Assembly (NCBI GenBank): GCA_003662995.1
Contig: QMZC01000004.1
Coordinates: 1 to 52,168 of the forward strand
Reading direction: 5' to 3'
DNA from: Archaeoglobales archaeon
GTDB lineage: Archaea > Halobacteriota > Archaeoglobi > Archaeoglobales > Archaeoglobaceae
DNA: 52,168 nt
Part shown: piece by piece, positions 1 to 52,168 of the stretch
How positions within the stretch are numbered: the stretch's first letter is position 1
How the letters are laid out: each line of letters opens with the position of its first letter
Made by a program: the position numbers and the translations under genes
Notes under the pieces: generated by a model
Seen by the model: only the letters and a program-made list of their open reading frames with translations
What the model was told of the DNA's origin: nothing
Database searches by the model: none

Positions 1-1
1 G

Positions 2-301
2 AATGGAAAATACAAAGAGATTGAAGAAATCGTTGGAATGCCAGTACCAAGGCCATACACAAAATTTTTAAGCTGGTTAAAAACTCCAATCGAAATTTCA
101 GAGGAGGAAGTGAAGAATTCTGTAGAATGGCCTATAGCAATTACGTACATCGCAACCATGGTCTTCGATGTTCCCTTTTACCGGTTTTTTACGCCCTACC
201 TCTCCTCTTGGTTTAATTTTTATTTAATACGAATGGCCAAACAGCTATATCGTTTTCACCAAAACCTCAGCTATGTCCTTCACATCACCAAAAGAACTTA
301 G
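2..301 (+). CDS. 3' end of an unrecognised gene (partial)
   Basis: An open frame enters from the left edge and runs about 99 codons to a stop at 301. Its start lies outside the window. The visible part is mixed charged and aromatic sequence (for example PRPYTKFLSWLKTP, then EISEEEVKNSVEWPI) with no motif I can assign. The last 57 bases overlap the 3' end of the convergent Fe-S protein gene. Convergent overlaps of this size are uncommon, so the true reading frame may end earlier or the frame may be spurious. The first 60 residues look more protein-like than the end. Confidence 0.35.
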   Translation, partial: NGKYKEIEEIVGMPVPRPYTKFLSWLKTPIEISEEEVKNSVEWPIAITYIATMVFDVPFYRFFTPYLSSWFNFYLIRMAKQLYRFHQNLSYVLHITKRT

Positions 302-1147
302 ATTGGACAAACACAAGGGGCACAGTGTAACGATTTCGCATCCTGTTTCTTTTAACTCAAAATACCTTAATTTGGCAATCTCTCCCGACAACTTTGGAGA
401 TAAACTTTCTACTGGAGCACCACAACATCCTGTAATTTTTTTGGAGTTCTTCACATCCACACTCTCAATACCAGCAAATCTTAACAAATCCCTTGGCTGG
501 TCGTAGATACGGAGATACCTAGCATAATAACAGGGGTCTTGCAAAGTTATGCATTCATTCTCAACTTTAGATGCGCTAATAAGTTCAATGTAGCTGAAAA
601 CTTCAAGTTCAACTCCGGTATATTGAGGATACAACTTCTTTAGTGCATAAGTTGTGTGGGGGTCTACTGTTACAATTTCCCTAACTCCACTTTTTTCAAG
701 TCTTTCGACAACTTTTTTTGCATGTTCTTGGAATTCGCAATCACATCCTAACTCATGCAGAATTATGCCAGTGTAAGAGTCAAGCGCTGGGTCATAGTAA
801 AACCCAACATCTGATTTTGAAAGAAGCGAATAAATTTTTAGCAGTATCCCATTATAACGCTGCACGTCGTTCTTGTTTGGTATCGAAATAATCCTTGTTG
901 CAGTATTCGGCAAAATGTGCAGTACATTTTCAAATGGTGTGTCTTCAAAAATGCGAAGCAATTCGGTTATTTTTGCAATGTATGGGGCTAATTGGTAAAT
1001 CATACCGGTAAACAAAAGCTTACTACCCTTACCCAAATTCAAATTCTTCCACCAAGTATTTATTTGCTGAATAGGAACACCCAAAGGATTTCCAAACTCT
1101 TTTAAATTTTTGATTAGTATTTCGGAGATTTTTTCTGGTTTGTACAA
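245..1147 (-). CDS. HdrB-like Fe-S oxidoreductase with CCG domains
   Basis: A 300-residue protein related to heterodisulfide reductase subunit B and other CCG-domain proteins. The C-terminal CCG motif is clear: DPCYYARY near residue 200, then TGCCGAP near 240 and CPLCLSNL near 275. In HdrB such cysteines bind a noncubane [4Fe-4S] cluster. The N-terminal CCG copy is degenerate (LHELGCDCEF near residue 133). No HdrA or HdrC gene is adjacent, so the electron-transfer partner is unknown and the protein may act outside the heterodisulfide reductase complex. The start is TTG, chosen because a strong GGAGGTGA lies seven bases upstream. It is soluble, with no membrane segment. Confidence 0.8.
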   Translation of the reverse strand: MYKPEKISEILIKNLKEFGNPLGVPIQQINTWWKNLNLGKGSKLLFTGMIYQLAPYIAKITELLRIFEDTPFENVLHILPNTATRIISIPNKNDVQRYNGILLKIYSLLSKSDVGFYYDPALDSYTGIILHELGCDCEFQEHAKKVVERLEKSGVREIVTVDPHTTYALKKLYPQYTGVELEVFSYIELISASKVENECITLQDPCYYARYLRIYDQPRDLLRFAGIESVDVKNSKKITGCCGAPVESLSPKLSGEIAKLRYFELKETGCEIVTLCPLCLSNLSSFGDVKDIAEVLVKTI

Positions 1148-1154
1148 TGTTTAC

Positions 1155-1162
1155 TCACCTCC
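1155..1162 (-). promoter_or_regulatory. Strong ribosome binding site for the HdrB-like gene
   Basis: On the minus strand this reads GGAGGTGA, close to a perfect anti-Shine-Dalgarno match, seven bases before a TTG codon. It decides the TTG start of the HdrB-like gene. Confidence 0.6.
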
Positions 1163-1328
1163 TTATTGCCAGATGGATAAGATATAATTTTTACGGTTAA
1201 TAATAAAATGAATTCCAAGGACACAAATGAGGGGCAAATTCGAGGAATCAATTCTTTAGAATGAAATTATTGAAATAGGTTTTTTTCAAATATATGGAAA
1301 ACGCAAAAGATAATTACAAAAATGAATG

Positions 1329-2744
1329 CTAATAAAACCCGAAATCAATTTCTTGATCTTGAATGTAATTCTTCTTTAACTTCAAGGCAATTTCAGCCTT
1401 CTTTAACTCCCTTCCAAGGTAAGCTGCATGATCCAACCTTGACACGAGGTTGTTGGCTAAAACAGTATCAATAATTTCCTTCGCATTCACACCAACAATG
1501 TTGAGATTTTCATGCTTACATACTATTTTACCATTTACGACCCAAATAATAAAGTCGCCCAACGGATCTCTAATGAACTTTTTATTTTCGACGGCATCAA
1601 CGTAATTTTCGGGCATCGATTGTGTTTCATACTTCACCTTATCCTTAATCGCAAGCAAAGCTAACCCCAAATCCTTCGGTGGACTGTTCCTTACTTTTGC
1701 AGCCTTAGCCATATAAGTGGCTATCCTTAATTCTTTAACACTGCCAATCGTTTTTGGACTTGCTTCAGTCGTGAACAACAAATCAACTCCAATTTCCTCA
1801 GCAATTAAAGCAAGCAGAGCATTTATTCCGACCGAATCAGCATCAACCAACTCTGTAACGTTACCAACACCAAACAGCAAAGGTATTTCGGGATTAATTT
1901 TCCTGAATTTGTAATACCTCAAAATAGACTCTGCAACTCTTAACGGAGCATCCAAAACGGGATCGGCAATAACTTTATCCGTTTTTTCTCTAACCTTCTC
2001 CATCAACTTTATCAGCTTCTCCAAATCCCTCTCAACTACTACGACTGCAACATCTTTGATATAATCCAAAGCCTCGGTATTTCTGTAAGAGATGCTCATG
2101 ACCATGTCCACACCACATTCAACCCCAATTCTAATCGCTTTTGGGTTAAACGTATCAATGCTCAAAGCGTTGCAGTAATCAACTGCTACTTTTACTGCTT
2201 TCTTCAATTCATTAGCATCGAACTCCAAAGGAATCCCCAAATCAATTATATCCGCTCCATTTTGCTTGTAATACTCAATTTTTTGAATCAAGTCATCTTT
2301 GGGTATTATTGCGTTTACAATTTCAGCAACAACTTTCATTCTTCCCCCCACTTTAACGTCACCAATCTTAAAACGATACGTTTCTATTGGATCCACCATA
2401 TCAACAACTTCCTTTGCCTTAACGACATTTAAAAGCCTGCAGGCAGGGATTTTATGGCTAAACTCAATATTTTCAACATTTTCCAAAACGACCTTTAAAT
2501 CGTAGGCATGAATTGGGCCAAGCCTGATTTTTACTCCTTTTTCCCTCTCAAAGCCCTCCCAATCACAATCTTTGGTTAAGCCAGGAACTAAAATTAGGTC
2601 ATAACCATTAAATTCAACGTTTCTTAAATGTGAGGGCGTTATAAAGGCTGCGACGTCTATATCAACAACGTAAACATTAGCATTTTTTGCGTATTTCCTC
2701 ACATCCTTTTCCGCAAGCTTTCCAGTGATTAACAAAATTTTCAT
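1329..2744 (-). CDS. Dihydropteroate synthase-related protein
   Basis: A 471-residue protein resembling the archaeal dihydropteroate synthase-like family of methanogens and Archaeoglobus (MJ0107-type). Residues about 160-350 form the pterin-binding TIM barrel: NGADIIDLGIP corresponds to the conserved strand of DHPS, and ALSIDTFNPKAIRIGVECG to the next one. The N-terminal 150 residues (ITGKLAEKDVRKYAK onward) and the C-terminal 120 residues are specific to the archaeal family. DHPS-like proteins are presumed to act in tetrahydromethanopterin or related pterin synthesis, but the exact reaction of this family is not settled to my knowledge. It stands alone between purA and the Fe-S gene. Confidence 0.8.
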   Translation of the reverse strand: MKILLITGKLAEKDVRKYAKNANVYVVDIDVAAFITPSHLRNVEFNGYDLILVPGLTKDCDWEGFEREKGVKIRLGPIHAYDLKVVLENVENIEFSHKIPACRLLNVVKAKEVVDMVDPIETYRFKIGDVKVGGRMKVVAEIVNAIIPKDDLIQKIEYYKQNGADIIDLGIPLEFDANELKKAVKVAVDYCNALSIDTFNPKAIRIGVECGVDMVMSISYRNTEALDYIKDVAVVVVERDLEKLIKLMEKVREKTDKVIADPVLDAPLRVAESILRYYKFRKINPEIPLLFGVGNVTELVDADSVGINALLALIAEEIGVDLLFTTEASPKTIGSVKELRIATYMAKAAKVRNSPPKDLGLALLAIKDKVKYETQSMPENYVDAVENKKFIRDPLGDFIIWVVNGKIVCKHENLNIVGVNAKEIIDTVLANNLVSRLDHAAYLGRELKKAEIALKLKKNYIQDQEIDFGFY

Positions 2745-2919
2745 GTCTCAGTTTTTGTTCAAAACAAGAAAATCCTTTCGATATCATTTTTGATATTATG
2801 AATGGCTAATGATTTCTAAGAGATAATCAGGAAACGGAGATTCTCGATAGCATTTGCTCTTCAAGTCTAAAGTTCAAGCCATCAATCCAGTTGAAATCTT
2901 TCCGACCAAGAATTTGACT

Positions 2920-4245
<1,326 letters not shown>

Positions 4246-4764
4246 TTACCAATTTTCGTAATGAATTCTATCCATCCTAAACCTCTCAGGTAATTCTTTA
4301 AAAACATCACCTTTCGGATAGCCAAGAGAGACTATGCTTACTGGCACAACACTTTCTGGCAGCTCTAAAATTCTTGATATATCCTCAATTCTCTTTTTAT
4401 TTAGATGCACACCGATCCATACAGAACCTATTCCTAAAGCGGTGGCAGCCAGCAATATGTTTTGGGTTGATGCTGAACAATCCAGCACCCAAAAATCGCC
4501 CTCATACCTCGAAAGCCCTTTGTCTGCACATACAACGATTGCTGCGTTCGCTTTTTTTAACATTTTTGCGTATGGATACAATTCAGCCAATTTGTTAAGC
4601 ATTGTCCTATTTTTTACAACTATGAAGTGCCAAGGCTGTTCATTTCCAGCAGACGGAGCATACATTGCAGCTTTAAGCAGTATTTCAATCTTTTCATCCT
4701 CAATTTCTTTCTCAACGTAATCCCTAACACTTCTACGCTTAAAAATTGCTTCAATCGCCTCCAT
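4246..4764 (-). CDS. Nitroreductase-family FMN oxidoreductase
   Basis: A 172-residue protein of the nitroreductase fold, normally an FMN-binding homodimer that uses NAD(P)H. The FMN phosphate motif RRSVRDY is at residues 10-16, followed by APSAGNEQPWHFIVV at 36-50. GIGSVWIG near 122 and VSLGYP near 150 complete the family pattern. The physiological substrate cannot be read from sequence; archaeal members include enzymes acting on quinones, flavins or cofactor precursors. A TATA-like CTTTTAAAG lies about 30 bases upstream of the ATG on the minus strand, divergent from the next gene. Confidence 0.85.
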   Translation of the reverse strand: MEAIEAIFKRRSVRDYVEKEIEDEKIEILLKAAMYAPSAGNEQPWHFIVVKNRTMLNKLAELYPYAKMLKKANAAIVVCADKGLSRYEGDFWVLDCSASTQNILLAATALGIGSVWIGVHLNKKRIEDISRILELPESVVPVSIVSLGYPKGDVFKELPERFRMDRIHYENW

Positions 4765-4857
4765 AATAATGACTCAACTCTTCATCTTTAAAAGTTGTTA
4801 TCACCGCTCAAACACAAAAACCAACAACCTAATATTTAGCCTAAATAAGAATTGTTA

Positions 4858-5844
4858 ATGCCCATTGCAAAAATTAGGGCTGAAATAAACGAGAGTAAAG
4901 CAAGACAGTTGGGTAGAATTGTTAAGAAATTGAGATACAAGCCAATCTCATTCAATTCACCCGATTTGTTCCCTGAAGGTGATGAATTTATCTATACAAA
5001 CTACATGTTCTTTCTTGTTGCAATAGACCACAGAACCCATCCCGAAAACAAGAGATTTGGGGCTGAAATCGGAGGAAAATTCTATCACGGTTCCGATCTC
5101 ATGTACTTTTTAGCGAGAAAAATTCAGAAAGAAAGGCCAGACTTTTTTACAGCAGAAAATTTGGTTAGAATTACAGCAAAAGATTTGACGAAGGTGTTTA
5201 GCATAGGCAATGTCACAATCCGAGGCGTCGCAGAAAGGGCAATGTTGTTGAGGGATTGTGCGAAAAAGTTGATTGATTATCACAAAGGCGATTTTAGAAA
5301 TTTGTTAAGGTCTTCGGAAGGTTACTTGCTGAGAATGGATAAAAAGGGTGTCCTACAACAACTGAGGACGTTTAAAGCGTATGAAGATCCGTTGATGAAA
5401 AAAAGCTTTCTTTTAATAAAAATTTTGAAGAGACAAAAATATTTTGAGCCTGCAGATGTTGAGAATCTAAGCCTTCCGGTTGATAACGTATTGCTTGAAG
5501 TGGGGCTAAGGAGTGGAGTCGTCAACGTTGCCAATGTTAAGGATTTTGAAGGTGTAATAAAGCTGAGCAAGGAGGACGTAGAAATTCTGAGGAATTTAAC
5601 AAAGGAAGCGTTCGAGATTGTGTCGAGAGAGTCAAAAGTACCACCAGACATTCTGGATGACTTGATTTGGACTTTTGGTAGGGAAGTATACAGAATTGAG
5701 AGGGATAAAATTGATAAAATTGAAAACATTGTGACACCGCTGAACGCCAACATCGAAAACAAAAAAGCTCTTAAAGATTTCTTGACTTTTATTAGTTACA
5801 ACGTTTCCATTAAGTTTAAATTTCCAAACACTTGGTACTTTTAA
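4858..5844 (+). CDS. Conserved archaeal protein, possibly HhH-glycosylase-like
   Basis: A 328-residue soluble protein with no firm family assignment. The N-terminal half has an aromatic-rich block (YTNYMFFLVAIDHRTHP, near residues 60-76) and a KFYHGSDLMYFLARK block near 88. LPVDNVLLEVGLRSGVV near residue 210 recalls the post-HhH region of HhH-GPD DNA glycosylases, and DDLIWTFGREV closes the fold near 280. A base-excision or nucleoside-salvage N-glycosylase role is a guess from these resemblances. The ATG at 4858 was preferred over the in-frame TTG six bases upstream. An AT-rich TATA-like element (AATATTTAG, near 4831) is spaced for an almost leaderless transcript. Confidence 0.7.
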   Translation: MPIAKIRAEINESKARQLGRIVKKLRYKPISFNSPDLFPEGDEFIYTNYMFFLVAIDHRTHPENKRFGAEIGGKFYHGSDLMYFLARKIQKERPDFFTAENLVRITAKDLTKVFSIGNVTIRGVAERAMLLRDCAKKLIDYHKGDFRNLLRSSEGYLLRMDKKGVLQQLRTFKAYEDPLMKKSFLLIKILKRQKYFEPADVENLSLPVDNVLLEVGLRSGVVNVANVKDFEGVIKLSKEDVEILRNLTKEAFEIVSRESKVPPDILDDLIWTFGREVYRIERDKIDKIENIVTPLNANIENKKALKDFLTFISYNVSIKFKFPNTWYF

Positions 5845-5992
5845 TTGCCATTTATGTTATTAAAATCATGGGAAAATTTGTTAGCGAGATATAGCGAGTT
5901 TCCACATGCAAGTTCCAGAATCGTTGCTGTGCAATTTTCTCACACAATTTTGCAGAACACAAAAACAATTTTAAATTTGCCACGTATTCTGA

Positions 5993-7132
<1,140 letters not shown>

Positions 7133-7174
7133 AAGAAATTTACATGTAGAGAAGCTATGTGAAAAAACTTACTA

Positions 7175-7201
7175 CGGTTTTTACTGATTTTTGAAAAACC
7201 G
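7175..7201. repeat. 8-bp inverted repeat before the thioredoxin promoter
   Basis: CGGTTTTT (7175-7182) and AAAAACCG (7194-7201) form perfect arms around an 11-base spacer. It sits 43 bases after the SepCysS stop and directly upstream of TATA-like sequence (TTTAAATA, about 7209-7216). It could be the SepCysS terminator hairpin with T tracts, or an operator touching the BRE of the next promoter. Confidence 0.4.
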
Positions 7202-7239
7202 ATATATGTTTAAATAGTTTGGTGTTAAACAGCAAATGT

Positions 7240-7350
7240 GAGATGACTAGTTGCTAACCCAAACCTACCTGTGGGGATGTGGTGACCCATCATCATAAAC
7301 GATAGGTTTGTATTGGGTGGTGTGCCAAGAATTGATGATTTAAAAATATT
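7240..7350 (+). ncRNA. Candidate structured leader or small RNA upstream of thioredoxin
   Basis: Expected transcription start is about 25 bases after the TATA-like TTTAAATA (7209-7216), giving a roughly 120-base leader, which is long for this genome. Bases 7260-7267 (CAAACCTA) pair perfectly with 7303-7310 (TAGGTTTG). ACC at 7257-7259 can extend against GGGT at 7315-7318 over a small bulge. Inside, GTGGG (7271-7275) pairs with CCCAT (7086-offset 7286-7290) and closes a loop beginning GAT and ending TGA. That loop can form tandem sheared G-A pairs as in an archaeal kink-loop bound by L7Ae. A cis-regulatory leader, or an H/ACA-like guide RNA read through into the operon, both fit. I matched it to no known RNA family. 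Confidence 0.35.
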
Positions 7351-7362
7351 GGAGGTGAGTGT

Positions 7363-7683
7363 ATGAAGAATGTGGGAAAGGATGAATTTGATGAGTTGAT
7401 TGAGAAGGATAAACTTGTGGTTGTAGATTTTTACGCAGACTGGTGCATGCCCTGCAGGTATGTAGCACCAATACTGGAGAAACTGGAGAAAGAGTTTGAT
7501 GGAAGTGTAGAATTCGCCAAAGTGAACGTTGACGACAATGCGGAGTTGGCAAGAAGGTATAACATCTCAGCAATACCAACACTCATAATGTTTTACAAGG
7601 GCAAAATCCTAAATTCGTTTATTGGTGCTTTGCCTGAAAACATGCTAAGAGATGAGATAAAGAAGGCTTTGGAAACGCTATGA
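7363..7683 (+). CDS. Thioredoxin
   Basis: A 106-residue thioredoxin-fold disulfide reductase. The active site is WCMPC (residues 27-31, context VVDFYADWCMPCRYV), and the cis-proline motif SAIPTLIMF is near residue 70. It is cytoplasmic, with no signal peptide. The start ATG follows a strong GGAGGTGA (7351-7358). It is the first gene of a tight operon: its stop overlaps the ATG of the downstream HTH regulator, and a ferredoxin follows. The neighbourhood suggests a redox-response unit. The proline in CMPC makes the site slightly different from the classical CGPC. Confidence 0.92.
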   Translation: MKNVGKDEFDELIEKDKLVVVDFYADWCMPCRYVAPILEKLEKEFDGSVEFAKVNVDDNAELARRYNISAIPTLIMFYKGKILNSFIGALPENMLRDEIKKALETL

Positions 7684-8051
7684 GGTCAATCAAAGAGATG
7701 CTGATGAATCTAAACTGTAAAAATTTTTTAGAGTGTTTTTATGGATTAAATGAAGCAGATGTAGAGATATTCAGAAATTTAGCGACAGTTGGAGAGGCTA
7801 GGATTGAGGATTTAAGTGTTGCTGTAAAAAAGAGTGAGAATGCCGTTTACAAATCCCTACAAAAACTTCTGGTTGCTGGATTGGTTGTGAGGGAAAAAAA
7901 GCTGTTAAACGGTGGGGGGTATTACTACACGTATAAGCCAGTAGATATCCAAGGAATCGTTGTAGAGATGCACAAAACCATAGATGAGTGGTATGCTAAG
8001 ATAAAAAATACGATTGATGAGTTTGCTAAGGAGTTCAAGGCTAAGGTGTAA
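7680..8051 (+). CDS. HTH regulator, TrmB/MarR-like
   Basis: A 123-residue DNA-binding protein. A winged helix occupies about residues 20-80: ADVEIFRNLATVGEARIEDL, then a recognition helix region KKSENAVYKSLQKLLVAGLV and a wing with GGGYYYTYK. The C-terminal 40 residues form an amphipathic helix that probably dimerises. It resembles TrmB N-terminal domains. Its ATG overlaps the thioredoxin stop (ATGA), so the two are co-translated. The likely role is autoregulation of this redox operon (inference). Few cysteines are present (one near residue 13 and one near 19), so direct redox sensing is not evident. Confidence 0.75.
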   Translation: MRSIKEMLMNLNCKNFLECFYGLNEADVEIFRNLATVGEARIEDLSVAVKKSENAVYKSLQKLLVAGLVVREKKLLNGGGYYYTYKPVDIQGIVVEMHKTIDEWYAKIKNTIDEFAKEFKAKV

Positions 8052-8081
8052 GGTAAGTTGTGCGAACGATATGGTGTGGTG

Positions 8082-8252
8082 ATGATAGCTGCAGTAGGGT
8101 GTCAGGGATGCAGGAAATGTGATGAGGTTTGTAGACACAATGCGATTATAAGAAACGGGAACAAGGTTGTAAAAATCGATGAAAGTAGGTGTCAGAAGTG
8201 CTACGATTGTGTTAAAGCCTGCCCATACGGTGCGTTGGTTGTAATGGATTAA
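8082..8252 (+). CDS. Small ferredoxin, 2x[4Fe-4S]
   Basis: A compact protein of about 56 residues with two 4Fe-4S motifs: CQGCRKCDEVC near the N-terminus and CQKCYDCVKACP near the C-terminus, spaced as in bacterial-type polyferredoxins. It is an electron carrier for an unidentified partner. The ATG at 8082 has a GGTG a few bases upstream. In-frame GTG codons at 8076 and 8079 and a TTG at 8058 are alternative starts that would add up to eight residues. It sits between the HTH regulator and an unknown gene, with one base before the next ATG, so all four genes are probably one transcript. Confidence 0.85.
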   Translation: MIAAVGCQGCRKCDEVCRHNAIIRNGNKVVKIDESRCQKCYDCVKACPYGALVVMD

Positions 8253-8253
8253 C

Positions 8254-8862
8254 ATGAACGTTGAAACAGTTTTAAAAATACTTGGAAACGATGAAATAGC
8301 AAGAAAAGCCTTAGAATTGCTTTTTAAGTACTCAAAAGACGGTTACATACCTGCAAATGAACTGAAAGACTTAGATTTGGTTTTACTTCTGGAGGGTAAG
8401 AAGTTGGCTGTGCCTGTTGAAGCGGAAAAATCATCCCTTTCTTGGAACATGAGATTTGTGCAGCTTCAAAAAACAATGGAAATTCCATACATCATCAGAA
8501 TGTTTCTCGAAAAACTAAAAAGTGGTAAAGCAGATATTTTTGAAGTTATAGAGGATTATTTCAGAAAGATTGGAGAAAATAGACCTCATGAGTTTGTTGA
8601 AATAACCAAAGAGATGTTAAAAGAGAGAGATGGGTTTTTGGTATGTGGAGATGCAATTGTTAGAATTTGTGCCAAATACAACAGAGATGGGGGGGTGGTT
8701 ATTGCTGAATTGAAGGGTGCAGGGATAATAAGCCCCCACATTGGATGTGGAGGTTTTGGGAGAACAACTACTCCAGTCTACGAGTTCAACAAATTTCTAA
8801 TTGATGTTGTTGGGTTTATCGTTTCAGATGAAACAGAAATAGACAAAACTAAAGAGAATTAA
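8254..8862 (+). CDS. Unknown protein in the thioredoxin-ferredoxin operon
   Basis: A 202-residue soluble protein that I do not recognise. The first 110 residues are helical and charged. The C-terminal third is the distinctive part: RDGFLVCGDAIVRICAKY, then a glycine-rich block around residues 160-175 (GAGIISPHIGCGGFGRTTTP) with one cysteine and one histidine that could bind metal or a cofactor. It is the last gene of the operon. Its 3' end overlaps the convergent 68-residue gene by 14 bases. A link with thioredoxin and ferredoxin chemistry is inferred only from position. Confidence 0.7.
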   Translation: MNVETVLKILGNDEIARKALELLFKYSKDGYIPANELKDLDLVLLLEGKKLAVPVEAEKSSLSWNMRFVQLQKTMEIPYIIRMFLEKLKSGKADIFEVIEDYFRKIGENRPHEFVEITKEMLKERDGFLVCGDAIVRICAKYNRDGGVVIAELKGAGIISPHIGCGGFGRTTTPVYEFNKFLIDVVGFIVSDETEIDKTKEN

Positions 8863-9040
8863 AAGCCCTTTCAAGCAATTTGTTACCTTCCTCAAATTTT
8901 TCAATGGCTTTATCTAGAATTTCCGCTACCTGAGGACTTTCACTACCAATTTTTTCTGCCCACTCCTTGTATTTTTCTATATGCTCCACATTGTGTTCAA
9001 TCCAGTGCTCCAAAAGGTGCTTAAGTTTTTCAGATTCCAT
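8849..9040 (-). CDS. Small histidine-containing helical protein
   Basis: A protein of 63 residues from ATG at 9040, or 68 from an in-frame GTG at 9055. It is predicted all-helical with a striking HWIEHNVEHIEKY segment near residues 12-24 and a long heptad-like C-terminal helix ending in LLERAF. Similar short archaeal proteins with an HWxxHN pattern exist, and I recall them near metal-centre maturation genes, but the assignment is weak. The clustered His and Glu residues could bind a metal ion. It overlaps the convergent unknown gene by 14 bases and is divergent from the radical SAM gene. Confidence 0.7.
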   Translation of the reverse strand: MESEKLKHLLEHWIEHNVEHIEKYKEWAEKIGSESPQVAEILDKAIEKFEEGNKLLERAFNSL

Positions 9041-9164
9041 GAATGTAGTTGGCACGAAGCATAATACTTTTTTGCTTTTTGTTCATATTTTTTGAATGTC
9101 TTTTTGGTATTAAGGGAGTTGCAGATAGGAAGTAAAATTACACCAAAGTTTTTAAAAGCCGAAT

Positions 9165-10043
9165 ATGGCAGTCAAGATTGTGAGATACGAAGAACCGGTA
9201 TTTAGACCGCCAAGTGAAGCTTTAAGCTTGATAGTTCAAGCAACAATTGGTTGTTCACACAACAAATGCACATTTTGCGGGATGTACAAGGGCAAAAAAT
9301 ATAGAGAGAGGGATGTTGGTGAGGTCAAAGAGGATTTGTTAATGGCTAGGGAGTTTTATGGTGATGTTAAAAGGTTGTTTTTGGCAGATGGTAATGCATT
9401 GGCTATGGATACAGCGAAACTCCTTGAAATTATGGATTTCGCCAACGACCTATTCAACTTGGAGAGGATAAGTGCATATGCTACACCAATTGATTTGCTT
9501 GAGAAAAGCGAAGAAGAGCTAACAATATTGAGAAATGCCGGACTAAAGCTTTTGTATGTCGGAATAGAAAGCGGAGATGATGAAATTTTGAAAGAAATTA
9601 GAAAGGGAGTAACTTCTAAACAAATCGTGGAAGGTTGTAAGAAGGCAATTAGGTGTGGAATTGACTTATCTGTTACTGTCATAACTGGCTTGGGTGGGAA
9701 GAAAAGAATGTATGAGAATGCGAAGAATACCGCTAAAATCATAAATCAGATTGAACCCAAATACACGGCAGCATTAACGTTGATTCCAGTTCCTGGAACA
9801 ACACTCTATAAAAAAATTGAAAAGGGAGAGTTTAAGTTATTAAATCCCGTTGAAAACTTGGTCGAGTTAAAATGGTTTGTTGAAGGTGTGGAGTGTGAGA
9901 CGATATTTAGATGTAACCATGCGTCAAATTACCTTCCAATTGGCGGAAATTTGCCGGATGAAAAGGAGTCAATAATAAAAGCAATAGAGTATGCAATAAA
10001 GAATCCAAGGATTTTAAAACCTGAGTTTTTGAGGGGTTTGTAG
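9165..10043 (+). CDS. Radical SAM protein (COG1032-like)
   Basis: A 292-residue radical SAM enzyme. The cluster-binding cysteines are in GCSHNKCTFCGMY near residues 29-41. The spacing is C-x4-C-x2-C rather than the usual C-x3-C-x2-C. This variant occurs in a subset of archaeal and bacterial proteins with EPVFRPPSEA N-termini. The SAM-binding motifs ADGNALAMD near 68, LYVGIESGDDEILK near 130 and VTVITGLGG near 168 follow in order. The substrate is unknown. It is monocistronic, divergent from the small His protein and convergent with the HTH gene. Confidence 0.85.
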   Translation: MAVKIVRYEEPVFRPPSEALSLIVQATIGCSHNKCTFCGMYKGKKYRERDVGEVKEDLLMAREFYGDVKRLFLADGNALAMDTAKLLEIMDFANDLFNLERISAYATPIDLLEKSEEELTILRNAGLKLLYVGIESGDDEILKEIRKGVTSKQIVEGCKKAIRCGIDLSVTVITGLGGKKRMYENAKNTAKIINQIEPKYTAALTLIPVPGTTLYKKIEKGEFKLLNPVENLVELKWFVEGVECETIFRCNHASNYLPIGGNLPDEKESIIKAIEYAIKNPRILKPEFLRGL

Positions 10044-10045
10044 TC

Positions 10046-10354
10046 TCAAAGTCTCTTATCTTTACCCACAGTTTCAACTTTTACAATCACCTCTTTAAGC
10101 TTCTCAACTTCATCCCTGTATTTCTGATAGCCTTTCTCTGTAATCTTAACTATCGTCCTTACACCTTTGTTTGTTATCACTTTCTTTCTCTCCAAGTAAC
10201 CTTTCTTCTCCAACCTTGCTACGTGTGTGCTTAGACTACCCCAACCAATACCTGTAGCCTTGGCTAAATCACCTTCAGTCATCTCTCTGAAAATAAAAAG
10301 GGTTGTCATTATCAGAATTCTTTTGGGGTTTACTATGTCGTCATCAAGCTCCAT
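10046..10354 (-). CDS. Winged-helix transcriptional regulator
   Basis: A protein of about 102 residues in the ArsR/PadR-like DUF class. The HTH is at residues 20-60: [20 protein letters not shown], then [14 protein letters not shown] and the wing [18 protein letters not shown]. The start ATG at 10354 lies inside the last codons of the upstream membrane protein (11-base overlap). An upstream in-frame ATG at 10399 would extend it deeper into that gene and is less likely. The translational coupling suggests that it regulates, or is controlled together with, the membrane protein. Confidence 0.82.
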
Positions 10355-10967
10355 ACACCACCCTCTGGGCTTTGAAAAAGAGATATGTCGCTGTGACAAA
10401 ATAGATTAACAATGTCATTGAAACAGCAAGCATATTTGAGGCTATTACTTCGGTAAAAGTTGTGTTGAATGATGAGAGCGGTAAAAAAATAGTAGATGTC
10501 AAAACAATCGCAAATCCTGTGTAACTCATTGTTTTTGTTATCAGATACTTGTCTTTTCTCTCAGCGTAAATGCCAGCAAGCAACAATCCAAAGCCAAGAG
10601 ACGGATACCACACAATTGAGAAGTAGAATTGTGAGGGTGTAATAAAGAAAGGTAGCAAGGTATATGAGACGATGAAAGGCGCAATGAGTAAAATTATTCC
10701 AACACGCCACCTCATCTCGATATCTTTATTTAAAGGTACGTATTTCCATAGCCTTCCATAAACGTAGCCCCCAACACCTCCAGCTACAGCCATCAATACC
10801 ATTATTATCCAGTACTCTCGAACTCCAAAGAGCATGAGCGAACTGTAAAGGATGGACATAGCACTAAACAACATTCCAAATATCACCCAGCTTAAAGCTG
10901 AGATAATGTTATATCTGTATCTCTCCAACTTTAAGGCTAAGTCCCCCAACTTTCTTATATCTTCCAT
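10344..10967 (-). CDS. Multi-spanning membrane protein of unknown function
   Basis: A 207-residue integral membrane protein with about six hydrophobic segments, near residues 20-40, 50-70, 88-108, 118-135, 148-165 and 178-200. No transport or catalytic motif is visible. It is followed, with an 11-base overlap, by a winged-helix regulator. Paired HTH and small membrane proteins of this layout are common in archaea and are often annotated as regulator plus DUF membrane partner. What it senses or moves is not evident. Confidence 0.75.
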
Positions 10968-11064
10968 GTTTTATGCTAATACAAGAAATTAATAAAATCA
11001 ACTAAACTATTATTCTAAGAGTGCCTTGAGTATCTGTTTGAAAATTTGAAAATCTGAAAAATAA

Positions 11065-11793
11065 CTATAGGTACAACGATGGCAATTCCCAAAACACTGC
11101 TAAATCCCCGAAAGCATGGGCAACAGCTGAAGCTTCGTATCCGTATCTGTGGTACAGAATTACAAATGTAAGTGAAATCAGGAAGTTTAATCCGTTGATA
11201 GCTTTTATGTTGTGCCACACCTCGAATAACACAGCAGACCCCAAAACAGCAAAATAACCACTGTAGCGATAGTTTTTGAGTGCATTTAAGAGAATCGTTT
11301 GAGCACCCAATCTGAACAAAACTTCCTCTCTAACAAGGTTCGAGAAACCTGTACCCAACGCCATAAGTATCATGGGCTGTTCCGGGAAAAAGCGGTGGTT
11401 GTAGGCTAAACTGTAGGTTAATATGAGTGCTGTCGAGATTAAACCACCCATCAACCCCATAATCAACGAAGTGAAAAATTTGCCTCTCAACAAAGCAAAA
11501 CCACCACAGGAAAGCTTGGAGGAGTATATTAAGGCTAAACGGACAATCACATAAACTTCAAGTGAATAAATAACGGGCAGGAGAATGGAAACTGGTAGAG
11601 GAAGATTTACATCGCTGTAAGCTGGAATGACCAAGAGAAACATCACAAACTGTGAGGTAAACGAGAGTAATGTCATTGATGCAAGCAGGATGTTGTGTGA
11701 ATGCTGTAGGCTTGCGTTGTCTCGCAACAGCAGGATTATGGCTAAAAGGAAAATTATTATCTCAACAAGACCCTGCACGTTTTTCGGTATCAC
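11065..11793 (-). CDS. CPBP/CAAX-type intramembrane protease
   Basis: A 242-residue membrane protein with about seven hydrophobic helices. The three motifs of the CPBP family are visible: EE-x3-R in NLVREEVLFRLG near residue 155, F-x3-H in LFEVWHN near 190, and a C-terminal HAFGD near 227. In this family the Glu and His residues bind a catalytic metal. Archaeal members have few known substrates; roles in protein or peptide maturation are possible. The start is GTG at 11793. A 152-base intergenic region holding an inverted repeat separates it from the divergent hydrolase gene. Confidence 0.8.
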   Translation of the reverse strand: MIPKNVQGLVEIIIFLLAIILLLRDNASLQHSHNILLASMTLLSFTSQFVMFLLVIPAYSDVNLPLPVSILLPVIYSLEVYVIVRLALIYSSKLSCGGFALLRGKFFTSLIMGLMGGLISTALILTYSLAYNHRFFPEQPMILMALGTGFSNLVREEVLFRLGAQTILLNALKNYRYSGYFAVLGSAVLFEVWHNIKAINGLNFLISLTFVILYHRYGYEASAVAHAFGDLAVFWELPSLYL

Positions 11794-11851
11794 TCTATTT
11801 TATTTTAATTTATCCATACATTTATCTACACATTACTTAGGTTGATTGAAA

Positions 11852-11873
11852 ATTAGTGTAGTATAACACTAAT
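11852..11873. repeat. 8-bp perfect inverted repeat, possible operator
   Basis: ATTAGTGT (11852-11859) and ACACTAAT (11866-11873) are perfect arms around the six-base AGTATA. It lies in the divergent intergenic region between the CPBP protease and the alpha/beta hydrolase, where one bound dimer could control both promoters. Confidence 0.45.
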
Positions 11874-11945
11874 ATTTTTGAAATTTTCAAAACTCCAGTT
11901 CAGGAGACCAAAAAAACTTATTAAATTAAAAAAGAATCAGCAAGC

Positions 11946-12650
11946 ATGGAGGTTAGGAGAGTTGAATTTGAAAGCCTTGATAATAAAAAAATTCCAGCAT
12001 TCTTTGTTGATGCAAGAAGTAATAGGGCAGCATTGATTATACACGGCTATGCTTCATCAAAAAACGAAATGCTCGGATTTGGATATGAGATTGCTGAGAA
12101 GGGTTACGATACTTATGTAGTAGATTTGAGGGGGCATGGAGACAATGAAAACTTGTTTGATGAAGATGTTATAAACGATGTTGAGGGTGTTTTGAATAAG
12201 CTCAGAGAAAGATATACGCAGATTTTAACAGTAGGGTATAGTTTAGGTGGACTATTAAGCTTAAAAAGCTCCTCAGATTATGTAATTGCCATCTCACCAC
12301 CATTGATGCCAAAGGTTGTGGATGTTGCAGAGTTCATGCTCAGAGTCAATTCATGCAAGGTTGGAGAAAAAGATAAGGACGTTTTGTATAGAATACTTGA
12401 AAATTACAACCCTCCAGAAAGAAAAGATAACGCTTTGATATTCTACGGATTAGGAGAGTCGAAAGGAATAGAGATTGGCATCAAAAAATGGGTTGAGGGG
12501 AGAGACGTTCAAGTAGTTGCGATTGATGAAAAACAAGCAACAATGCCGGATGTTGAGGTTGAGGCGGAGAAGTTGAAGGCTTATATTCCAAACTTCATAA
12601 GCCATCTGTCGGTTGTACATGCGAAGAGAATACTTGACAATTTGGATTAG
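11946..12650 (+). CDS. Alpha/beta hydrolase
   Basis: A 234-residue serine hydrolase fold. The oxyanion region is IIHGYASSKNEM near residues 31-42. The nucleophile elbow GYSLGG is near residues 98-103, with Ser as nucleophile. DLRGHGDNE near 60 is the usual strand-4 turn. The C-terminal part is short, and the final sequence ISHLSVVHAKRI supplies a candidate catalytic His. Substrate unknown; esterase-like members of this size act on small esters or as thioesterases. It is probably co-transcribed with the radical SAM gene 14 bases downstream. Confidence 0.82.
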   Translation: MEVRRVEFESLDNKKIPAFFVDARSNRAALIIHGYASSKNEMLGFGYEIAEKGYDTYVVDLRGHGDNENLFDEDVINDVEGVLNKLRERYTQILTVGYSLGGLLSLKSSSDYVIAISPPLMPKVVDVAEFMLRVNSCKVGEKDKDVLYRILENYNPPERKDNALIFYGLGESKGIEIGIKKWVEGRDVQVVAIDEKQATMPDVEVEAEKLKAYIPNFISHLSVVHAKRILDNLD

Positions 12651-12664
12651 TTAAAGCAAACAGA

Positions 12665-14065
12665 ATGGCTCTTGAATTTAATCCAATTCAAAAGAAATGG
12701 AGGAAAGAGTTAAGGAGGGTGGCTTTAGTCTATCCAAACAGATACAGAGGAGGAATTGCAAATATCGGTTTACAGCAAATCTACTGTGAAATAAATGCGT
12801 TAGATAACTTCGTTTGCGAGAGGTTCTATTCGGACGTGTTTAATGGTTTTAGGAGTGTTGAAAGTGCCACACCAATTAATGAATTTGACATAGCTCTATT
12901 CAGTTTGCAGTACGAACAGGATTACTCTAAAGCAGTAGAGATTGCCAAGAAATTTAAGGGGTTAAAAATTGCTGGTGGTCCATGTGTAATGGAGAATCCC
13001 GTGCCTTTAAAGAACTTCTTTGACTTTTTTTTCATCGGTGAAATAGAGGCTTGCAACGTTGAGGAAATTCTTGAGTGCGATAAAACAGACATCAAGGGCA
13101 TGTTTACAGGTGAGGAAAGCATGGTAAAGAGAGTTAAACCGTTAAAGCTTGAAAAGCATTTAGAATATCAGATAATTGGAAATGGGGCTTATGGAAGGTG
13201 TGTGTTATTGGAAATTGGGAGGGGTTGTAAAAGACGTTGCAGATTCTGTATTGTGAGGCAGATTTATTCTCCGGTGAGATGGCGAAATTCGGAAAATATC
13301 GTGGAAGTTGCCAAAAATAACAGAAAAAAAGTGGAAAAAGCAGCCTTGATTGCACCATCACCAACAGACCATCCAAAATTCAAGGAAATTCTACAGAACT
13401 TAATAGAATTGGGTTTTAAAGTGTCTCCATCTTCACTAAGGGCAGACATGGTTGATGAGGAGTTGGTGGAGTTGCTAAATAAAGCTGGGTTAAAGAGTCT
13501 GACATTAGCACCCGAAGCTGGGAGTGAGAGGATGCGGGAAATCGTTAACAAGGGAATAAGCGAGGAAGATGTGATAAATGCTGTAAGTCTTTTTTCGGGA
13601 AAGTTCAAGAAAATAAAACTGTATTTTATGATTGGATTGCCCTTTGAAGGGTACGATGATTTAAAGGCAATAGTTGAGTTGGCAAAGAAGGTGAAGAAAT
13701 ACATAAACAGGGTAACGCTCTCAATTAACCCCTTAGTTCCAAAACCCCATACTCCCTTTCAGTGGTTACCTTTCGATGTTGAAGAATTAAAAGTCAAGGC
13801 AGACTTTTTGAGGAAAGAGTTAAGGAGAGCAAATATTAAAGCCGAAATTTCTAAGATTGAAGAATTTGCTATTCAAACCGCTTTATCAAGAGGAGATGAA
13901 AAAATAGGTAGATTGCTGTCTAAGTCGAGAATTAAAGTAGGAGACATCAAAGATTATTTAAGTGAAATACCAGTGGATTCAGAATTGCCATGGGACTTCA
14001 TAGACCATGGCTACAAAAAGGAGAGGTTGATTAAGGAGTACGAACATTTATATTCTGTAGAATAG
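12665..14065 (+). CDS. Radical SAM protein with B12-binding-like N-terminus
   Basis: A 466-residue protein. Residues 1-150 form a Rossmann-like domain resembling cobalamin-binding domains (VALVYPNRYRGG, GLKIAGGPCVMENP), but the DxHxxG signature is not visible. The radical SAM core follows with EIGRGCKRRCRFC near residues 183-195 (C-x3-C-x2-C), then LAPEAGSERMRE near 280 and YFMIGLPFEG near 320. It is a COG1032-type enzyme of unknown substrate. It lies between the hydrolase and the amidotransferase with short gaps, suggesting a three-gene operon. Confidence 0.85.
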   Translation: MALEFNPIQKKWRKELRRVALVYPNRYRGGIANIGLQQIYCEINALDNFVCERFYSDVFNGFRSVESATPINEFDIALFSLQYEQDYSKAVEIAKKFKGLKIAGGPCVMENPVPLKNFFDFFFIGEIEACNVEEILECDKTDIKGMFTGEESMVKRVKPLKLEKHLEYQIIGNGAYGRCVLLEIGRGCKRRCRFCIVRQIYSPVRWRNSENIVEVAKNNRKKVEKAALIAPSPTDHPKFKEILQNLIELGFKVSPSSLRADMVDEELVELLNKAGLKSLTLAPEAGSERMREIVNKGISEEDVINAVSLFSGKFKKIKLYFMIGLPFEGYDDLKAIVELAKKVKKYINRVTLSINPLVPKPHTPFQWLPFDVEELKVKADFLRKELRRANIKAEISKIEEFAIQTALSRGDEKIGRLLSKSRIKVGDIKDYLSEIPVDSELPWDFIDHGYKKERLIKEYEHLYSVE

Positions 14066-14076
14066 ATTTTTTTAGT

Positions 14077-14736
14077 ATGAAGGTCATCGCAATAAAAAAC
14101 GCTAAAGGTGAGCCTTTGGAGTTCATTGAAGAAATATTGAGTGAGAAAGACACAGATTACGAATACGTAGAAATTTATGAGACGAATGAAATAAATAAGA
14201 CGGGGACGCATTATGTAGTTTTGGGCGGACCGATGGGTGTTTATGAGACTGACAAGTATCCTTTTTTAGAGGAGGAGATGAAGTTTATTAGAGAATGCTT
14301 TAAACAAGCCAAGCCTATACTTGGAATTTGTTTGGGAGCACAACTAATTGCCGGAGCTTTTGGTGAAAGAGTATATCCATTCAAAAGGGAGATAGGTTGG
14401 TATGAAATTAAAAAATCCCAGGATGACCAGTTCAACAGAAATCTCCCTCGAGAAATGAGTGTATTTCAATGGCACGGTGATACCTTTGATTTGCCAAGAC
14501 AGGCTGAGCTGCTTTTTGAGGGGGATGTTGTAAAAAATCAGGGATTTAGGATTGGCAGGATGGTTGGATTGCAGTTCCATTTGGAGGTTAGGAGGGATAC
14601 GGTAGAGAAATGGCTTAAAACAGAAAAAAATCTCAGTGAGGATGAGAAAAAGCGAATTGTTGTGCAAACAGAAAATTACATTGATGAGTTGCATAAAAAT
14701 TGTAGAATTATGGTAGAGAACTTTCTGAATCTTTAA
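14077..14736 (+). CDS. Class I glutamine amidotransferase-like protein
   Basis: A 219-residue protein of the GMP-synthase-like class I amidotransferase fold. The triad is complete: nucleophile Cys in GICLGAQLIAG near residues 87-97, and His-Glu in QFHLEV near residues 167-172. VLGGPMGVYE near 47 forms the oxyanion strand. No synthetase domain is attached. Stand-alone members include GMP synthase subunits, but also enzymes of other amidation pathways, and the WHGDTF motif near 130 is typical of the GuaA-like YfeJ group. Eleven bases separate it from the radical SAM gene. Confidence 0.85.
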   Translation: MKVIAIKNAKGEPLEFIEEILSEKDTDYEYVEIYETNEINKTGTHYVVLGGPMGVYETDKYPFLEEEMKFIRECFKQAKPILGICLGAQLIAGAFGERVYPFKREIGWYEIKKSQDDQFNRNLPREMSVFQWHGDTFDLPRQAELLFEGDVVKNQGFRIGRMVGLQFHLEVRRDTVEKWLKTEKNLSEDEKKRIVVQTENYIDELHKNCRIMVENFLNL

Positions 14737-14752
14737 ACACTTCTGTCAATTC

Positions 14753-14809
14753 TTTGGTGGATTTGATTTAACAACCAAAAGATTTATATAGAAATACCTA
14801 TCCACCAAA
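14753..14809. promoter_or_regulatory. Thermosome promoter with flanking 10-bp inverted repeat
   Basis: TTTGGTGGAT (14753-14762) and ATCCACCAAA (14800-14809) are perfect inverted arms. Between them lie a purine-rich BRE-like CCAAAAGA and the TATA box TTTATATA (14783-14790). An additional ACCAAA at 14774-14779 is a partial third copy. The right arm falls near the expected transcription start. The geometry suggests a repressor that bridges or brackets the core promoter, as expected for a heat-shock gene. The strong GGAGGTGAT at 14819-14827 is the ribosome binding site. Confidence 0.55.
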
Positions 14810-14831
14810 TTTCGCTAAGGAGGTGATATGA

Positions 14832-16478
14832 ATGGCTACGTTGCAGGGTCAACCTGTGTTAATTTTGAAGGAAGGTACGCAGAGAACGGTTGGTAGAGAT
14901 GCTCAGAGACTAAACATTTTGGCTGCGAGGGTTATTGCAGAGGCTGTTAGAAGCACTCTTGGTCCAAGAGGAATGGACAAGATGTTGGTTGATAGCTTGG
15001 GAGACGTTGTTATTACAAACGATGGTGTTACTATTCTCAAGGAAATTGATATTGAGCATCCCGCTGCAAAGATGATCGTTGAGATTGCTAAAGCCCAAGA
15101 CAACGAGGTTGGAGATGGAACAACAACTGCTGTAGTTTTGGCTGGTGAATTCCTAAAGAGGGCTGAAGAGTTGTTAGACCAAGACGTGCATCCAGCGATA
15201 ATCTCAAACGGTTACAGACTGGCTGCTGAAAAGGCTATTGAAGTGTTGAAAGACATGTCAAAGCCAATTAGCACAGATGACGACGAGATTTTGAGGAAGT
15301 TGGCATCAACAGCTATGACAGGCAAAGGTGCTGAAGTAGCCTTGGACAAATTGGCTGATATTGCAGTCAAAGCGGTAAAGATGATCGCTGAAGAGGTCAA
15401 TGGTAAAATTGAGGTTAATACTGACTACGTAAAGATTGAAAAGAGGCAGGGAGGTAGTGTTGAGGAGACAGAGCTTGTAGATGGTATCGTGTTGGATAAG
15501 GAAGTTGTCCATCCGGCAATGCCAAAGAGGGTGGAGAATGCAAAGATACTGTTGTTAGACTCAGCTTTAGAGGTTAAGGAGACAGAGGTAGATGCTAAGA
15601 TAAGGATTACCGACCCAGAGATGTTGCAGAAGTTCGTAGAGCAGGAAGAGAAGATGCTCAAGGAGATGGTTGACAAGATAGTTGAGGCTGGAGCTAACGT
15701 TGTGTTCTGCCAGAAGGGTATTGATGATTTAGCACAATACTACTTGGCTAAGGCTGGAATTTTGGCAGTTAGGAGAGTTAAGAAGAGCGATATTGAGAAG
15801 TTGAACAAGGCTACTGGAGCTAAGATCCATACAGATTTGAGAGACGTCAAGCCTGAGGATTTGGGTGAAGCAGCGGTTGTTGAGGAGAGGAAGGTTGGAG
15901 ATGAAAAGATGGTGTTTGTTACAGGATGCAAGAATCCAAAGGCTGTTACGATACTCGTCAGAGGTGGGACAGAGCACGTCGTTGATGAGTTTGCTAGAGG
16001 CATTGAAGATGCTGTAAAGGTTGTTGCCTGTGCATTAGAAGATGGTAAGGTTGTGGCTGGTGGCGGCGCTCCAGAAATTGAAGTTAGCCTAAGGCTGAAA
16101 GAGTGGGCACCAACACTTGGCGGAAGAGAGCAGTTAGCTGTTGAAGCGTTTGCATCTGCTTTAGAAATAGTTCCAAAGACGTTGGCTGAGAATGCAGGTA
16201 TTGATCCAATTGATGTGCTTGTGGAACTCAAGGCTGCACACGAGAAAGGAAATAAGTATGACGGTGTGGATGTAGAGACTGGAAAAGTAATTAACATGAT
16301 GGAGAATGGAGTTATAGAGCCATTGAGGGTCAAAACGCATGCGATCGAATCAGCTACTGAAGTTGCAGTGATGATTTTGAGGATCGACGATGTCATTGCT
16401 GGAAAAGGATTGGAGAAAGAGAAAGGCAAAGGCGGAGAAGAAATGCCTGATATGAGCGGTATGGGAGGAATGTACTAA
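14832..16478 (+). CDS. thsA: Thermosome subunit (group II chaperonin)
   Basis: A 548-residue ATP-dependent folding chaperonin that assembles into double rings in the cytosol. The ATP motifs are [11 protein letters not shown] near residues 42-52, NDGVTILKE near 63 and [12 protein letters not shown] near 94-105. [11 protein letters not shown] near 410 is the second nucleotide motif. The C-terminus is the Gly-Met-rich tail [15 protein letters not shown] typical of thermosomes. The start ATG follows GGAGGTGAT. It is monocistronic with a dedicated promoter and a T-rich 3' region. It is called alpha or beta arbitrarily; only one subunit gene is in the window. Confidence 0.97.
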
Positions 16479-16486
16479 CCTCCTAA

Positions 16487-16516
16487 AATTTTTATTTTCT
16501 TATTGTTTGGTTTTTG
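16487..16516 (+). terminator. Oligo-T terminator after the thermosome gene
   Basis: The eight bases after the stop are followed by T-rich sequence (TTTTTATTTTC, then GTTTGGTTTTTG) with no strong hairpin, the usual form of archaeal intrinsic termination. It lies between convergent genes. Confidence 0.45.
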
Positions 16517-16601
16517 ATTTCAAGCTGGGTTCTAAACTTAATCTGAATCAAACTTTTCAAGCCAGAGTTAGAATGAAGTAATCCAAAAAAATCTAACAAC
16601 T

Positions 16602-16862
16602 CTAAAGTTGCTCTAACAACTCGTTACAAGCCTTAACGATTTTTTCATTCGCCTCTTTAATAGCCTCCAACGGATTTTTGCCATTTGTTTTCACAAAAAG
16701 CTCAGGCTCTCCAACCAATGGGTGGGGTATGTTGTATTTAGCGACGATTACTTTGTCATCTTCGAGCAGATAATGCTGCAGTAGATTTAGAAACGTATGG
16801 TCCTCCCCCCTAACAATGAGTTTTATGTTATCCTCCCCAACCTCGACAATTTTTACCTCCAT
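16602..16862 (-). CDS. rpoL: DNA-directed RNA polymerase subunit L
   Basis: An 86-residue Rpb11/AC19-like subunit that pairs with subunit D in the assembly platform of archaeal RNA polymerase. The signature DHTFLNLLQHYLLEDDKV is near residues 21-38, followed by AKYNIPHPLVGEPELFVKT. The ATG at 16862 is preceded by GGTGG. An in-frame GTG nine codons upstream (16889) is less likely because it overlaps csl4. It is the last gene of the long minus-strand array. Confidence 0.93.
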   Translation of the reverse strand: MEVKIVEVGEDNIKLIVRGEDHTFLNLLQHYLLEDDKVIVAKYNIPHPLVGEPELFVKTNGKNPLEAIKEANEKIVKACNELLEQL

Positions 16863-16882
16863 TTTACCACCTTCTTCTTCAC

Positions 16883-17425
16883 TCACCACTTACCCTTTCC
16901 GTAATCTGAAGACAGCTTCCTCCTCTCAACATTCCCGCAGTTTGGGCATTTAAGTTCATCGCCCTCTCTAAGCATCTCATGCTTACAAACACTGCAAATT
17001 GATTTTACAACTCCCATCTCTTTCTCTTTCGTTGAAAGCTTTAGGCTCTTCTCATCTATTACTCTTGCTTTTACTATATCCATGTAGCGAATGGCTGAGT
17101 TTAAATCCTTCAAATACTCATTTTGGACATTTGAGATGTGTAAAGCAGCCAAACCCGTATTCTTCAAGTCCCTATCCAATCCCTTTTTTCTCGACAATTC
17201 AATCAAAGCTATTGAGTTTCTTACGTCAATAACTCTCCCTAAAACAACATCTCCCTTCTCAATTTCAGGAATAATCTTGACGGGCTCAACGTTGATAACT
17301 TTATCTTTCACAACTATCTTTCCAGCAACAGCAGCAAATATCTCTCCATTCTCCTCATAAACTCCTTCCCCTAACACGAACTCTTCCTTGTATCCAACCT
17401 TATCTCCCGGCATTACGAACTTCAT
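16883..17425 (-). CDS. csl4: Exosome RNA-binding subunit Csl4
   Basis: A 180-residue cap subunit of the archaeal RNA exosome. The N-terminal barrel (MPGDKVGYKEEFVLGEGVYE) is followed by an S1 domain around residues 58-140 (EKGDVVLGRVIDVRNSIALI). The C-terminal zinc ribbon is at about 145-172 (CSVCKHEML and CPNCGNVERR, four cysteines). Its ATG immediately follows the stop of the RNA methylase gene, so the two are probably translated together. Confidence 0.93.
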   Translation of the reverse strand: MKFVMPGDKVGYKEEFVLGEGVYEENGEIFAAVAGKIVVKDKVINVEPVKIIPEIEKGDVVLGRVIDVRNSIALIELSRKKGLDRDLKNTGLAALHISNVQNEYLKDLNSAIRYMDIVKARVIDEKSLKLSTKEKEMGVVKSICSVCKHEMLREGDELKCPNCGNVERRKLSSDYGKGKW

Positions 17426-18037
17426 TCAATCCAACCTCATCAACCTGTAAACTTCTATGGCAATATATTTAAATTCTTTTTCATGGAATGAATACGTTTT
17501 CTTTAAAGGTATCTTGTACTTCCAGAGGTGTGTTATCTTAAAATCGTTCTCATCACACATCTTTTTTACGAATTTTTCGCTTCCTGCAGAGTGCATCGTG
17601 TAAATTACATTTGAAATCTCCATTGCTTTGATCAAAAATGGCCTATCAGCATGCCTTCTTTGAATTCCGAATGGAGGATTCATTATGGTTGTAAGGCTCT
17701 TTTCTGACTTCAGCTTTAATACAAATTTTTTGACATCGCAAACGATAAAGTCAACTTTGCCACTTACACCAAACTCTGCAGCATTCCTTTTTGCAATCTT
17801 CAAAGCATCCAAATCAACATCAATACCTATTGCTTTGGCATTCAACAAACAAGATGCAATAGCCAATATCCCCGTTCCACACCCCAAATCCACAACAAAG
17901 TTTAGATCGCCAATCAACTTAGCATTCACAACAATTTCAGCCGCTAAACTTGGTGGAGTAACGTATTGCTCAAGCTTTATTTTTGGCTTCTCAAACCCTT
18001 CAAGTTTTTCCAGTGTTATTGCCAAGGCTTTTTTCAT
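17426..18037 (-). CDS. RNA methylase, METTL5/COG2263-like
   Basis: A 203-residue SAM-dependent methyltransferase. Motif I is VVDLGCGTGILAIAS near residues 48-62, the acidic SAM-ribose residue is in AIGIDVDLDALKIA near 70, and the catalytic NPPFG is near residues 117-121. NPPF motifs mark N6-adenine or N2-guanine methylation of RNA. This family's eukaryotic relative, METTL5, modifies small-subunit rRNA; the archaeal target here is inferred. It sits between herA and csl4 in an RNA-processing stretch. Confidence 0.87.
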   Translation of the reverse strand: MKKALAITLEKLEGFEKPKIKLEQYVTPPSLAAEIVVNAKLIGDLNFVVDLGCGTGILAIASCLLNAKAIGIDVDLDALKIAKRNAAEFGVSGKVDFIVCDVKKFVLKLKSEKSLTTIMNPPFGIQRRHADRPFLIKAMEISNVIYTMHSAGSEKFVKKMCDENDFKITHLWKYKIPLKKTYSFHEKEFKYIAIEVYRLMRLD

Positions 18038-18040
18038 TGC

Positions 18041-19594
18041 TTACTCCCAAAACAATCTCTTTTGGTTCTGCTTTATTTTGATCGTCTTAACTTCATCCCT
18101 ACCACCCCAACTCATCCACTCACTTGCCGCATCCTTACTCACACCACCATGACTTGTAAGCCTGTTCCTAACCCTAATTAAAATGGGGGAATTTATGGCT
18201 ACGCCAGCAACAATTGCCTGCCCCTTCGTTAATCCTGGAAGTTCTTCAATCAAATCCTTACCTATGCTTTCCACACTGCTCCTTATGTTTTCTTGATCCG
18301 CTGGATTCACGATTCTCATGATGATTTGTGTCATGCATTGACTCAATATATCGGAATCTATTTTTGAAGGTCTTTGGCTGATTAAGCAAATACCAACGCC
18401 AAACTTTCTTCCTTCGCTCAGTATCGTTCTTAGGACGTTGAAACTCCTTGCATCCCTTGAAGCAAATCTATGTGCTTCCTCAACGATTATAAAGACTGGA
18501 TACTCTAACTTCTCTCCATCTAAACCCTTTTCAGCGTTTATTCTAGCATTCAAAATCCTTCTAAGCAACACAGAAACCAACACTTCCTGCTCGATATCAC
18601 TTAGCTCAGAAAGCTGTAAAACGCTTGCTTGGGCAGGTTTAACCAATTCAGTCAGCTCCATGTGCAAGTAGTCATCGATAACATCGACAGCCTGAATGTA
18701 TCGCCTTATTCTCCATATTAACGCTTTTGCTGTCACATCCTTCTCGTCTCCAGCAGCCTCCACGATCTGGTTAATTAAATCGTCCGATGTGAATTTACTT
18801 TCCAAACTTCTATAAGCTTTGTTTAACAAAGCTTCCATCTTTTCTGTTAGCTCTGGCAGCAAATTTAACAACTCATTGTACTCCAGTTCTGATAGCCTTA
18901 TTTTGATGTCGTCTTTCCCGTAAATCCTGATGTACGGTGTGTAATCATCGCTTTTAAATTCACTCAAACCTTCAACCTCCTTTAGCGTGTGGTATTCTCC
19001 ATGGGGGTCTAAGATTAGCAGTGCCGCACTGTTGTAGGGCTTTAACAACTCCTCAGCCAGAACGCCAGCTAAATAGCTCTTACCACTTCCCGTTGATGCT
19101 AATATGCACAGATGCTCACTTACAACCAAATTTGTATCCAGAACGACTGGTACATCTTCTTCTCTGTTAAGCAAATAGCCTATGTGTATTGAACCCACTT
19201 CATTAATCCTCTTTTTCATTAAAACCTCCTGAATTGTATCAGCTTCAGCCAAAAAAATCTGTTGTCCGGGTTTTGGAGGTATTCTTGGATTTACAAATCC
19301 CAATTTTTCGTCAAAGTAGCCTATAATGGATGTTTTTATTTCAAATAGTTCAAATTCCTTTAAATTGATGTTTAATGCTTTTAGTATTCTTTCAGGTTCA
19401 ACCGTAGGCTTTGAGAGGTACAAGTCGGGATATAATCTTAAGGGAGTCCTCTTCAAAACCCTACAAATTACCTTTTTGCCATTTAAATAGTAATAAACGA
19501 ATTCTCCACTTTTCAATTTTGTTTTGTCGGGTGTTATGAATTTAAACTCCAAAGGTGAGTCAGCAGGACCCTTAACCAATCCGATAGGTTGCAT
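18041..19594 (-). CDS. herA: HerA-type DNA helicase/translocase
   Basis: A hexameric bipolar ATPase that in archaea works with NurA in DNA end resection. The N-terminal HAS barrel (IGLVKGPADSPLEFKFI) leads to the Walker A motif ASTGSGKSYLAGVL near residue 170. LLILDPHGEYHTL near 195 and the Walker B strand PVFIIVEEAHRFA near 370 follow, then SEGRKFGVGICLISQRPS with the sensor region. Length is about 517 residues from the ATG at 19594. An alternative TTG start at 19633 would overlap cmk by 14 bases. NurA is not in the window; the partner is encoded elsewhere. Confidence 0.88.
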   Translation of the reverse strand: MQPIGLVKGPADSPLEFKFITPDKTKLKSGEFVYYYLNGKKVICRVLKRTPLRLYPDLYLSKPTVEPERILKALNINLKEFELFEIKTSIIGYFDEKLGFVNPRIPPKPGQQIFLAEADTIQEVLMKKRINEVGSIHIGYLLNREEDVPVVLDTNLVVSEHLCILASTGSGKSYLAGVLAEELLKPYNSAALLILDPHGEYHTLKEVEGLSEFKSDDYTPYIRIYGKDDIKIRLSELEYNELLNLLPELTEKMEALLNKAYRSLESKFTSDDLINQIVEAAGDEKDVTAKALIWRIRRYIQAVDVIDDYLHMELTELVKPAQASVLQLSELSDIEQEVLVSVLLRRILNARINAEKGLDGEKLEYPVFIIVEEAHRFASRDARSFNVLRTILSEGRKFGVGICLISQRPSKIDSDILSQCMTQIIMRIVNPADQENIRSSVESIGKDLIEELPGLTKGQAIVAGVAINSPILIRVRNRLTSHGGVSKDAASEWMSWGGRDEVKTIKIKQNQKRLFWE

Positions 19595-19619
19595 GTGTTT
19601 TGATTGTTTTTTGGTTAAT

Positions 19620-20147
19620 TTAAGTATTTTCAATCCATAAAGCTTTCAATATTATTTCAACAATTTTTTCGGCATCGAACCTTCCAGAATTCACCGCTAA
19701 ATCGTAAATACTCCAATCATCTATGTTTATACTGTAAAATTTCTCGTATCTTCTCTTCTCTAACTCTTCCCTCTTCTTCGTTTCACTCCTAACGACCGCA
19801 ATGTCCTTGTGTTCTCTTTTGGCAATCCTCTCATATCTTATCTCAGCATCGGCGAACAGCCAAACCTTCAAATCTGCATTTTTAACCATATAACCCGACA
19901 ATCTGCCTTCAACAACTGCATTTTCTTCTTTCTCAGCCATTTCCTTTTGAGTTTTATCGATTAACAGATCAACATCGGGATTGTTCTCAGCGTATTTTCC
20001 AAATTCTATCAGCGTCATGCCTTTTTTTGCAGCCAACTCTCTAAAAATCTCGCCTGCAGAAATCAGCTTTAAATTCAACTTTTTAGCTAAAATCTTTGCA
20101 ACTGTAGTTGTACCACTTCCAGGCAATCCAGAAATGGTTATTTTCAT
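19620..20147 (-). CDS. cmk: Cytidylate kinase, archaeal type
   Basis: A 175-residue enzyme that phosphorylates CMP/dCMP with ATP. The P-loop GLPGSGTTTVAKIL is at residues 6-19, with threonines after Gly-Ser-Gly instead of Lys, the archaeal cmk pattern. SAGEIFRELA near 33 and VEGRLSG near 86 are the nucleotide-binding segments, and AKREHKD near 115 is the lid. The ATG at 20147 is chosen over an upstream frame extension to 20237 that would overlap the DUF106 gene by 79 bases. Co-occurrence with secY and DUF106 is a common archaeal arrangement. Confidence 0.93.
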   Translation of the reverse strand: MKITISGLPGSGTTTVAKILAKKLNLKLISAGEIFRELAAKKGMTLIEFGKYAENNPDVDLLIDKTQKEMAEKEENAVVEGRLSGYMVKNADLKVWLFADAEIRYERIAKREHKDIAVVRSETKKREELEKRRYEKFYSINIDDWSIYDLAVNSGRFDAEKIVEIILKALWIENT

Positions 20148-20158
20148 AACTACCCCCA

Positions 20159-20743
20159 CTATATGCCAATTCTGAAGACCTTCTTTATTATCTGTGTGAT
20201 TGTTATTGAGCAAAGAATGTACCAGAACAGCCACCAAGGAACAACCAAAATTGGGTCTCCAACGTGTATTTTACCTGTAAAGGGAACTACAACTTCCGTC
20301 AGATTGTCCTTAACCTTCAACCACAACCACATGAAGATTGGAATAGTTACAACGCCTATGTAAAACATGGGCTTGAACTGCATGCTCATCATTTCGCTCT
20401 GCATCTTTTGCATTTCATCCCTCTTCTCTTCCAACTGCTTCAGCTTGTACTGATTCTGTTGCTTCACTGCTTCCATATACTCTTTTTGAAACTCCATAAC
20501 CTTCTTCTGAATCTGCTTTAGCCTTTGAAAATTAACCGTGTACCTCTGTATGACGGATGAATACAAGGCTGTAAAGGTTGCAAGAATTAAAACGACGATG
20601 TGGAATGGTAAAGCCTGGCTTAGTGGATCTAAAACTGGTGATATGGCATTGGCAAGCTCGTTTCTGAACTCATGGCTGAACATTATGCCAACCATAAAAA
20701 CGATGCCCAACGCTAGAAAAAATCTGGAGATGAGATTCTTCAT
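20159..20743 (-). CDS. DUF106 membrane protein (EMC3/YidC-like insertase)
   Basis: A 194-residue archaeal relative of YidC, Oxa1 and EMC3, which help insert membrane proteins. It has an N-terminal helix (FLALGIVFMVGIMFS), a second near residues 48-65, a charged coiled-coil hairpin at about 70-115 (QKKVMEFQKEYMEAVKQQNQ), then membrane segments at about 125-140 and 165-185. A coiled coil between TM segments is the family hallmark. It ends three bases before the secY stop region, directly downstream of secY, which fits a shared role in membrane protein biogenesis. Confidence 0.9.
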   Translation of the reverse strand: MKNLISRFFLALGIVFMVGIMFSHEFRNELANAISPVLDPLSQALPFHIVVLILATFTALYSSVIQRYTVNFQRLKQIQKKVMEFQKEYMEAVKQQNQYKLKQLEEKRDEMQKMQSEMMSMQFKPMFYIGVVTIPIFMWLWLKVKDNLTEVVVPFTGKIHVGDPILVVPWWLFWYILCSITITQIIKKVFRIGI

Positions 20744-20745
20744 GC

Positions 20746-22224
20746 TTACACCTCTTCACCCAAAAACTTCCTGAGCATCGGATGCATTTCTGTAAGCTGT
20801 TCCTTGGCTAAATCCTCATACAACCTGTATGCAATGCTGACAGCCAACAACAACCCAGTACCACTAACATTACCTATTGTACCAAGAACGTTTGCAATTA
20901 ATGTTAAAACACCGATTGCCGCACCACCCAAAACCGTCAGTTTTGGAATGTACCTCTGCAAAACTCTCTCCAAAACCTGCGGGCTTTTTCTAAAACCTGG
21001 GACTTGCATTCCCGACTTTGCTATTTGAGAAGCTACAGTTCTGGCATCCATTCCACTTGTCTGAGCCCAGAATATTGAGAACAGTACGCCTCCAACGATT
21101 AGTATAGTAGCATCAACAAGTAAATGCCCATAAATCATCCAGTCTGGTAATTCAGCCAAATACGGATTTTGTTTGACCAAAACAGGAACCCAGTCGTACG
21201 GACTTCTTATTGGTGATAAAAAGTACATTAAACCACTAATGGGTTTTGTTCCTGCGTACTCGCCAAAAATGGTTATACCTTTGTTGTATAAGAGCATCCC
21301 CATAACAACAATGTTTGCTTGCAAAGCCCTGACGAATATCATTGGCAGAACACTCGTATAAATCAGCTTAATTGGAAATCTTCCTCTAGCCCCTCTTGCT
21401 AATGAATGAGCTAAAGGTATCTCAACCCTCGTACCTTCAGCAAACACAACAAGGAGTATGATTATGGCGGTTGTGATTAACGCTAGCACACCTCCTTGAA
21501 TCAACAAGAATGATAAACCATCCAACGTCAACAATTGTTGGGCGGTGTAATGCTGAGCTATCCATATCCACTTTGGAATGACTCCTGGGGGGAGTTTTTG
21601 ATTTGCCGGAGTTATCCAGTTGAACAATCCAGTAATCATTGACTGAGAAATTCCTGCCAAGATGAAAAGGCTGACACCACTTCCAATTCCCCATTTTGAT
21701 ACCACTTCGTCCATGTAAACGATTAATACACCACCAATAAACAACTGAATGAAAATTAAGAATGAAATGAAGGATGGAGAAACACCTAAGGCAGCCGCAA
21801 CGTCTGTGTTGGGTAATAAAAGCCCTCCAAGAATTTGGGGCAAAGCCTCAACTGCAATCATTACAAATACCAAAAATCGCTGGAAATCCTGATATGCTGC
21901 CTGATCATCGGGGTTTGTTAAATCAAGCCTGATTATTCCAGCTCCAACTAAGAGTTGCAAAACAATCGAGGCTGTAACAATTGGTCCAATACCTAAAGCT
22001 ATTATTGATCCTGTTTTTCCAGCGAAGAAAGCTCTGTACGATTCAAATATGTCAATTGAGTGTGGTGATAAGCCAAAAACTGGAACGTTTGACAAGACAA
22101 AGTAGAGTAGAAGAATGCCAATCGTCCATGCAAATTTCTCTCTAAACGATACGTGCCTTTTTGGTCTTTCAACACTTGGTATTCTTTCAAAGTAGGGCTG
22201 TAAAGCCCTTAAAACTTGATCCAT
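20746..22224 (-). CDS. secY: Preprotein translocase subunit SecY
   Basis: The 492-residue pore subunit of the Sec61/SecY channel, with about ten membrane helices. The N-terminal amphipathic helix is followed by TM1 (FAWTIGILLLYFVLSNVPV). The plug-region sequence GIGPIVTASIVLQLLVGAGI is near residues 78-97. The cytoplasmic loop ARGARGRFPIKLIYTSVLP near 275 is the conserved ribosome-contacting loop. It sits 24 bases after rpl15, the usual archaeal spc-cluster position. Confidence 0.96.
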   Translation of the reverse strand: MDQVLRALQPYFERIPSVERPKRHVSFREKFAWTIGILLLYFVLSNVPVFGLSPHSIDIFESYRAFFAGKTGSIIALGIGPIVTASIVLQLLVGAGIIRLDLTNPDDQAAYQDFQRFLVFVMIAVEALPQILGGLLLPNTDVAAALGVSPSFISFLIFIQLFIGGVLIVYMDEVVSKWGIGSGVSLFILAGISQSMITGLFNWITPANQKLPPGVIPKWIWIAQHYTAQQLLTLDGLSFLLIQGGVLALITTAIIILLVVFAEGTRVEIPLAHSLARGARGRFPIKLIYTSVLPMIFVRALQANIVVMGMLLYNKGITIFGEYAGTKPISGLMYFLSPIRSPYDWVPVLVKQNPYLAELPDWMIYGHLLVDATILIVGGVLFSIFWAQTSGMDARTVASQIAKSGMQVPGFRKSPQVLERVLQRYIPKLTVLGGAAIGVLTLIANVLGTIGNVSGTGLLLAVSIAYRLYEDLAKEQLTEMHPMLRKFLGEEV

Positions 22225-22248
22225 CCTTTCACCTATTTAAACCAAACA

Positions 22249-22782
22249 TCATTCAAACTCGGTTATAACACTACCTCCAGCATTTTCAATTTTCTCAATT
22301 GCCCTGTTTGTAGCCTCATATATCTTTACATCAACTGCCTTTGTTATATTGCCCCTCCCCAAGAGCTTTGAGTAGCCAAACTGAGTTAAATCCACCATAT
22401 ACTTCTCATCCTTCTTTTCAGCCAATCCTAATTTAACTAATTTGTCAATTATCTCATCCAAATCTCCAACGTTCAGCTCAACCCTCGAATACAGGAATTT
22501 ATACGTGTAATCGTCAAGTTTACCTTCTTTTTTCAATTCTCTAAGCGTTTCCCTAACTTCCCTTGCAATTCTGTAGTCTTTTCTAACAACCTTTGGTCTT
22601 GTGAAACCGTACTTTCCAATTTGGTATAATCCTGCCTTAACAAGTTTGATTGTTCGAAGATAATGATGTTTTGTAACACCAGCATTCCCTGCTCCACCTC
22701 TGCTACCCTTGCCTCTCCTCTTTTTATGGCTACCACCACCACAAGTTCTTGATCCCCTGAACTTCTTAACCTTCTTTTTCAT
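22249..22782 (-). CDS. rpl15: Ribosomal protein L15
   Basis: A 177-residue large-subunit protein, uL15. The N-terminal extension RGSRTCGGGSHKKRRGKGSR is the Gly/Arg-rich tail that penetrates the 23S core. The C-terminal VKIYEATNRAIEKIENAGGS is the family signature. AGAGGTGG precedes the ATG. The length exceeds bacterial L15 by about 30 residues in a lysine-rich middle segment, as in other archaea. Confidence 0.95.
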   Translation of the reverse strand: MKKKVKKFRGSRTCGGGSHKKRRGKGSRGGAGNAGVTKHHYLRTIKLVKAGLYQIGKYGFTRPKVVRKDYRIAREVRETLRELKKEGKLDDYTYKFLYSRVELNVGDLDEIIDKLVKLGLAEKKDEKYMVDLTQFGYSKLLGRGNITKAVDVKIYEATNRAIEKIENAGGSVITEFE

Positions 22783-22802
22783 AATTCCACCTCTTTTATC
22801 AG

Positions 22803-23261
22803 CTATCGCATCTTGTAAAGGAGCTTGTTGATGTTTTTGCCTTGATAACCCAAATCTCCCCTATTGTACTGCCACTTTATGCTCTTCAAGCCACCTCTTG
22901 GTGGATGAAGTCTGAATACGGGTTTTATTCCTAAATCTTTTAAATTCGCTTTACCCTCAACAACCGCCTTAGCAAACTCCTCAATTGATTCGTATCCGGT
23001 TTTTTCTTTAACGTATTCATCTGTTAACCTTTTATTGCCTACCAATCTACCTCTTCTTTTTAGAATTAATGCAAGGGTTTCAGCATCAACTTCCCCATAA
23101 GCCACATAATCCTTAACAACCTGCAACATACCCTTATATGAGTTGTTTGCAGGAATAATCACACAATGATTTTTCTTATGTAATCTCAACATTGCTAAGG
23201 TATCTTTTATCTTTCTATTAACATCGACCTGCCCTCTTAACCTAATTACAGCGTAAAGCAT
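22803..23261 (-). CDS. rpl30: Ribosomal protein L30
   Basis: A 152-residue archaeal/eukaryotic-type uL30, larger than bacterial L30 (about 60 residues). The core [20 protein letters not shown] is followed by the eukaryote-like insertion and a C-terminal [21 protein letters not shown] 23261 is preferred because GAGGTGAT, which overlaps the rps5 stop, lies four bases upstream. A GTG at 23270 is the alternative. Confidence 0.94.
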
Positions 23262-23266
23262 TGTTA

Positions 23267-23863
23267 TCACCTCTTGATGTACATGGTTCTCTTTAAAGCC
23301 TCATAGGTCGCCTTTGCAAAGTTTATTGTTGTCTTCGTCTGCCCCTTCGTGACACTCCAGACATCTTTTACACCAGCTAACTCCAAAACTCTCTTTGCTA
23401 TGTCTCCAGCTACCAATCCCAATCCTTTAGGACCTGGAATTAGCGTTACCCTAACACTTCCCGCAGAACCACTAACTTTGAACGGAATTGAATGATCGCC
23501 ACCACAACCACATTCCCATGAGCCACAACCCCTCTGAACCTTAAAGATGTTGAGCTTTGCGTTTGTTATTGCCTTCTGGATGGCTGGGGCTACTTGTGAG
23601 GCTTTACCCATCCCCACCCCTACATATCCATCTCTGTTGCCGACAGCAGCGGTAACTCTAAACTTTGTCCTTCTACCACTGTCAGTCATCCTTTGCACCA
23701 TGGTTATTTCCAACACATCATCTTCCAGATTAGGTAACAAAACATCGATGATTTCAGGCTCTTTTAATGGCAAACCGCTTGCGATAGCCTCATCTATGCT
23801 TTTTATCTTACCCTCAGCTACCAACTTGCCCAACCTTGTTCTTGGAATCCATTCCTCAATCAT
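23267..23863 (-). CDS. rps5: Ribosomal protein S5
   Basis: A 198-residue uS5. The double-stranded RNA-binding N-domain has [22 protein letters not shown] near residues 63-84, and the C-terminal domain has [19 protein letters not shown]. Its ATG overlaps the rpl18 stop by four bases (ATGA), indicating translational coupling. Confidence 0.95.
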
Positions 23864-24423
23864 CCTATCACCATAATCTTCTCCTTAACCTCTTCAAAGT
23901 GTTTTGGTAAATCCATCGGGTTCAAACCCCTTTTCTCGTATTCAGAAAATCTTTCGGGTTGCATTTCATAATAATTTGCGATGTGCTCACCCTTAATTCT
24001 AGACTCATCAGGAAATACTTCTTCGTTGTGTGGGATGCTTAAACCACCATCAACAGCCCCCTTCAACAAAGCAAAAACTCTTGAGCCTTTAGTTGGAGAA
24101 TGTAAGCCAATATCCAAAACTGCTTCACTTACACCTTTGGCTAATGCTTCTTTTGCTATTAAAACACCCAACAAATAGGCTGCAGGCGTATTGTTTAAGT
24201 CGCCAAGCCATCCGTAGTTTCTGAGCTTTTGAGAATCTGCTGCAACTAAAACTTTGTCTCCATCTGGATGATATTCAATTATTTGAGCGATAATCCTTTT
24301 GTTTGTGATCCTAACAACTAATCTTGGTTTCTTAGATAACAACAACCTTAACCTCTTCTTGTAGTTTGTTTTTCCTTCCCTCCTCCTTCTTAAGGGCACT
24401 CTATACCTTGCTGATTTTGCCAT
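23860..24423 (-). CDS. rpl18: Ribosomal protein L18
   Basis: A 187-residue uL18, a 5S rRNA-binding protein of the eukaryotic L5 type. [19 protein letters not shown] at the N-terminus and [19 protein letters not shown] near residues 83-101 are diagnostic. [20 protein letters not shown] follows. The ATG lies four bases downstream of the rpl19e stop. Confidence 0.95.
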
Positions 24424-24427
24424 TAAA

Positions 24428-24868
24428 TCACCTCTTCAAGCTTTCGAGATAAGCGTTAAAGTGAGCAACGCTCCTGAATTCACCACCCTTTGCCTTTCTG
24501 TAAAGCATTCTGTACGTCCTTCTGTCAATAGCGCCAGTATCTCTCAAATATTTTAACCTCTTCCTCAAAGCTCTAATCCTTATCATCCACTGCTCTTTCT
24601 TCGACATCCTCGCCGTCTTCTTCCCTTTTCTCCTTCCGTGCCCTCTCCTTCTCCCCTTTCTCCTCTGCAACCTTCTCTTATTAATCCTTGCTCTGCTTAT
24701 TCCCCTCACAGGCTTTCTTTTGATTGCACCACTCTCTATTAGCTCTCTAACATCTTCCTTTGTTGCTGCTGCCGCAACATCCTCTAATGCCGTGGGATCA
24801 ATCCATATCCTATTCTCTCCGCACTTCAATATCTTGGCAGCCATCTTTCTTTGCAGCTTTAGATTCAT
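24428..24868 (-). CDS. rpl19e: Ribosomal protein L19e
   Basis: A 146-residue eL19, absent from bacteria. The start [20 protein letters not shown], the [14 protein letters not shown] segment and the highly basic [19 protein letters not shown] linker (about residues 68-86) are typical. The middle third is extremely Arg/Lys-rich and contacts rRNA. Confidence 0.95.
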
Positions 24869-24872
24869 AACA

Positions 24873-25259
24873 TCACCTTGTGGGGTTTAATATCTTCAAT
24901 CCCAATTCCTTAGCCTTATCTTCAATCGCAAGCCTCTTCTTCATCCCTACCCTAGATGCAATCCTTATAGCCTGTCTTTCGGGGTTTATCTTGTCCAACT
25001 CCATTGGATTGTGAACTAAGACCTCCTCATAACCACTTGGGTGCAAACCTCTAACAGCCTTAGGCGAACCAAATCCAGCGTTAACGACAATTCTACCACT
25101 CTTTTTACCACCATACCTTATTCTCAACTTGTTGTCTAATCCCCTAGGTCTCCTCCAGCTTTTGTTCCTCAATCTTAATTTTTTATGAGCGCAATACCTC
25201 TTAAATTCGGGCTTTCTTGCCTTTAATCTTCGCCTTACTTTTAACAACCTCTTATCCAT
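24873..25259 (-). CDS. rpl32e: Ribosomal protein L32e
   Basis: A 128-residue eL32. [20 protein letters not shown] near residues 21-40 and [19 protein letters not shown] near 58-76 are the family signature. It lacks the long N-terminal extension seen in some euryarchaeal L32e proteins. It ends four bases before rpl19e. Confidence 0.95.
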
Positions 25260-25272
25260 GCTATCACCTGTT

Positions 25273-25812
25273 TTATCTCGGTTTTTCTACAATGTATATT
25301 CCATCTTGGAACACCCTAACATCCAAGTTTTTGATTCTTGTGGCTTGCTCAAGGTTTGCTGCTGTTTGTCCACACTCCTCCTTATCCACACCCTTAACGA
25401 TTATCTCATTACCCTTAATTTCAACCTCAGCCCTTCCAACGATTTTAGCCCTTCTTGGATGTTTCTCGCCTAAGAAATTCTCAATAACAACTTCTCTCCC
25501 CTCAACTCTAACCTTTACGGGGAAGTGAGCGTAAACAACCTTCAACTTATACTCAAACCCATCAACAACACCTTTAATCAAATTGTTAATGTGAGATGCA
25601 AAAGTCCCAACCATCGCCTTTAATCTTGACTTTTCCTCTTTAGTGTAAACCCTAATTTTAGAATCTTCTTTCTCGATATAAATTCCCCTAAACTTCAAAA
25701 ATCTTGAATTTTCTCCTTTAGGACCTTTAGCTGTTATTGTATAACCTTCCATCGTACCTCCTTTGACATCAACATTCACATTTTCTGGAATTTCAACAAC
25801 CCTCTCCTCCAT
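25273..25812 (-). CDS. rpl6: Ribosomal protein L6
   Basis: A 179-residue uL6 with two similar alpha/beta domains. [21 protein letters not shown] lies in the first and GKTAANLEQ-like [15 protein letters not shown] in the second. The start ATG at 25812 is preceded by GGTGAG at the ideal distance; a GTG at 25821 is the alternative. Confidence 0.95.
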
Positions 25813-25822
25813 TTTTCTCACC

Positions 25823-26206
25823 TTAGTACACGTATGCTAAAAGCACTCCTCCCAAACCTCTCTCCATTGCTTCCCTCTGCGACATCACACCTTTAACTGT
25901 CGATATAACAAGAACGCCAAAGTCTCTTGCGGGCAAAAACCTCTTTTCAAACTCTTCTATTTCAGATTTTTTAACCGAGAATCTTGGTCTTACCGCTTTA
26001 CAATCGTTTATTCTGCCCAACAGCTCAACAATGAACTTACCCCCTCTGTGATCATCAACAAACTCAAAACTTCCAATGTAACCGTAATCCTTCATAACCT
26101 TTAAAACGTTTCCAATGAGTTTTGAAGCTGGCTTAATCTCACATCTGCTCTTTCCAATTAACTCTGCATTCTTTATTGTGGACATTGCGTTTGATAGCGT
26201 ATCCAT
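25823..26206 (-). CDS. rps8: Ribosomal protein S8
   Basis: A 127-residue uS8, a central-domain 16S rRNA binder. [19 protein letters not shown] opens the protein, and [20 protein letters not shown] near the C-terminus is the conserved signature. Several in-frame start codons exist (ATG at 26206 and 26212, GTG at 26215, TTG at 26218). ATG 26206 is best placed after GGTGAT. Confidence 0.94.
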
Positions 26207-26218
26207 ATACATCACCAA

Positions 26219-26359
26219 TTACCAATACTTCTTAAATCCCAGTTCTTGGACTACTTCCCTAAAGCACTGCCTACACAAATACAAGCCATATCTCCTAACC
26301 AACCCATCTTTTCTTCCACACCTTCTACACTCATTAGCTCCCCTGCCAAACTTCTTCAT
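26219..26359 (-). CDS. rps14: Ribosomal protein S14 (zinc-binding type)
   Basis: A 46-codon gene, short enough to be missed. The protein starts [17 protein letters not shown] and ends [21 protein letters not shown]. The four cysteines (CRRC and CRQC) form the zinc site of archaeal uS14. Its ATG overlaps the rpl5 stop (ATGA) and its stop overlaps the upstream start region of rps8. It is a few residues shorter at the N-terminus than many archaeal S14 proteins (about 50-56). Confidence 0.95.
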
Positions 26360-26877
26360 TCTATCTCCACCCCCATGTTCTTCAAAAACTCAATTGTCTC
26401 TTCCTTCGTTATTCTATGTGGTTTGCCAACCTTGCTTTTACATCTCCTTCTCCTTGAAACTCTGTAACCCCTCCTTCTCAAAGAAACGCAGACATCCATC
26501 CCGTAAATTCCTATGTCTGGATCGTACTCAACACGTGGCAGATCGATGTGCTCAGCAATGCCGAAGGAGAATTCACCATTCCCAATCTGCCTTGCCTTTA
26601 ACTTGTTTTCTTTGACTGTTAAAGCATCCTTCAAAAATCTTAGAGCTTTTTCACCCCTCAAAGTAACTTTAACACCTATGGCTTCCCCTCTCCTTATCCC
26701 GAAGTTCTTTATCGTCTTCGTTGAGTACGTTATCGTTGGTTTCTGCTCTACAAGCTGTTCAAGCAAGCTTAGTGCCTTTTTGTGCCTCTCTCCACTCTCT
26801 CCAATTCCCATATTTATTACGACCTTGTCAATTAAGATTTCTTTCATGGGATTTGTTTGAATCGTCATAGCCTCCAT
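26356..26877 (-). CDS. rpl5: Ribosomal protein L5
   Basis: A 173-residue uL5, which binds 5S rRNA and contacts the P-site t[23 protein letters not shown] near residues 9-28 and the [20 protein letters not shown] segment near 63-82 are diagnostic. It is slightly shorter at the N-terminus than some archaeal L5 proteins. The stop overlaps the rps14 ATG. Confidence 0.95.
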
Positions 26878-26880
26878 TTA

Positions 26881-27582
26881 TCACACCCCCATGTCAATTA
26901 CTGGTTTTTCTGCATCCTTTTTACCAACAACGAAGATGTAGTCCTCAATTGTTGTGTATTCGCCTTTCTCAGACTCAATTGTAACCAGATTGGGTGCAGA
27001 ACTCCTGACTATCTTGTACTCCTTAATTCTCCCCATTTCACCAGCATGCTTTCCTCCAATGACAGTAACCAATGCACCCTCCTCAAACTTTAGATGATCA
27101 ACAATCTTCTTTTCGGGAATCTCAACCAAAATGCTATCCTTCGTCTTGTACTCGTTACTTATTGCAAGGATGTTTGTACCGTCAAAAAGGTTAAGCTGGA
27201 CTTTTCCACCTCTAACCATCGTCTTATTCAAAATCTTGTAAAGTTTGAGATTAGAATCTTCAATCTCCCTTGGAAAATACCTACCTTTCTCATCAAACAG
27301 GATTCTATAGCTCTTATCCAAGTCGGGAATTGTTACAACATCAAACAACCCAACGGGGAACTTGTAATCCTTTCTTGGTATTCCATCTACCAAAATCTTG
27401 CCCTTGGCAATGATCTTCCTTGCCTCTCTTGCTGTATCAGCAAGTTGCAAATGGTCTCTCACCAAGACGAGTAACGGTATAGCTTCTTTGTTGTGCGGTC
27501 CTGGAGACGTCTTAACTATCCACTTCTTGACTTTTCTCGGAATTTTTATTGTCTTTGGGGCTGACAATCTCTTTTGATGCAT
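26881..27582 (-). CDS. rps4e: Ribosomal protein S4e
   Basis: A 233-residue eS4, specific to archaea and eukaryotes. The start HQKRLSAPKTIKIPRKVKKW is a strong match. An S4-like RNA-binding motif spans about 43-100 (LVLVRDHLQLADTAREARKI), and a C-terminal KOW segment has VTVIGGKHAGEMGRIKEYKI near 175-195. It lies four bases upstream of rpl5. Confidence 0.95.
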   Translation of the reverse strand: MHQKRLSAPKTIKIPRKVKKWIVKTSPGPHNKEAIPLLVLVRDHLQLADTAREARKIIAKGKILVDGIPRKDYKFPVGLFDVVTIPDLDKSYRILFDEKGRYFPREIEDSNLKLYKILNKTMVRGGKVQLNLFDGTNILAISNEYKTKDSILVEIPEKKIVDHLKFEEGALVTVIGGKHAGEMGRIKEYKIVRSSAPNLVTIESEKGEYTTIEDYIFVVGKKDAEKPVIDMGV

Positions 27583-27586
27583 TCAA

Positions 27587-27937
27587 TCACCTCTCAAGTA
27601 TTTTCTTCCTCACGTCATCCATTTCGAGGCTTGTAATCATCACGTTTGATGGGTGTATGGGGACGCTTACTTCAGTCCCATCAACTTTTGTTGTTGTTAC
27701 TCCGTCAACTTTAATCCTAACTTTCTTCATGTCCACTTCCAACACCTTACCTTCGTGTTCTGCAAACTCGCCTCGCATGATTTTAACTTTATCCCCCTTT
27801 CTAACTCTAACTGATCTTTTGCCGTACTTCTTTCTCAAGTCCTTTGAAAGGGTAGCATGCAACAACTTATGCCTCTCATGGAGCTTGGATGTTTTATACA
27901 ACCATCTCCTCTGCTTTCTCGGCTGTTTAGACTTCAT
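27587..27937 (-). CDS. rpl24: Ribosomal protein L24
   Basis: A 116-residue uL24 with one KOW motif (KGDKVKIMRGEFAEHEGKVL, residues about 47-66). The N-terminal KQPRKQRRWLYKTSKLHERH is the archaeal/eukaryotic (L26-like) extension. The gap to rpl14 upstream, about 26 bases, is the largest in the ribosomal array. Confidence 0.95.
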   Translation of the reverse strand: MKSKQPRKQRRWLYKTSKLHERHKLLHATLSKDLRKKYGKRSVRVRKGDKVKIMRGEFAEHEGKVLEVDMKKVRIKVDGVTTTKVDGTEVSVPIHPSNVMITSLEMDDVRKKILER

Positions 27938-27963
27938 AACACCACCTACCTACACATTACACA

Positions 27964-28362
27964 TTATACAATTATGGAAGCTATCGTACCTATTTTTGGA
28001 AACCTCTCAGCTACTTCTTTAGCAACAGCACCTCTAATTTCTGAGCCTTTTGGCTCTCCTCTCTCGTTCGTTATCACTGCAGCATTATCATCAAACTTCA
28101 CTCTCGTTCCATCGGGTCTTCTATATTCTTTTCTCTGCCTAACGACTACTGCGTAGTGTATCTGCTTTCTTATGTCTGGTGTTCCTTTCTTAACCGTAAC
28201 AATTACCATGTCACCAACACCAGCAGCAGGGTATCTCCTCCTAACACCCTTGTAACCCCTAACCGCTATTATCTCCACCTCCCTCGCTCCGGTGTTGTCT
28301 GTGCAGATTAACCTTGCACCAGTCGGCAAGCTTTTAGGTATCCTTGCTCTAATCGCTCTCAT
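27964..28362 (-). CDS. rpl14: Ribosomal protein L14
   Basis: A 132-residue uL14. [20 protein letters not shown] near residues 17-36 and [18 protein letters not shown] near 50-67 are the signatures. ATG 28362 follows GGAGG nine bases upstream. The 5' end overlaps rps17 by 14 bases. An upstream in-frame ATG at 28380 would add six residues and is less likely. Confidence 0.95.
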
Positions 28363-28678
28363 GCCCAACAACCTCCACAATCACGAAGCTTTTTGTCTTG
28401 CTAATTGGCCTGCATTCAGCAATTGTAACAATATCGCCGGGTTTTGCTTTGATGCATGAAGGATTGTGTGCATGAAGCTTTGACCTCTTCTTCATGTATC
28501 TCTCGTACTTCGGAACGTACTTTATTAGCTCCCTTTCTATGACTGCTGACTTCTTGTAACTCTTCACTACCTTGCCCCTAAACACCTGCCCCCTAACTGG
28601 CAAGATGCCGTGGAAGGGGCAGTTTTTATCGTTACACTCCCTTTCAGGCGGTTTTACATCTAAACCTATATCCCTCAT
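28349..28678 (-). CDS. rps17: Ribosomal protein S17
   Basis: A 109-residue uS17 of the archaeal/eukaryotic (S11-like) type. [20 protein letters not shown] opens it, with a Cys pair, and [20 protein letters not shown] near residues 82-101 is the conserved OB-fold end. ATG 28678 overlaps the rnp1 stop (ATGA) and matches the family N-terminus. A GTG at 28684 would add two residues. Confidence 0.94.
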
Positions 28679-29004
28679 ATCCACACCTTTCCTTTAGCCC
28701 TTTTAATCATCATTATACCCTTCTTTATCCTATCCTCAGGTCTGTAAGTGATTAAATCACCCTTAACCTTCAATACTCTATCACCAAACTTAACCTTAAA
28801 CGTCCTATACTTTTTAGCGACAACCTTAACACCTTTATCAGTCTTAATCTTGAGAGTTTTCATTGTCTCATCAACTACTTCACCTTTAATTCCAACTTCA
28901 CACTTGTTTGGACTATCCATTACCTCAACATTCAATCCAATCCATTCATGAGCCAATATTAAGGCTGGACTTTTGGTATTTTTAATCCTACTACTCCTGT
29001 TCAT
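28675..29004 (-). CDS. rnp1: RNase P protein component 1 (Rpp29)
   Basis: A 109-residue protein subunit of archaeal RNase P, which trims tRNA 5' ends. The Sm-like barrel spans about residues 22-95, with [20 protein letters not shown] near 14-33 and [18 protein letters not shown] near 58-75. Position between rpl29 and rps17 is the standard archaeal location and supports the call. Its ATG overlaps the rpl29 stop. Confidence 0.93.
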
Positions 29005-29198
29005 ACCTTAAATCCCTCTTCGTTCAACGCCGTCTTAATTCTCGCTATATCTTTCCTTATTAGCTTAATCTGCCCTGGATTCTCCACTGCCCCACCACTC
29101 CTGACCAATGTTCTGAGCCTTATTAGTTCAAGTTCAAGCTCTCTAAGCTTCTTTAGCTTCTCCTCCTTTGACATCTCCCTTATCTCCTGCATCTTCAT
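29001..29198 (-). CDS. rpl29: Ribosomal protein L29
   Basis: A 65-residue uL29. MQEIREMSKEEKLKKLRELE and the following LRTLVRSGGAVENPGQIKL are clear. The long helical hairpin contacts L23 near the tunnel exit. Its first 56 bases overlap the 3' end of rps3 in a different frame. A start at ATG 29174 (MSKEEKLK) would reduce but not remove the overlap, and the family N-terminus favours 29198 or 29192. Confidence 0.93.
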   Translation of the reverse strand: MKMQEIREMSKEEKLKKLRELELELIRLRTLVRSGGAVENPGQIKLIRKDIARIKTALNEEGFKV

Positions 29199-29934
29199 CC
29201 TGTTTCACCTCTTCTTTTTTCGTTTCCTCCTCTTTTACTTCCTTCGTTTCTTCTTTCCCTTCTTCAACCTCCTCTTTAACCTCTTTAACTTCAGTAGTCT
29301 CCTTTTCAGTTTCCTCCTTACTCTCCTCTTTAGCTTCAACTCTCAAATCTTTAACTTCAAATTCATCTGGCAACACGACATCAGGAGGTATTATTCTGAC
29401 GCTAACACCCAAAACTCCCAACTTCTTGATAGCAATATCGAACCCCTTTCTTACCATTGAATAAGCGGGATCGCCAGTATGTACAATCGTTCCAGCAACA
29501 AACTTCTCCGTCCTAGCCCTCTCACTAACAAGCTTACCGCTTATCTCTATCTCACATCCTTTAGCCCCAGCTTCCATTATCCTGTAGAGAAATCTGTAAC
29601 CAGCCCTTCTGAAATACCAACCCCTCTCCAAAGCTCTTGCAAGCAAAGAAGCCATGAGTTGGGCGTTGAATTCGGGCTTTTCAATCTCATCAACGCTAAC
29701 TTGTGGATTCTCCAAACCAAACTCCTTCAATTTTTCTGTCAATGCTCTTATTCTCCTTCCACCCCTGCCTATTACTAAGCCAGGTCTTTCAACAAAGAGT
29801 GTTACTTGCGTACCTAATGGTGTTCGAACTATATCAACTCCGCCAAATCCGGCGTTTCTGACTTCCTGAATCATCCACTCCTTAACCTTCAACTTCTTCA
29901 TTCTGTCCTCAACAAACTTCCTTTCGACCGCCAT
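29143..29934 (-). CDS. rps3: Ribosomal protein S3 with acidic/lysine-rich tail
   Basis: A 263-residue uS3. The KH domain has FVERPGLVIGRGGRRIRALT near residues 48-67 and the C-domain has GAKGCEIEISGKLVSERART near 123-142. After residue about 200 the protein becomes a low-complexity tail of roughly 60 residues built from Glu, Lys, Val and Thr. The end of the tail is read from DNA that also encodes the start of L29 in another frame. Its ATG overlaps the rpl22 stop (TAATG). Confidence 0.94.
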   Translation of the reverse strand: MAVERKFVEDRMKKLKVKEWMIQEVRNAGFGGVDIVRTPLGTQVTLFVERPGLVIGRGGRRIRALTEKLKEFGLENPQVSVDEIEKPEFNAQLMASLLARALERGWYFRRAGYRFLYRIMEAGAKGCEIEISGKLVSERARTEKFVAGTIVHTGDPAYSMVRKGFDIAIKKLGVLGVSVRIIPPDVVLPDEFEVKDLRVEAKEESKEETEKETTEVKEVKEEVEEGKEETKEVKEEETKKEEVKQDEDAGDKGDVKGGEAKEA

Positions 29935-30395
29935 TATCGCACCTCAGCCACAAACTCAACTGTCGTCAAAACCCTAAACTTAGGTGTAGCTCTACCATAA
30001 GCCCTAGCCATGTACCTCTTTAACACTCTACCTTTTTTAGCCTGAGCGTGAATGATTTTAAGCCTTTCAACTTCCAAACCCTTGTATTCAGCATTAGCCT
30101 CAAGGTTTTTCAAAATTTTAAGAATTGCTTTAGCAGCTTTTTGCGGATATCTGCCAGCATACCACTTGTTCAACCCACTCTTGTGGGCAACCTTCTTCTT
30201 GTACTTCTTGAACGGTACAGCCTTCTTCATTTCAATGACGTCTTCCAAAAACTCCATTGCTTCCTCGATTTTTTTGCCTTTAATTGCCCTGCAAATCTCC
30301 ACAGCATGCTTGAAGCTAATTGGCATCTCGTACCCCATTGCTTTTGCAGCCTTCGTTTCATCCTGCGGCTTGTAAGCGTAGTTTACCCTTGCCAT
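29934..30395 (-). CDS. rpl22: Ribosomal protein L22
   Basis: A 153-residue uL22, which lines the exit tunnel. The start MARVNYAYKPQDETKAAKAM and the HKSGLNKWYAGRYPQKAAKA segment are the archaeal signature. ATG 30395 is chosen from the family N-terminus, with GGAG nine bases upstream. In-frame ATG codons at 30401 and 30410 are alternatives. Confidence 0.94.
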   Translation of the reverse strand: MARVNYAYKPQDETKAAKAMGYEMPISFKHAVEICRAIKGKKIEEAMEFLEDVIEMKKAVPFKKYKKKVAHKSGLNKWYAGRYPQKAAKAILKILKNLEANAEYKGLEVERLKIIHAQAKKGRVLKRYMARAYGRATPKFRVLTTVEFVAEVR

Positions 30396-30411
30396 GATCA
30401 TCAGCTCCACA

Positions 30412-30813
30412 TCACTTCAATGGCACGTATTTACTGCTCCTCGTAGCTCCAACACCAGGCCCACTATGCTTTTCAAATCTTCTTGTTAATGCAAACTCAC
30501 CAAGTCTATGCCCGATCATCTCAGGCTTAATCTCAACCCTGACGAAATCCTTGCCGTTGTGAACAAACATGACTTTGCCAACCATCTCAGGCAGAACAAC
30601 CATGTCTCTGCAATGCGTCCTTACCGCGTCCTTCTTCTTCAACTTCCTCAGCAACTTCTCCTCTTGCTCGTTAAAGCCCCTCTTTATCTTCCTTCTTTCT
30701 CTGGCTGGCAACAACTTTGCTAATTCCTCTAAGGGCATCTCTTTTAATTGTTCAAGCGTGTAACCGCGATACCTAAACTCCTTAGGTCTTATAACCTTAC
30801 TCTTCAACGCCAT
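30412..30813 (-). CDS. rps19: Ribosomal protein S19
   Basis: A 133-residue uS19 of the archaeal/eukaryotic (S15-like) type. Signature segments are [20 protein letters not shown] near residues 12-31 and [18 protein letters not shown] near 98-115. Its ATG overlaps the rpl2 stop by one base. Confidence 0.95.
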
Positions 30814-31523
30814 TACTTTCTCACCCCCGTCCTTCTTGCAGCAATGCTACCAACCTTTCTGCCTGGCGGTGCGTTTCTGCTTACGGTCTTTGGTTTACCA
30901 ACATGCTGGTGTTTACCACCACCGAATGGGTGATCAACGGCATTCATAGCCACACCTCTCACTCTTGGCCATTTGGCAGCCTTACTCTTCATCTTGTGAT
31001 ACCGCTTTCCAGCCTTTACAAACGGTTTGTCTGTTCTTCCACCACCAGCAACAACACCAATCGTTGCCTTACACTTCGGATTGAACCACTTTAGTTTCCC
31101 AGATGGCATCTGAACCAAAACCCTATCTTCTTCATGTGCAACGAGAATTGCAAACGTACCGCTTGCCCTTGCAAACTTCCCACCATCTCCGGGCTGATTT
31201 TCGATGTTGCAGATCGGCGTACCTTCTGGTATGTTTTTGAGATACGTTGAATTTCCTGGTTTTAAACTAACATCCTCACCGTATTCAATTGTCTCTCCAA
31301 TTCCCATGCCTTCAACAGCCAAGATGTACGTCTCACTATTATTTGGCAATTTTACCAAAGCAATCGGGCAGTTTCTTGCAGGATCATGCTCAATGTCAAT
31401 TACTTCAGCTTTTAAAGTACCTTCAAACTTTAAATGCCTTATATCAGCCTTATACTTGTGAGATGGAGCCGTATAAGTTGGCGTTCCTTTTCCTCTATTT
31501 TGTGAAATTATCCTTTTACCCAT
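30813..31523 (-). CDS. rpl2: Ribosomal protein L2
   Basis: A 236-residue uL2, essential for subunit association and near the peptidyl-transferase centre. [20 protein letters not shown] near residues 188-207 is the universal signature, including the His that lies near the catalytic site. The N-terminal [20 protein letters not shown] is archaeal in type. Confidence 0.96.
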
Positions 31524-31532
31524 CTTACCACC

Positions 31533-31778
31533 TCAGAACACACCCAATTTTGAGAGTAATTCTTCAGCCGAATACTCAGGCTTCAACTTTATGTAAGCCT
31601 TTTTCTCTCCCTTGGGCGTTATTAAAGTGTTTACCTTATCAACCTCAACCTCAAACAGCCTTTCAATCTCATCTTTAATCTGCTTCTTTTTCGCCCTAAT
31701 ATCAACTATCGCCGTCAAAACGTTCTTTTCCAGTTCAGCAGTCGATTTTTCAGTAACAAGGAAGCATTTAATCAGCAT
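31533..31778 (-). CDS. rpl23: Ribosomal protein L23
   Basis: An 81-residue uL23, part of the exit-tunnel rim that binds SRP and SecY partners. LVTEKSTAELEKNVLTAIVD near residues 7-26 and the C-terminal KVNTLITPKGEKKAYIKLKP are diagnostic. The ATG overlaps the rpl4 stop region by seven bases. Confidence 0.94.
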   Translation of the reverse strand: MLIKCFLVTEKSTAELEKNVLTAIVDIRAKKKQIKDEIERLFEVEVDKVNTLITPKGEKKAYIKLKPEYSAEELLSKLGVF

Positions 31779-32530
31779 AATCTCTCCTCCAACTGTTTTA
31801 AGGCTGATTTTGTATAAACCGTCAATCTACCAGCATGACAGCCGGGAGCCAACAACTCAACGTTCAAGTCTTTAGCCAAAACAACATCAACACCCATCAA
31901 ATTGTTTGCAGCTTTAACGATTCCATCATCTTTATCAACAACAAGCAAAACGCTCTTCTTCGCTATATAACGCCTACCTCTCATCTTGCCCTTGCCAGCT
32001 CTCTGTCTCTTCCTATCCTTGGCCCTTTCAATGTCTGAATAAACGCCTAACGCCTTGAAAACTTCAACAACCTCCTTTGTTCTCTTTAAAGAGTTGATAT
32101 CATCAACAACGATTTTTGGTATCTCGCCCTCAAACAGATGGTTGCGCTGTTTAACAAGTTCTATGTTGGCGGTAGCAGCAATGGCAGACCTCAAAGCCTT
32201 TCTCATCTCCTTTTTGTTTATCTTCTCCACCCAATTCTTTTGAACCTTTGGTGGATGCGCCCTTCTACCTTTAACAGCCTGTGGCACAACAACAGCCCTT
32301 CTTCCAGTCTTTAGCCTTGGAACCCTCGCAACCCCATGTCCAGGACCCCAGTTCTCCCATGCATAGTTTATACCACTTAATGGACTTGGACCATAAGGCT
32401 GTCTCCTCCTGCTTTGAATTGAATGAACTGCTTTTTTGATTATGTCTGGTCTAAACTCCTCGTTGAAGATGGAAGGTAATTCAATTTCTTCCACAACTTC
32501 CCCGTTTAAACCGTAAACGTTAGCCTTCAT
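31772..32530 (-). CDS. rpl4: Ribosomal protein L4
   Basis: A 252-residue uL4. QPYGPSPLSGINYAWENWGP near residues 44-63 corresponds to the tunnel-lining loop, and VPRLKTGRRAVVVPQAVKGR follows. ATG 32530 is preceded by GGGGTGATAGT and matches the family N-terminus (MKANVYGLNGE). The frame stays open to 32584 but would overlap rpl3. Confidence 0.95.
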   Translation of the reverse strand: MKANVYGLNGEVVEEIELPSIFNEEFRPDIIKKAVHSIQSRRRQPYGPSPLSGINYAWENWGPGHGVARVPRLKTGRRAVVVPQAVKGRRAHPPKVQKNWVEKINKKEMRKALRSAIAATANIELVKQRNHLFEGEIPKIVVDDINSLKRTKEVVEVFKALGVYSDIERAKDRKRQRAGKGKMRGRRYIAKKSVLLVVDKDDGIVKAANNLMGVDVVLAKDLNVELLAPGCHAGRLTVYTKSALKQLEERLC

Positions 32531-32534
32531 ACTA

Positions 32535-33512
32535 TCACCCCTGTTTTGATGTAGTACTAACATACACGAGATTGATTCCATCAAACTGAGCCTTTGGTTT
32601 TCTCATTGCATCCCTCATCCTTACAAGCCTCTTCACACTTCCAGGAACGCTACCGGCAATTAGCACATAATCACTCCTTATTACGCCATAGTGGACAAAA
32701 CCGCCTGCAGGTGTTATCTCCCCATTCTCCCCAATTTTCACTATTCTCTTGTTGTACTCTGTACGCTGGTGGAAACCCATCTGTCCGTACTGCGGAACTG
32801 TCCATCTTACTCTATGGGGATTCCAAGGACCAAGTGTACCAACTCTTCTGTGTTTACTGCTCCTCGCGTGTTTAGCATCTAAGGTTATGACTCCCCATCT
32901 TTTAACAACTCCCTGAAATCCTTTGCCCTTGGTTATTGAGACAACATCAATTATTGCTCCCTCATTAAACACCTCAGAAACCCTAATCTCCTTACCCAAT
33001 TTGTCTAAAGCATACTCTAAAGCCTCTTCAACACTCCCACCAACTTTATTCTCCATTATTTCGGGAACCTTTTTTGGTACACCCGTAATTAGGTAAGGCT
33101 GGGTGTACGTAATCAACCTAACCTCATCAATTCCATCAGCGTTAATCTCCTTATTTTTCACTTTTTTTGGCAAATTAATTTTCCTTGCCAATTGTTTATC
33201 CAAATCCTCACTCCAGATTTCTGCTACAATCTTCAACCCATACTGGGTTTTCTTATAAGCCCTAACACCAGCCACCTTCAGCGGTGGAGTCTCCAACACA
33301 GTTACGGGGACGACCATTTCTTCGCCATAAGTTAGGGAGTTCTTCCTATCATCAATCATTACAACATGGGTCATGCCAGCTTTATAGCCAGCAAAACCCT
33401 GCATTCTAACTTCATTACACTCAGGCCAACTCCTAATTCTGGGAACGATACTCTTAGCTCTCTTTCTCGGCGAGAAAGCTAGGGATCCCCTCCTTGGTCT
33501 GTGAGTCTTCAT
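32535..33512 (-). CDS. rpl3: Ribosomal protein L3
   Basis: A 325-residue uL3 of the archaeal/eukaryotic type. HRPRRGSLAFSPRKRAKSIV at the N-terminus and SITKGKGFQGVVKRWGV near residues 189-205 are the signatures; GTLGPWNPHRVRWTVPQYGQ follows. Its ATG overlaps the stop of the upstream SPOUT methylase gene. Confidence 0.96.
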   Translation of the reverse strand: MKTHRPRRGSLAFSPRKRAKSIVPRIRSWPECNEVRMQGFAGYKAGMTHVVMIDDRKNSLTYGEEMVVPVTVLETPPLKVAGVRAYKKTQYGLKIVAEIWSEDLDKQLARKINLPKKVKNKEINADGIDEVRLITYTQPYLITGVPKKVPEIMENKVGGSVEEALEYALDKLGKEIRVSEVFNEGAIIDVVSITKGKGFQGVVKRWGVITLDAKHARSSKHRRVGTLGPWNPHRVRWTVPQYGQMGFHQRTEYNKRIVKIGENGEITPAGGFVHYGVIRSDYVLIAGSVPGSVKRLVRMRDAMRKPKAQFDGINLVYVSTTSKQG

Positions 33513-34294
33513 CCTTTACCACCCCAATATTTTGCAATATTTATTATCGCTAAGGTTGCGAATATCGCCTCTTCAAGCCTTACAGTTTTACTACCCTGCA
33601 TAGGTACTGTGTTCCAGCACTCTTTGCTTATTTTACTCATTTGAATGCCAAGTCTCTCTGCAATCTCAAAAACCCCATCTTTGGGGTTTCCGAATACCAC
33701 TATTGGGTTGTCAACGCTTTGCCTTATGTCCTCAATGCTTGGCGTTTTGCACCTTCGCGACGTTATCACGACGTTCTCTTTGCTTAAGATGTCCTTCAAT
33801 TCTACCTTTTTTACCTTATACCCCCAGTAGTCTGGAGGCTTAGCTTCTTCTACTACCAACGGGTTCTTCGAACAGACTCTGACGGTCACGCGGGCACCCC
33901 TTTTGTATGTTCCCTCAAGGGGTGCCAAGGGCTTTACACCTATATCGACCCAAGCGTGACCGTCAGTGCAACGCCTTACAACCCCTTCCCTCACTTCATT
34001 GATTTTTAAAGTTTTCGGCTTGTGGGATGGTATTTGTAGTGGTGGCAGTAAACCCACATATTTTAAGGATTTTTTAATTGGGATAATCTCCTTTCTGAGA
34101 TATTGTGGAGTCTCTAAATACTCTAAAATGTCTTTAATAAAGTTTGACTCGTCTAACACTGGGTCTTTATAGATGTAAATTGTTCTAACTCTAAAAATTG
34201 AGGCTGCCCTAGCAATCATCCCAACCTTGTAAGTCTTGATTTTTTCATCCTTCTCGTTTATTAGGGATGAGGATGGTATCGCAATGGAGAGCAT
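33509..34294 (-). CDS. SPOUT-class RNA methylase (COG2106-like)
   Basis: A 261-residue predicted RNA methyltransferase of the archaeal DUF171/COG2106 family, which has an alpha/beta knot with an inserted OB-fold. The N-terminus (SLINEKDEKIKTYKVGMIAR, then RVRTIYIYKD) begins the knot. The OB insertion lies at about 95-160 (VRRCTDGHAWVDIGVKPLAP). The knot end is PIVVFGNPKDGVFEIAERLG near 205-224, the SAM-binding loop. The target is not known from sequence; a rRNA site is likely given the position at the head of the S10 cluster. A TATA-like TTATAAAC about 26 bases before the ATG implies a leaderless transcript for the whole array. Confidence 0.88.
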   Translation of the reverse strand: MLSIAIPSSSLINEKDEKIKTYKVGMIARAASIFRVRTIYIYKDPVLDESNFIKDILEYLETPQYLRKEIIPIKKSLKYVGLLPPLQIPSHKPKTLKINEVREGVVRRCTDGHAWVDIGVKPLAPLEGTYKRGARVTVRVCSKNPLVVEEAKPPDYWGYKVKKVELKDILSKENVVITSRRCKTPSIEDIRQSVDNPIVVFGNPKDGVFEIAERLGIQMSKISKECWNTVPMQGSKTVRLEEAIFATLAIINIAKYWGGKG

Positions 34295-34315
34295 GAGAAT
34301 TGTGATTTTGTTAAT

Positions 34316-34323
34316 GTTTATAA
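34316..34323 (-). promoter_or_regulatory. TATA box for the ribosomal array
   Basis: On the minus strand the sequence reads TTATAAAC, centred about 26 bases before the ATG of the SPOUT methylase, so transcription should start at or near the start codon. No other promoter-sized gap occurs downstream until the end of the 31-gene array. Confidence 0.5.
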
Positions 34324-34378
34324 CTGTAACATTGAATTAATGTTTCTTAGGCTCAAGTTCATCATCACGTATCAATAA

Positions 34379-34387
34379 TTTTAAGTA
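34379..34387 (+). promoter_or_regulatory. TATA-like element for the 616-aa gene
   Basis: TTTAAGTAT is centred about 28 bases before the ATG at 34411. No ribosome binding site is visible between them, so the transcript is probably leaderless. Confidence 0.4.
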
Positions 34388-34410
34388 TGAATTTTTGAAG
34401 AAATAATATT

Positions 34411-36261
34411 ATGCAAAAAGAGAAGGGAAAAAGAGAGGTAAACAAGCCGAGAATAAGGGAAACTAAACACTTCTCTAAAAATAAGAAAGTCAAGGAACAA
34501 AAAGTTTCAGAACAAACAAAAGACAGGTCAACTTCAAAAAATACTGAACCTACAGAACAATTAACCACAGATTTAACGAAAGAGGAAATGTTACGTATTT
34601 TAAGAGAAGAATATGACAGTTTTAGACGTAAAAGTCTCGAATCGCAATCAAATATGCCTGAATATGACCTAACTGATAGTGAAATTAAAGTCCTCGTTCT
34701 ACTTGATATGGTAACATCATCTATAAAACGGGAGAACTTATTTGTTCCAAGTGAAATACCAGTTAAAATAGTAGATAGACATTTGATTGGAGATTTTCTT
34801 GAAATGATTTCTTCAGACTTGCAGATAAGTGAGGATGTAGATAAAATATTAAATCAGTTAGAAGAGCTTGAGTTAATAACAGAGAAGAAGATAGCAAATT
34901 GTTTACTTTCCGTGGAAATAACTGTTGATGGAAAAAAGATAGCTGAAAAATACAAAGACAAATATTTCGAAGAAATTCTGGTAGCTTTGGCAAAATATGT
35001 GGAAGAAGTTGTAGATAGCGATGAACTTGCAAAAAGAATACTGCAAATTTTAGATATAGTTGGTTTATCTACAAAACGAAAGCTTGAAAATTATTTCACC
35101 AACATCAGCACTCAGTTTGAAGACGCAATTTTACTGATCATCTTTTTACTATTTGATGATAAATTTAGAAAACATCATACGATATCTAAAATAACAAGAA
35201 AAATTAGGAAAGACGTTCCTGACAATAAAATGTTAGAGGATTTCTGCAAAGATGATGACTTTTTAAAAGCTTTGGCAATACTTTATATGGACAAAATTTG
35301 GGACAGATTAGGCATAGACTTTGTTATGGAAGACAGCAATCCAAAAATTATAGGGAGTATATATAGTTATCGAACTATTATCCATAAACTTATAGATGAA
35401 AAATGCACCGAAATTTTGAGTAAATTAATTTTACTTGGCGTCTTAGGGAGCGACAAGTACAACATTTTCAAGCTCAACGTAATTGAAGTACTATCCAATA
35501 ATTTAGACCGAATAAAATCATTCTTCAAATTTGATGCCTCTAAAGCCAAGGAAATAATTTCAGAAATGGATGTGGAAATGATAGAAGACTTCCAATTTAA
35601 CCTAGAAGAAACAATTGAACTTATAAAATGCGGTGCATTGATTCCTTACGATGGTGGATTGTACATCAGAAAAGAATTTGAAGAAATGATAAGAGAGAGA
35701 TCACAAGAACATGCTGCCAAAATTGCAGAGGATACTAAAGTTGAAAAACAACCCGAACCCACTCCAGATATCACACCAACCAAAGATGTTGAAATTCCAG
35801 AAGATTTTGAACCATTTAAACTTTTATTTGATTTTGAGGGCAAGACTATAGATTTTGATAATCCATTGGTTATCTGTCTTGAAGAAACACCACATGATAG
35901 CCACATTGGAAGTGTTAGAACAATCTGCAAGTTAATTTACAGAGAAAAAGTTGGTGGACTTCCAGACCCAACTATAATTGAAACAATTGATAAGCCTGAA
36001 GACTTATTCGAGCAAATTAGAGCTGAAGGTAGAATTGTCTCAATTAAATTAAACGAGAAGGAATGGGGTATGTTAACAAAGAAAGATTGGCAAAAACTTT
36101 GGAGCAGAATAAAAGAGTTGTTTGCCCAAGGATTTGGAGTTGTAATCTTCAATAGAAGTTTAACCCAGCTTAGCGAACACATCGTTAACTATATAAATCT
36201 TAAACCACGCGTCTTGCCTGTAGAACTCAAAAAAGAGATTCTAGAGCTATTTTGGGGGTAA
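34411..36261 (+). CDS. Unknown 616-aa winged-helix protein, first gene of accessory cassette
   Basis: I do not recognise a family. Residues 1-60 are a disordered-looking, Lys/Glu/Thr-rich tail. Residues about 88-195 look like a winged helix: YDLTDSEIKVLVLLDMVTSS, then KILNQLEELELITEKKIANC and the wing VEITVDGKKIAEKY. Residues 195-440 are helical repeats with no motif. A proline/charge-rich linker (EKQPEPTPDITPTKDVEIPE) leads to a C-terminal alpha/beta domain of about 160 residues. It has PLVICLEETPHDSHIGS near 489, an LNEKEWGML segment near 550 and GFGVVIFNRSLTQL near 572, recalling nucleotide-binding or Rossmann-like strands. It is unusually rich in Asn, Lys and Ile compared with the genes on either side, suggesting transfer. 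It overlaps the next gene by ten bases. Confidence 0.8.
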   Translation: MQKEKGKREVNKPRIRETKHFSKNKKVKEQKVSEQTKDRSTSKNTEPTEQLTTDLTKEEMLRILREEYDSFRRKSLESQSNMPEYDLTDSEIKVLVLLDMVTSSIKRENLFVPSEIPVKIVDRHLIGDFLEMISSDLQISEDVDKILNQLEELELITEKKIANCLLSVEITVDGKKIAEKYKDKYFEEILVALAKYVEEVVDSDELAKRILQILDIVGLSTKRKLENYFTNISTQFEDAILLIIFLLFDDKFRKHHTISKITRKIRKDVPDNKMLEDFCKDDDFLKALAILYMDKIWDRLGIDFVMEDSNPKIIGSIYSYRTIIHKLIDEKCTEILSKLILLGVLGSDKYNIFKLNVIEVLSNNLDRIKSFFKFDASKAKEIISEMDVEMIEDFQFNLEETIELIKCGALIPYDGGLYIRKEFEEMIRERSQEHAAKIAEDTKVEKQPEPTPDITPTKDVEIPEDFEPFKLLFDFEGKTIDFDNPLVICLEETPHDSHIGSVRTICKLIYREKVGGLPDPTIIETIDKPEDLFEQIRAEGRIVSIKLNEKEWGMLTKKDWQKLWSRIKELFAQGFGVVIFNRSLTQLSEHIVNYINLKPRVLPVELKKEILELFWG

Positions 36262-36902
36262 AAGTTCCAGAAGAAGTACCTGAACAATTTGATTTGCTTT
36301 TTGAAATTGCAAGAATAAAGAAGGAGAAATTACTGAAAAATTTGAAAGAAATAGAGAATGGAATTTATTGGGATGCTACGAAAGCAGATGAAAACGAATC
36401 AGAGTTACATAGACAAATAAAGTCATTTGTAGTTATGTTAATTGTAAAAGAACTCGAAAAAGAAAGTTTAGAGTTAAAAACACCAACAGAGATTGAAGAA
36501 CACATCAAAACTGAGTATTGGGTGTCTGATGATGTCAGAGCAGACATCTATTTTGAAGACGATTCATTGAAAGTTTTCGAAATCGAAACGTTGTTTGCAG
36601 AAGATAGAGGCGGAAAAATTGTTAGAGATAAGCTCCGAGAGACTTTTAAAAAATATGAAAATACGATTGTCGATGAGATAAATATTGTCCTTGATAATTT
36701 CACTTTTGTACGGCATTTAAAAGAGATATTAGGCTTAAAGAAGAATTTTGAAAAAGATTTGAGGGAACAGAAAAATAAGACAATTAATTTTTACACCATA
36801 GACGTTGAAAATGGAAGATTAATACCATTAACTGAGGTTCTAAATAGGGTCAAAACATTGATGCAAAAATTGGATGAGCTACGATTGCAATCTGCTGAAT
36901 AA
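36252..36902 (+). CDS. Candidate PD-(D/E)XK-fold nuclease
   Basis: A 216-residue protein. Residues about 45-125 carry a nuclease-like pattern: an acidic residue on a helix (NESELHRQIKSF near 47), an aspartate starting a strand (DVRADIYFE near 96) and an E-x-E-type strand after a turn (LKVFEIETLF near 108). Helices with Lys/Arg follow. The canonical lysine is replaced by Thr in EIET, as in divergent members, so activity is not certain. A tail of helices spans 125-216. The TTG start at 36252 lies inside the end of the upstream gene; the next gene begins directly at its stop. The arrangement suggests one translated unit of three proteins. Confidence 0.72.
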   Translation: MGVKVPEEVPEQFDLLFEIARIKKEKLLKNLKEIENGIYWDATKADENESELHRQIKSFVVMLIVKELEKESLELKTPTEIEEHIKTEYWVSDDVRADIYFEDDSLKVFEIETLFAEDRGGKIVRDKLRETFKKYENTIVDEINIVLDNFTFVRHLKEILGLKKNFEKDLREQKNKTINFYTIDVENGRLIPLTEVLNRVKTLMQKLDELRLQSAE

Positions 36903-37577
36903 ATGAGGTTCGCAAAAACCCTACTAATAGGATGGAGCGAAACGGGAGCAAAATTGGTGTTGAATGTTGGTGTAGAAGACATTACCAAGGTAATTTTGTA
37001 TGAATGCTCACAAAACACCCTGAAAAAGATTGAGAGGTTGTTAGCTAGAAAATGGGATTTGGTTTTGCTGTGTGGAAGGTTAAGTGAAAAGTGGATCGAA
37101 GTAGTGTCAGTAATCGATGATATTCTATCTACGACTTCACCCCAAACTTTGAGCATAGCCTTTTTTGAAGTGGAAACATATGAAGAACTTCTAAAAAATG
37201 TACACGCAAATCCAATAGTTTTCGACCAAGAATTGATAAGGTTAACTTCCGCCAAGCTTTTAGCCCATGTAATGGATGTTTTTTATGCATTCGGTGATAA
37301 TTTGAAGGAAATAGTGGGGGGTAAAATTGGCATATCTTTCGTTGGCAATTTACTGCCAACAGAGGAACGACAATCGATTTATATACCCTTTCCAATAAAC
37401 ATAAAGTCAATTAAAGACTGGATAATTAACTTCGTTGGTAGTATCGACGCTAAGGACATCGATAAAATTCTATCACGATTGACAACAGACAACTCGAAAT
37501 CTAACATTTACTGGAAAGTAACCCCAGAGATAGATACAACAGACGAAATCAGAATTGTCGGTGTAGCTTTCGTGTGA
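36903..37577 (+). CDS. Unknown 224-aa protein, third gene of accessory cassette
   Basis: An alpha/beta protein with no recognised family. It starts with hydrophobic strands (KTLLIGWSETGAKLVLNVGV). Further strands lie near residues 50-60 (WDLVLLCGRLSEKW), 77-91 (SIAFFEVETYEELL) and 138-150 (GKIGISFVGNLLP). It ends in a strand (IRIVGVAFV). The start is clear: ATG follows the TAA of the nuclease-like gene without a gap. It has no membrane segment or metal-binding cluster. The gap to the VapBC pair is 66 bases and carries its own promoter and operator, so this is probably the last gene of the cassette. Confidence 0.7.
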   Translation: MRFAKTLLIGWSETGAKLVLNVGVEDITKVILYECSQNTLKKIERLLARKWDLVLLCGRLSEKWIEVVSVIDDILSTTSPQTLSIAFFEVETYEELLKNVHANPIVFDQELIRLTSAKLLAHVMDVFYAFGDNLKEIVGGKIGISFVGNLLPTEERQSIYIPFPINIKSIKDWIINFVGSIDAKDIDKILSRLTTDNSKSNIYWKVTPEIDTTDEIRIVGVAFV

Positions 37578-37595
37578 TAATCTTACTAAAATCAT

Positions 37596-37622
37596 GTAAA
37601 CCTTTAAGGTAAACCTTATATT
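37596..37622 (+). promoter_or_regulatory. vapBC operator-promoter with repeats
   Basis: GTAAACCTT occurs twice (37596-37604 and 37609-37617). The overlap creates two near-palindromes: ACCTTTAAGGT (37600-37610) and AAGGTAAACCTT (37606-37617). They abut the TATA-like TTATATT (37616-37622), about 26 bases before the vapB ATG, implying a leaderless transcript. Overlapping palindromes at the TATA box are expected for toxin-antitoxin autorepression. Confidence 0.55.
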
Positions 37623-37643
37623 CCTACAATATTTACTACATTT

Positions 37644-37874
37644 ATGGCTACTAAGTACGTGACAGTTTCGGCGAAAATTCCAAAAGAAGTCAGAGAGAGG
37701 CTTGAGAAAGCGGGTGTTAAGCCGAGCAAAGTGATAAAGGAGGCTTTGTTTAAGGCTTTAAGGGAAGTTGAAATACAAGAATTTAAGAACATCGTAAAAG
37801 ACGTTGAGGATATTTTCAAGAAGATACCAGATGAAAGAATTGTGGAAAATATAAGAGAGGATAGGGAAAGATGA
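37644..37874 (+). CDS. vapB: VapB-type antitoxin
   Basis: A 76-residue protein. The N-terminal half (YVTVSAKIPKEVRERLEKAG) has the strand-helix-helix form of a ribbon-helix-helix DNA-binding domain (residues about 3-45), and the acidic, helical C-terminus (VKDVEDIFKKIPDERIVENI) is the usual toxin-binding tail. It should neutralise the downstream PIN toxin and repress its own promoter. The stop overlaps the vapC ATG (ATGA), the standard coupling. Confidence 0.85.
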   Translation: MATKYVTVSAKIPKEVRERLEKAGVKPSKVIKEALFKALREVEIQEFKNIVKDVEDIFKKIPDERIVENIREDRER

Positions 37875-38239
37875 TATTCGATGCAAGCTCAATTTTTGTA
37901 GCAATTAAAAACCTTAAGTTGGATGTACTTAGAGGAACCACATGTGAATTAGCAAAGTTTGAGCTTGGTAACGCTGTTTGGAAAGAGATAAACATTCATA
38001 AAAGCGTGAATATTGATGAGGGGCTAAAAATTCTGGATGTTTTGATGAAGGCGTTGGAAACGATGAATGTAAAAAATCCAAATTGGAATGAGGTCTTGAA
38101 GTTAGCGGTAAAACACGATCTAACTTTTTACGATGCATCTTACGTTCAGCTTGCAGTCGAAAGTTCTGATGTTCTTGTAACGGAAGACAAAAAGCTTAGC
38201 GAGAAGATTAAAGGTTTTGTTGATGTGATCTGTATTTGA
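37871..38239 (+). CDS. vapC: VapC-type PIN ribonuclease toxin
   Basis: A 122-residue PIN-domain protein. The acidic catalytic residues are visible: Asp in MIFDASSIF (residue 4), Glu in AKFELGNAVWKE near 37, Asp in LTFYDASYVQLA near 91 and Asp in VLVTEDKKLSEK near 109. VapC toxins cleave RNA, often tRNA or rRNA, when the antitoxin is lost. The ATG overlaps the vapB stop. This pair sits at the end of the accessory island and may stabilise it. Confidence 0.88.
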   Translation: MIFDASSIFVAIKNLKLDVLRGTTCELAKFELGNAVWKEINIHKSVNIDEGLKILDVLMKALETMNVKNPNWNEVLKLAVKHDLTFYDASYVQLAVESSDVLVTEDKKLSEKIKGFVDVICI

Positions 38240-38358
38240 GCTGTAATGTGACTGTAATTTTAGTTATCAAAAGTAAATGCAGTCTTCGTTTAATCTTTTG
38301 AAATTCAAAAATTTTGAAATTGAATAAAAAAGGTTTAAGATTAAAAGTATTTAAACAT
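38240..38358. other. AT-rich gap with a palindrome after vapC
   Basis: No gene is seen. A near-perfect palindrome with arms TTTTGAA and TTCAAAA lies at 38296-38310, followed by a partial copy (ATTTTGAAATTGAA). It may serve as a bidirectional transcription end between vapC and the opposing remnant. It is part of a 385-base stretch without an intact gene. Confidence 0.35.
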
Positions 38359-38562
38359 TTAAACTTGGAAAAGTCTCTTGGGGTTATAGTTAGAATCTCG
38401 TTCTTTGTTCTTATTTTTGTTTATCAAAGGCATATTCTCTAGCTTGACGACCCATTTTTCGATAGCTACACTCTCAATTGTAAATTCGTGCCCGCTCCTA
38501 ACAAAAAGGAAATAGTTGTCAGGTAGGACAACATTTTGATAAAAAATCTTTGGAGAAAATAC
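38359..38562 (-). pseudogene. Probable C-terminal gene remnant
   Basis: A 67-codon frame ends at a TAA at 38359 and has no usable start codon; an in-frame TAA lies just upstream. The translation looks like real protein (for example NVVLPDNYFLFVRSGHEFTI, then VAIEKWVVKLENMPL). Another frame upstream opens with an ATG near 38595 and could have been joined to it by one indel. The family is not recognised. It may be debris of a gene displaced by the accessory island. Confidence 0.35.
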
Positions 38563-38624
38563 TTAAAATTCTCGAATTGCAAAAGGAAAATCATCGTAAT
38601 GCAAATAAAAAACAACTAAGATTT

Positions 38625-38999
38625 TCATTCTTCAATCTCCAATTTTTTCAACTCCCTTATGTAACCAACAATTATTTTATTTTTTCTTGCCTTCTTTCTT
38701 AGGGCCTTATCATTGGTTATCAAGTAACACCCGTAATCCTCAGCAATCTTTATCAAAGCGTTGTCAGCTCCATGAGCATCAACTTCAACAATTTCACAAT
38801 TGAGCTTTACCAAGTTTAGAGCAAACCTTGCAGCCCTCTTCTCACTGCCTTTAGATTTCTCAAGGCTTTTTAGCTCATTAAAAACCTGTGTTGGTACAAT
38901 AAATCTACTAACTCCAAACTCTTTAAGCTGGGAGAAAACATCTACTTTATACAAAAATATATACATCAAAACGTTCGTGTCTAAGACTGCACACCTCAC
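38625..38999 (-). CDS. PIN-domain protein coupled to aIF2-gamma
   Basis: A protein of about 124 residues related to Fcf1/UPF0129 PIN proteins rather than VapC. Catalytic acids are in [13 protein letters not shown] (Asp near residue 7), [15 protein letters not shown] (Glu near 45), [14 protein letters not shown] (Asp near 83) and [12 protein letters not shown] (Asp near 100). The GTG at 38999 overlaps the aIF2-gamma stop, giving translational coupling. An ATG at 39029 would extend the overlap to 34 bases. The neighbouring position next to aIF2-gamma is seen in other archaea, which suggests a role in rRNA processing or translation. Confidence 0.85.
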
Positions 39000-40231
39000 C
39001 TTATTGTTCCTGCCCCTATTAACCTCCATCTACTTCCTACTCTCCTGCTTATTGCCACTCTCCATCCAGCTTCAGCACAAACGGGTCTTCTCAGCTTAAC
39101 CTCGATAACATCATCCCTTGCAGATGTTACAACACCCAAAGTTATATTCGTTCCGATGCTCAACATCAAAGGCTCGTTCATTTTAATTTTCTCAACCTGC
39201 AACTCCTCTTCAGTCCCAACAACTCTCTCCAAAAGCTGTGTATCCATTGTGAACTCAAAAAGTACGTCGGGCAAGCTGTCTGGATATCCTAACACGTTTC
39301 CAACTAAAGCGTCACTTTTTGTAATGAATGGGTCAAGTTTCGTTGAAACCCCAATCAACCCACCAGGTGTAGCTTCTTTAACATTCTTCCCAGAAGCCAT
39401 TATTCCAACAACTTCAGACTGAATGCTGTTCCATTTCTGTGATTTTTCATCCTTTAACCCAGGTCTAATTTCAATCTCATCCCCAACCTTTAGCCTCCCT
39501 CTCGACAAACTACCACCAACAACACCACCAATGAGTTTTTCAGGTGGTGTTCCTGGCTTGTTAACATCAAAACTCCTTGCAATGTGCATTAGAGGTGGAG
39601 AATCCAAATCCCTTTCAGGAGTTGGTATTACCTCTTCAACTGCTTCAATTAAAGCATCGATGTTCACTTTTTGTTGGGCTGAGATTGGGATTATTGGGGC
39701 GTTCTCAGCAATCGTTCCCTTAACAAACTCTTTGATTTCTTTATAGTTTTCTATGATTCTCTCCTTTGGAACTATGTCAATCTTGTTCTGAGCTATAACG
39801 ATCTTATCCACACCGATAATCTCCAAAGCCATCAAATGTTCTTTAGTTTGGGGGCGAGGGCATTTCTCATTTGCAGCTATAACTAAAACAGCTCCATCCA
39901 TAATTGCTGCCCCGCTCAGCATTGTAGCCATCAGTGTTTCGTGTCCAGGACTATCAACGAATGAAACGGTTCTTAATATTTCAGTTTCTATGCCATGAAT
40001 CGGGCAGATTTTCTCAACAGTATAAGCCTTTGGTGGTTCGCATTGAGGGCATCTTCTAAAGGTTGTGTCAGCATAACCCAACCTTATTGAAATTCCCCTC
40101 TTCAACTCCTCACTATGTCTATCTGTCCAAACACCACTTAAAGCAGCAACTAAGGTGGTTTTTCCATGATCAACGTGACCAACCATACCGATATTAATCT
40201 CAGGAAGTGGAACGTCATCCTTTTTAGCCAT
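38996..40231 (-). CDS. eif2g: Translation initiation factor 2 subunit gamma
   Basis: The 411-residue GTPase subunit of aIF2, which brings initiator Met-tRNA to the small subunit. The G motifs are [14 protein letters not shown] at residues 17-30, DSPGHE near 92-97, and AQNKIDIV near 147-154. A zinc-knuckle segment ([20 protein letters not shown]) near residues 60-79 is typical. Domains II and III follow ([19 protein letters not shown] onward). A TATA-like TTTTAAATAC centred 26 bases upstream makes the message leaderless. Confidence 0.96.
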
Positions 40232-40251
40232 AAATTTAAGGTTTGAGCAAT

Positions 40252-40262
40252 GTATTTAAAAC
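40252..40262 (-). promoter_or_regulatory. TATA box for aIF2-gamma
   Basis: The minus strand reads GTTTTAAATAC, centred about 26 bases before the aIF2-gamma ATG, so transcription should begin at or next to the start codon. Confidence 0.45.
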
Positions 40263-40364
40263 TTTCAATGTTGTTGATTTTAATTGCTTTGTCTGTGAAT
40301 TGTTCGTTTGATTGAACTGATTGCGTAAGCATCCATTAATCTCAATTTTTTACCTATTTGCTCT

Positions 40365-40469
40365 TTAAATTTTTAATTCGCCCCTATATCTGCCTCCATA
40401 TCCAATACAATAATAGAAAAACAGAATGACGACTATTAATCGCAATTTCAACATTGGATCACTTGCCAT
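40365..40469 (-). CDS. Possible 34-aa single-span membrane protein
   Basis: An ATG 15 bases after the stop of the membrane HTH gene opens a 34-codon frame. The sequence has one strongly hydrophobic segment (LRLIVVILFFYYCIGYGG) flanked by positive residues. No ribosome binding site is evident. It may be a small membrane partner of the upstream gene or chance. The rest of the 253-base gap holds only the aIF2-gamma promoter. Confidence 0.25.
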   Translation of the reverse strand: MASDPMLKLRLIVVILFFYYCIGYGGRYRGELKI

Positions 40470-40484
40470 TGGTGCGTCTAATCT

Positions 40485-41147
40485 TTAATCTTTAAGAAAT
40501 ATTACGTTGCCCCTTCCCTTCTTAACCTTCTCCACAATACCTCTTCTCTCCAAATCTGCAATTATCAAACTCATCTTAGCCTCAGAATAACCAAGCTTTT
40601 TCCTTAGCTCTTTTTGAGTTATCCTACCTCCCTTCTTCTTTATTATTTCTACAACTTCAATCAAATCTTCTGGAAGCTCGTCGAGCTCAACTTTAATCTC
40701 AGGCCTCTCTTTTCTCTTTAAATAGTATAAGAAACCCAAAATTGAAGCGAGTATTGGTATTGAAATCAAGTAGTAATTGTTATCGCCCTCATCAACTTTT
40801 GGAAACTCTATCTCCTCAACATCTTCAATCCCAAGTTTTGGAAAAAGGATTAAATCGACGACGTAACTTCCATCTTCAACGATTGTAATATTCTCTTCGG
40901 CATACAACTCTGTGCCATCTTGCTTGAAAAAAGCCTTGATTACGTAACTACCATTGGGAACTTTGAAAGAATACGTGCCATTCGATACCATTTTTTGTTC
41001 TGGAGTGGTGTTTATCGTTACTATAACTTTTTTGACTGGCTCTAGTGTATCCCATGAGTATACTGTTCCATGAATTGTTGCTGCGTTTGTGGGTGTAAGC
41101 AAAATCAGTGCAAACAACATCACTGCAATTATCGCGACTTTTGACAT
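40485..41147 (-). CDS. Membrane-anchored protein with C-terminal winged helix
   Basis: A 220-residue protein. It has an N-terminal signal-like helix (IIAVMLFALILLTPTNA), then a carboxypeptidase-regulatory-like beta domain at about residues 23-105 (GTVYSWDTLEPVKKVIVTIN). One membrane helix lies near 127-142 (YLISIPILASILGFLYYLK). A winged helix spans about 155-220 (VVEIIKKKGGRITQKELRKK, then LIADLERRGIVEKV). The layout places the beta domain outside and the DNA-binding domain in the cytoplasm, a one-component transmembrane sensor design common in euryarchaea. The target genes and ligand are unknown. Confidence 0.82.
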   Translation of the reverse strand: MSKVAIIAVMLFALILLTPTNAATIHGTVYSWDTLEPVKKVIVTINTTPEQKMVSNGTYSFKVPNGSYVIKAFFKQDGTELYAEENITIVEDGSYVVDLILFPKLGIEDVEEIEFPKVDEGDNNYYLISIPILASILGFLYYLKRKERPEIKVELDELPEDLIEVVEIIKKKGGRITQKELRKKLGYSEAKMSLIIADLERRGIVEKVKKGRGNVIFLKD

Positions 41148-41249
41148 CTGAGTAAAATCAACTACACATTATAAATTCTTTACCCAATTTTTGGTTTAAC
41201 AGGTTTAAATCTGAATTACGTTGTAAAATCAGTTCTGTTATTTTTATTC

Positions 41250-42110
41250 TTAACGAATCATATATTTCACTCCATGTTTTTTACAAAGCTCAATTGCCAA
41301 TTTTTCAAGTTTTTTCTGATATTCTCTACTTGATTGATTGAATTTGTACAACCTCTCGTATTTTGGTATTAGTTCTGGAAAGTGTTTCTCTAAAACTCTG
41401 AAATACAACTGCTTACCAACGCCGTGTAAGGTTAAAGCACCGACGAATACGTAATCTGCCAATTCTCCAGCAACCCTAATCATTTCATCCAACTGCTCAT
41501 TGTGGTCGGAAATAAAAGGTAAAACTGGAATGTATGCAATACCACAGTAAAAACCGTAATCTTTAATCTTTTCTATGGTTTTCAACCTATCTATTGGTCT
41601 GGGAGCGTTCGGTTCAAAGATTTTTGCAATTTTTTCATCTAAGGTTGAAAAAGAGAACGTTATTAAGCTTCCACAACCCAATTCACCCAGATCGCTTGGC
41701 AAAACCGCATTTTCATTAATTTCACAAAGCAAATCCAAATCCCTTAAAATCAGTGGAGATTTTGTTAAGCAATGAACAGGGAATTTGTACCTAGCAATAA
41801 TTTCAAGACACTTTCTTGTTACTCGGTACCTTCTCTCAGCCTCCATCCAAGGTTCAGTAGCAGAGCTTAAGGCGATAAAGCCATATTCCTTTTTCTTAGC
41901 CCGTCTATACAACTCCTTCTCAAGCAACGTTGGAGCATTGATTTTAACAGCCAATTTATCCTTCTTTTCCCCATACCTGCTACCTTTGATGTAGCAGTAA
42001 ATGCAGTTGAACTCACAAAGTTGATAAGGGTTTAGGGAGTAATCGTCTAAAAACCAACTGTCTCTCTTCTTGTGTTTGTTTAGTATTGTTTTGGTGAAGA
42101 CCTCTCTCAT
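41250..42110 (-). CDS. SPL-family radical SAM protein
   Basis: A 286-residue radical SAM protein of the spore-photoproduct-lyase-like Rv2578c/SplB group. The cluster motif is NPYQLCEFNCIYCYIKGS near residues 27-44 (C-x3-C-x2-C), preceded by LDDYSLNPY. SATEPWMEAERRYRVTRKCL near 83 and ILRDLDLL near 122 follow. Archaeal members are often annotated as DNA repair photolyases without evidence; the cysteine used by true SPL for H-atom transfer is not identifiable here. It is monocistronic. Confidence 0.85.
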   Translation of the reverse strand: MREVFTKTILNKHKKRDSWFLDDYSLNPYQLCEFNCIYCYIKGSRYGEKKDKLAVKINAPTLLEKELYRRAKKKEYGFIALSSATEPWMEAERRYRVTRKCLEIIARYKFPVHCLTKSPLILRDLDLLCEINENAVLPSDLGELGCGSLITFSFSTLDEKIAKIFEPNAPRPIDRLKTIEKIKDYGFYCGIAYIPVLPFISDHNEQLDEMIRVAGELADYVFVGALTLHGVGKQLYFRVLEKHFPELIPKYERLYKFNQSSREYQKKLEKLAIELCKKHGVKYMIR

Positions 42111-42137
42111 CCATACACCTTCCTAATACTCGATTAA

Positions 42138-42632
42138 TTATTTGACTGCCACTAAATAAACTCTGTTAAATATTAACTCAACAAATCCATCTTCAGCTTG
42201 TTCTTTAAAGCTCCTTTTTACAATTTCTCTGAATTTTACAACGTATTTTTCATCGATTTCAACATCATAATACATCGGATTGAGGTAACCCACTATTGCC
42301 CCTGAATTGAATATCTTGTAAACTTCATTGGGCGAGTGTTTGCTTTTTACAAGCTCGATTTTGCAAAATGTGACTTTAAATCCGTGTCTTTCAAACAGTT
42401 CAATGTATTCTTTTTCGTTCTCAAGCATGAACCATGGATTTTTGAAGTGTGCAAAAATCTCACCAATCTCAGATTTCCTGACTTCTTCGATTGCAGTTAT
42501 GAAGTTCGGACAGTAATCTTTCTTTGCTGGAGCTTGTATGCCAATTCTACCACCATGTTTTAATGCTTTATAACACCTTTTGAGGGATTCGTGTGGATCG
42601 AACCACTGAAAAGAAGAGTTGCAAAAGATCAC
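42138..42632 (-). pseudogene. 5'-truncated SAM methyltransferase
   Basis: A 164-residue frame that corresponds to the C-terminal two thirds of a trans-aconitate-methyltransferase-like protein. It begins in the middle of the fold (DDVIFCNSSFQWF, the strand-4 motif), then LKHGGRIGIQAPA. Motif I (the GxGxG SAM-binding loop) and everything before it are missing. An in-frame TAA lies three codons before the GTG start. Without motif I it cannot bind SAM, so it is probably non-functional. It abuts the 3'-truncated CMD gene, pointing to one deletion. Confidence 0.65.
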
Positions 42633-42988
42633 ATCATCATTCCTTTATTTATTGCTACTTTCTCAGCAAAATCTAATACAACCTCTGTTTTTTCATCAAA
42701 TTCAAACTCAACATCCCCAAGTTTTTTCTTGTGAATTGCATAGCAAGCATCGCATTTATTAACTTCTGAAACTTTAACGGCAATGAGTTCTTTCAATTTT
42801 GGGTTAAGAATTCCTTTTCTCATTATCTCGTCCCTAAAATCAACGAATTTGAACATAACTTCAGGTCTTCTGGCAAGTATTCTGTAAGCTCTCGGTATTT
42901 CTTCAAATCTGCCATTCAAAAAATTGAACACATCTTCACGCATTTCGTTGTCTGATAGGGGCTTAATCATCTTGACCATGCAAAACAT
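42629..42988 (-). CDS. Carboxymuconolactone decarboxylase-like protein, 3'-truncated
   Basis: A 119-residue AhpD/CMD-fold protein. The conserved ELIAVKVSEVNKCDACYAIH segment (CxxC-x2-H near residues 78-84) is the redox-active pair of AhpD-like proteins. The C-terminus stops abruptly after DFAEKVAINKG, followed by three methionines, where family members continue for about 40 residues of helix. The stop overlaps the start of the truncated methyltransferase. ATG codons at 42988 and 42979 are both possible starts. It may be a pseudogene. Confidence 0.6.
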   Translation of the reverse strand: MFCMVKMIKPLSDNEMREDVFNFLNGRFEEIPRAYRILARRPEVMFKFVDFRDEIMRKGILNPKLKELIAVKVSEVNKCDACYAIHKKKLGDVEFEFDEKTEVVLDFAEKVAINKGMMM

Positions 42989-43239
42989 TTGGCATTAAGA
43001 TAAAAATTTTGGGTTTTTTATTAATCCATTCAAGCTTCTTGCATGGCATTTTGCTGCAATCTGCACAGCTTATCAGATTCTCCTTTCCACGATATCTCCT
43101 TATGCTGCAAAACTGGTTTCCCCCTCCAGCTTAGCACCTTTACACCCGCTCTCGCTAAGAAGTTGACCCACTTTTTAAAATTCCTATAACTGCCAACCCA
43201 ATTAAAAGGAACGGTAATCTTGTCGAATTTTTTCTCGTT
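42963..43239 (-). pseudogene. Frameshifted cysteine-rich protein remnant (DUF3795-like)
   Basis: Three frames together spell one plausible protein. The first gives FNWVGSYRNFKKWVNFLARAG, the second CKGAKLEG, and the third GNQFCSIRRYRGKENLISC then ADCSKMPCKKLEW. Adding one G to the GGG run and one to the nearby GGGGG run (about 25 bases apart) would join them. The cysteine layout resembles DUF3795 proteins, from memory. The N-terminus is missing beyond an in-frame TAA. The 3' end runs into the CMD start region. Confidence 0.5.
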
Positions 43240-43262
43240 TTATCTCCTCTTTTATACAAGTT

Positions 43263-44348
43263 CTAACTTTTCAATCTAACCCTTTTTGTGACTGGCAACA
43301 CACCAATGGTTCCAATGATGAAAGCAGCGACAATTGAGAGGGCAAAATATTGAAATGCAGCATTTACTGTTATGTTCAAGCCCTCTTCTCCAGCTAAAAT
43401 GAAAATGCTCGCACCCCATAATACGAACCCCATCGAAATCAAAAGACATGAAACAGTGAAGTACCTCTTGAACGGTTTACCTTCCAGCAATAAATCAAAC
43501 AATTTGCCAACGGATGCAGATATTCCAGCAAACACTATCCACCAAACACTACCGTAAATGAAGGATGTAATGAGCTTGATGAAACCAGGTGTTATGGGTT
43601 GAGAATACAACACGTAAAATGCGTAAAATCCTTGAATAATTCCAACAATGAACAGAATTGTTGATACAACGTACATAACGAATGAAAACCTACCCTCGAG
43701 CAGTGATTTTTTAATACTTGAAAAGTAGCTTTCAACAACCTCTTCAAATCCGTAGGCCTTTACTAAGAAATAAAAGCCCAAAACGAGTATTATAGCCCCC
43801 ATACCCCATTCAGGGTACCTTGCGAGCAGGAAGATTGAGTAAACGGTAAATATTATTCCCAAAGGTGCTAGAGTCATCTTAGCAATTTTTGGATCGTTTA
43901 GCATCCTTCTAATTAGGAAATACGTGCTTTCAATGGTTTTACTCTGCTTAACGATAACCCTTGATACGACATCAATTTTGAATCTTGATGAAATTATTGG
44001 TAAAACAAATTCATCTTCAGAACCATCCGTCACAACGATAACCGACTTAGCTTTTAGCTCTCTTGCAATGCTATCTAACTGTTCAGCTATCTTCGAATCC
44101 GACACAACCCCAACGTTCTCGTCTCCGCAGATTGTTACAACTTCCACATTCTCACCTTTTGCCTTTAATTCATCATGAAGCTTTATTGCAGCGAATATTG
44201 TATTCACATCTGAATCTTCTGGATCTGCTACACCAAGTTTTATCGCTGCATCAATGTTATTTTGCTTGCCTACAACCGGTGAGTTAATTCCTGCTTTCCT
44301 TCCCAAATCGTTATCTCTATCTATAGCAAGAACTATCTTATCAACCAT
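43263..44348 (-). CDS. DUF373 family membrane protein
   Basis: A 361-residue archaeal protein. The N-terminal cytoplasmic domain (about 1-135) has KIVLAIDRDNDLGRKAGINS and LGVADPEDSDVNTIFAAIKL, then VTICGDENVG, the DUF373 signature. Six or more hydrophobic helices follow (for example LAPLGIIFTVYSIFLLARYP near 160, and SFVMYVVSTILFIVGIIQG near 225). The family function is unknown. The region after it holds the decayed cysteine-rich gene. Confidence 0.88.
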   Translation of the reverse strand: MVDKIVLAIDRDNDLGRKAGINSPVVGKQNNIDAAIKLGVADPEDSDVNTIFAAIKLHDELKAKGENVEVVTICGDENVGVVSDSKIAEQLDSIARELKAKSVIVVTDGSEDEFVLPIISSRFKIDVVSRVIVKQSKTIESTYFLIRRMLNDPKIAKMTLAPLGIIFTVYSIFLLARYPEWGMGAIILVLGFYFLVKAYGFEEVVESYFSSIKKSLLEGRFSFVMYVVSTILFIVGIIQGFYAFYVLYSQPITPGFIKLITSFIYGSVWWIVFAGISASVGKLFDLLLEGKPFKRYFTVSCLLISMGFVLWGASIFILAGEEGLNITVNAAFQYFALSIVAAFIIGTIGVLPVTKRVRLKS

Positions 44349-44422
44349 TCATGAGATAATACTCGAAAAAATATATAAGGTTTCCTTTGTTTGGTTAGAT
44401 TAGTTTTACAAATTTTAAAATT

Positions 44423-45082
44423 TTAATCTCTTTTCGGCATCAGCGATGCCAACCATCCAACATATGAAGCAATTGACCTTGTTTGTATCCATACGTTGCC
44501 GACGCCCTCAAATTCAGCAACTAACCCTTCACCACTCAATATTGTTGATTTTAACCCTCCAACTCGTTTTACCTTAAATTTCAATCCCTCGTCAAAAGCA
44601 ACTATGTGTCCAGTGTCAACAACTAAAGATTCGTCGTTTAGTTCAATCTTTTCAACACCTCCGAAGGATGAAAGAAATAGATCTCCTGCTCCTTCCAGCT
44701 TCAACAGAAACAAACCTTCACCGGCAAAGAAAGTCTTCGCTCCACCCCACTTTGTATCTATTTCTATTTCTGGATTCGAAGCTAAAAACGCACCACTTTG
44801 GGCATAAATCCTACCTGAGAGTGGTATATGTATTATATCTCCGGAGTATGCTGGGGCTAAGCCTAACAAACCTTTACCTTTTGAATAGAACCTGTTGATA
44901 AAAAATGATTCGCCACCTAGGAACGCCCTCTTTAATCCGCCAAACAGACCACCCTTCATTTCTGTTTTCAATTCAACATTTTTCATGTAAACCATTGCAC
45001 CTGTCTCAGCAATAACCTCTTCATTTTCCAACTGAAGTTCAAGCAAACTGTAACTCGGCCTAGAAACTATCCTGTGCCTCAT
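44423..45082 (-). CDS. AIM24 / TIGR00266-like protein
   Basis: A 219-residue beta-rich protein of the AIM24 family. ELQLENEEVIAETGAMVYMK at residues 15-34, then GGLKRAFLGGESFFINRF near 48-65 and LAGEGLFLLKLEGAGDLFLS-like FAGEGLFLLKLEGAGDLF near 118 are characteristic. The repeated EGxG turns form a trefoil-like barrel. The function in prokaryotes is unclear. It is monocistronic. Confidence 0.88.
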   Translation of the reverse strand: MRHRIVSRPSYSLLELQLENEEVIAETGAMVYMKNVELKTEMKGGLFGGLKRAFLGGESFFINRFYSKGKGLLGLAPAYSGDIIHIPLSGRIYAQSGAFLASNPEIEIDTKWGGAKTFFAGEGLFLLKLEGAGDLFLSSFGGVEKIELNDESLVVDTGHIVAFDEGLKFKVKRVGGLKSTILSGEGLVAEFEGVGNVWIQTRSIASYVGWLASLMPKRD

Positions 45083-45165
45083 ACAGTTTGTTTAATAAAC
45101 CAATAATAAAAAATTTTCGAGTAAATAAGGGTTTAATTAAAAAGTTGTCTTAATTTCAAAAATTA

Positions 45166-46482
45166 TTAGAACTTCAAAACCCTTGCAGATACAATTATTG
45201 GATCCCAAACTGGTGTAAACGGAGGGGCGTATGCTAAGTCGCTAAAGAACAAATCTTTAGTTGTAAATTCTGCTTGAATTGCCGTAGCAAACACATTGAC
45301 CCTCATCGTGACCATCTCGTATCCAACAATTTGTGCTCCCAACAGTCTGTTTGTCTCCTTATCGGCAAAAACCTTCAAAAATGTATCCTTAGCTCCAGGA
45401 TAGTAGTGAACTTTCGTTTTGGCCTTGATAAACACTGATTTTGGATTAAAACCAGATTCTCTTGCCTCTCTTTCATCCAAGCCTGTCTTTGCGATCTCTA
45501 AATCGAAAAATTTTGTTATTTGTGTTCCTAAAACCCCTGGAAACTCTATATAGCCTCCAGCCATGTTCACACCGGCAACGTAACCCATTTTGTTTCCTCC
45601 AGGAGCCAACGGGATCCACACATCCTTTTTTGTTAACATGTGTTTACATTCAGCGCAATCTCCAGCAGCGTACACGTTCTCCACATTTGTCTCCATTCTC
45701 GTGTTTGTCGCTATTGCTCCCGATTTTCCAAGCTTTACCCCCAATTGCTCTGCTAATTCCACATTTGGCTTGACACCAGTTGCGATTACAACCAAATCCG
45801 CCTTATATTCCCCTCTATCAGTAACAACTTTCTCAACTTTCTCCTTTCCCTCTATAGCTTTTAACATTTCAGCAGCTCGGTAATCCACCTTTTTTAGCAC
45901 TTCATTCTTGATTATCTCTCCAATCTCTTTATCAAATCTTGGTAGGGGGTAGTCATATTTGCCAATTAGCGTAACTGTTTTACCGATTGCGGCAAAAGCC
46001 TCAGCCATTTCCAAGCCTATGTATCCTGCTCCCACTACTACAACATTCCTTGCATTCATGGCAGCCTTTTTTATCTCATCTGCATCAGGTGGCAAATCAG
46101 CGGTGAAGACGTTTTCCAAGTCAATACCATCTACATCTGGGATTCTTGGAGAAGCTCCAGTACCAAAAAGCAGTTTATCCCAGTTGTACTTCGTCTCTTT
46201 CCCATTCTCCGATACTCTAACAAAACCGTCACCCACCTCAACAACTTTTGAGTTTATGTGTAAATCTATACCCCTTTCTTTAATGAAAACCTCAGGCTTG
46301 TAGTACATTAAATGGCTTGCATCACCAATCAAGTCTTCAACAACGTAGGGAATACCGCAAGGTGCGTGGCTTACAAAGGAAGTTTCCTCAAAAACCCTCA
46401 CATTCCAATCCTTTTTTAATGCCTTAATCCTCGAAGCAGCGGTCATTCCCGCTGCTCCACCACCAATGATAACAACGTCCAT
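45166..46482 (-). CDS. NADH oxidase / CoA-disulfide reductase-like flavoprotein
   Basis: A 438-residue FAD and NAD(P)H-dependent pyridine-nucleotide disulfide oxidoreductase. FAD binding is [19 protein letters not shown] at residues 1-19. The single redox Cys is in [13 protein letters not shown] (Cys42), as in CoA-disulfide reductase and NADH oxidase (Nox) enzymes. The NAD motif is [15 protein letters not shown] near 150, the second FAD motif is VYAAGDCAE near 270, and a dimerisation domain follows. ATG 46482 follows GGTGATG; the frame extends upstream to a TTG at 46506. It borders the ETF-FadB cluster and may re-oxidise NADH made there or handle CoA thiols (inference). Confidence 0.9.
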
Positions 46483-46644
46483 TTCATCACCAATTTTCAT
46501 TGACAATTTTCAGATTTATAATTTTCGAAATTTAATGATTAATTATTTGTTTTAGTCTATTGCTCTTTTTACAATAAGTTCATTAAGACCCTTGGTTGAA
46601 TTTTTTACTCGCAAAACGATGACAAAAAACAAGCACGAATACGA

Positions 46645-46680
46645 ATAAAAAACAAAAAAAACAGGAAAAGAAATAAAGTA
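46645..46680 (-). terminator. T-rich terminator after the etf operon
   Basis: On the minus strand, downstream of etfA, the sequence is a long U-rich run in the transcript (blocks of three to eight T). It has no hairpin, consistent with archaeal intrinsic termination. Confidence 0.35.
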
Positions 46681-46688
46681 AAAATAAA

Positions 46689-47648
46689 TTATCCCTTCAT
46701 TTCGTTCAATTTCTCTACCAACTCAGGAAACACTTCGAATATGTCTCCAACGATTCCATAGTGTGCAACACCGAATATTGGCGCCTCTGGGTCTTTGTTT
46801 ACGGCAATTATCAATTCACTATCCTTCATACCCATTACGTGTTGGAAGGCTCCACTAATACCTAAAGCTAAATAAAGCTTTGGCTTGACAATCTTTCCTG
46901 AAATACCAACCTGCCTATCCTTTGGCAACCATCCGTTGTCTATGACTGGTCTACTGCCAGCAACTACACCTCCAAGCAATTCTGCGAGCTCTTCAGCAAG
47001 TTCGATGTTGGATTCGTCATCAATACCCCTGCCAACAGCTACTATCACTTCAGCTTGTGAGATGTCTACTTCACCAACCTCTGGCTCTATGTACTGCACA
47101 AACTTCCTTGCCGGCTCCTTCGACGGCTTTATTCCAGCATCCTTTATTTCACCATTAACCTCTACACCTTCTTTAAACACACCCTGTCTAATTGTCAGTA
47201 CGTAGGTTTCTGCATCTTTAAGCTTCAAATCTGTCATCAATTTACCTTGGAACAGATACCTTGAAACCTTCATGCCATCCGTCGCATTAACAGCCACAAC
47301 GTCCGTGGCAATTGGAGCGTTAAGTTTTACTGCCAAGTATGGTGCATACTCTGAACCACACGACGTGTTACCAATCAGCACAACGTCTGGTTTATTGTTT
47401 GCAAAGAGTTGCATCAAAACGTCGATGTACAACTCTGGATTGTAATTTTCAAGACTATTATCCTCAATTTTCCAAACCACATCTGCGTATTTGGCAAGTT
47501 CTTCAGCATAAGCGTTAATATCTTTGCCTATCACTACAGCCTCACTTGTTCCATCTCCTTTTAGTGCATTAGCCAAATTCAGCATTTCAATGCTTATTGG
47601 ATTTAGCTCTCCCATTCTGTGTTCAGCAATCACGAAAACCCTCATCAT
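46689..47648 (-). CDS. etfA: Electron transfer flavoprotein, alpha subunit
   Basis: A 319-residue ETF-alpha. The C-terminal FAD domain is complete: VAVGRGIDDESNIELAEELA near residues 203-222, VVAGSRPVIDNGWLPKDRQV near 229-248, GISGAFQHVMGMK near 267 and INKDPEAPIFGVAHYG-like VNKDPEAPIFGVAHYGIVGD near 285. With EtfB it passes electrons from acyl-CoA dehydrogenases. Its ATG overlaps the etfB stop. No FixC/ETF:quinone oxidoreductase gene is adjacent. Confidence 0.95.
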   Translation of the reverse strand: MMRVFVIAEHRMGELNPISIEMLNLANALKGDGTSEAVVIGKDINAYAEELAKYADVVWKIEDNSLENYNPELYIDVLMQLFANNKPDVVLIGNTSCGSEYAPYLAVKLNAPIATDVVAVNATDGMKVSRYLFQGKLMTDLKLKDAETYVLTIRQGVFKEGVEVNGEIKDAGIKPSKEPARKFVQYIEPEVGEVDISQAEVIVAVGRGIDDESNIELAEELAELLGGVVAGSRPVIDNGWLPKDRQVGISGKIVKPKLYLALGISGAFQHVMGMKDSELIIAVNKDPEAPIFGVAHYGIVGDIFEVFPELVEKLNEMKG

Positions 47649-48391
47649 ATCAACCCCCTGTCCTTAAGTATTTCAATAAGTTTATTGGCAATTTCTGATG
47701 GATCTCCTTCAATCATCTCAGCCTTCTTAACTGGTGGTAGGTACATCTTTTCCACTTCCAACGTTGAGGTTGTTGGAGAAACGCTTACCTCCTTCATTTC
47801 CTTTGTTTTAGCCCTCTTAATTCCCATGATTGAAACGTACCTCGGCTCGTTTATACCACTCTGGACTGTTATGAGGCATGGAGTTGGCAGTGTTACCTCC
47901 TCATTGTAGCCACCTTCAAGCTCCCTTGCAACTGTAAGTGAATTGTCTTCAATGCTTGAAATGACACTGACAGCAGTGGCGAAAGGCAAGTCAAGCATTG
48001 CTGCAAGTAGCACACCAACCTGTGCGTTGTTCAAATCTTGGCTCATCATCCCTGCCAGTATCAAATCAAACTTTTCATCCTTTATCGCTTCCTTGATAGC
48101 CTCAGCAGTCTGGTATGCATCTAACGACGTGTCAACGGGAATCTTTATTGCCCTATCTGCCCCCATCGCAAGGCATTTTCTTAAAGTATCTTCACATTTA
48201 CTCCCTACGCCAACAACCACAACTTCTCCACCTTTTTCTTCCTTAATCCTAATAGCCTCCTCAATTGCATATCTATCCCAGTCATTGATGTCGAAAACTA
48301 AGCCCCTCTCATCAACGCTCTTTCCATCTGATGCAACGTTTATTTCTGATTCCGGATCCGGCGCGTGTTTAGCCAAAACTATAATGTTCAT
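47645..48391 (-). CDS. etfB: Electron transfer flavoprotein, beta subunit
   Basis: A 248-residue ETF-beta. MNIIVLAKHAPDPESEINVA opens it. The AMP/FAD loop region is VVVGVGSKCEDTLRKCLAMG near residues 57-76 and LAGMMSQDLNNAQVGVLLAA near 112-131. EVTLPTPCLITVQSGINEPR near 167 is the family signature. Whether this pair is a simple or bifurcating ETF cannot be decided without close homologues. A ribosome binding site GGAGGTGATTG lies just before the ATG. Confidence 0.95.
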   Translation of the reverse strand: MNIIVLAKHAPDPESEINVASDGKSVDERGLVFDINDWDRYAIEEAIRIKEEKGGEVVVVGVGSKCEDTLRKCLAMGADRAIKIPVDTSLDAYQTAEAIKEAIKDEKFDLILAGMMSQDLNNAQVGVLLAAMLDLPFATAVSVISSIEDNSLTVARELEGGYNEEVTLPTPCLITVQSGINEPRYVSIMGIKRAKTKEMKEVSVSPTTSTLEVEKMYLPPVKKAEMIEGDPSEIANKLIEILKDRGLI

Positions 48392-48467
48392 TCAATCACC
48401 TCCAGCATTCTGAATTCAACAGTTTAAAATCATTACCATTTTAATTTAAATAAAAAATAATGAAAGT

Positions 48468-50435
48468 TTACTTTCCTTTGAACTCTGGCTCTCTCCTCTC
48501 AAAGAACGCCTTTATTCCCTCCATGACGTCCTGTGTTGACGTTACGATTCCGAAATAAGCTGCCTCCAAAGCCTGTCCAACCTCAACTGGCAATTCATAG
48601 CCAAAATTAATAGCATACTTTGCAACTCTCAATGCTATTGGTGAACCCTCGGCAAGCTGCTTAGCCAGAGCCATAACCTCATCCCAGAACTTATCTGCAT
48701 CGACTGCCTTATTAACCAATCCAACCTGCTCCGCTTCCTCAGCACTTAGTCTTTTACCTAAGAAAATTAGTTCCTTAGCCTTTGCAATTCCAATTAGCTT
48801 AGCCATCCTCTGAGTTCCACCCCATCCTGGAATTAATCCAAGTGTAAGTTCTGTCAATCCGATTTTTCCACCTTTTGACATTATTCTGAAGTCGCATGCC
48901 AACGAAAGCTCACATCCACCACCAAATGCGTAGCCGTTGATTGCTGCTATAACGGGTTTTGGAAATCTCTCAATGATTGTGAAAATCGTTTGTCCCTTTG
49001 TTGCAATCATCATTGAAGATGCTGGTGATAAAACGTCGCCCTGCAAAGCCTCTTGTAAGTCAAAACCTGCTGAGAACGCTTTGTCTCCTGAGCCTGTGAT
49101 TATCAGAACCCTTACGTCATCATCTTTCTCAAGCTTCCTCAAAGCATCTGCAAGCTCATCCAGCAATTCAAACGATATGGCGTTCAGTCTGTGGGGTCTG
49201 TTCAAGATTAACTTTGCAATCTTTGCTTCTTCATCCTTCTCGATAACTATCGTTCTGTATCCTACTTCGCCAGTGTACTTGTAGAATCCCTCTCCTGCAT
49301 CCTTTCCAGTCTTCCCTTCCTCAACAAGCTTTTTCAAATATTCTGACGGCTTTAGTATTTCGTAACCTTTTTCTTTGTAAATCTCCTCAACCTTTGCAAG
49401 AATCTTATCCAAGCCAATTTCATCAGCCATCTCACATGGGCCCTTAGGCATGTTCGTACCCAATTTCATTGCCGTATCAATTTCTTCTGCTAACGCGACA
49501 CCTTGCTGTATTAAATCAGCGGCTATGTTCACCATCGGGGCAATCAATCTCAATCCGTCGTACTTTCCAGCCAACTCTCTGTCTATCTTTGGTCTTCCCG
49601 TTCTCCAGTCATAAAAGCCCACAGCAGTCTTCATTCCCAATTCCTTAGCATTGAACTTCTCCTCCAAAGCCTTTGACTTCGGTGCAATATCCCACTGCTG
49701 TGTTGCAAAGTATAAGACATCTAAGCCAACGAAATCTGACAACTCAATCGGACCCATCGGGAATGAGTAGTTGTATAGCATTGTGGCATCTATTTCCTCC
49801 TTACTTGCAACTCCATTTTCGTAGTCCTGAATGGCAAGCAGTAGATATGGGACAAGGCATCTGTTGACGATGAAACCAGCAATGTCCTTCTTAACAACAA
49901 CAGGCGTTTTACCAATGCTCTTTACAAACTCAACAGCAACGTTTACCGTTTCATCGCTCGTTTGCTCGCCTTTAATTACTTCAACAAGCGCCATTACTGG
50001 AACAGGATTGAAGAAGTGCATTCCAACAAATTTATCTGGCCTGTCAGTTGCCTTAGCCAATTCGGTTATGCTCAAACCAGACGTGTTCGTTGCAAGAACT
50101 GCCTTCTTGTTGTACCCACAAACTTCCTTGAAAACCTCCTTTTTCAAATCCATTACTTCAGGCACAGCCTCAATAACCAAGTCCGCATCACTTACAGCCT
50201 CTCTCAAATCAGTTGTGTAATGCAGTTTCGATTGAATCTCTTTGAGTTTCAGCAAACTAATTTTGCCCTTGTTTACCGCCTTTCTCAAATTCTTCTCAAT
50301 TGTTGATTTACCCCTCTCAATAAACTCATCTTTTATGTCCCTAACCCAAACCTCGTAGCCAGCTTGGGCGCAAACTTGGGCAATACCAGCACCCATCGTT
50401 CCAGCCCCAAGGACTGCAACCTTCTTTATCTCCAT
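48468..50435 (-). CDS. 3-hydroxyacyl-CoA dehydrogenase / enoyl-CoA hydratase fusion
   Basis: A 655-residue bifunctional beta-oxidation enzyme. The HCDH half comes first (residues 1 to about 385): NAD motif VAVLGAGTMGAGIAQV at 6-21, catalytic GMHFFNPVPVM near 137-147, and the C-terminal domain repeats. The hydratase half (about 395-655) has AFSAGFDLQE near 460, GYAFGGGCELSLACDFR near 500-516 and LTLGLIPGWGGTQR near 531-544. This domain order is the reverse of bacterial FadB (hydratase first) and is the arrangement seen in archaea. It converts enoyl-CoA via 3-hydroxyacyl-CoA to 3-ketoacyl-CoA. Confidence 0.94.
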   Translation of the reverse strand: MEIKKVAVLGAGTMGAGIAQVCAQAGYEVWVRDIKDEFIERGKSTIEKNLRKAVNKGKISLLKLKEIQSKLHYTTDLREAVSDADLVIEAVPEVMDLKKEVFKEVCGYNKKAVLATNTSGLSITELAKATDRPDKFVGMHFFNPVPVMALVEVIKGEQTSDETVNVAVEFVKSIGKTPVVVKKDIAGFIVNRCLVPYLLLAIQDYENGVASKEEIDATMLYNYSFPMGPIELSDFVGLDVLYFATQQWDIAPKSKALEEKFNAKELGMKTAVGFYDWRTGRPKIDRELAGKYDGLRLIAPMVNIAADLIQQGVALAEEIDTAMKLGTNMPKGPCEMADEIGLDKILAKVEEIYKEKGYEILKPSEYLKKLVEEGKTGKDAGEGFYKYTGEVGYRTIVIEKDEEAKIAKLILNRPHRLNAISFELLDELADALRKLEKDDDVRVLIITGSGDKAFSAGFDLQEALQGDVLSPASSMMIATKGQTIFTIIERFPKPVIAAINGYAFGGGCELSLACDFRIMSKGGKIGLTELTLGLIPGWGGTQRMAKLIGIAKAKELIFLGKRLSAEEAEQVGLVNKAVDADKFWDEVMALAKQLAEGSPIALRVAKYAINFGYELPVEVGQALEAAYFGIVTSTQDVMEGIKAFFERREPEFKGK

Positions 50436-50465
50436 AACATCACCCCTTTTACTTATCCTCCACGA

Positions 50466-50969
50466 TTACTCCTCTACAGGAACAAGCTCATACATCAAAT
50501 AACCTTCCTTCCTCCTCGATATCTCAACTTTAACCCTCTGCCCAACCTTAACCTTTTGCGGGTCCCCTTTAAGCCATGCGGTAATTTTAACACCATCATC
50601 CAGCCTTGCGATGGCAACCGTGTAGGGGTCATGTTCTGAAAAGCTTGGAGGTCTTACAAAGATAACTGTCAAAGTCTCCAAAACCCCCTCCTTTTTAAGC
50701 TCAACCCACTCCATTTCACTATCCTTACAAGTTGGACAATCCTTTTGAGGTGGGAAGAACAACCTTCCACACTTCTTGCATTTTGTTGTGACTAACTTTC
50801 CTTCTCTCATTCCTTCAAAGAATGGCAATATGTTCTCAATACACACGATGTATCTGAGTTTTAGCTCTCTCATGTCAACCCATTGCAAAGTTCCAAGCCT
50901 CTCGTCAATCGTTACAGGAAATCCAAATTCTTCCATATTTTTTTCAATTGCCTTTCTCAAATCATCCAT
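50466..50969 (-). CDS. DUF35 OB-fold zinc-ribbon protein (thiolase partner)
   Basis: A 167-residue protein. A rubredoxin-like zinc ribbon (CKKCGRLFFPPQKDCPTC, residues about 62-79) is followed by an OB fold (about 85-160; VEWVELKKEGVLETLTVIF-like start and GQRVKVEISRRKEGYLMY). In archaea these proteins bridge thiolase and HMG-CoA synthase and channel CoA intermediates. ATG 50969 follows GAGGTGAT; a GTG at 50978 is the alternative. It is encoded 15 bases after the thiolase, as expected for a partner. Confidence 0.9.
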   Translation of the reverse strand: MDDLRKAIEKNMEEFGFPVTIDERLGTLQWVDMRELKLRYIVCIENILPFFEGMREGKLVTTKCKKCGRLFFPPQKDCPTCKDSEMEWVELKKEGVLETLTVIFVRPPSFSEHDPYTVAIARLDDGVKITAWLKGDPQKVKVGQRVKVEISRRKEGYLMYELVPVEE

Positions 50970-50984
50970 CAAAATCACCTCTTC

Positions 50985-52166
50985 TCAAGCCTTATCAAGC
51001 CCATAAATCGTGACGTATGTAAAGTGTCCAGTCCCTCCAACGTTGTGCGCAAGCCACCTTCCATTCTTTATGTCAGCCTGCCTTCCCTTTTCTGCTTGGC
51101 TCAAAAGCTGTTTGTAAGCTTCAACAGCTTGACTTACACCTGTAGCTCCAATAGGATGACCCTTAGCCTTTAACCCACCATCGGTGTTTACCGGTATTCT
51201 ACCACCAATGTAAGTTTGCTCCTCCCTTATCAGCTTAAAGCCCTCACCCCTCTTACAAAATCTGCAATCTTCGTATGCTATTATCTCTGGAGCGGTAAAG
51301 CAGTCATGGACGTTAGCCCCATCTAAATACTTCCAAGGCTCATCCAAATCGATTCCCGCTTTCTTGTACGCTTGCTCAGCAGCATACCTTGCTGATGGTA
51401 AGGTTGTAAAATCATCTCTCTTGCTCAGGTTAGCTGTGCCAGTCCCAACTCCTTGGCTTAAAATCCAAATTTTGTCTTCAACATCCTTTGCAAACTTTTC
51501 ACTTGCCAATACAACAGCAGCAGAACCATCTGTTATTGGAGAGCAATCGAAAAGCTTGAAGGGCCAAGCAATGTATGGGCTTTTCAAAACAGTTTCAATG
51601 CTAATCTCCTTTTGGAATTGTGCATATGGATTCTTAGCACCATAATAGTGGTTCTTAACGGCAACCTTCGCATAATCTTCTTCAGTAGCGCCATACTTCG
51701 CCATGTAAGCTGTGCCGTACAACGCATAGTAGCCCGGGAACGTTAAGCCAAAATTTTCAAACTCCCAGAAGTAACTGCCAAACCTGCCGATTAGCTCGAT
51801 GATAGTCGGATTTGGTGATTCCTGCATCTTTTCAATTCCCAAAACCAATACAACATCAGCCTCGCCACTTTTGATGGCTGTATATCCAACCCTGATTGCT
51901 GCATTACCAGTAGCACAAGCAGCCTCAACTCTCATCGAACCCTTAGGGGCTAAATCAGCATATTCAGCCATTAATGACGGAACAGCAGCCTCACTGCTCC
52001 ACATTCCTGCGTTGCCAACAACATAGAAGTCTATGTCTTTCTGCTCAACATTGGCAGATTCCAAGGCGGGTTTTATTGCTTCCCAAGCAAGTTCTGGCAA
52101 ATTAACGTCCTTTCTTGTTCCAAACTTAGAATGTCCTACGCCTATAATAGCAACATTTTCTGACAT
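50985..52166 (-). CDS. Thiolase (acetyl-CoA acetyltransferase, SCP2/archaeal type)
   Basis: A 393-residue thiolase, complete at the right edge of the window. The nucleophilic Cys is in VEAACATGNAAIRVG near residue 84. The conserved C-terminal elements are NTDGGLKAKGHPIGATG near 330-346 (catalytic His) and HNVGGTGHFTYVTIYG near 374-389. The usual second Cys motif is replaced by the GGTGHF variant, as in archaeal and SCP-x thiolases. It cleaves 3-ketoacyl-CoA or condenses acetyl-CoA; its adjacency to FadB and ETF genes favours the cleavage direction (inference). It starts the visible part of the cluster; a promoter may lie beyond the edge. Confidence 0.94.
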   Translation of the reverse strand: MSENVAIIGVGHSKFGTRKDVNLPELAWEAIKPALESANVEQKDIDFYVVGNAGMWSSEAAVPSLMAEYADLAPKGSMRVEAACATGNAAIRVGYTAIKSGEADVVLVLGIEKMQESPNPTIIELIGRFGSYFWEFENFGLTFPGYYALYGTAYMAKYGATEEDYAKVAVKNHYYGAKNPYAQFQKEISIETVLKSPYIAWPFKLFDCSPITDGSAAVVLASEKFAKDVEDKIWILSQGVGTGTANLSKRDDFTTLPSARYAAEQAYKKAGIDLDEPWKYLDGANVHDCFTAPEIIAYEDCRFCKRGEGFKLIREEQTYIGGRIPVNTDGGLKAKGHPIGATGVSQAVEAYKQLLSQAEKGRQADIKNGRWLAHNVGGTGHFTYVTIYGLDKA

Positions 52167-52168
52167 AA

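What the first reader, a model, noticed from the sequence alone, without database searches (positions are those of the whole stretch)
34411..37577. Three-gene cassette of unrecognised proteins with a nuclease-like member
A 616-aa winged-helix protein with a C-terminal alpha/beta domain, a 216-aa protein with a PD-(D/E)XK-like pattern (ESELH, DVRADIYF, FEIET) and a 224-aa alpha/beta protein are packed with a 10-base overlap and a stop-ATG abutment. They behave as one translation unit. They lie between the ribosomal array and aIF2-gamma, are followed by VapBC and a gene remnant, and are richer in Asn, Lys and Ile than the flanks. A DNA-reading regulator, a nuclease and an accessory protein is a typical build for a defence or element-maintenance module. 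I match the set to no named system.
Basis: partly seen in the sequence, partly recalled or inferred. Interest (0 to 1): 0.65.

Follow-up and report, generated by a model that had tools for sequence, protein, structure and literature searches.

The report
Frameshifted archaeal defence-like nuclease gene
The 'three-gene cassette' is one large horizontally acquired archaeal nuclease gene, cut in two by a single-base frameshift, plus an orphan gene; its uncatalogued relatives are scattered through archaea and often sit beside or inside known antiviral systems, so it is probably an antiviral effector.

Summary
The ORFs are real, but the count is not. Genes 1 and 2 are one gene in relatives. Reading across the TTTTGGGGG run at 36250-36258 joins them into about 830 aa that align almost without a gap to fused homologues (E 6e-78, 41%). 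The protein is: W domain (helical, probably winged-helix at its start); MID, an alpha/beta domain resembling AAA+ ATPases without a Walker motif; and NUC, with a PD-(D/E)XK layout and invariant E, D and ExE. Gene 3 is an orphan: the only other copy found is a decayed one in the same genome. The unit is a 3.3-kb, AT-rich insertion absent from a sister species that keeps vapBC, so VapBC is not part of it.

MID-NUC homologues match no Pfam, PADLOC or NCBIfam model. They are patchy in Archaeoglobi, Methanomicrobia, Halobacteria, Lokiarchaeota and Thaumarchaeota, with a tree that does not follow species. Partner genes X/Y precede most; a haloarchaeal branch is a fixed X'-Z'-AAA+ operon. Several loci lie inside a BREX operon or beside viperin, short Argonaute, Tiamat-like or Azaca-like genes.

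Best reading: an uncatalogued archaeal anti-invader nuclease module, regulated by a pseudo-AAA+ domain and a variable sensor. Whether the split window copy works is unknown.

The parts
34286..37594 (+). whole inserted unit: about 3.3 kb present here and absent from the sister species G021
   Evidence: G021 aligns at 94.6% up to window 34285 and at 92.1% again from 37595; about 91 bp lie between in G021
34411..36261 (+). ORF 1, 616 aa: Lys-rich N-terminus, W domain, linker, MID domain; N-terminal part of a single ancestral gene
34660..35730 (+). W domain (about residues 84-440): helical, winged-helix-like at its start by eye; residues 258-429 match a 1403-aa Halorussus plasmid protein that also carries MID and NUC
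   Evidence: pairwise blastp E 1.8e-6
35812..36258 (+). MID domain (about residues 468-616): alpha/beta, AAA+/STAND-like without Walker motif
   Evidence: family model pLDDT 88.8, Foldseek to AAA+; no GxxxxGK[ST]
36250..36258 (+). frameshift site TTTTGGGGG followed by TAA; ORF 2 lies in the -1 frame of ORF 1 and a -1 shift here joins them
36252..36902 (+). ORF 2, 216 aa: NUC domain, PD-(D/E)XK layout; E50SELH, H53, K57, E88, D98, E110-x-E112
36903..37577 (+). ORF 3, 224-aa orphan alpha/beta protein; FtsZ-like only by eye, unconfirmed

Best explanation
Genes 1 and 2 are the two halves of one horizontally acquired gene for a W-MID-NUC protein, an uncatalogued archaeal effector nuclease that most likely defends against viruses or plasmids. 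Proposed mechanism: the C-terminal PD-(D/E)XK-type domain cuts nucleic acid. The central AAA+/STAND-like domain, which has lost its ATP-binding motif, holds it in check and transmits a trigger. The variable N-terminal or partner module (W here; X, Y or both in relatives) senses the invader or binds DNA. In this genome a one-base shift at a T4G5 run, exactly at the MID/NUC linker, splits the protein. The halves may work as two subunits, may be rejoined at low level by -1 slippage on GGG before the stop, or may mark recent inactivation or an assembly error. Gene 3 is a passenger or a lineage-specific partner. Shown: gene split, fusion in relatives, a confidently predicted model of the MID-NUC pair, motif conservation, an insertion with an empty site, patchy distribution, and defence neighbours of relatives. 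Inferred: nuclease activity, autoinhibition, sensing and the antiviral role.
For: Fusion: joined window reading against L041/L040, E 5.7e-78 and 2.3e-76, 41-42% identity over about 345 aa, with a single gap residue at the junction. One-gene form in most intact homologues. Halorussus W+MID+NUC in one 1403-aa protein. Nuclease: invariant E, D and ExE plus near-invariant H and K; alpha-beta-beta-beta-alpha-beta order in a model with pLDDT 88.8 and pTM 0.89. MID: Foldseek best matches are AAA+ proteins (RFC small subunit 1iqp prob 0.97, E 1.2e-3); no Walker A. Foreign and mobile: low G+C, empty site, 17 of 247 phylum genomes, 17 of 294 Halobacteria, Archaeoglobi rows need four changes on the tree, three forced by strongly supported branches. 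Defence context: inside brxC-Y-Z-pglX in two haloarchaeal genera; pVip plus TPR plus DrmMI/IIG-like in Methanomicrobiales; short pAgo plus Aga_REase in a Lokiarchaeon and in haloarchaeon G070; TmtA next to X'-Z'-AAA+ in G070 and a relative of it in G275; ZacB-like PLD beside the Halorussus protein; NERD in a Thaumarchaeon.
Against: No activity data. In the window itself and in several relatives (e.g. L024) the neighbours are housekeeping genes. The rate of defence neighbours expected by chance was not measured. The nuclease fold assignment rests on motif and strand order: Foldseek hits were to AAA+, not to a nuclease, and no PDB sequence matched. The MID match to AAA+ has low overall TM-scores (0.2-0.3). 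W was not folded. The Halorussus W match is E 1.8e-6 in one pairwise comparison.
Confidence: 0.66

Rival explanations
1. A decaying or dead locus: the gene came in by transfer, lost its function by the frameshift, and what is left is a pseudogene with a passenger ORF.
For: One-base break in a gene fused in nearly all relatives; other Archaeoglobi copies are also broken (G034 with stops; G040 split inside NUC); a second gene-3 copy in the same genome is decayed with five stops.
Against: Both halves are otherwise fully open with all conserved residues intact. The break falls in the short linker between two domains, where a functional split is easiest. An assembly error in a fragmented assembly (187 contigs) is also possible.
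Confidence: 0.3
2. A maintenance or accessory gene of integrated plasmid-like elements rather than host defence: the nuclease acts in element processing or competition between elements.
For: One homologue lies on a Halorussus plasmid; the unit behaves as a discrete insertion.
Against: No integrase, replication or partition gene in the inserted 3.3 kb. No match in viral contigs, phage records or other plasmids. Several relatives sit in chromosomal defence operons.
Confidence: 0.12
3. A vertically inherited housekeeping DNA-repair or replication nuclease, with the AAA+-like domain as remnant of a loader.
For: MID resembles clamp-loader AAA+ domains by Foldseek; PD-(D/E)XK nucleases are common in repair.
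Against: Present in a minority of genomes of every group sampled; tree does not follow species; absent from the sister species.
Confidence: 0.03
4. Gene 3 is a divergent FtsZ/tubulin-like protein working with the nuclease, for example arresting division on infection.
For: By eye, the C-terminal NIYWKVTPEIDTTDEIRIVGV resembles the FtsZ C-terminal signature, and the predicted strand/helix order is compatible. The decayed second copy lies near a short FtsZ-like ORF.
Against: No Pfam hit, no hhalign support against the genome's own FtsZ proteins, model pLDDT 48.6 and no PDB match; no intact homologue found elsewhere.
Confidence: 0.08

Closest known systems
PD-(D/E)XK (restriction-endonuclease-like) superfamily, BamHI-type D...ExE active site (BamHI comparison from own knowledge)
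   Same: predicted alpha-beta-beta-beta-alpha-beta core; invariant E88, D98, E110-x-E112 in P0002 numbering, with conserved H53 and K57
   Different: no sequence match to any Pfam, PADLOC, NCBIfam or PDB entry above cut-off; the usual catalytic lysine position is a glutamate
Inactive STAND/AAA+ (iSTAND) sensor domains fused to or paired with nucleases, as BrxB, the PglW C-terminus and Type-4 PglZ (PMC12839542), and iSTAND ternary systems (PMC7159879)
   Same: alpha/beta P-loop-like domain without Walker motifs, coupled to a nuclease effector, with wHTH-like or helical partners
   Different: no detectable sequence similarity to BrxB; different effector; no MoxR or vWA partner
BREX (haloarchaeal brxB-brxC-pglX-pglZ clusters)
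   Same: Y-Z pair is embedded between brxC and pglX in Haloarcula and Halorubrum
   Different: adjacent to BrxC in only 3 of 44 BrxC-bearing haloarchaeal genomes, and most Z genes have no BREX: an accessory, not a core part
Azaca (ZacABC)
   Same: the Halorussus W-MID-NUC gene follows a ZacB-like PLD gene (E 6e-17) and a weakly ZacA-like gene (E 0.0018)
   Different: the nuclease itself matches no Zac model, and the window has no ZacA or ZacB
IetAS / AAA+ defence ATPases and Tiamat (TmtA)
   Same: haloarchaeal Z' branch is a fixed X'-Z'-AAA+ operon with an IetA-like ATPase (E about 1e-20), next to TmtA in G070 (E 3e-63) and a TmtA relative in G275
   Different: no protease seen beside it; the window locus has no AAA+ gene in the insert

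Membership tests
PD-(D/E)XK nuclease superfamily | conserved acidic residues on consecutive strands (D...(D/E)xK or variant) | tested here: met
   E88, D98, E110, E112 invariant in A1 and again in A4 with more rows; variant ExE, not ExK
PD-(D/E)XK nuclease superfamily | alpha-beta-beta-beta-alpha-beta core fold | tested here: inconclusive
   secondary-structure order fits in a confident model, but Foldseek listed AAA+ proteins, not nucleases
PD-(D/E)XK nuclease superfamily | metal-dependent nucleic-acid cleavage | not testable with these tools
   needs biochemistry
AAA+/iSTAND domain (MID) | five-stranded alpha/beta/alpha P-loop-type core | tested here: inconclusive
   five predicted strands; Foldseek best hits all AAA+ (prob up to 0.97) but TM 0.2-0.3 overall; hhalign to the Z'-linked AAA+ is in register but E 0.028
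AAA+/iSTAND domain (MID) | loss of Walker motifs (inactive form) | tested here: met
   no GxxxxGK[ST] in P0001 or in the MID-NUC family model sequence
BREX | BrxC/PglY, PglZ and PglX core genes | tested here: not met
   no PADLOC match for the insert genes or vapBC at a convincing level; flanks are ribosomal and aIF2-gamma genes. Some relatives are embedded in BREX, the window copy is not
Azaca | ZacA, ZacB and ZacC genes together | tested here: not met
   no Zac match in the insert; ZacB-like neighbour only in the Halorussus plasmid
MoxR-vWA-iSTAND ternary systems | MoxR AAA+ and vWA genes adjacent | tested here: not met
   no such match among the insert genes and vapBC
VapBC toxin-antitoxin as part of the module | present with the module and absent without it | tested here: not met
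   sister species keeps vapBC without the insert

The most novel reading that the evidence does not exclude
An uncatalogued archaea-wide class of defence system: a pseudo-AAA+ (MID) plus ExE-type nuclease effector with interchangeable sensor modules (W, X, Y), in one branch driven by its own AAA+ ATPase (X'-Z'-AAA+ operon), and used as an add-on inside BREX operons and defence islands from Lokiarchaeota to Halobacteria.
Probability: 0.45. Interest if true: 0.66.

Novelty: new variant of a known kind. Interest (0 to 1): 0.5.

Why it matters
A 2026 survey of 7,747 archaeal genomes (PMC12988326) finds that nearly a third have no known defence system beyond CRISPR and restriction-modification, and suspects that archaea-specific systems are missed by tools built on bacteria. 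This family fits that gap. It has no model in Pfam, PADLOC or NCBIfam, spans several archaeal phyla, and sits beside or inside known systems. Intact haloarchaeal versions (X'-Z'-AAA+ operon; brxC-Y-Z-pglX) are in a group with genetically tractable hosts and viruses, so the idea can be tested directly.

Tried and rejected
Pfam, PADLOC, NCBIfam and PHROGs on the three ORFs: nothing convincing. PDB sequence search: nothing for ORF 1, ORF 2 or the family profile. Viral contigs, phage records and plasmids: no relatives apart from one Halorussus plasmid. W as a homologue of X or Y: no hhalign support. MID as BrxB: no support. Gene 3 as FtsZ-like: not supported by hhalign; single-sequence model too poor to use. 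Canonical -1 slippery heptamer at the junction: not present; only a single-tRNA slip on GGG before the stop is possible (read from the sequence). BREX core membership: rejected by the haloarchaeal survey.

Full report
1. What is in the window. The three ORFs exist as described: 34411-36261 (616 aa), 36252-36902 (216 aa, TTG start, 10-base overlap) and 36903-37577 (224 aa, ATG right after the preceding TAA). None matches Pfam, PADLOC, NCBIfam or PHROGs at a convincing level.

2. Two ORFs, one gene. Searching whole genomes with ORF 2 finds homologues mostly as the C-terminal part of a single protein of about 600 aa whose middle part is the C-terminus of ORF 1. ORF 2 lies in the -1 frame of ORF 1. 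Read through the run TTTTGGGGG (36250-36258), the joined protein aligns to fused homologues from a Methanomicrobia archaeon and Methanolliviera over about 345 aa at 41-42% identity (E 2e-76 and 6e-78), with one gap residue at the junction LFWG|VKVPEE against VWG|SVKTEE. A Halorussus plasmid encodes all three parts in one 1403-aa protein: a stretch matching ORF 1 residues 258-429 (E 1.8e-6), MID (E 1.6e-8) and NUC (E 8.5e-5). The window therefore carries a W-MID-NUC gene split by a one-base frameshift. The break is in the linker between two domains, so a working two-subunit form is possible. So are slippage, recent inactivation and an assembly error; nothing here separates them.

3. Domains. 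An AlphaFold2 model of MID-NUC from the close homologue L041, with 18 aligned rows including the window ORFs, has mean pLDDT 88.8 and pTM 0.89. NUC shows the strand-helix order of PD-(D/E)XK enzymes, with invariant E, D and ExE and near-invariant H and K; all are intact in the window. Foldseek against PDB gives AAA+ ATPases as best hits (RFC small subunit, NSF, ORC; prob up to 0.97, E down to 2e-4, TM only 0.2-0.3). With the absence of a Walker A motif, I read MID as a degenerate AAA+/STAND-like domain. This is moderate evidence. W begins with a stretch that looks like a winged helix by eye; it was not folded.

4. A discrete insertion. In G021, a sister species whose adjoining ribosome-side gene product (window 33509-34294) is 95% identical, the DNA aligns up to 34285 and again from 37595, with about 91 bp between. 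The 3.3-kb unit 34286-37594, genes 1-3, is thus an insertion here or a deletion there. VapBC stays in the sister at 92% identity and is independent. G+C of ORFs 1 and 2 is 0.32-0.33 (GC3 0.28), against 0.42-0.44 in the ribosomal flank; gene 3 is 0.375.

5. Distribution. ORF 2 homologues occur in 17 of 247 genomes of the phylum. The MID-NUC profile hits 17 of 294 Halobacteria. A contig scan adds Methanomicrobia, Methanolliviera, Lokiarchaeota, a Thaumarchaeon, Halorubrum and Haloarcula. No viral contig or phage record matched. In a 27-row tree the Archaeoglobi rows need four changes, three of them forced by strongly supported branches, and the Asgard/Thaum rows need three. This points to horizontal spread.

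6. Partners. Upstream of most intact copies lies X (about 400 aa), Y (about 210 aa) or both; X and Y share a module by profile comparison (E 1.4e-10). Two haloarchaea have membrane protein-X-X-Z. Eight haloarchaea have a distant branch Z' (MID E 1.7e-11, NUC E 1.9e-10 to the main family) in a fixed operon X'-Z'-AAA+ ATPase (Pfam AAA E about 1e-30; IetA-like in PADLOC).

7. Defence context of relatives. Y-Z lies between brxC and pglX in Haloarcula (G147, G417) and Halorubrum (G498; L047 is the same contig), but Z adjoins BrxC in only 3 of 44 BrxC genomes, so it is an add-on. Two Methanomicrobiales loci carry viperin (pVip E 1e-77), a PADLOC TPR protein and a DrmMI/type IIG-like gene. A Lokiarchaeon and haloarchaeon G070 carry short pAgo with Aga_REase. 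G070 has TmtA directly upstream of X'-Z'-AAA+ (E 3e-63) and G275 a TmtA relative (E 2e-40). Halorussus has a ZacB-like PLD gene (E 6e-17), and a Thaumarchaeon a NERD nuclease. Other loci, the window included, have housekeeping neighbours. I did not measure the background rate.

8. Gene 3. One other copy was found: a decayed one in the same genome (contig C27, about 2571-3027, with stops) near a short FtsZ-like ORF, VapBC and what look by eye like Cas6 and other CRISPR accessory genes. No intact homologue was found in 295 phylum genomes, viral contigs or plasmids. A resemblance to the FtsZ C-terminus is by eye only and was not supported by hhalign or by the poor model. Nothing ties it to the nuclease except position.

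9. Reading. The family most likely provides an effector nuclease held by a pseudo-AAA+ domain and triggered through a variable sensor (W, X or Y). This parallels the inactive-STAND-plus-nuclease couples described in BREX (PMC12839542) and related conflict systems (PMC7159879), but I found no sequence link to them. Activity, trigger and role are inferred. Novelty: known folds in an uncatalogued combination, hence a new variant of a known kind. A 2026 archaeal survey (PMC12988326) states that such archaea-specific systems are probably under-detected.

Noticed in passing
L146-L153 (G430, G070, G275, G482, G539, G214, G389, G467): A conserved three-gene haloarchaeal operon X'(about 370 aa)-Z'(about 620 aa, MID-NUC)-AAA+ ATPase; in G070 and G275 it lies beside a TmtA-like protein (2008 and 1894 aa). 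No family model found for X' or Z'. A good candidate defence system in tractable hosts.
   Followed up: partly
L030 10074-10853: A 20S-proteasome-like Ntn-hydrolase gene (Pfam Proteasome E 4.5e-17) directly follows the Z gene in G186.
   Followed up: no
L054 (window genome contig C27) 1467-3027: A 158-aa FtsZ-like ORF followed by a decayed copy of window gene 3, beside what look like Cas6 and CRISPR accessory genes and a VapBC pair.
   Followed up: partly
L143 11984-15199 and L145 11642-14851: A roughly 1070-aa putative membrane protein without Pfam match upstream of X-X-Z in two haloarchaeal families, 93% identical: suggests recent transfer of the whole unit.
   Followed up: no
L028 9949-10628 versus L140 6973-7653: The Y gene inside the BREX cluster is split into two ORFs in Haloarcula G147 but intact in its relative G417.
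   Followed up: no
L044: A contig labelled Clostridiaceae MAG carries the Methanomicrobiales-type X-Z pair (very short branch to L043, L026 and L027); probably a binning contaminant.
   Followed up: no
L034 7222-9492: In Archaeoglobi genome G017 the X-Z pair lies directly before a ribosomal S15-like gene, much as the window copy lies beside the ribosomal array.
   Followed up: no
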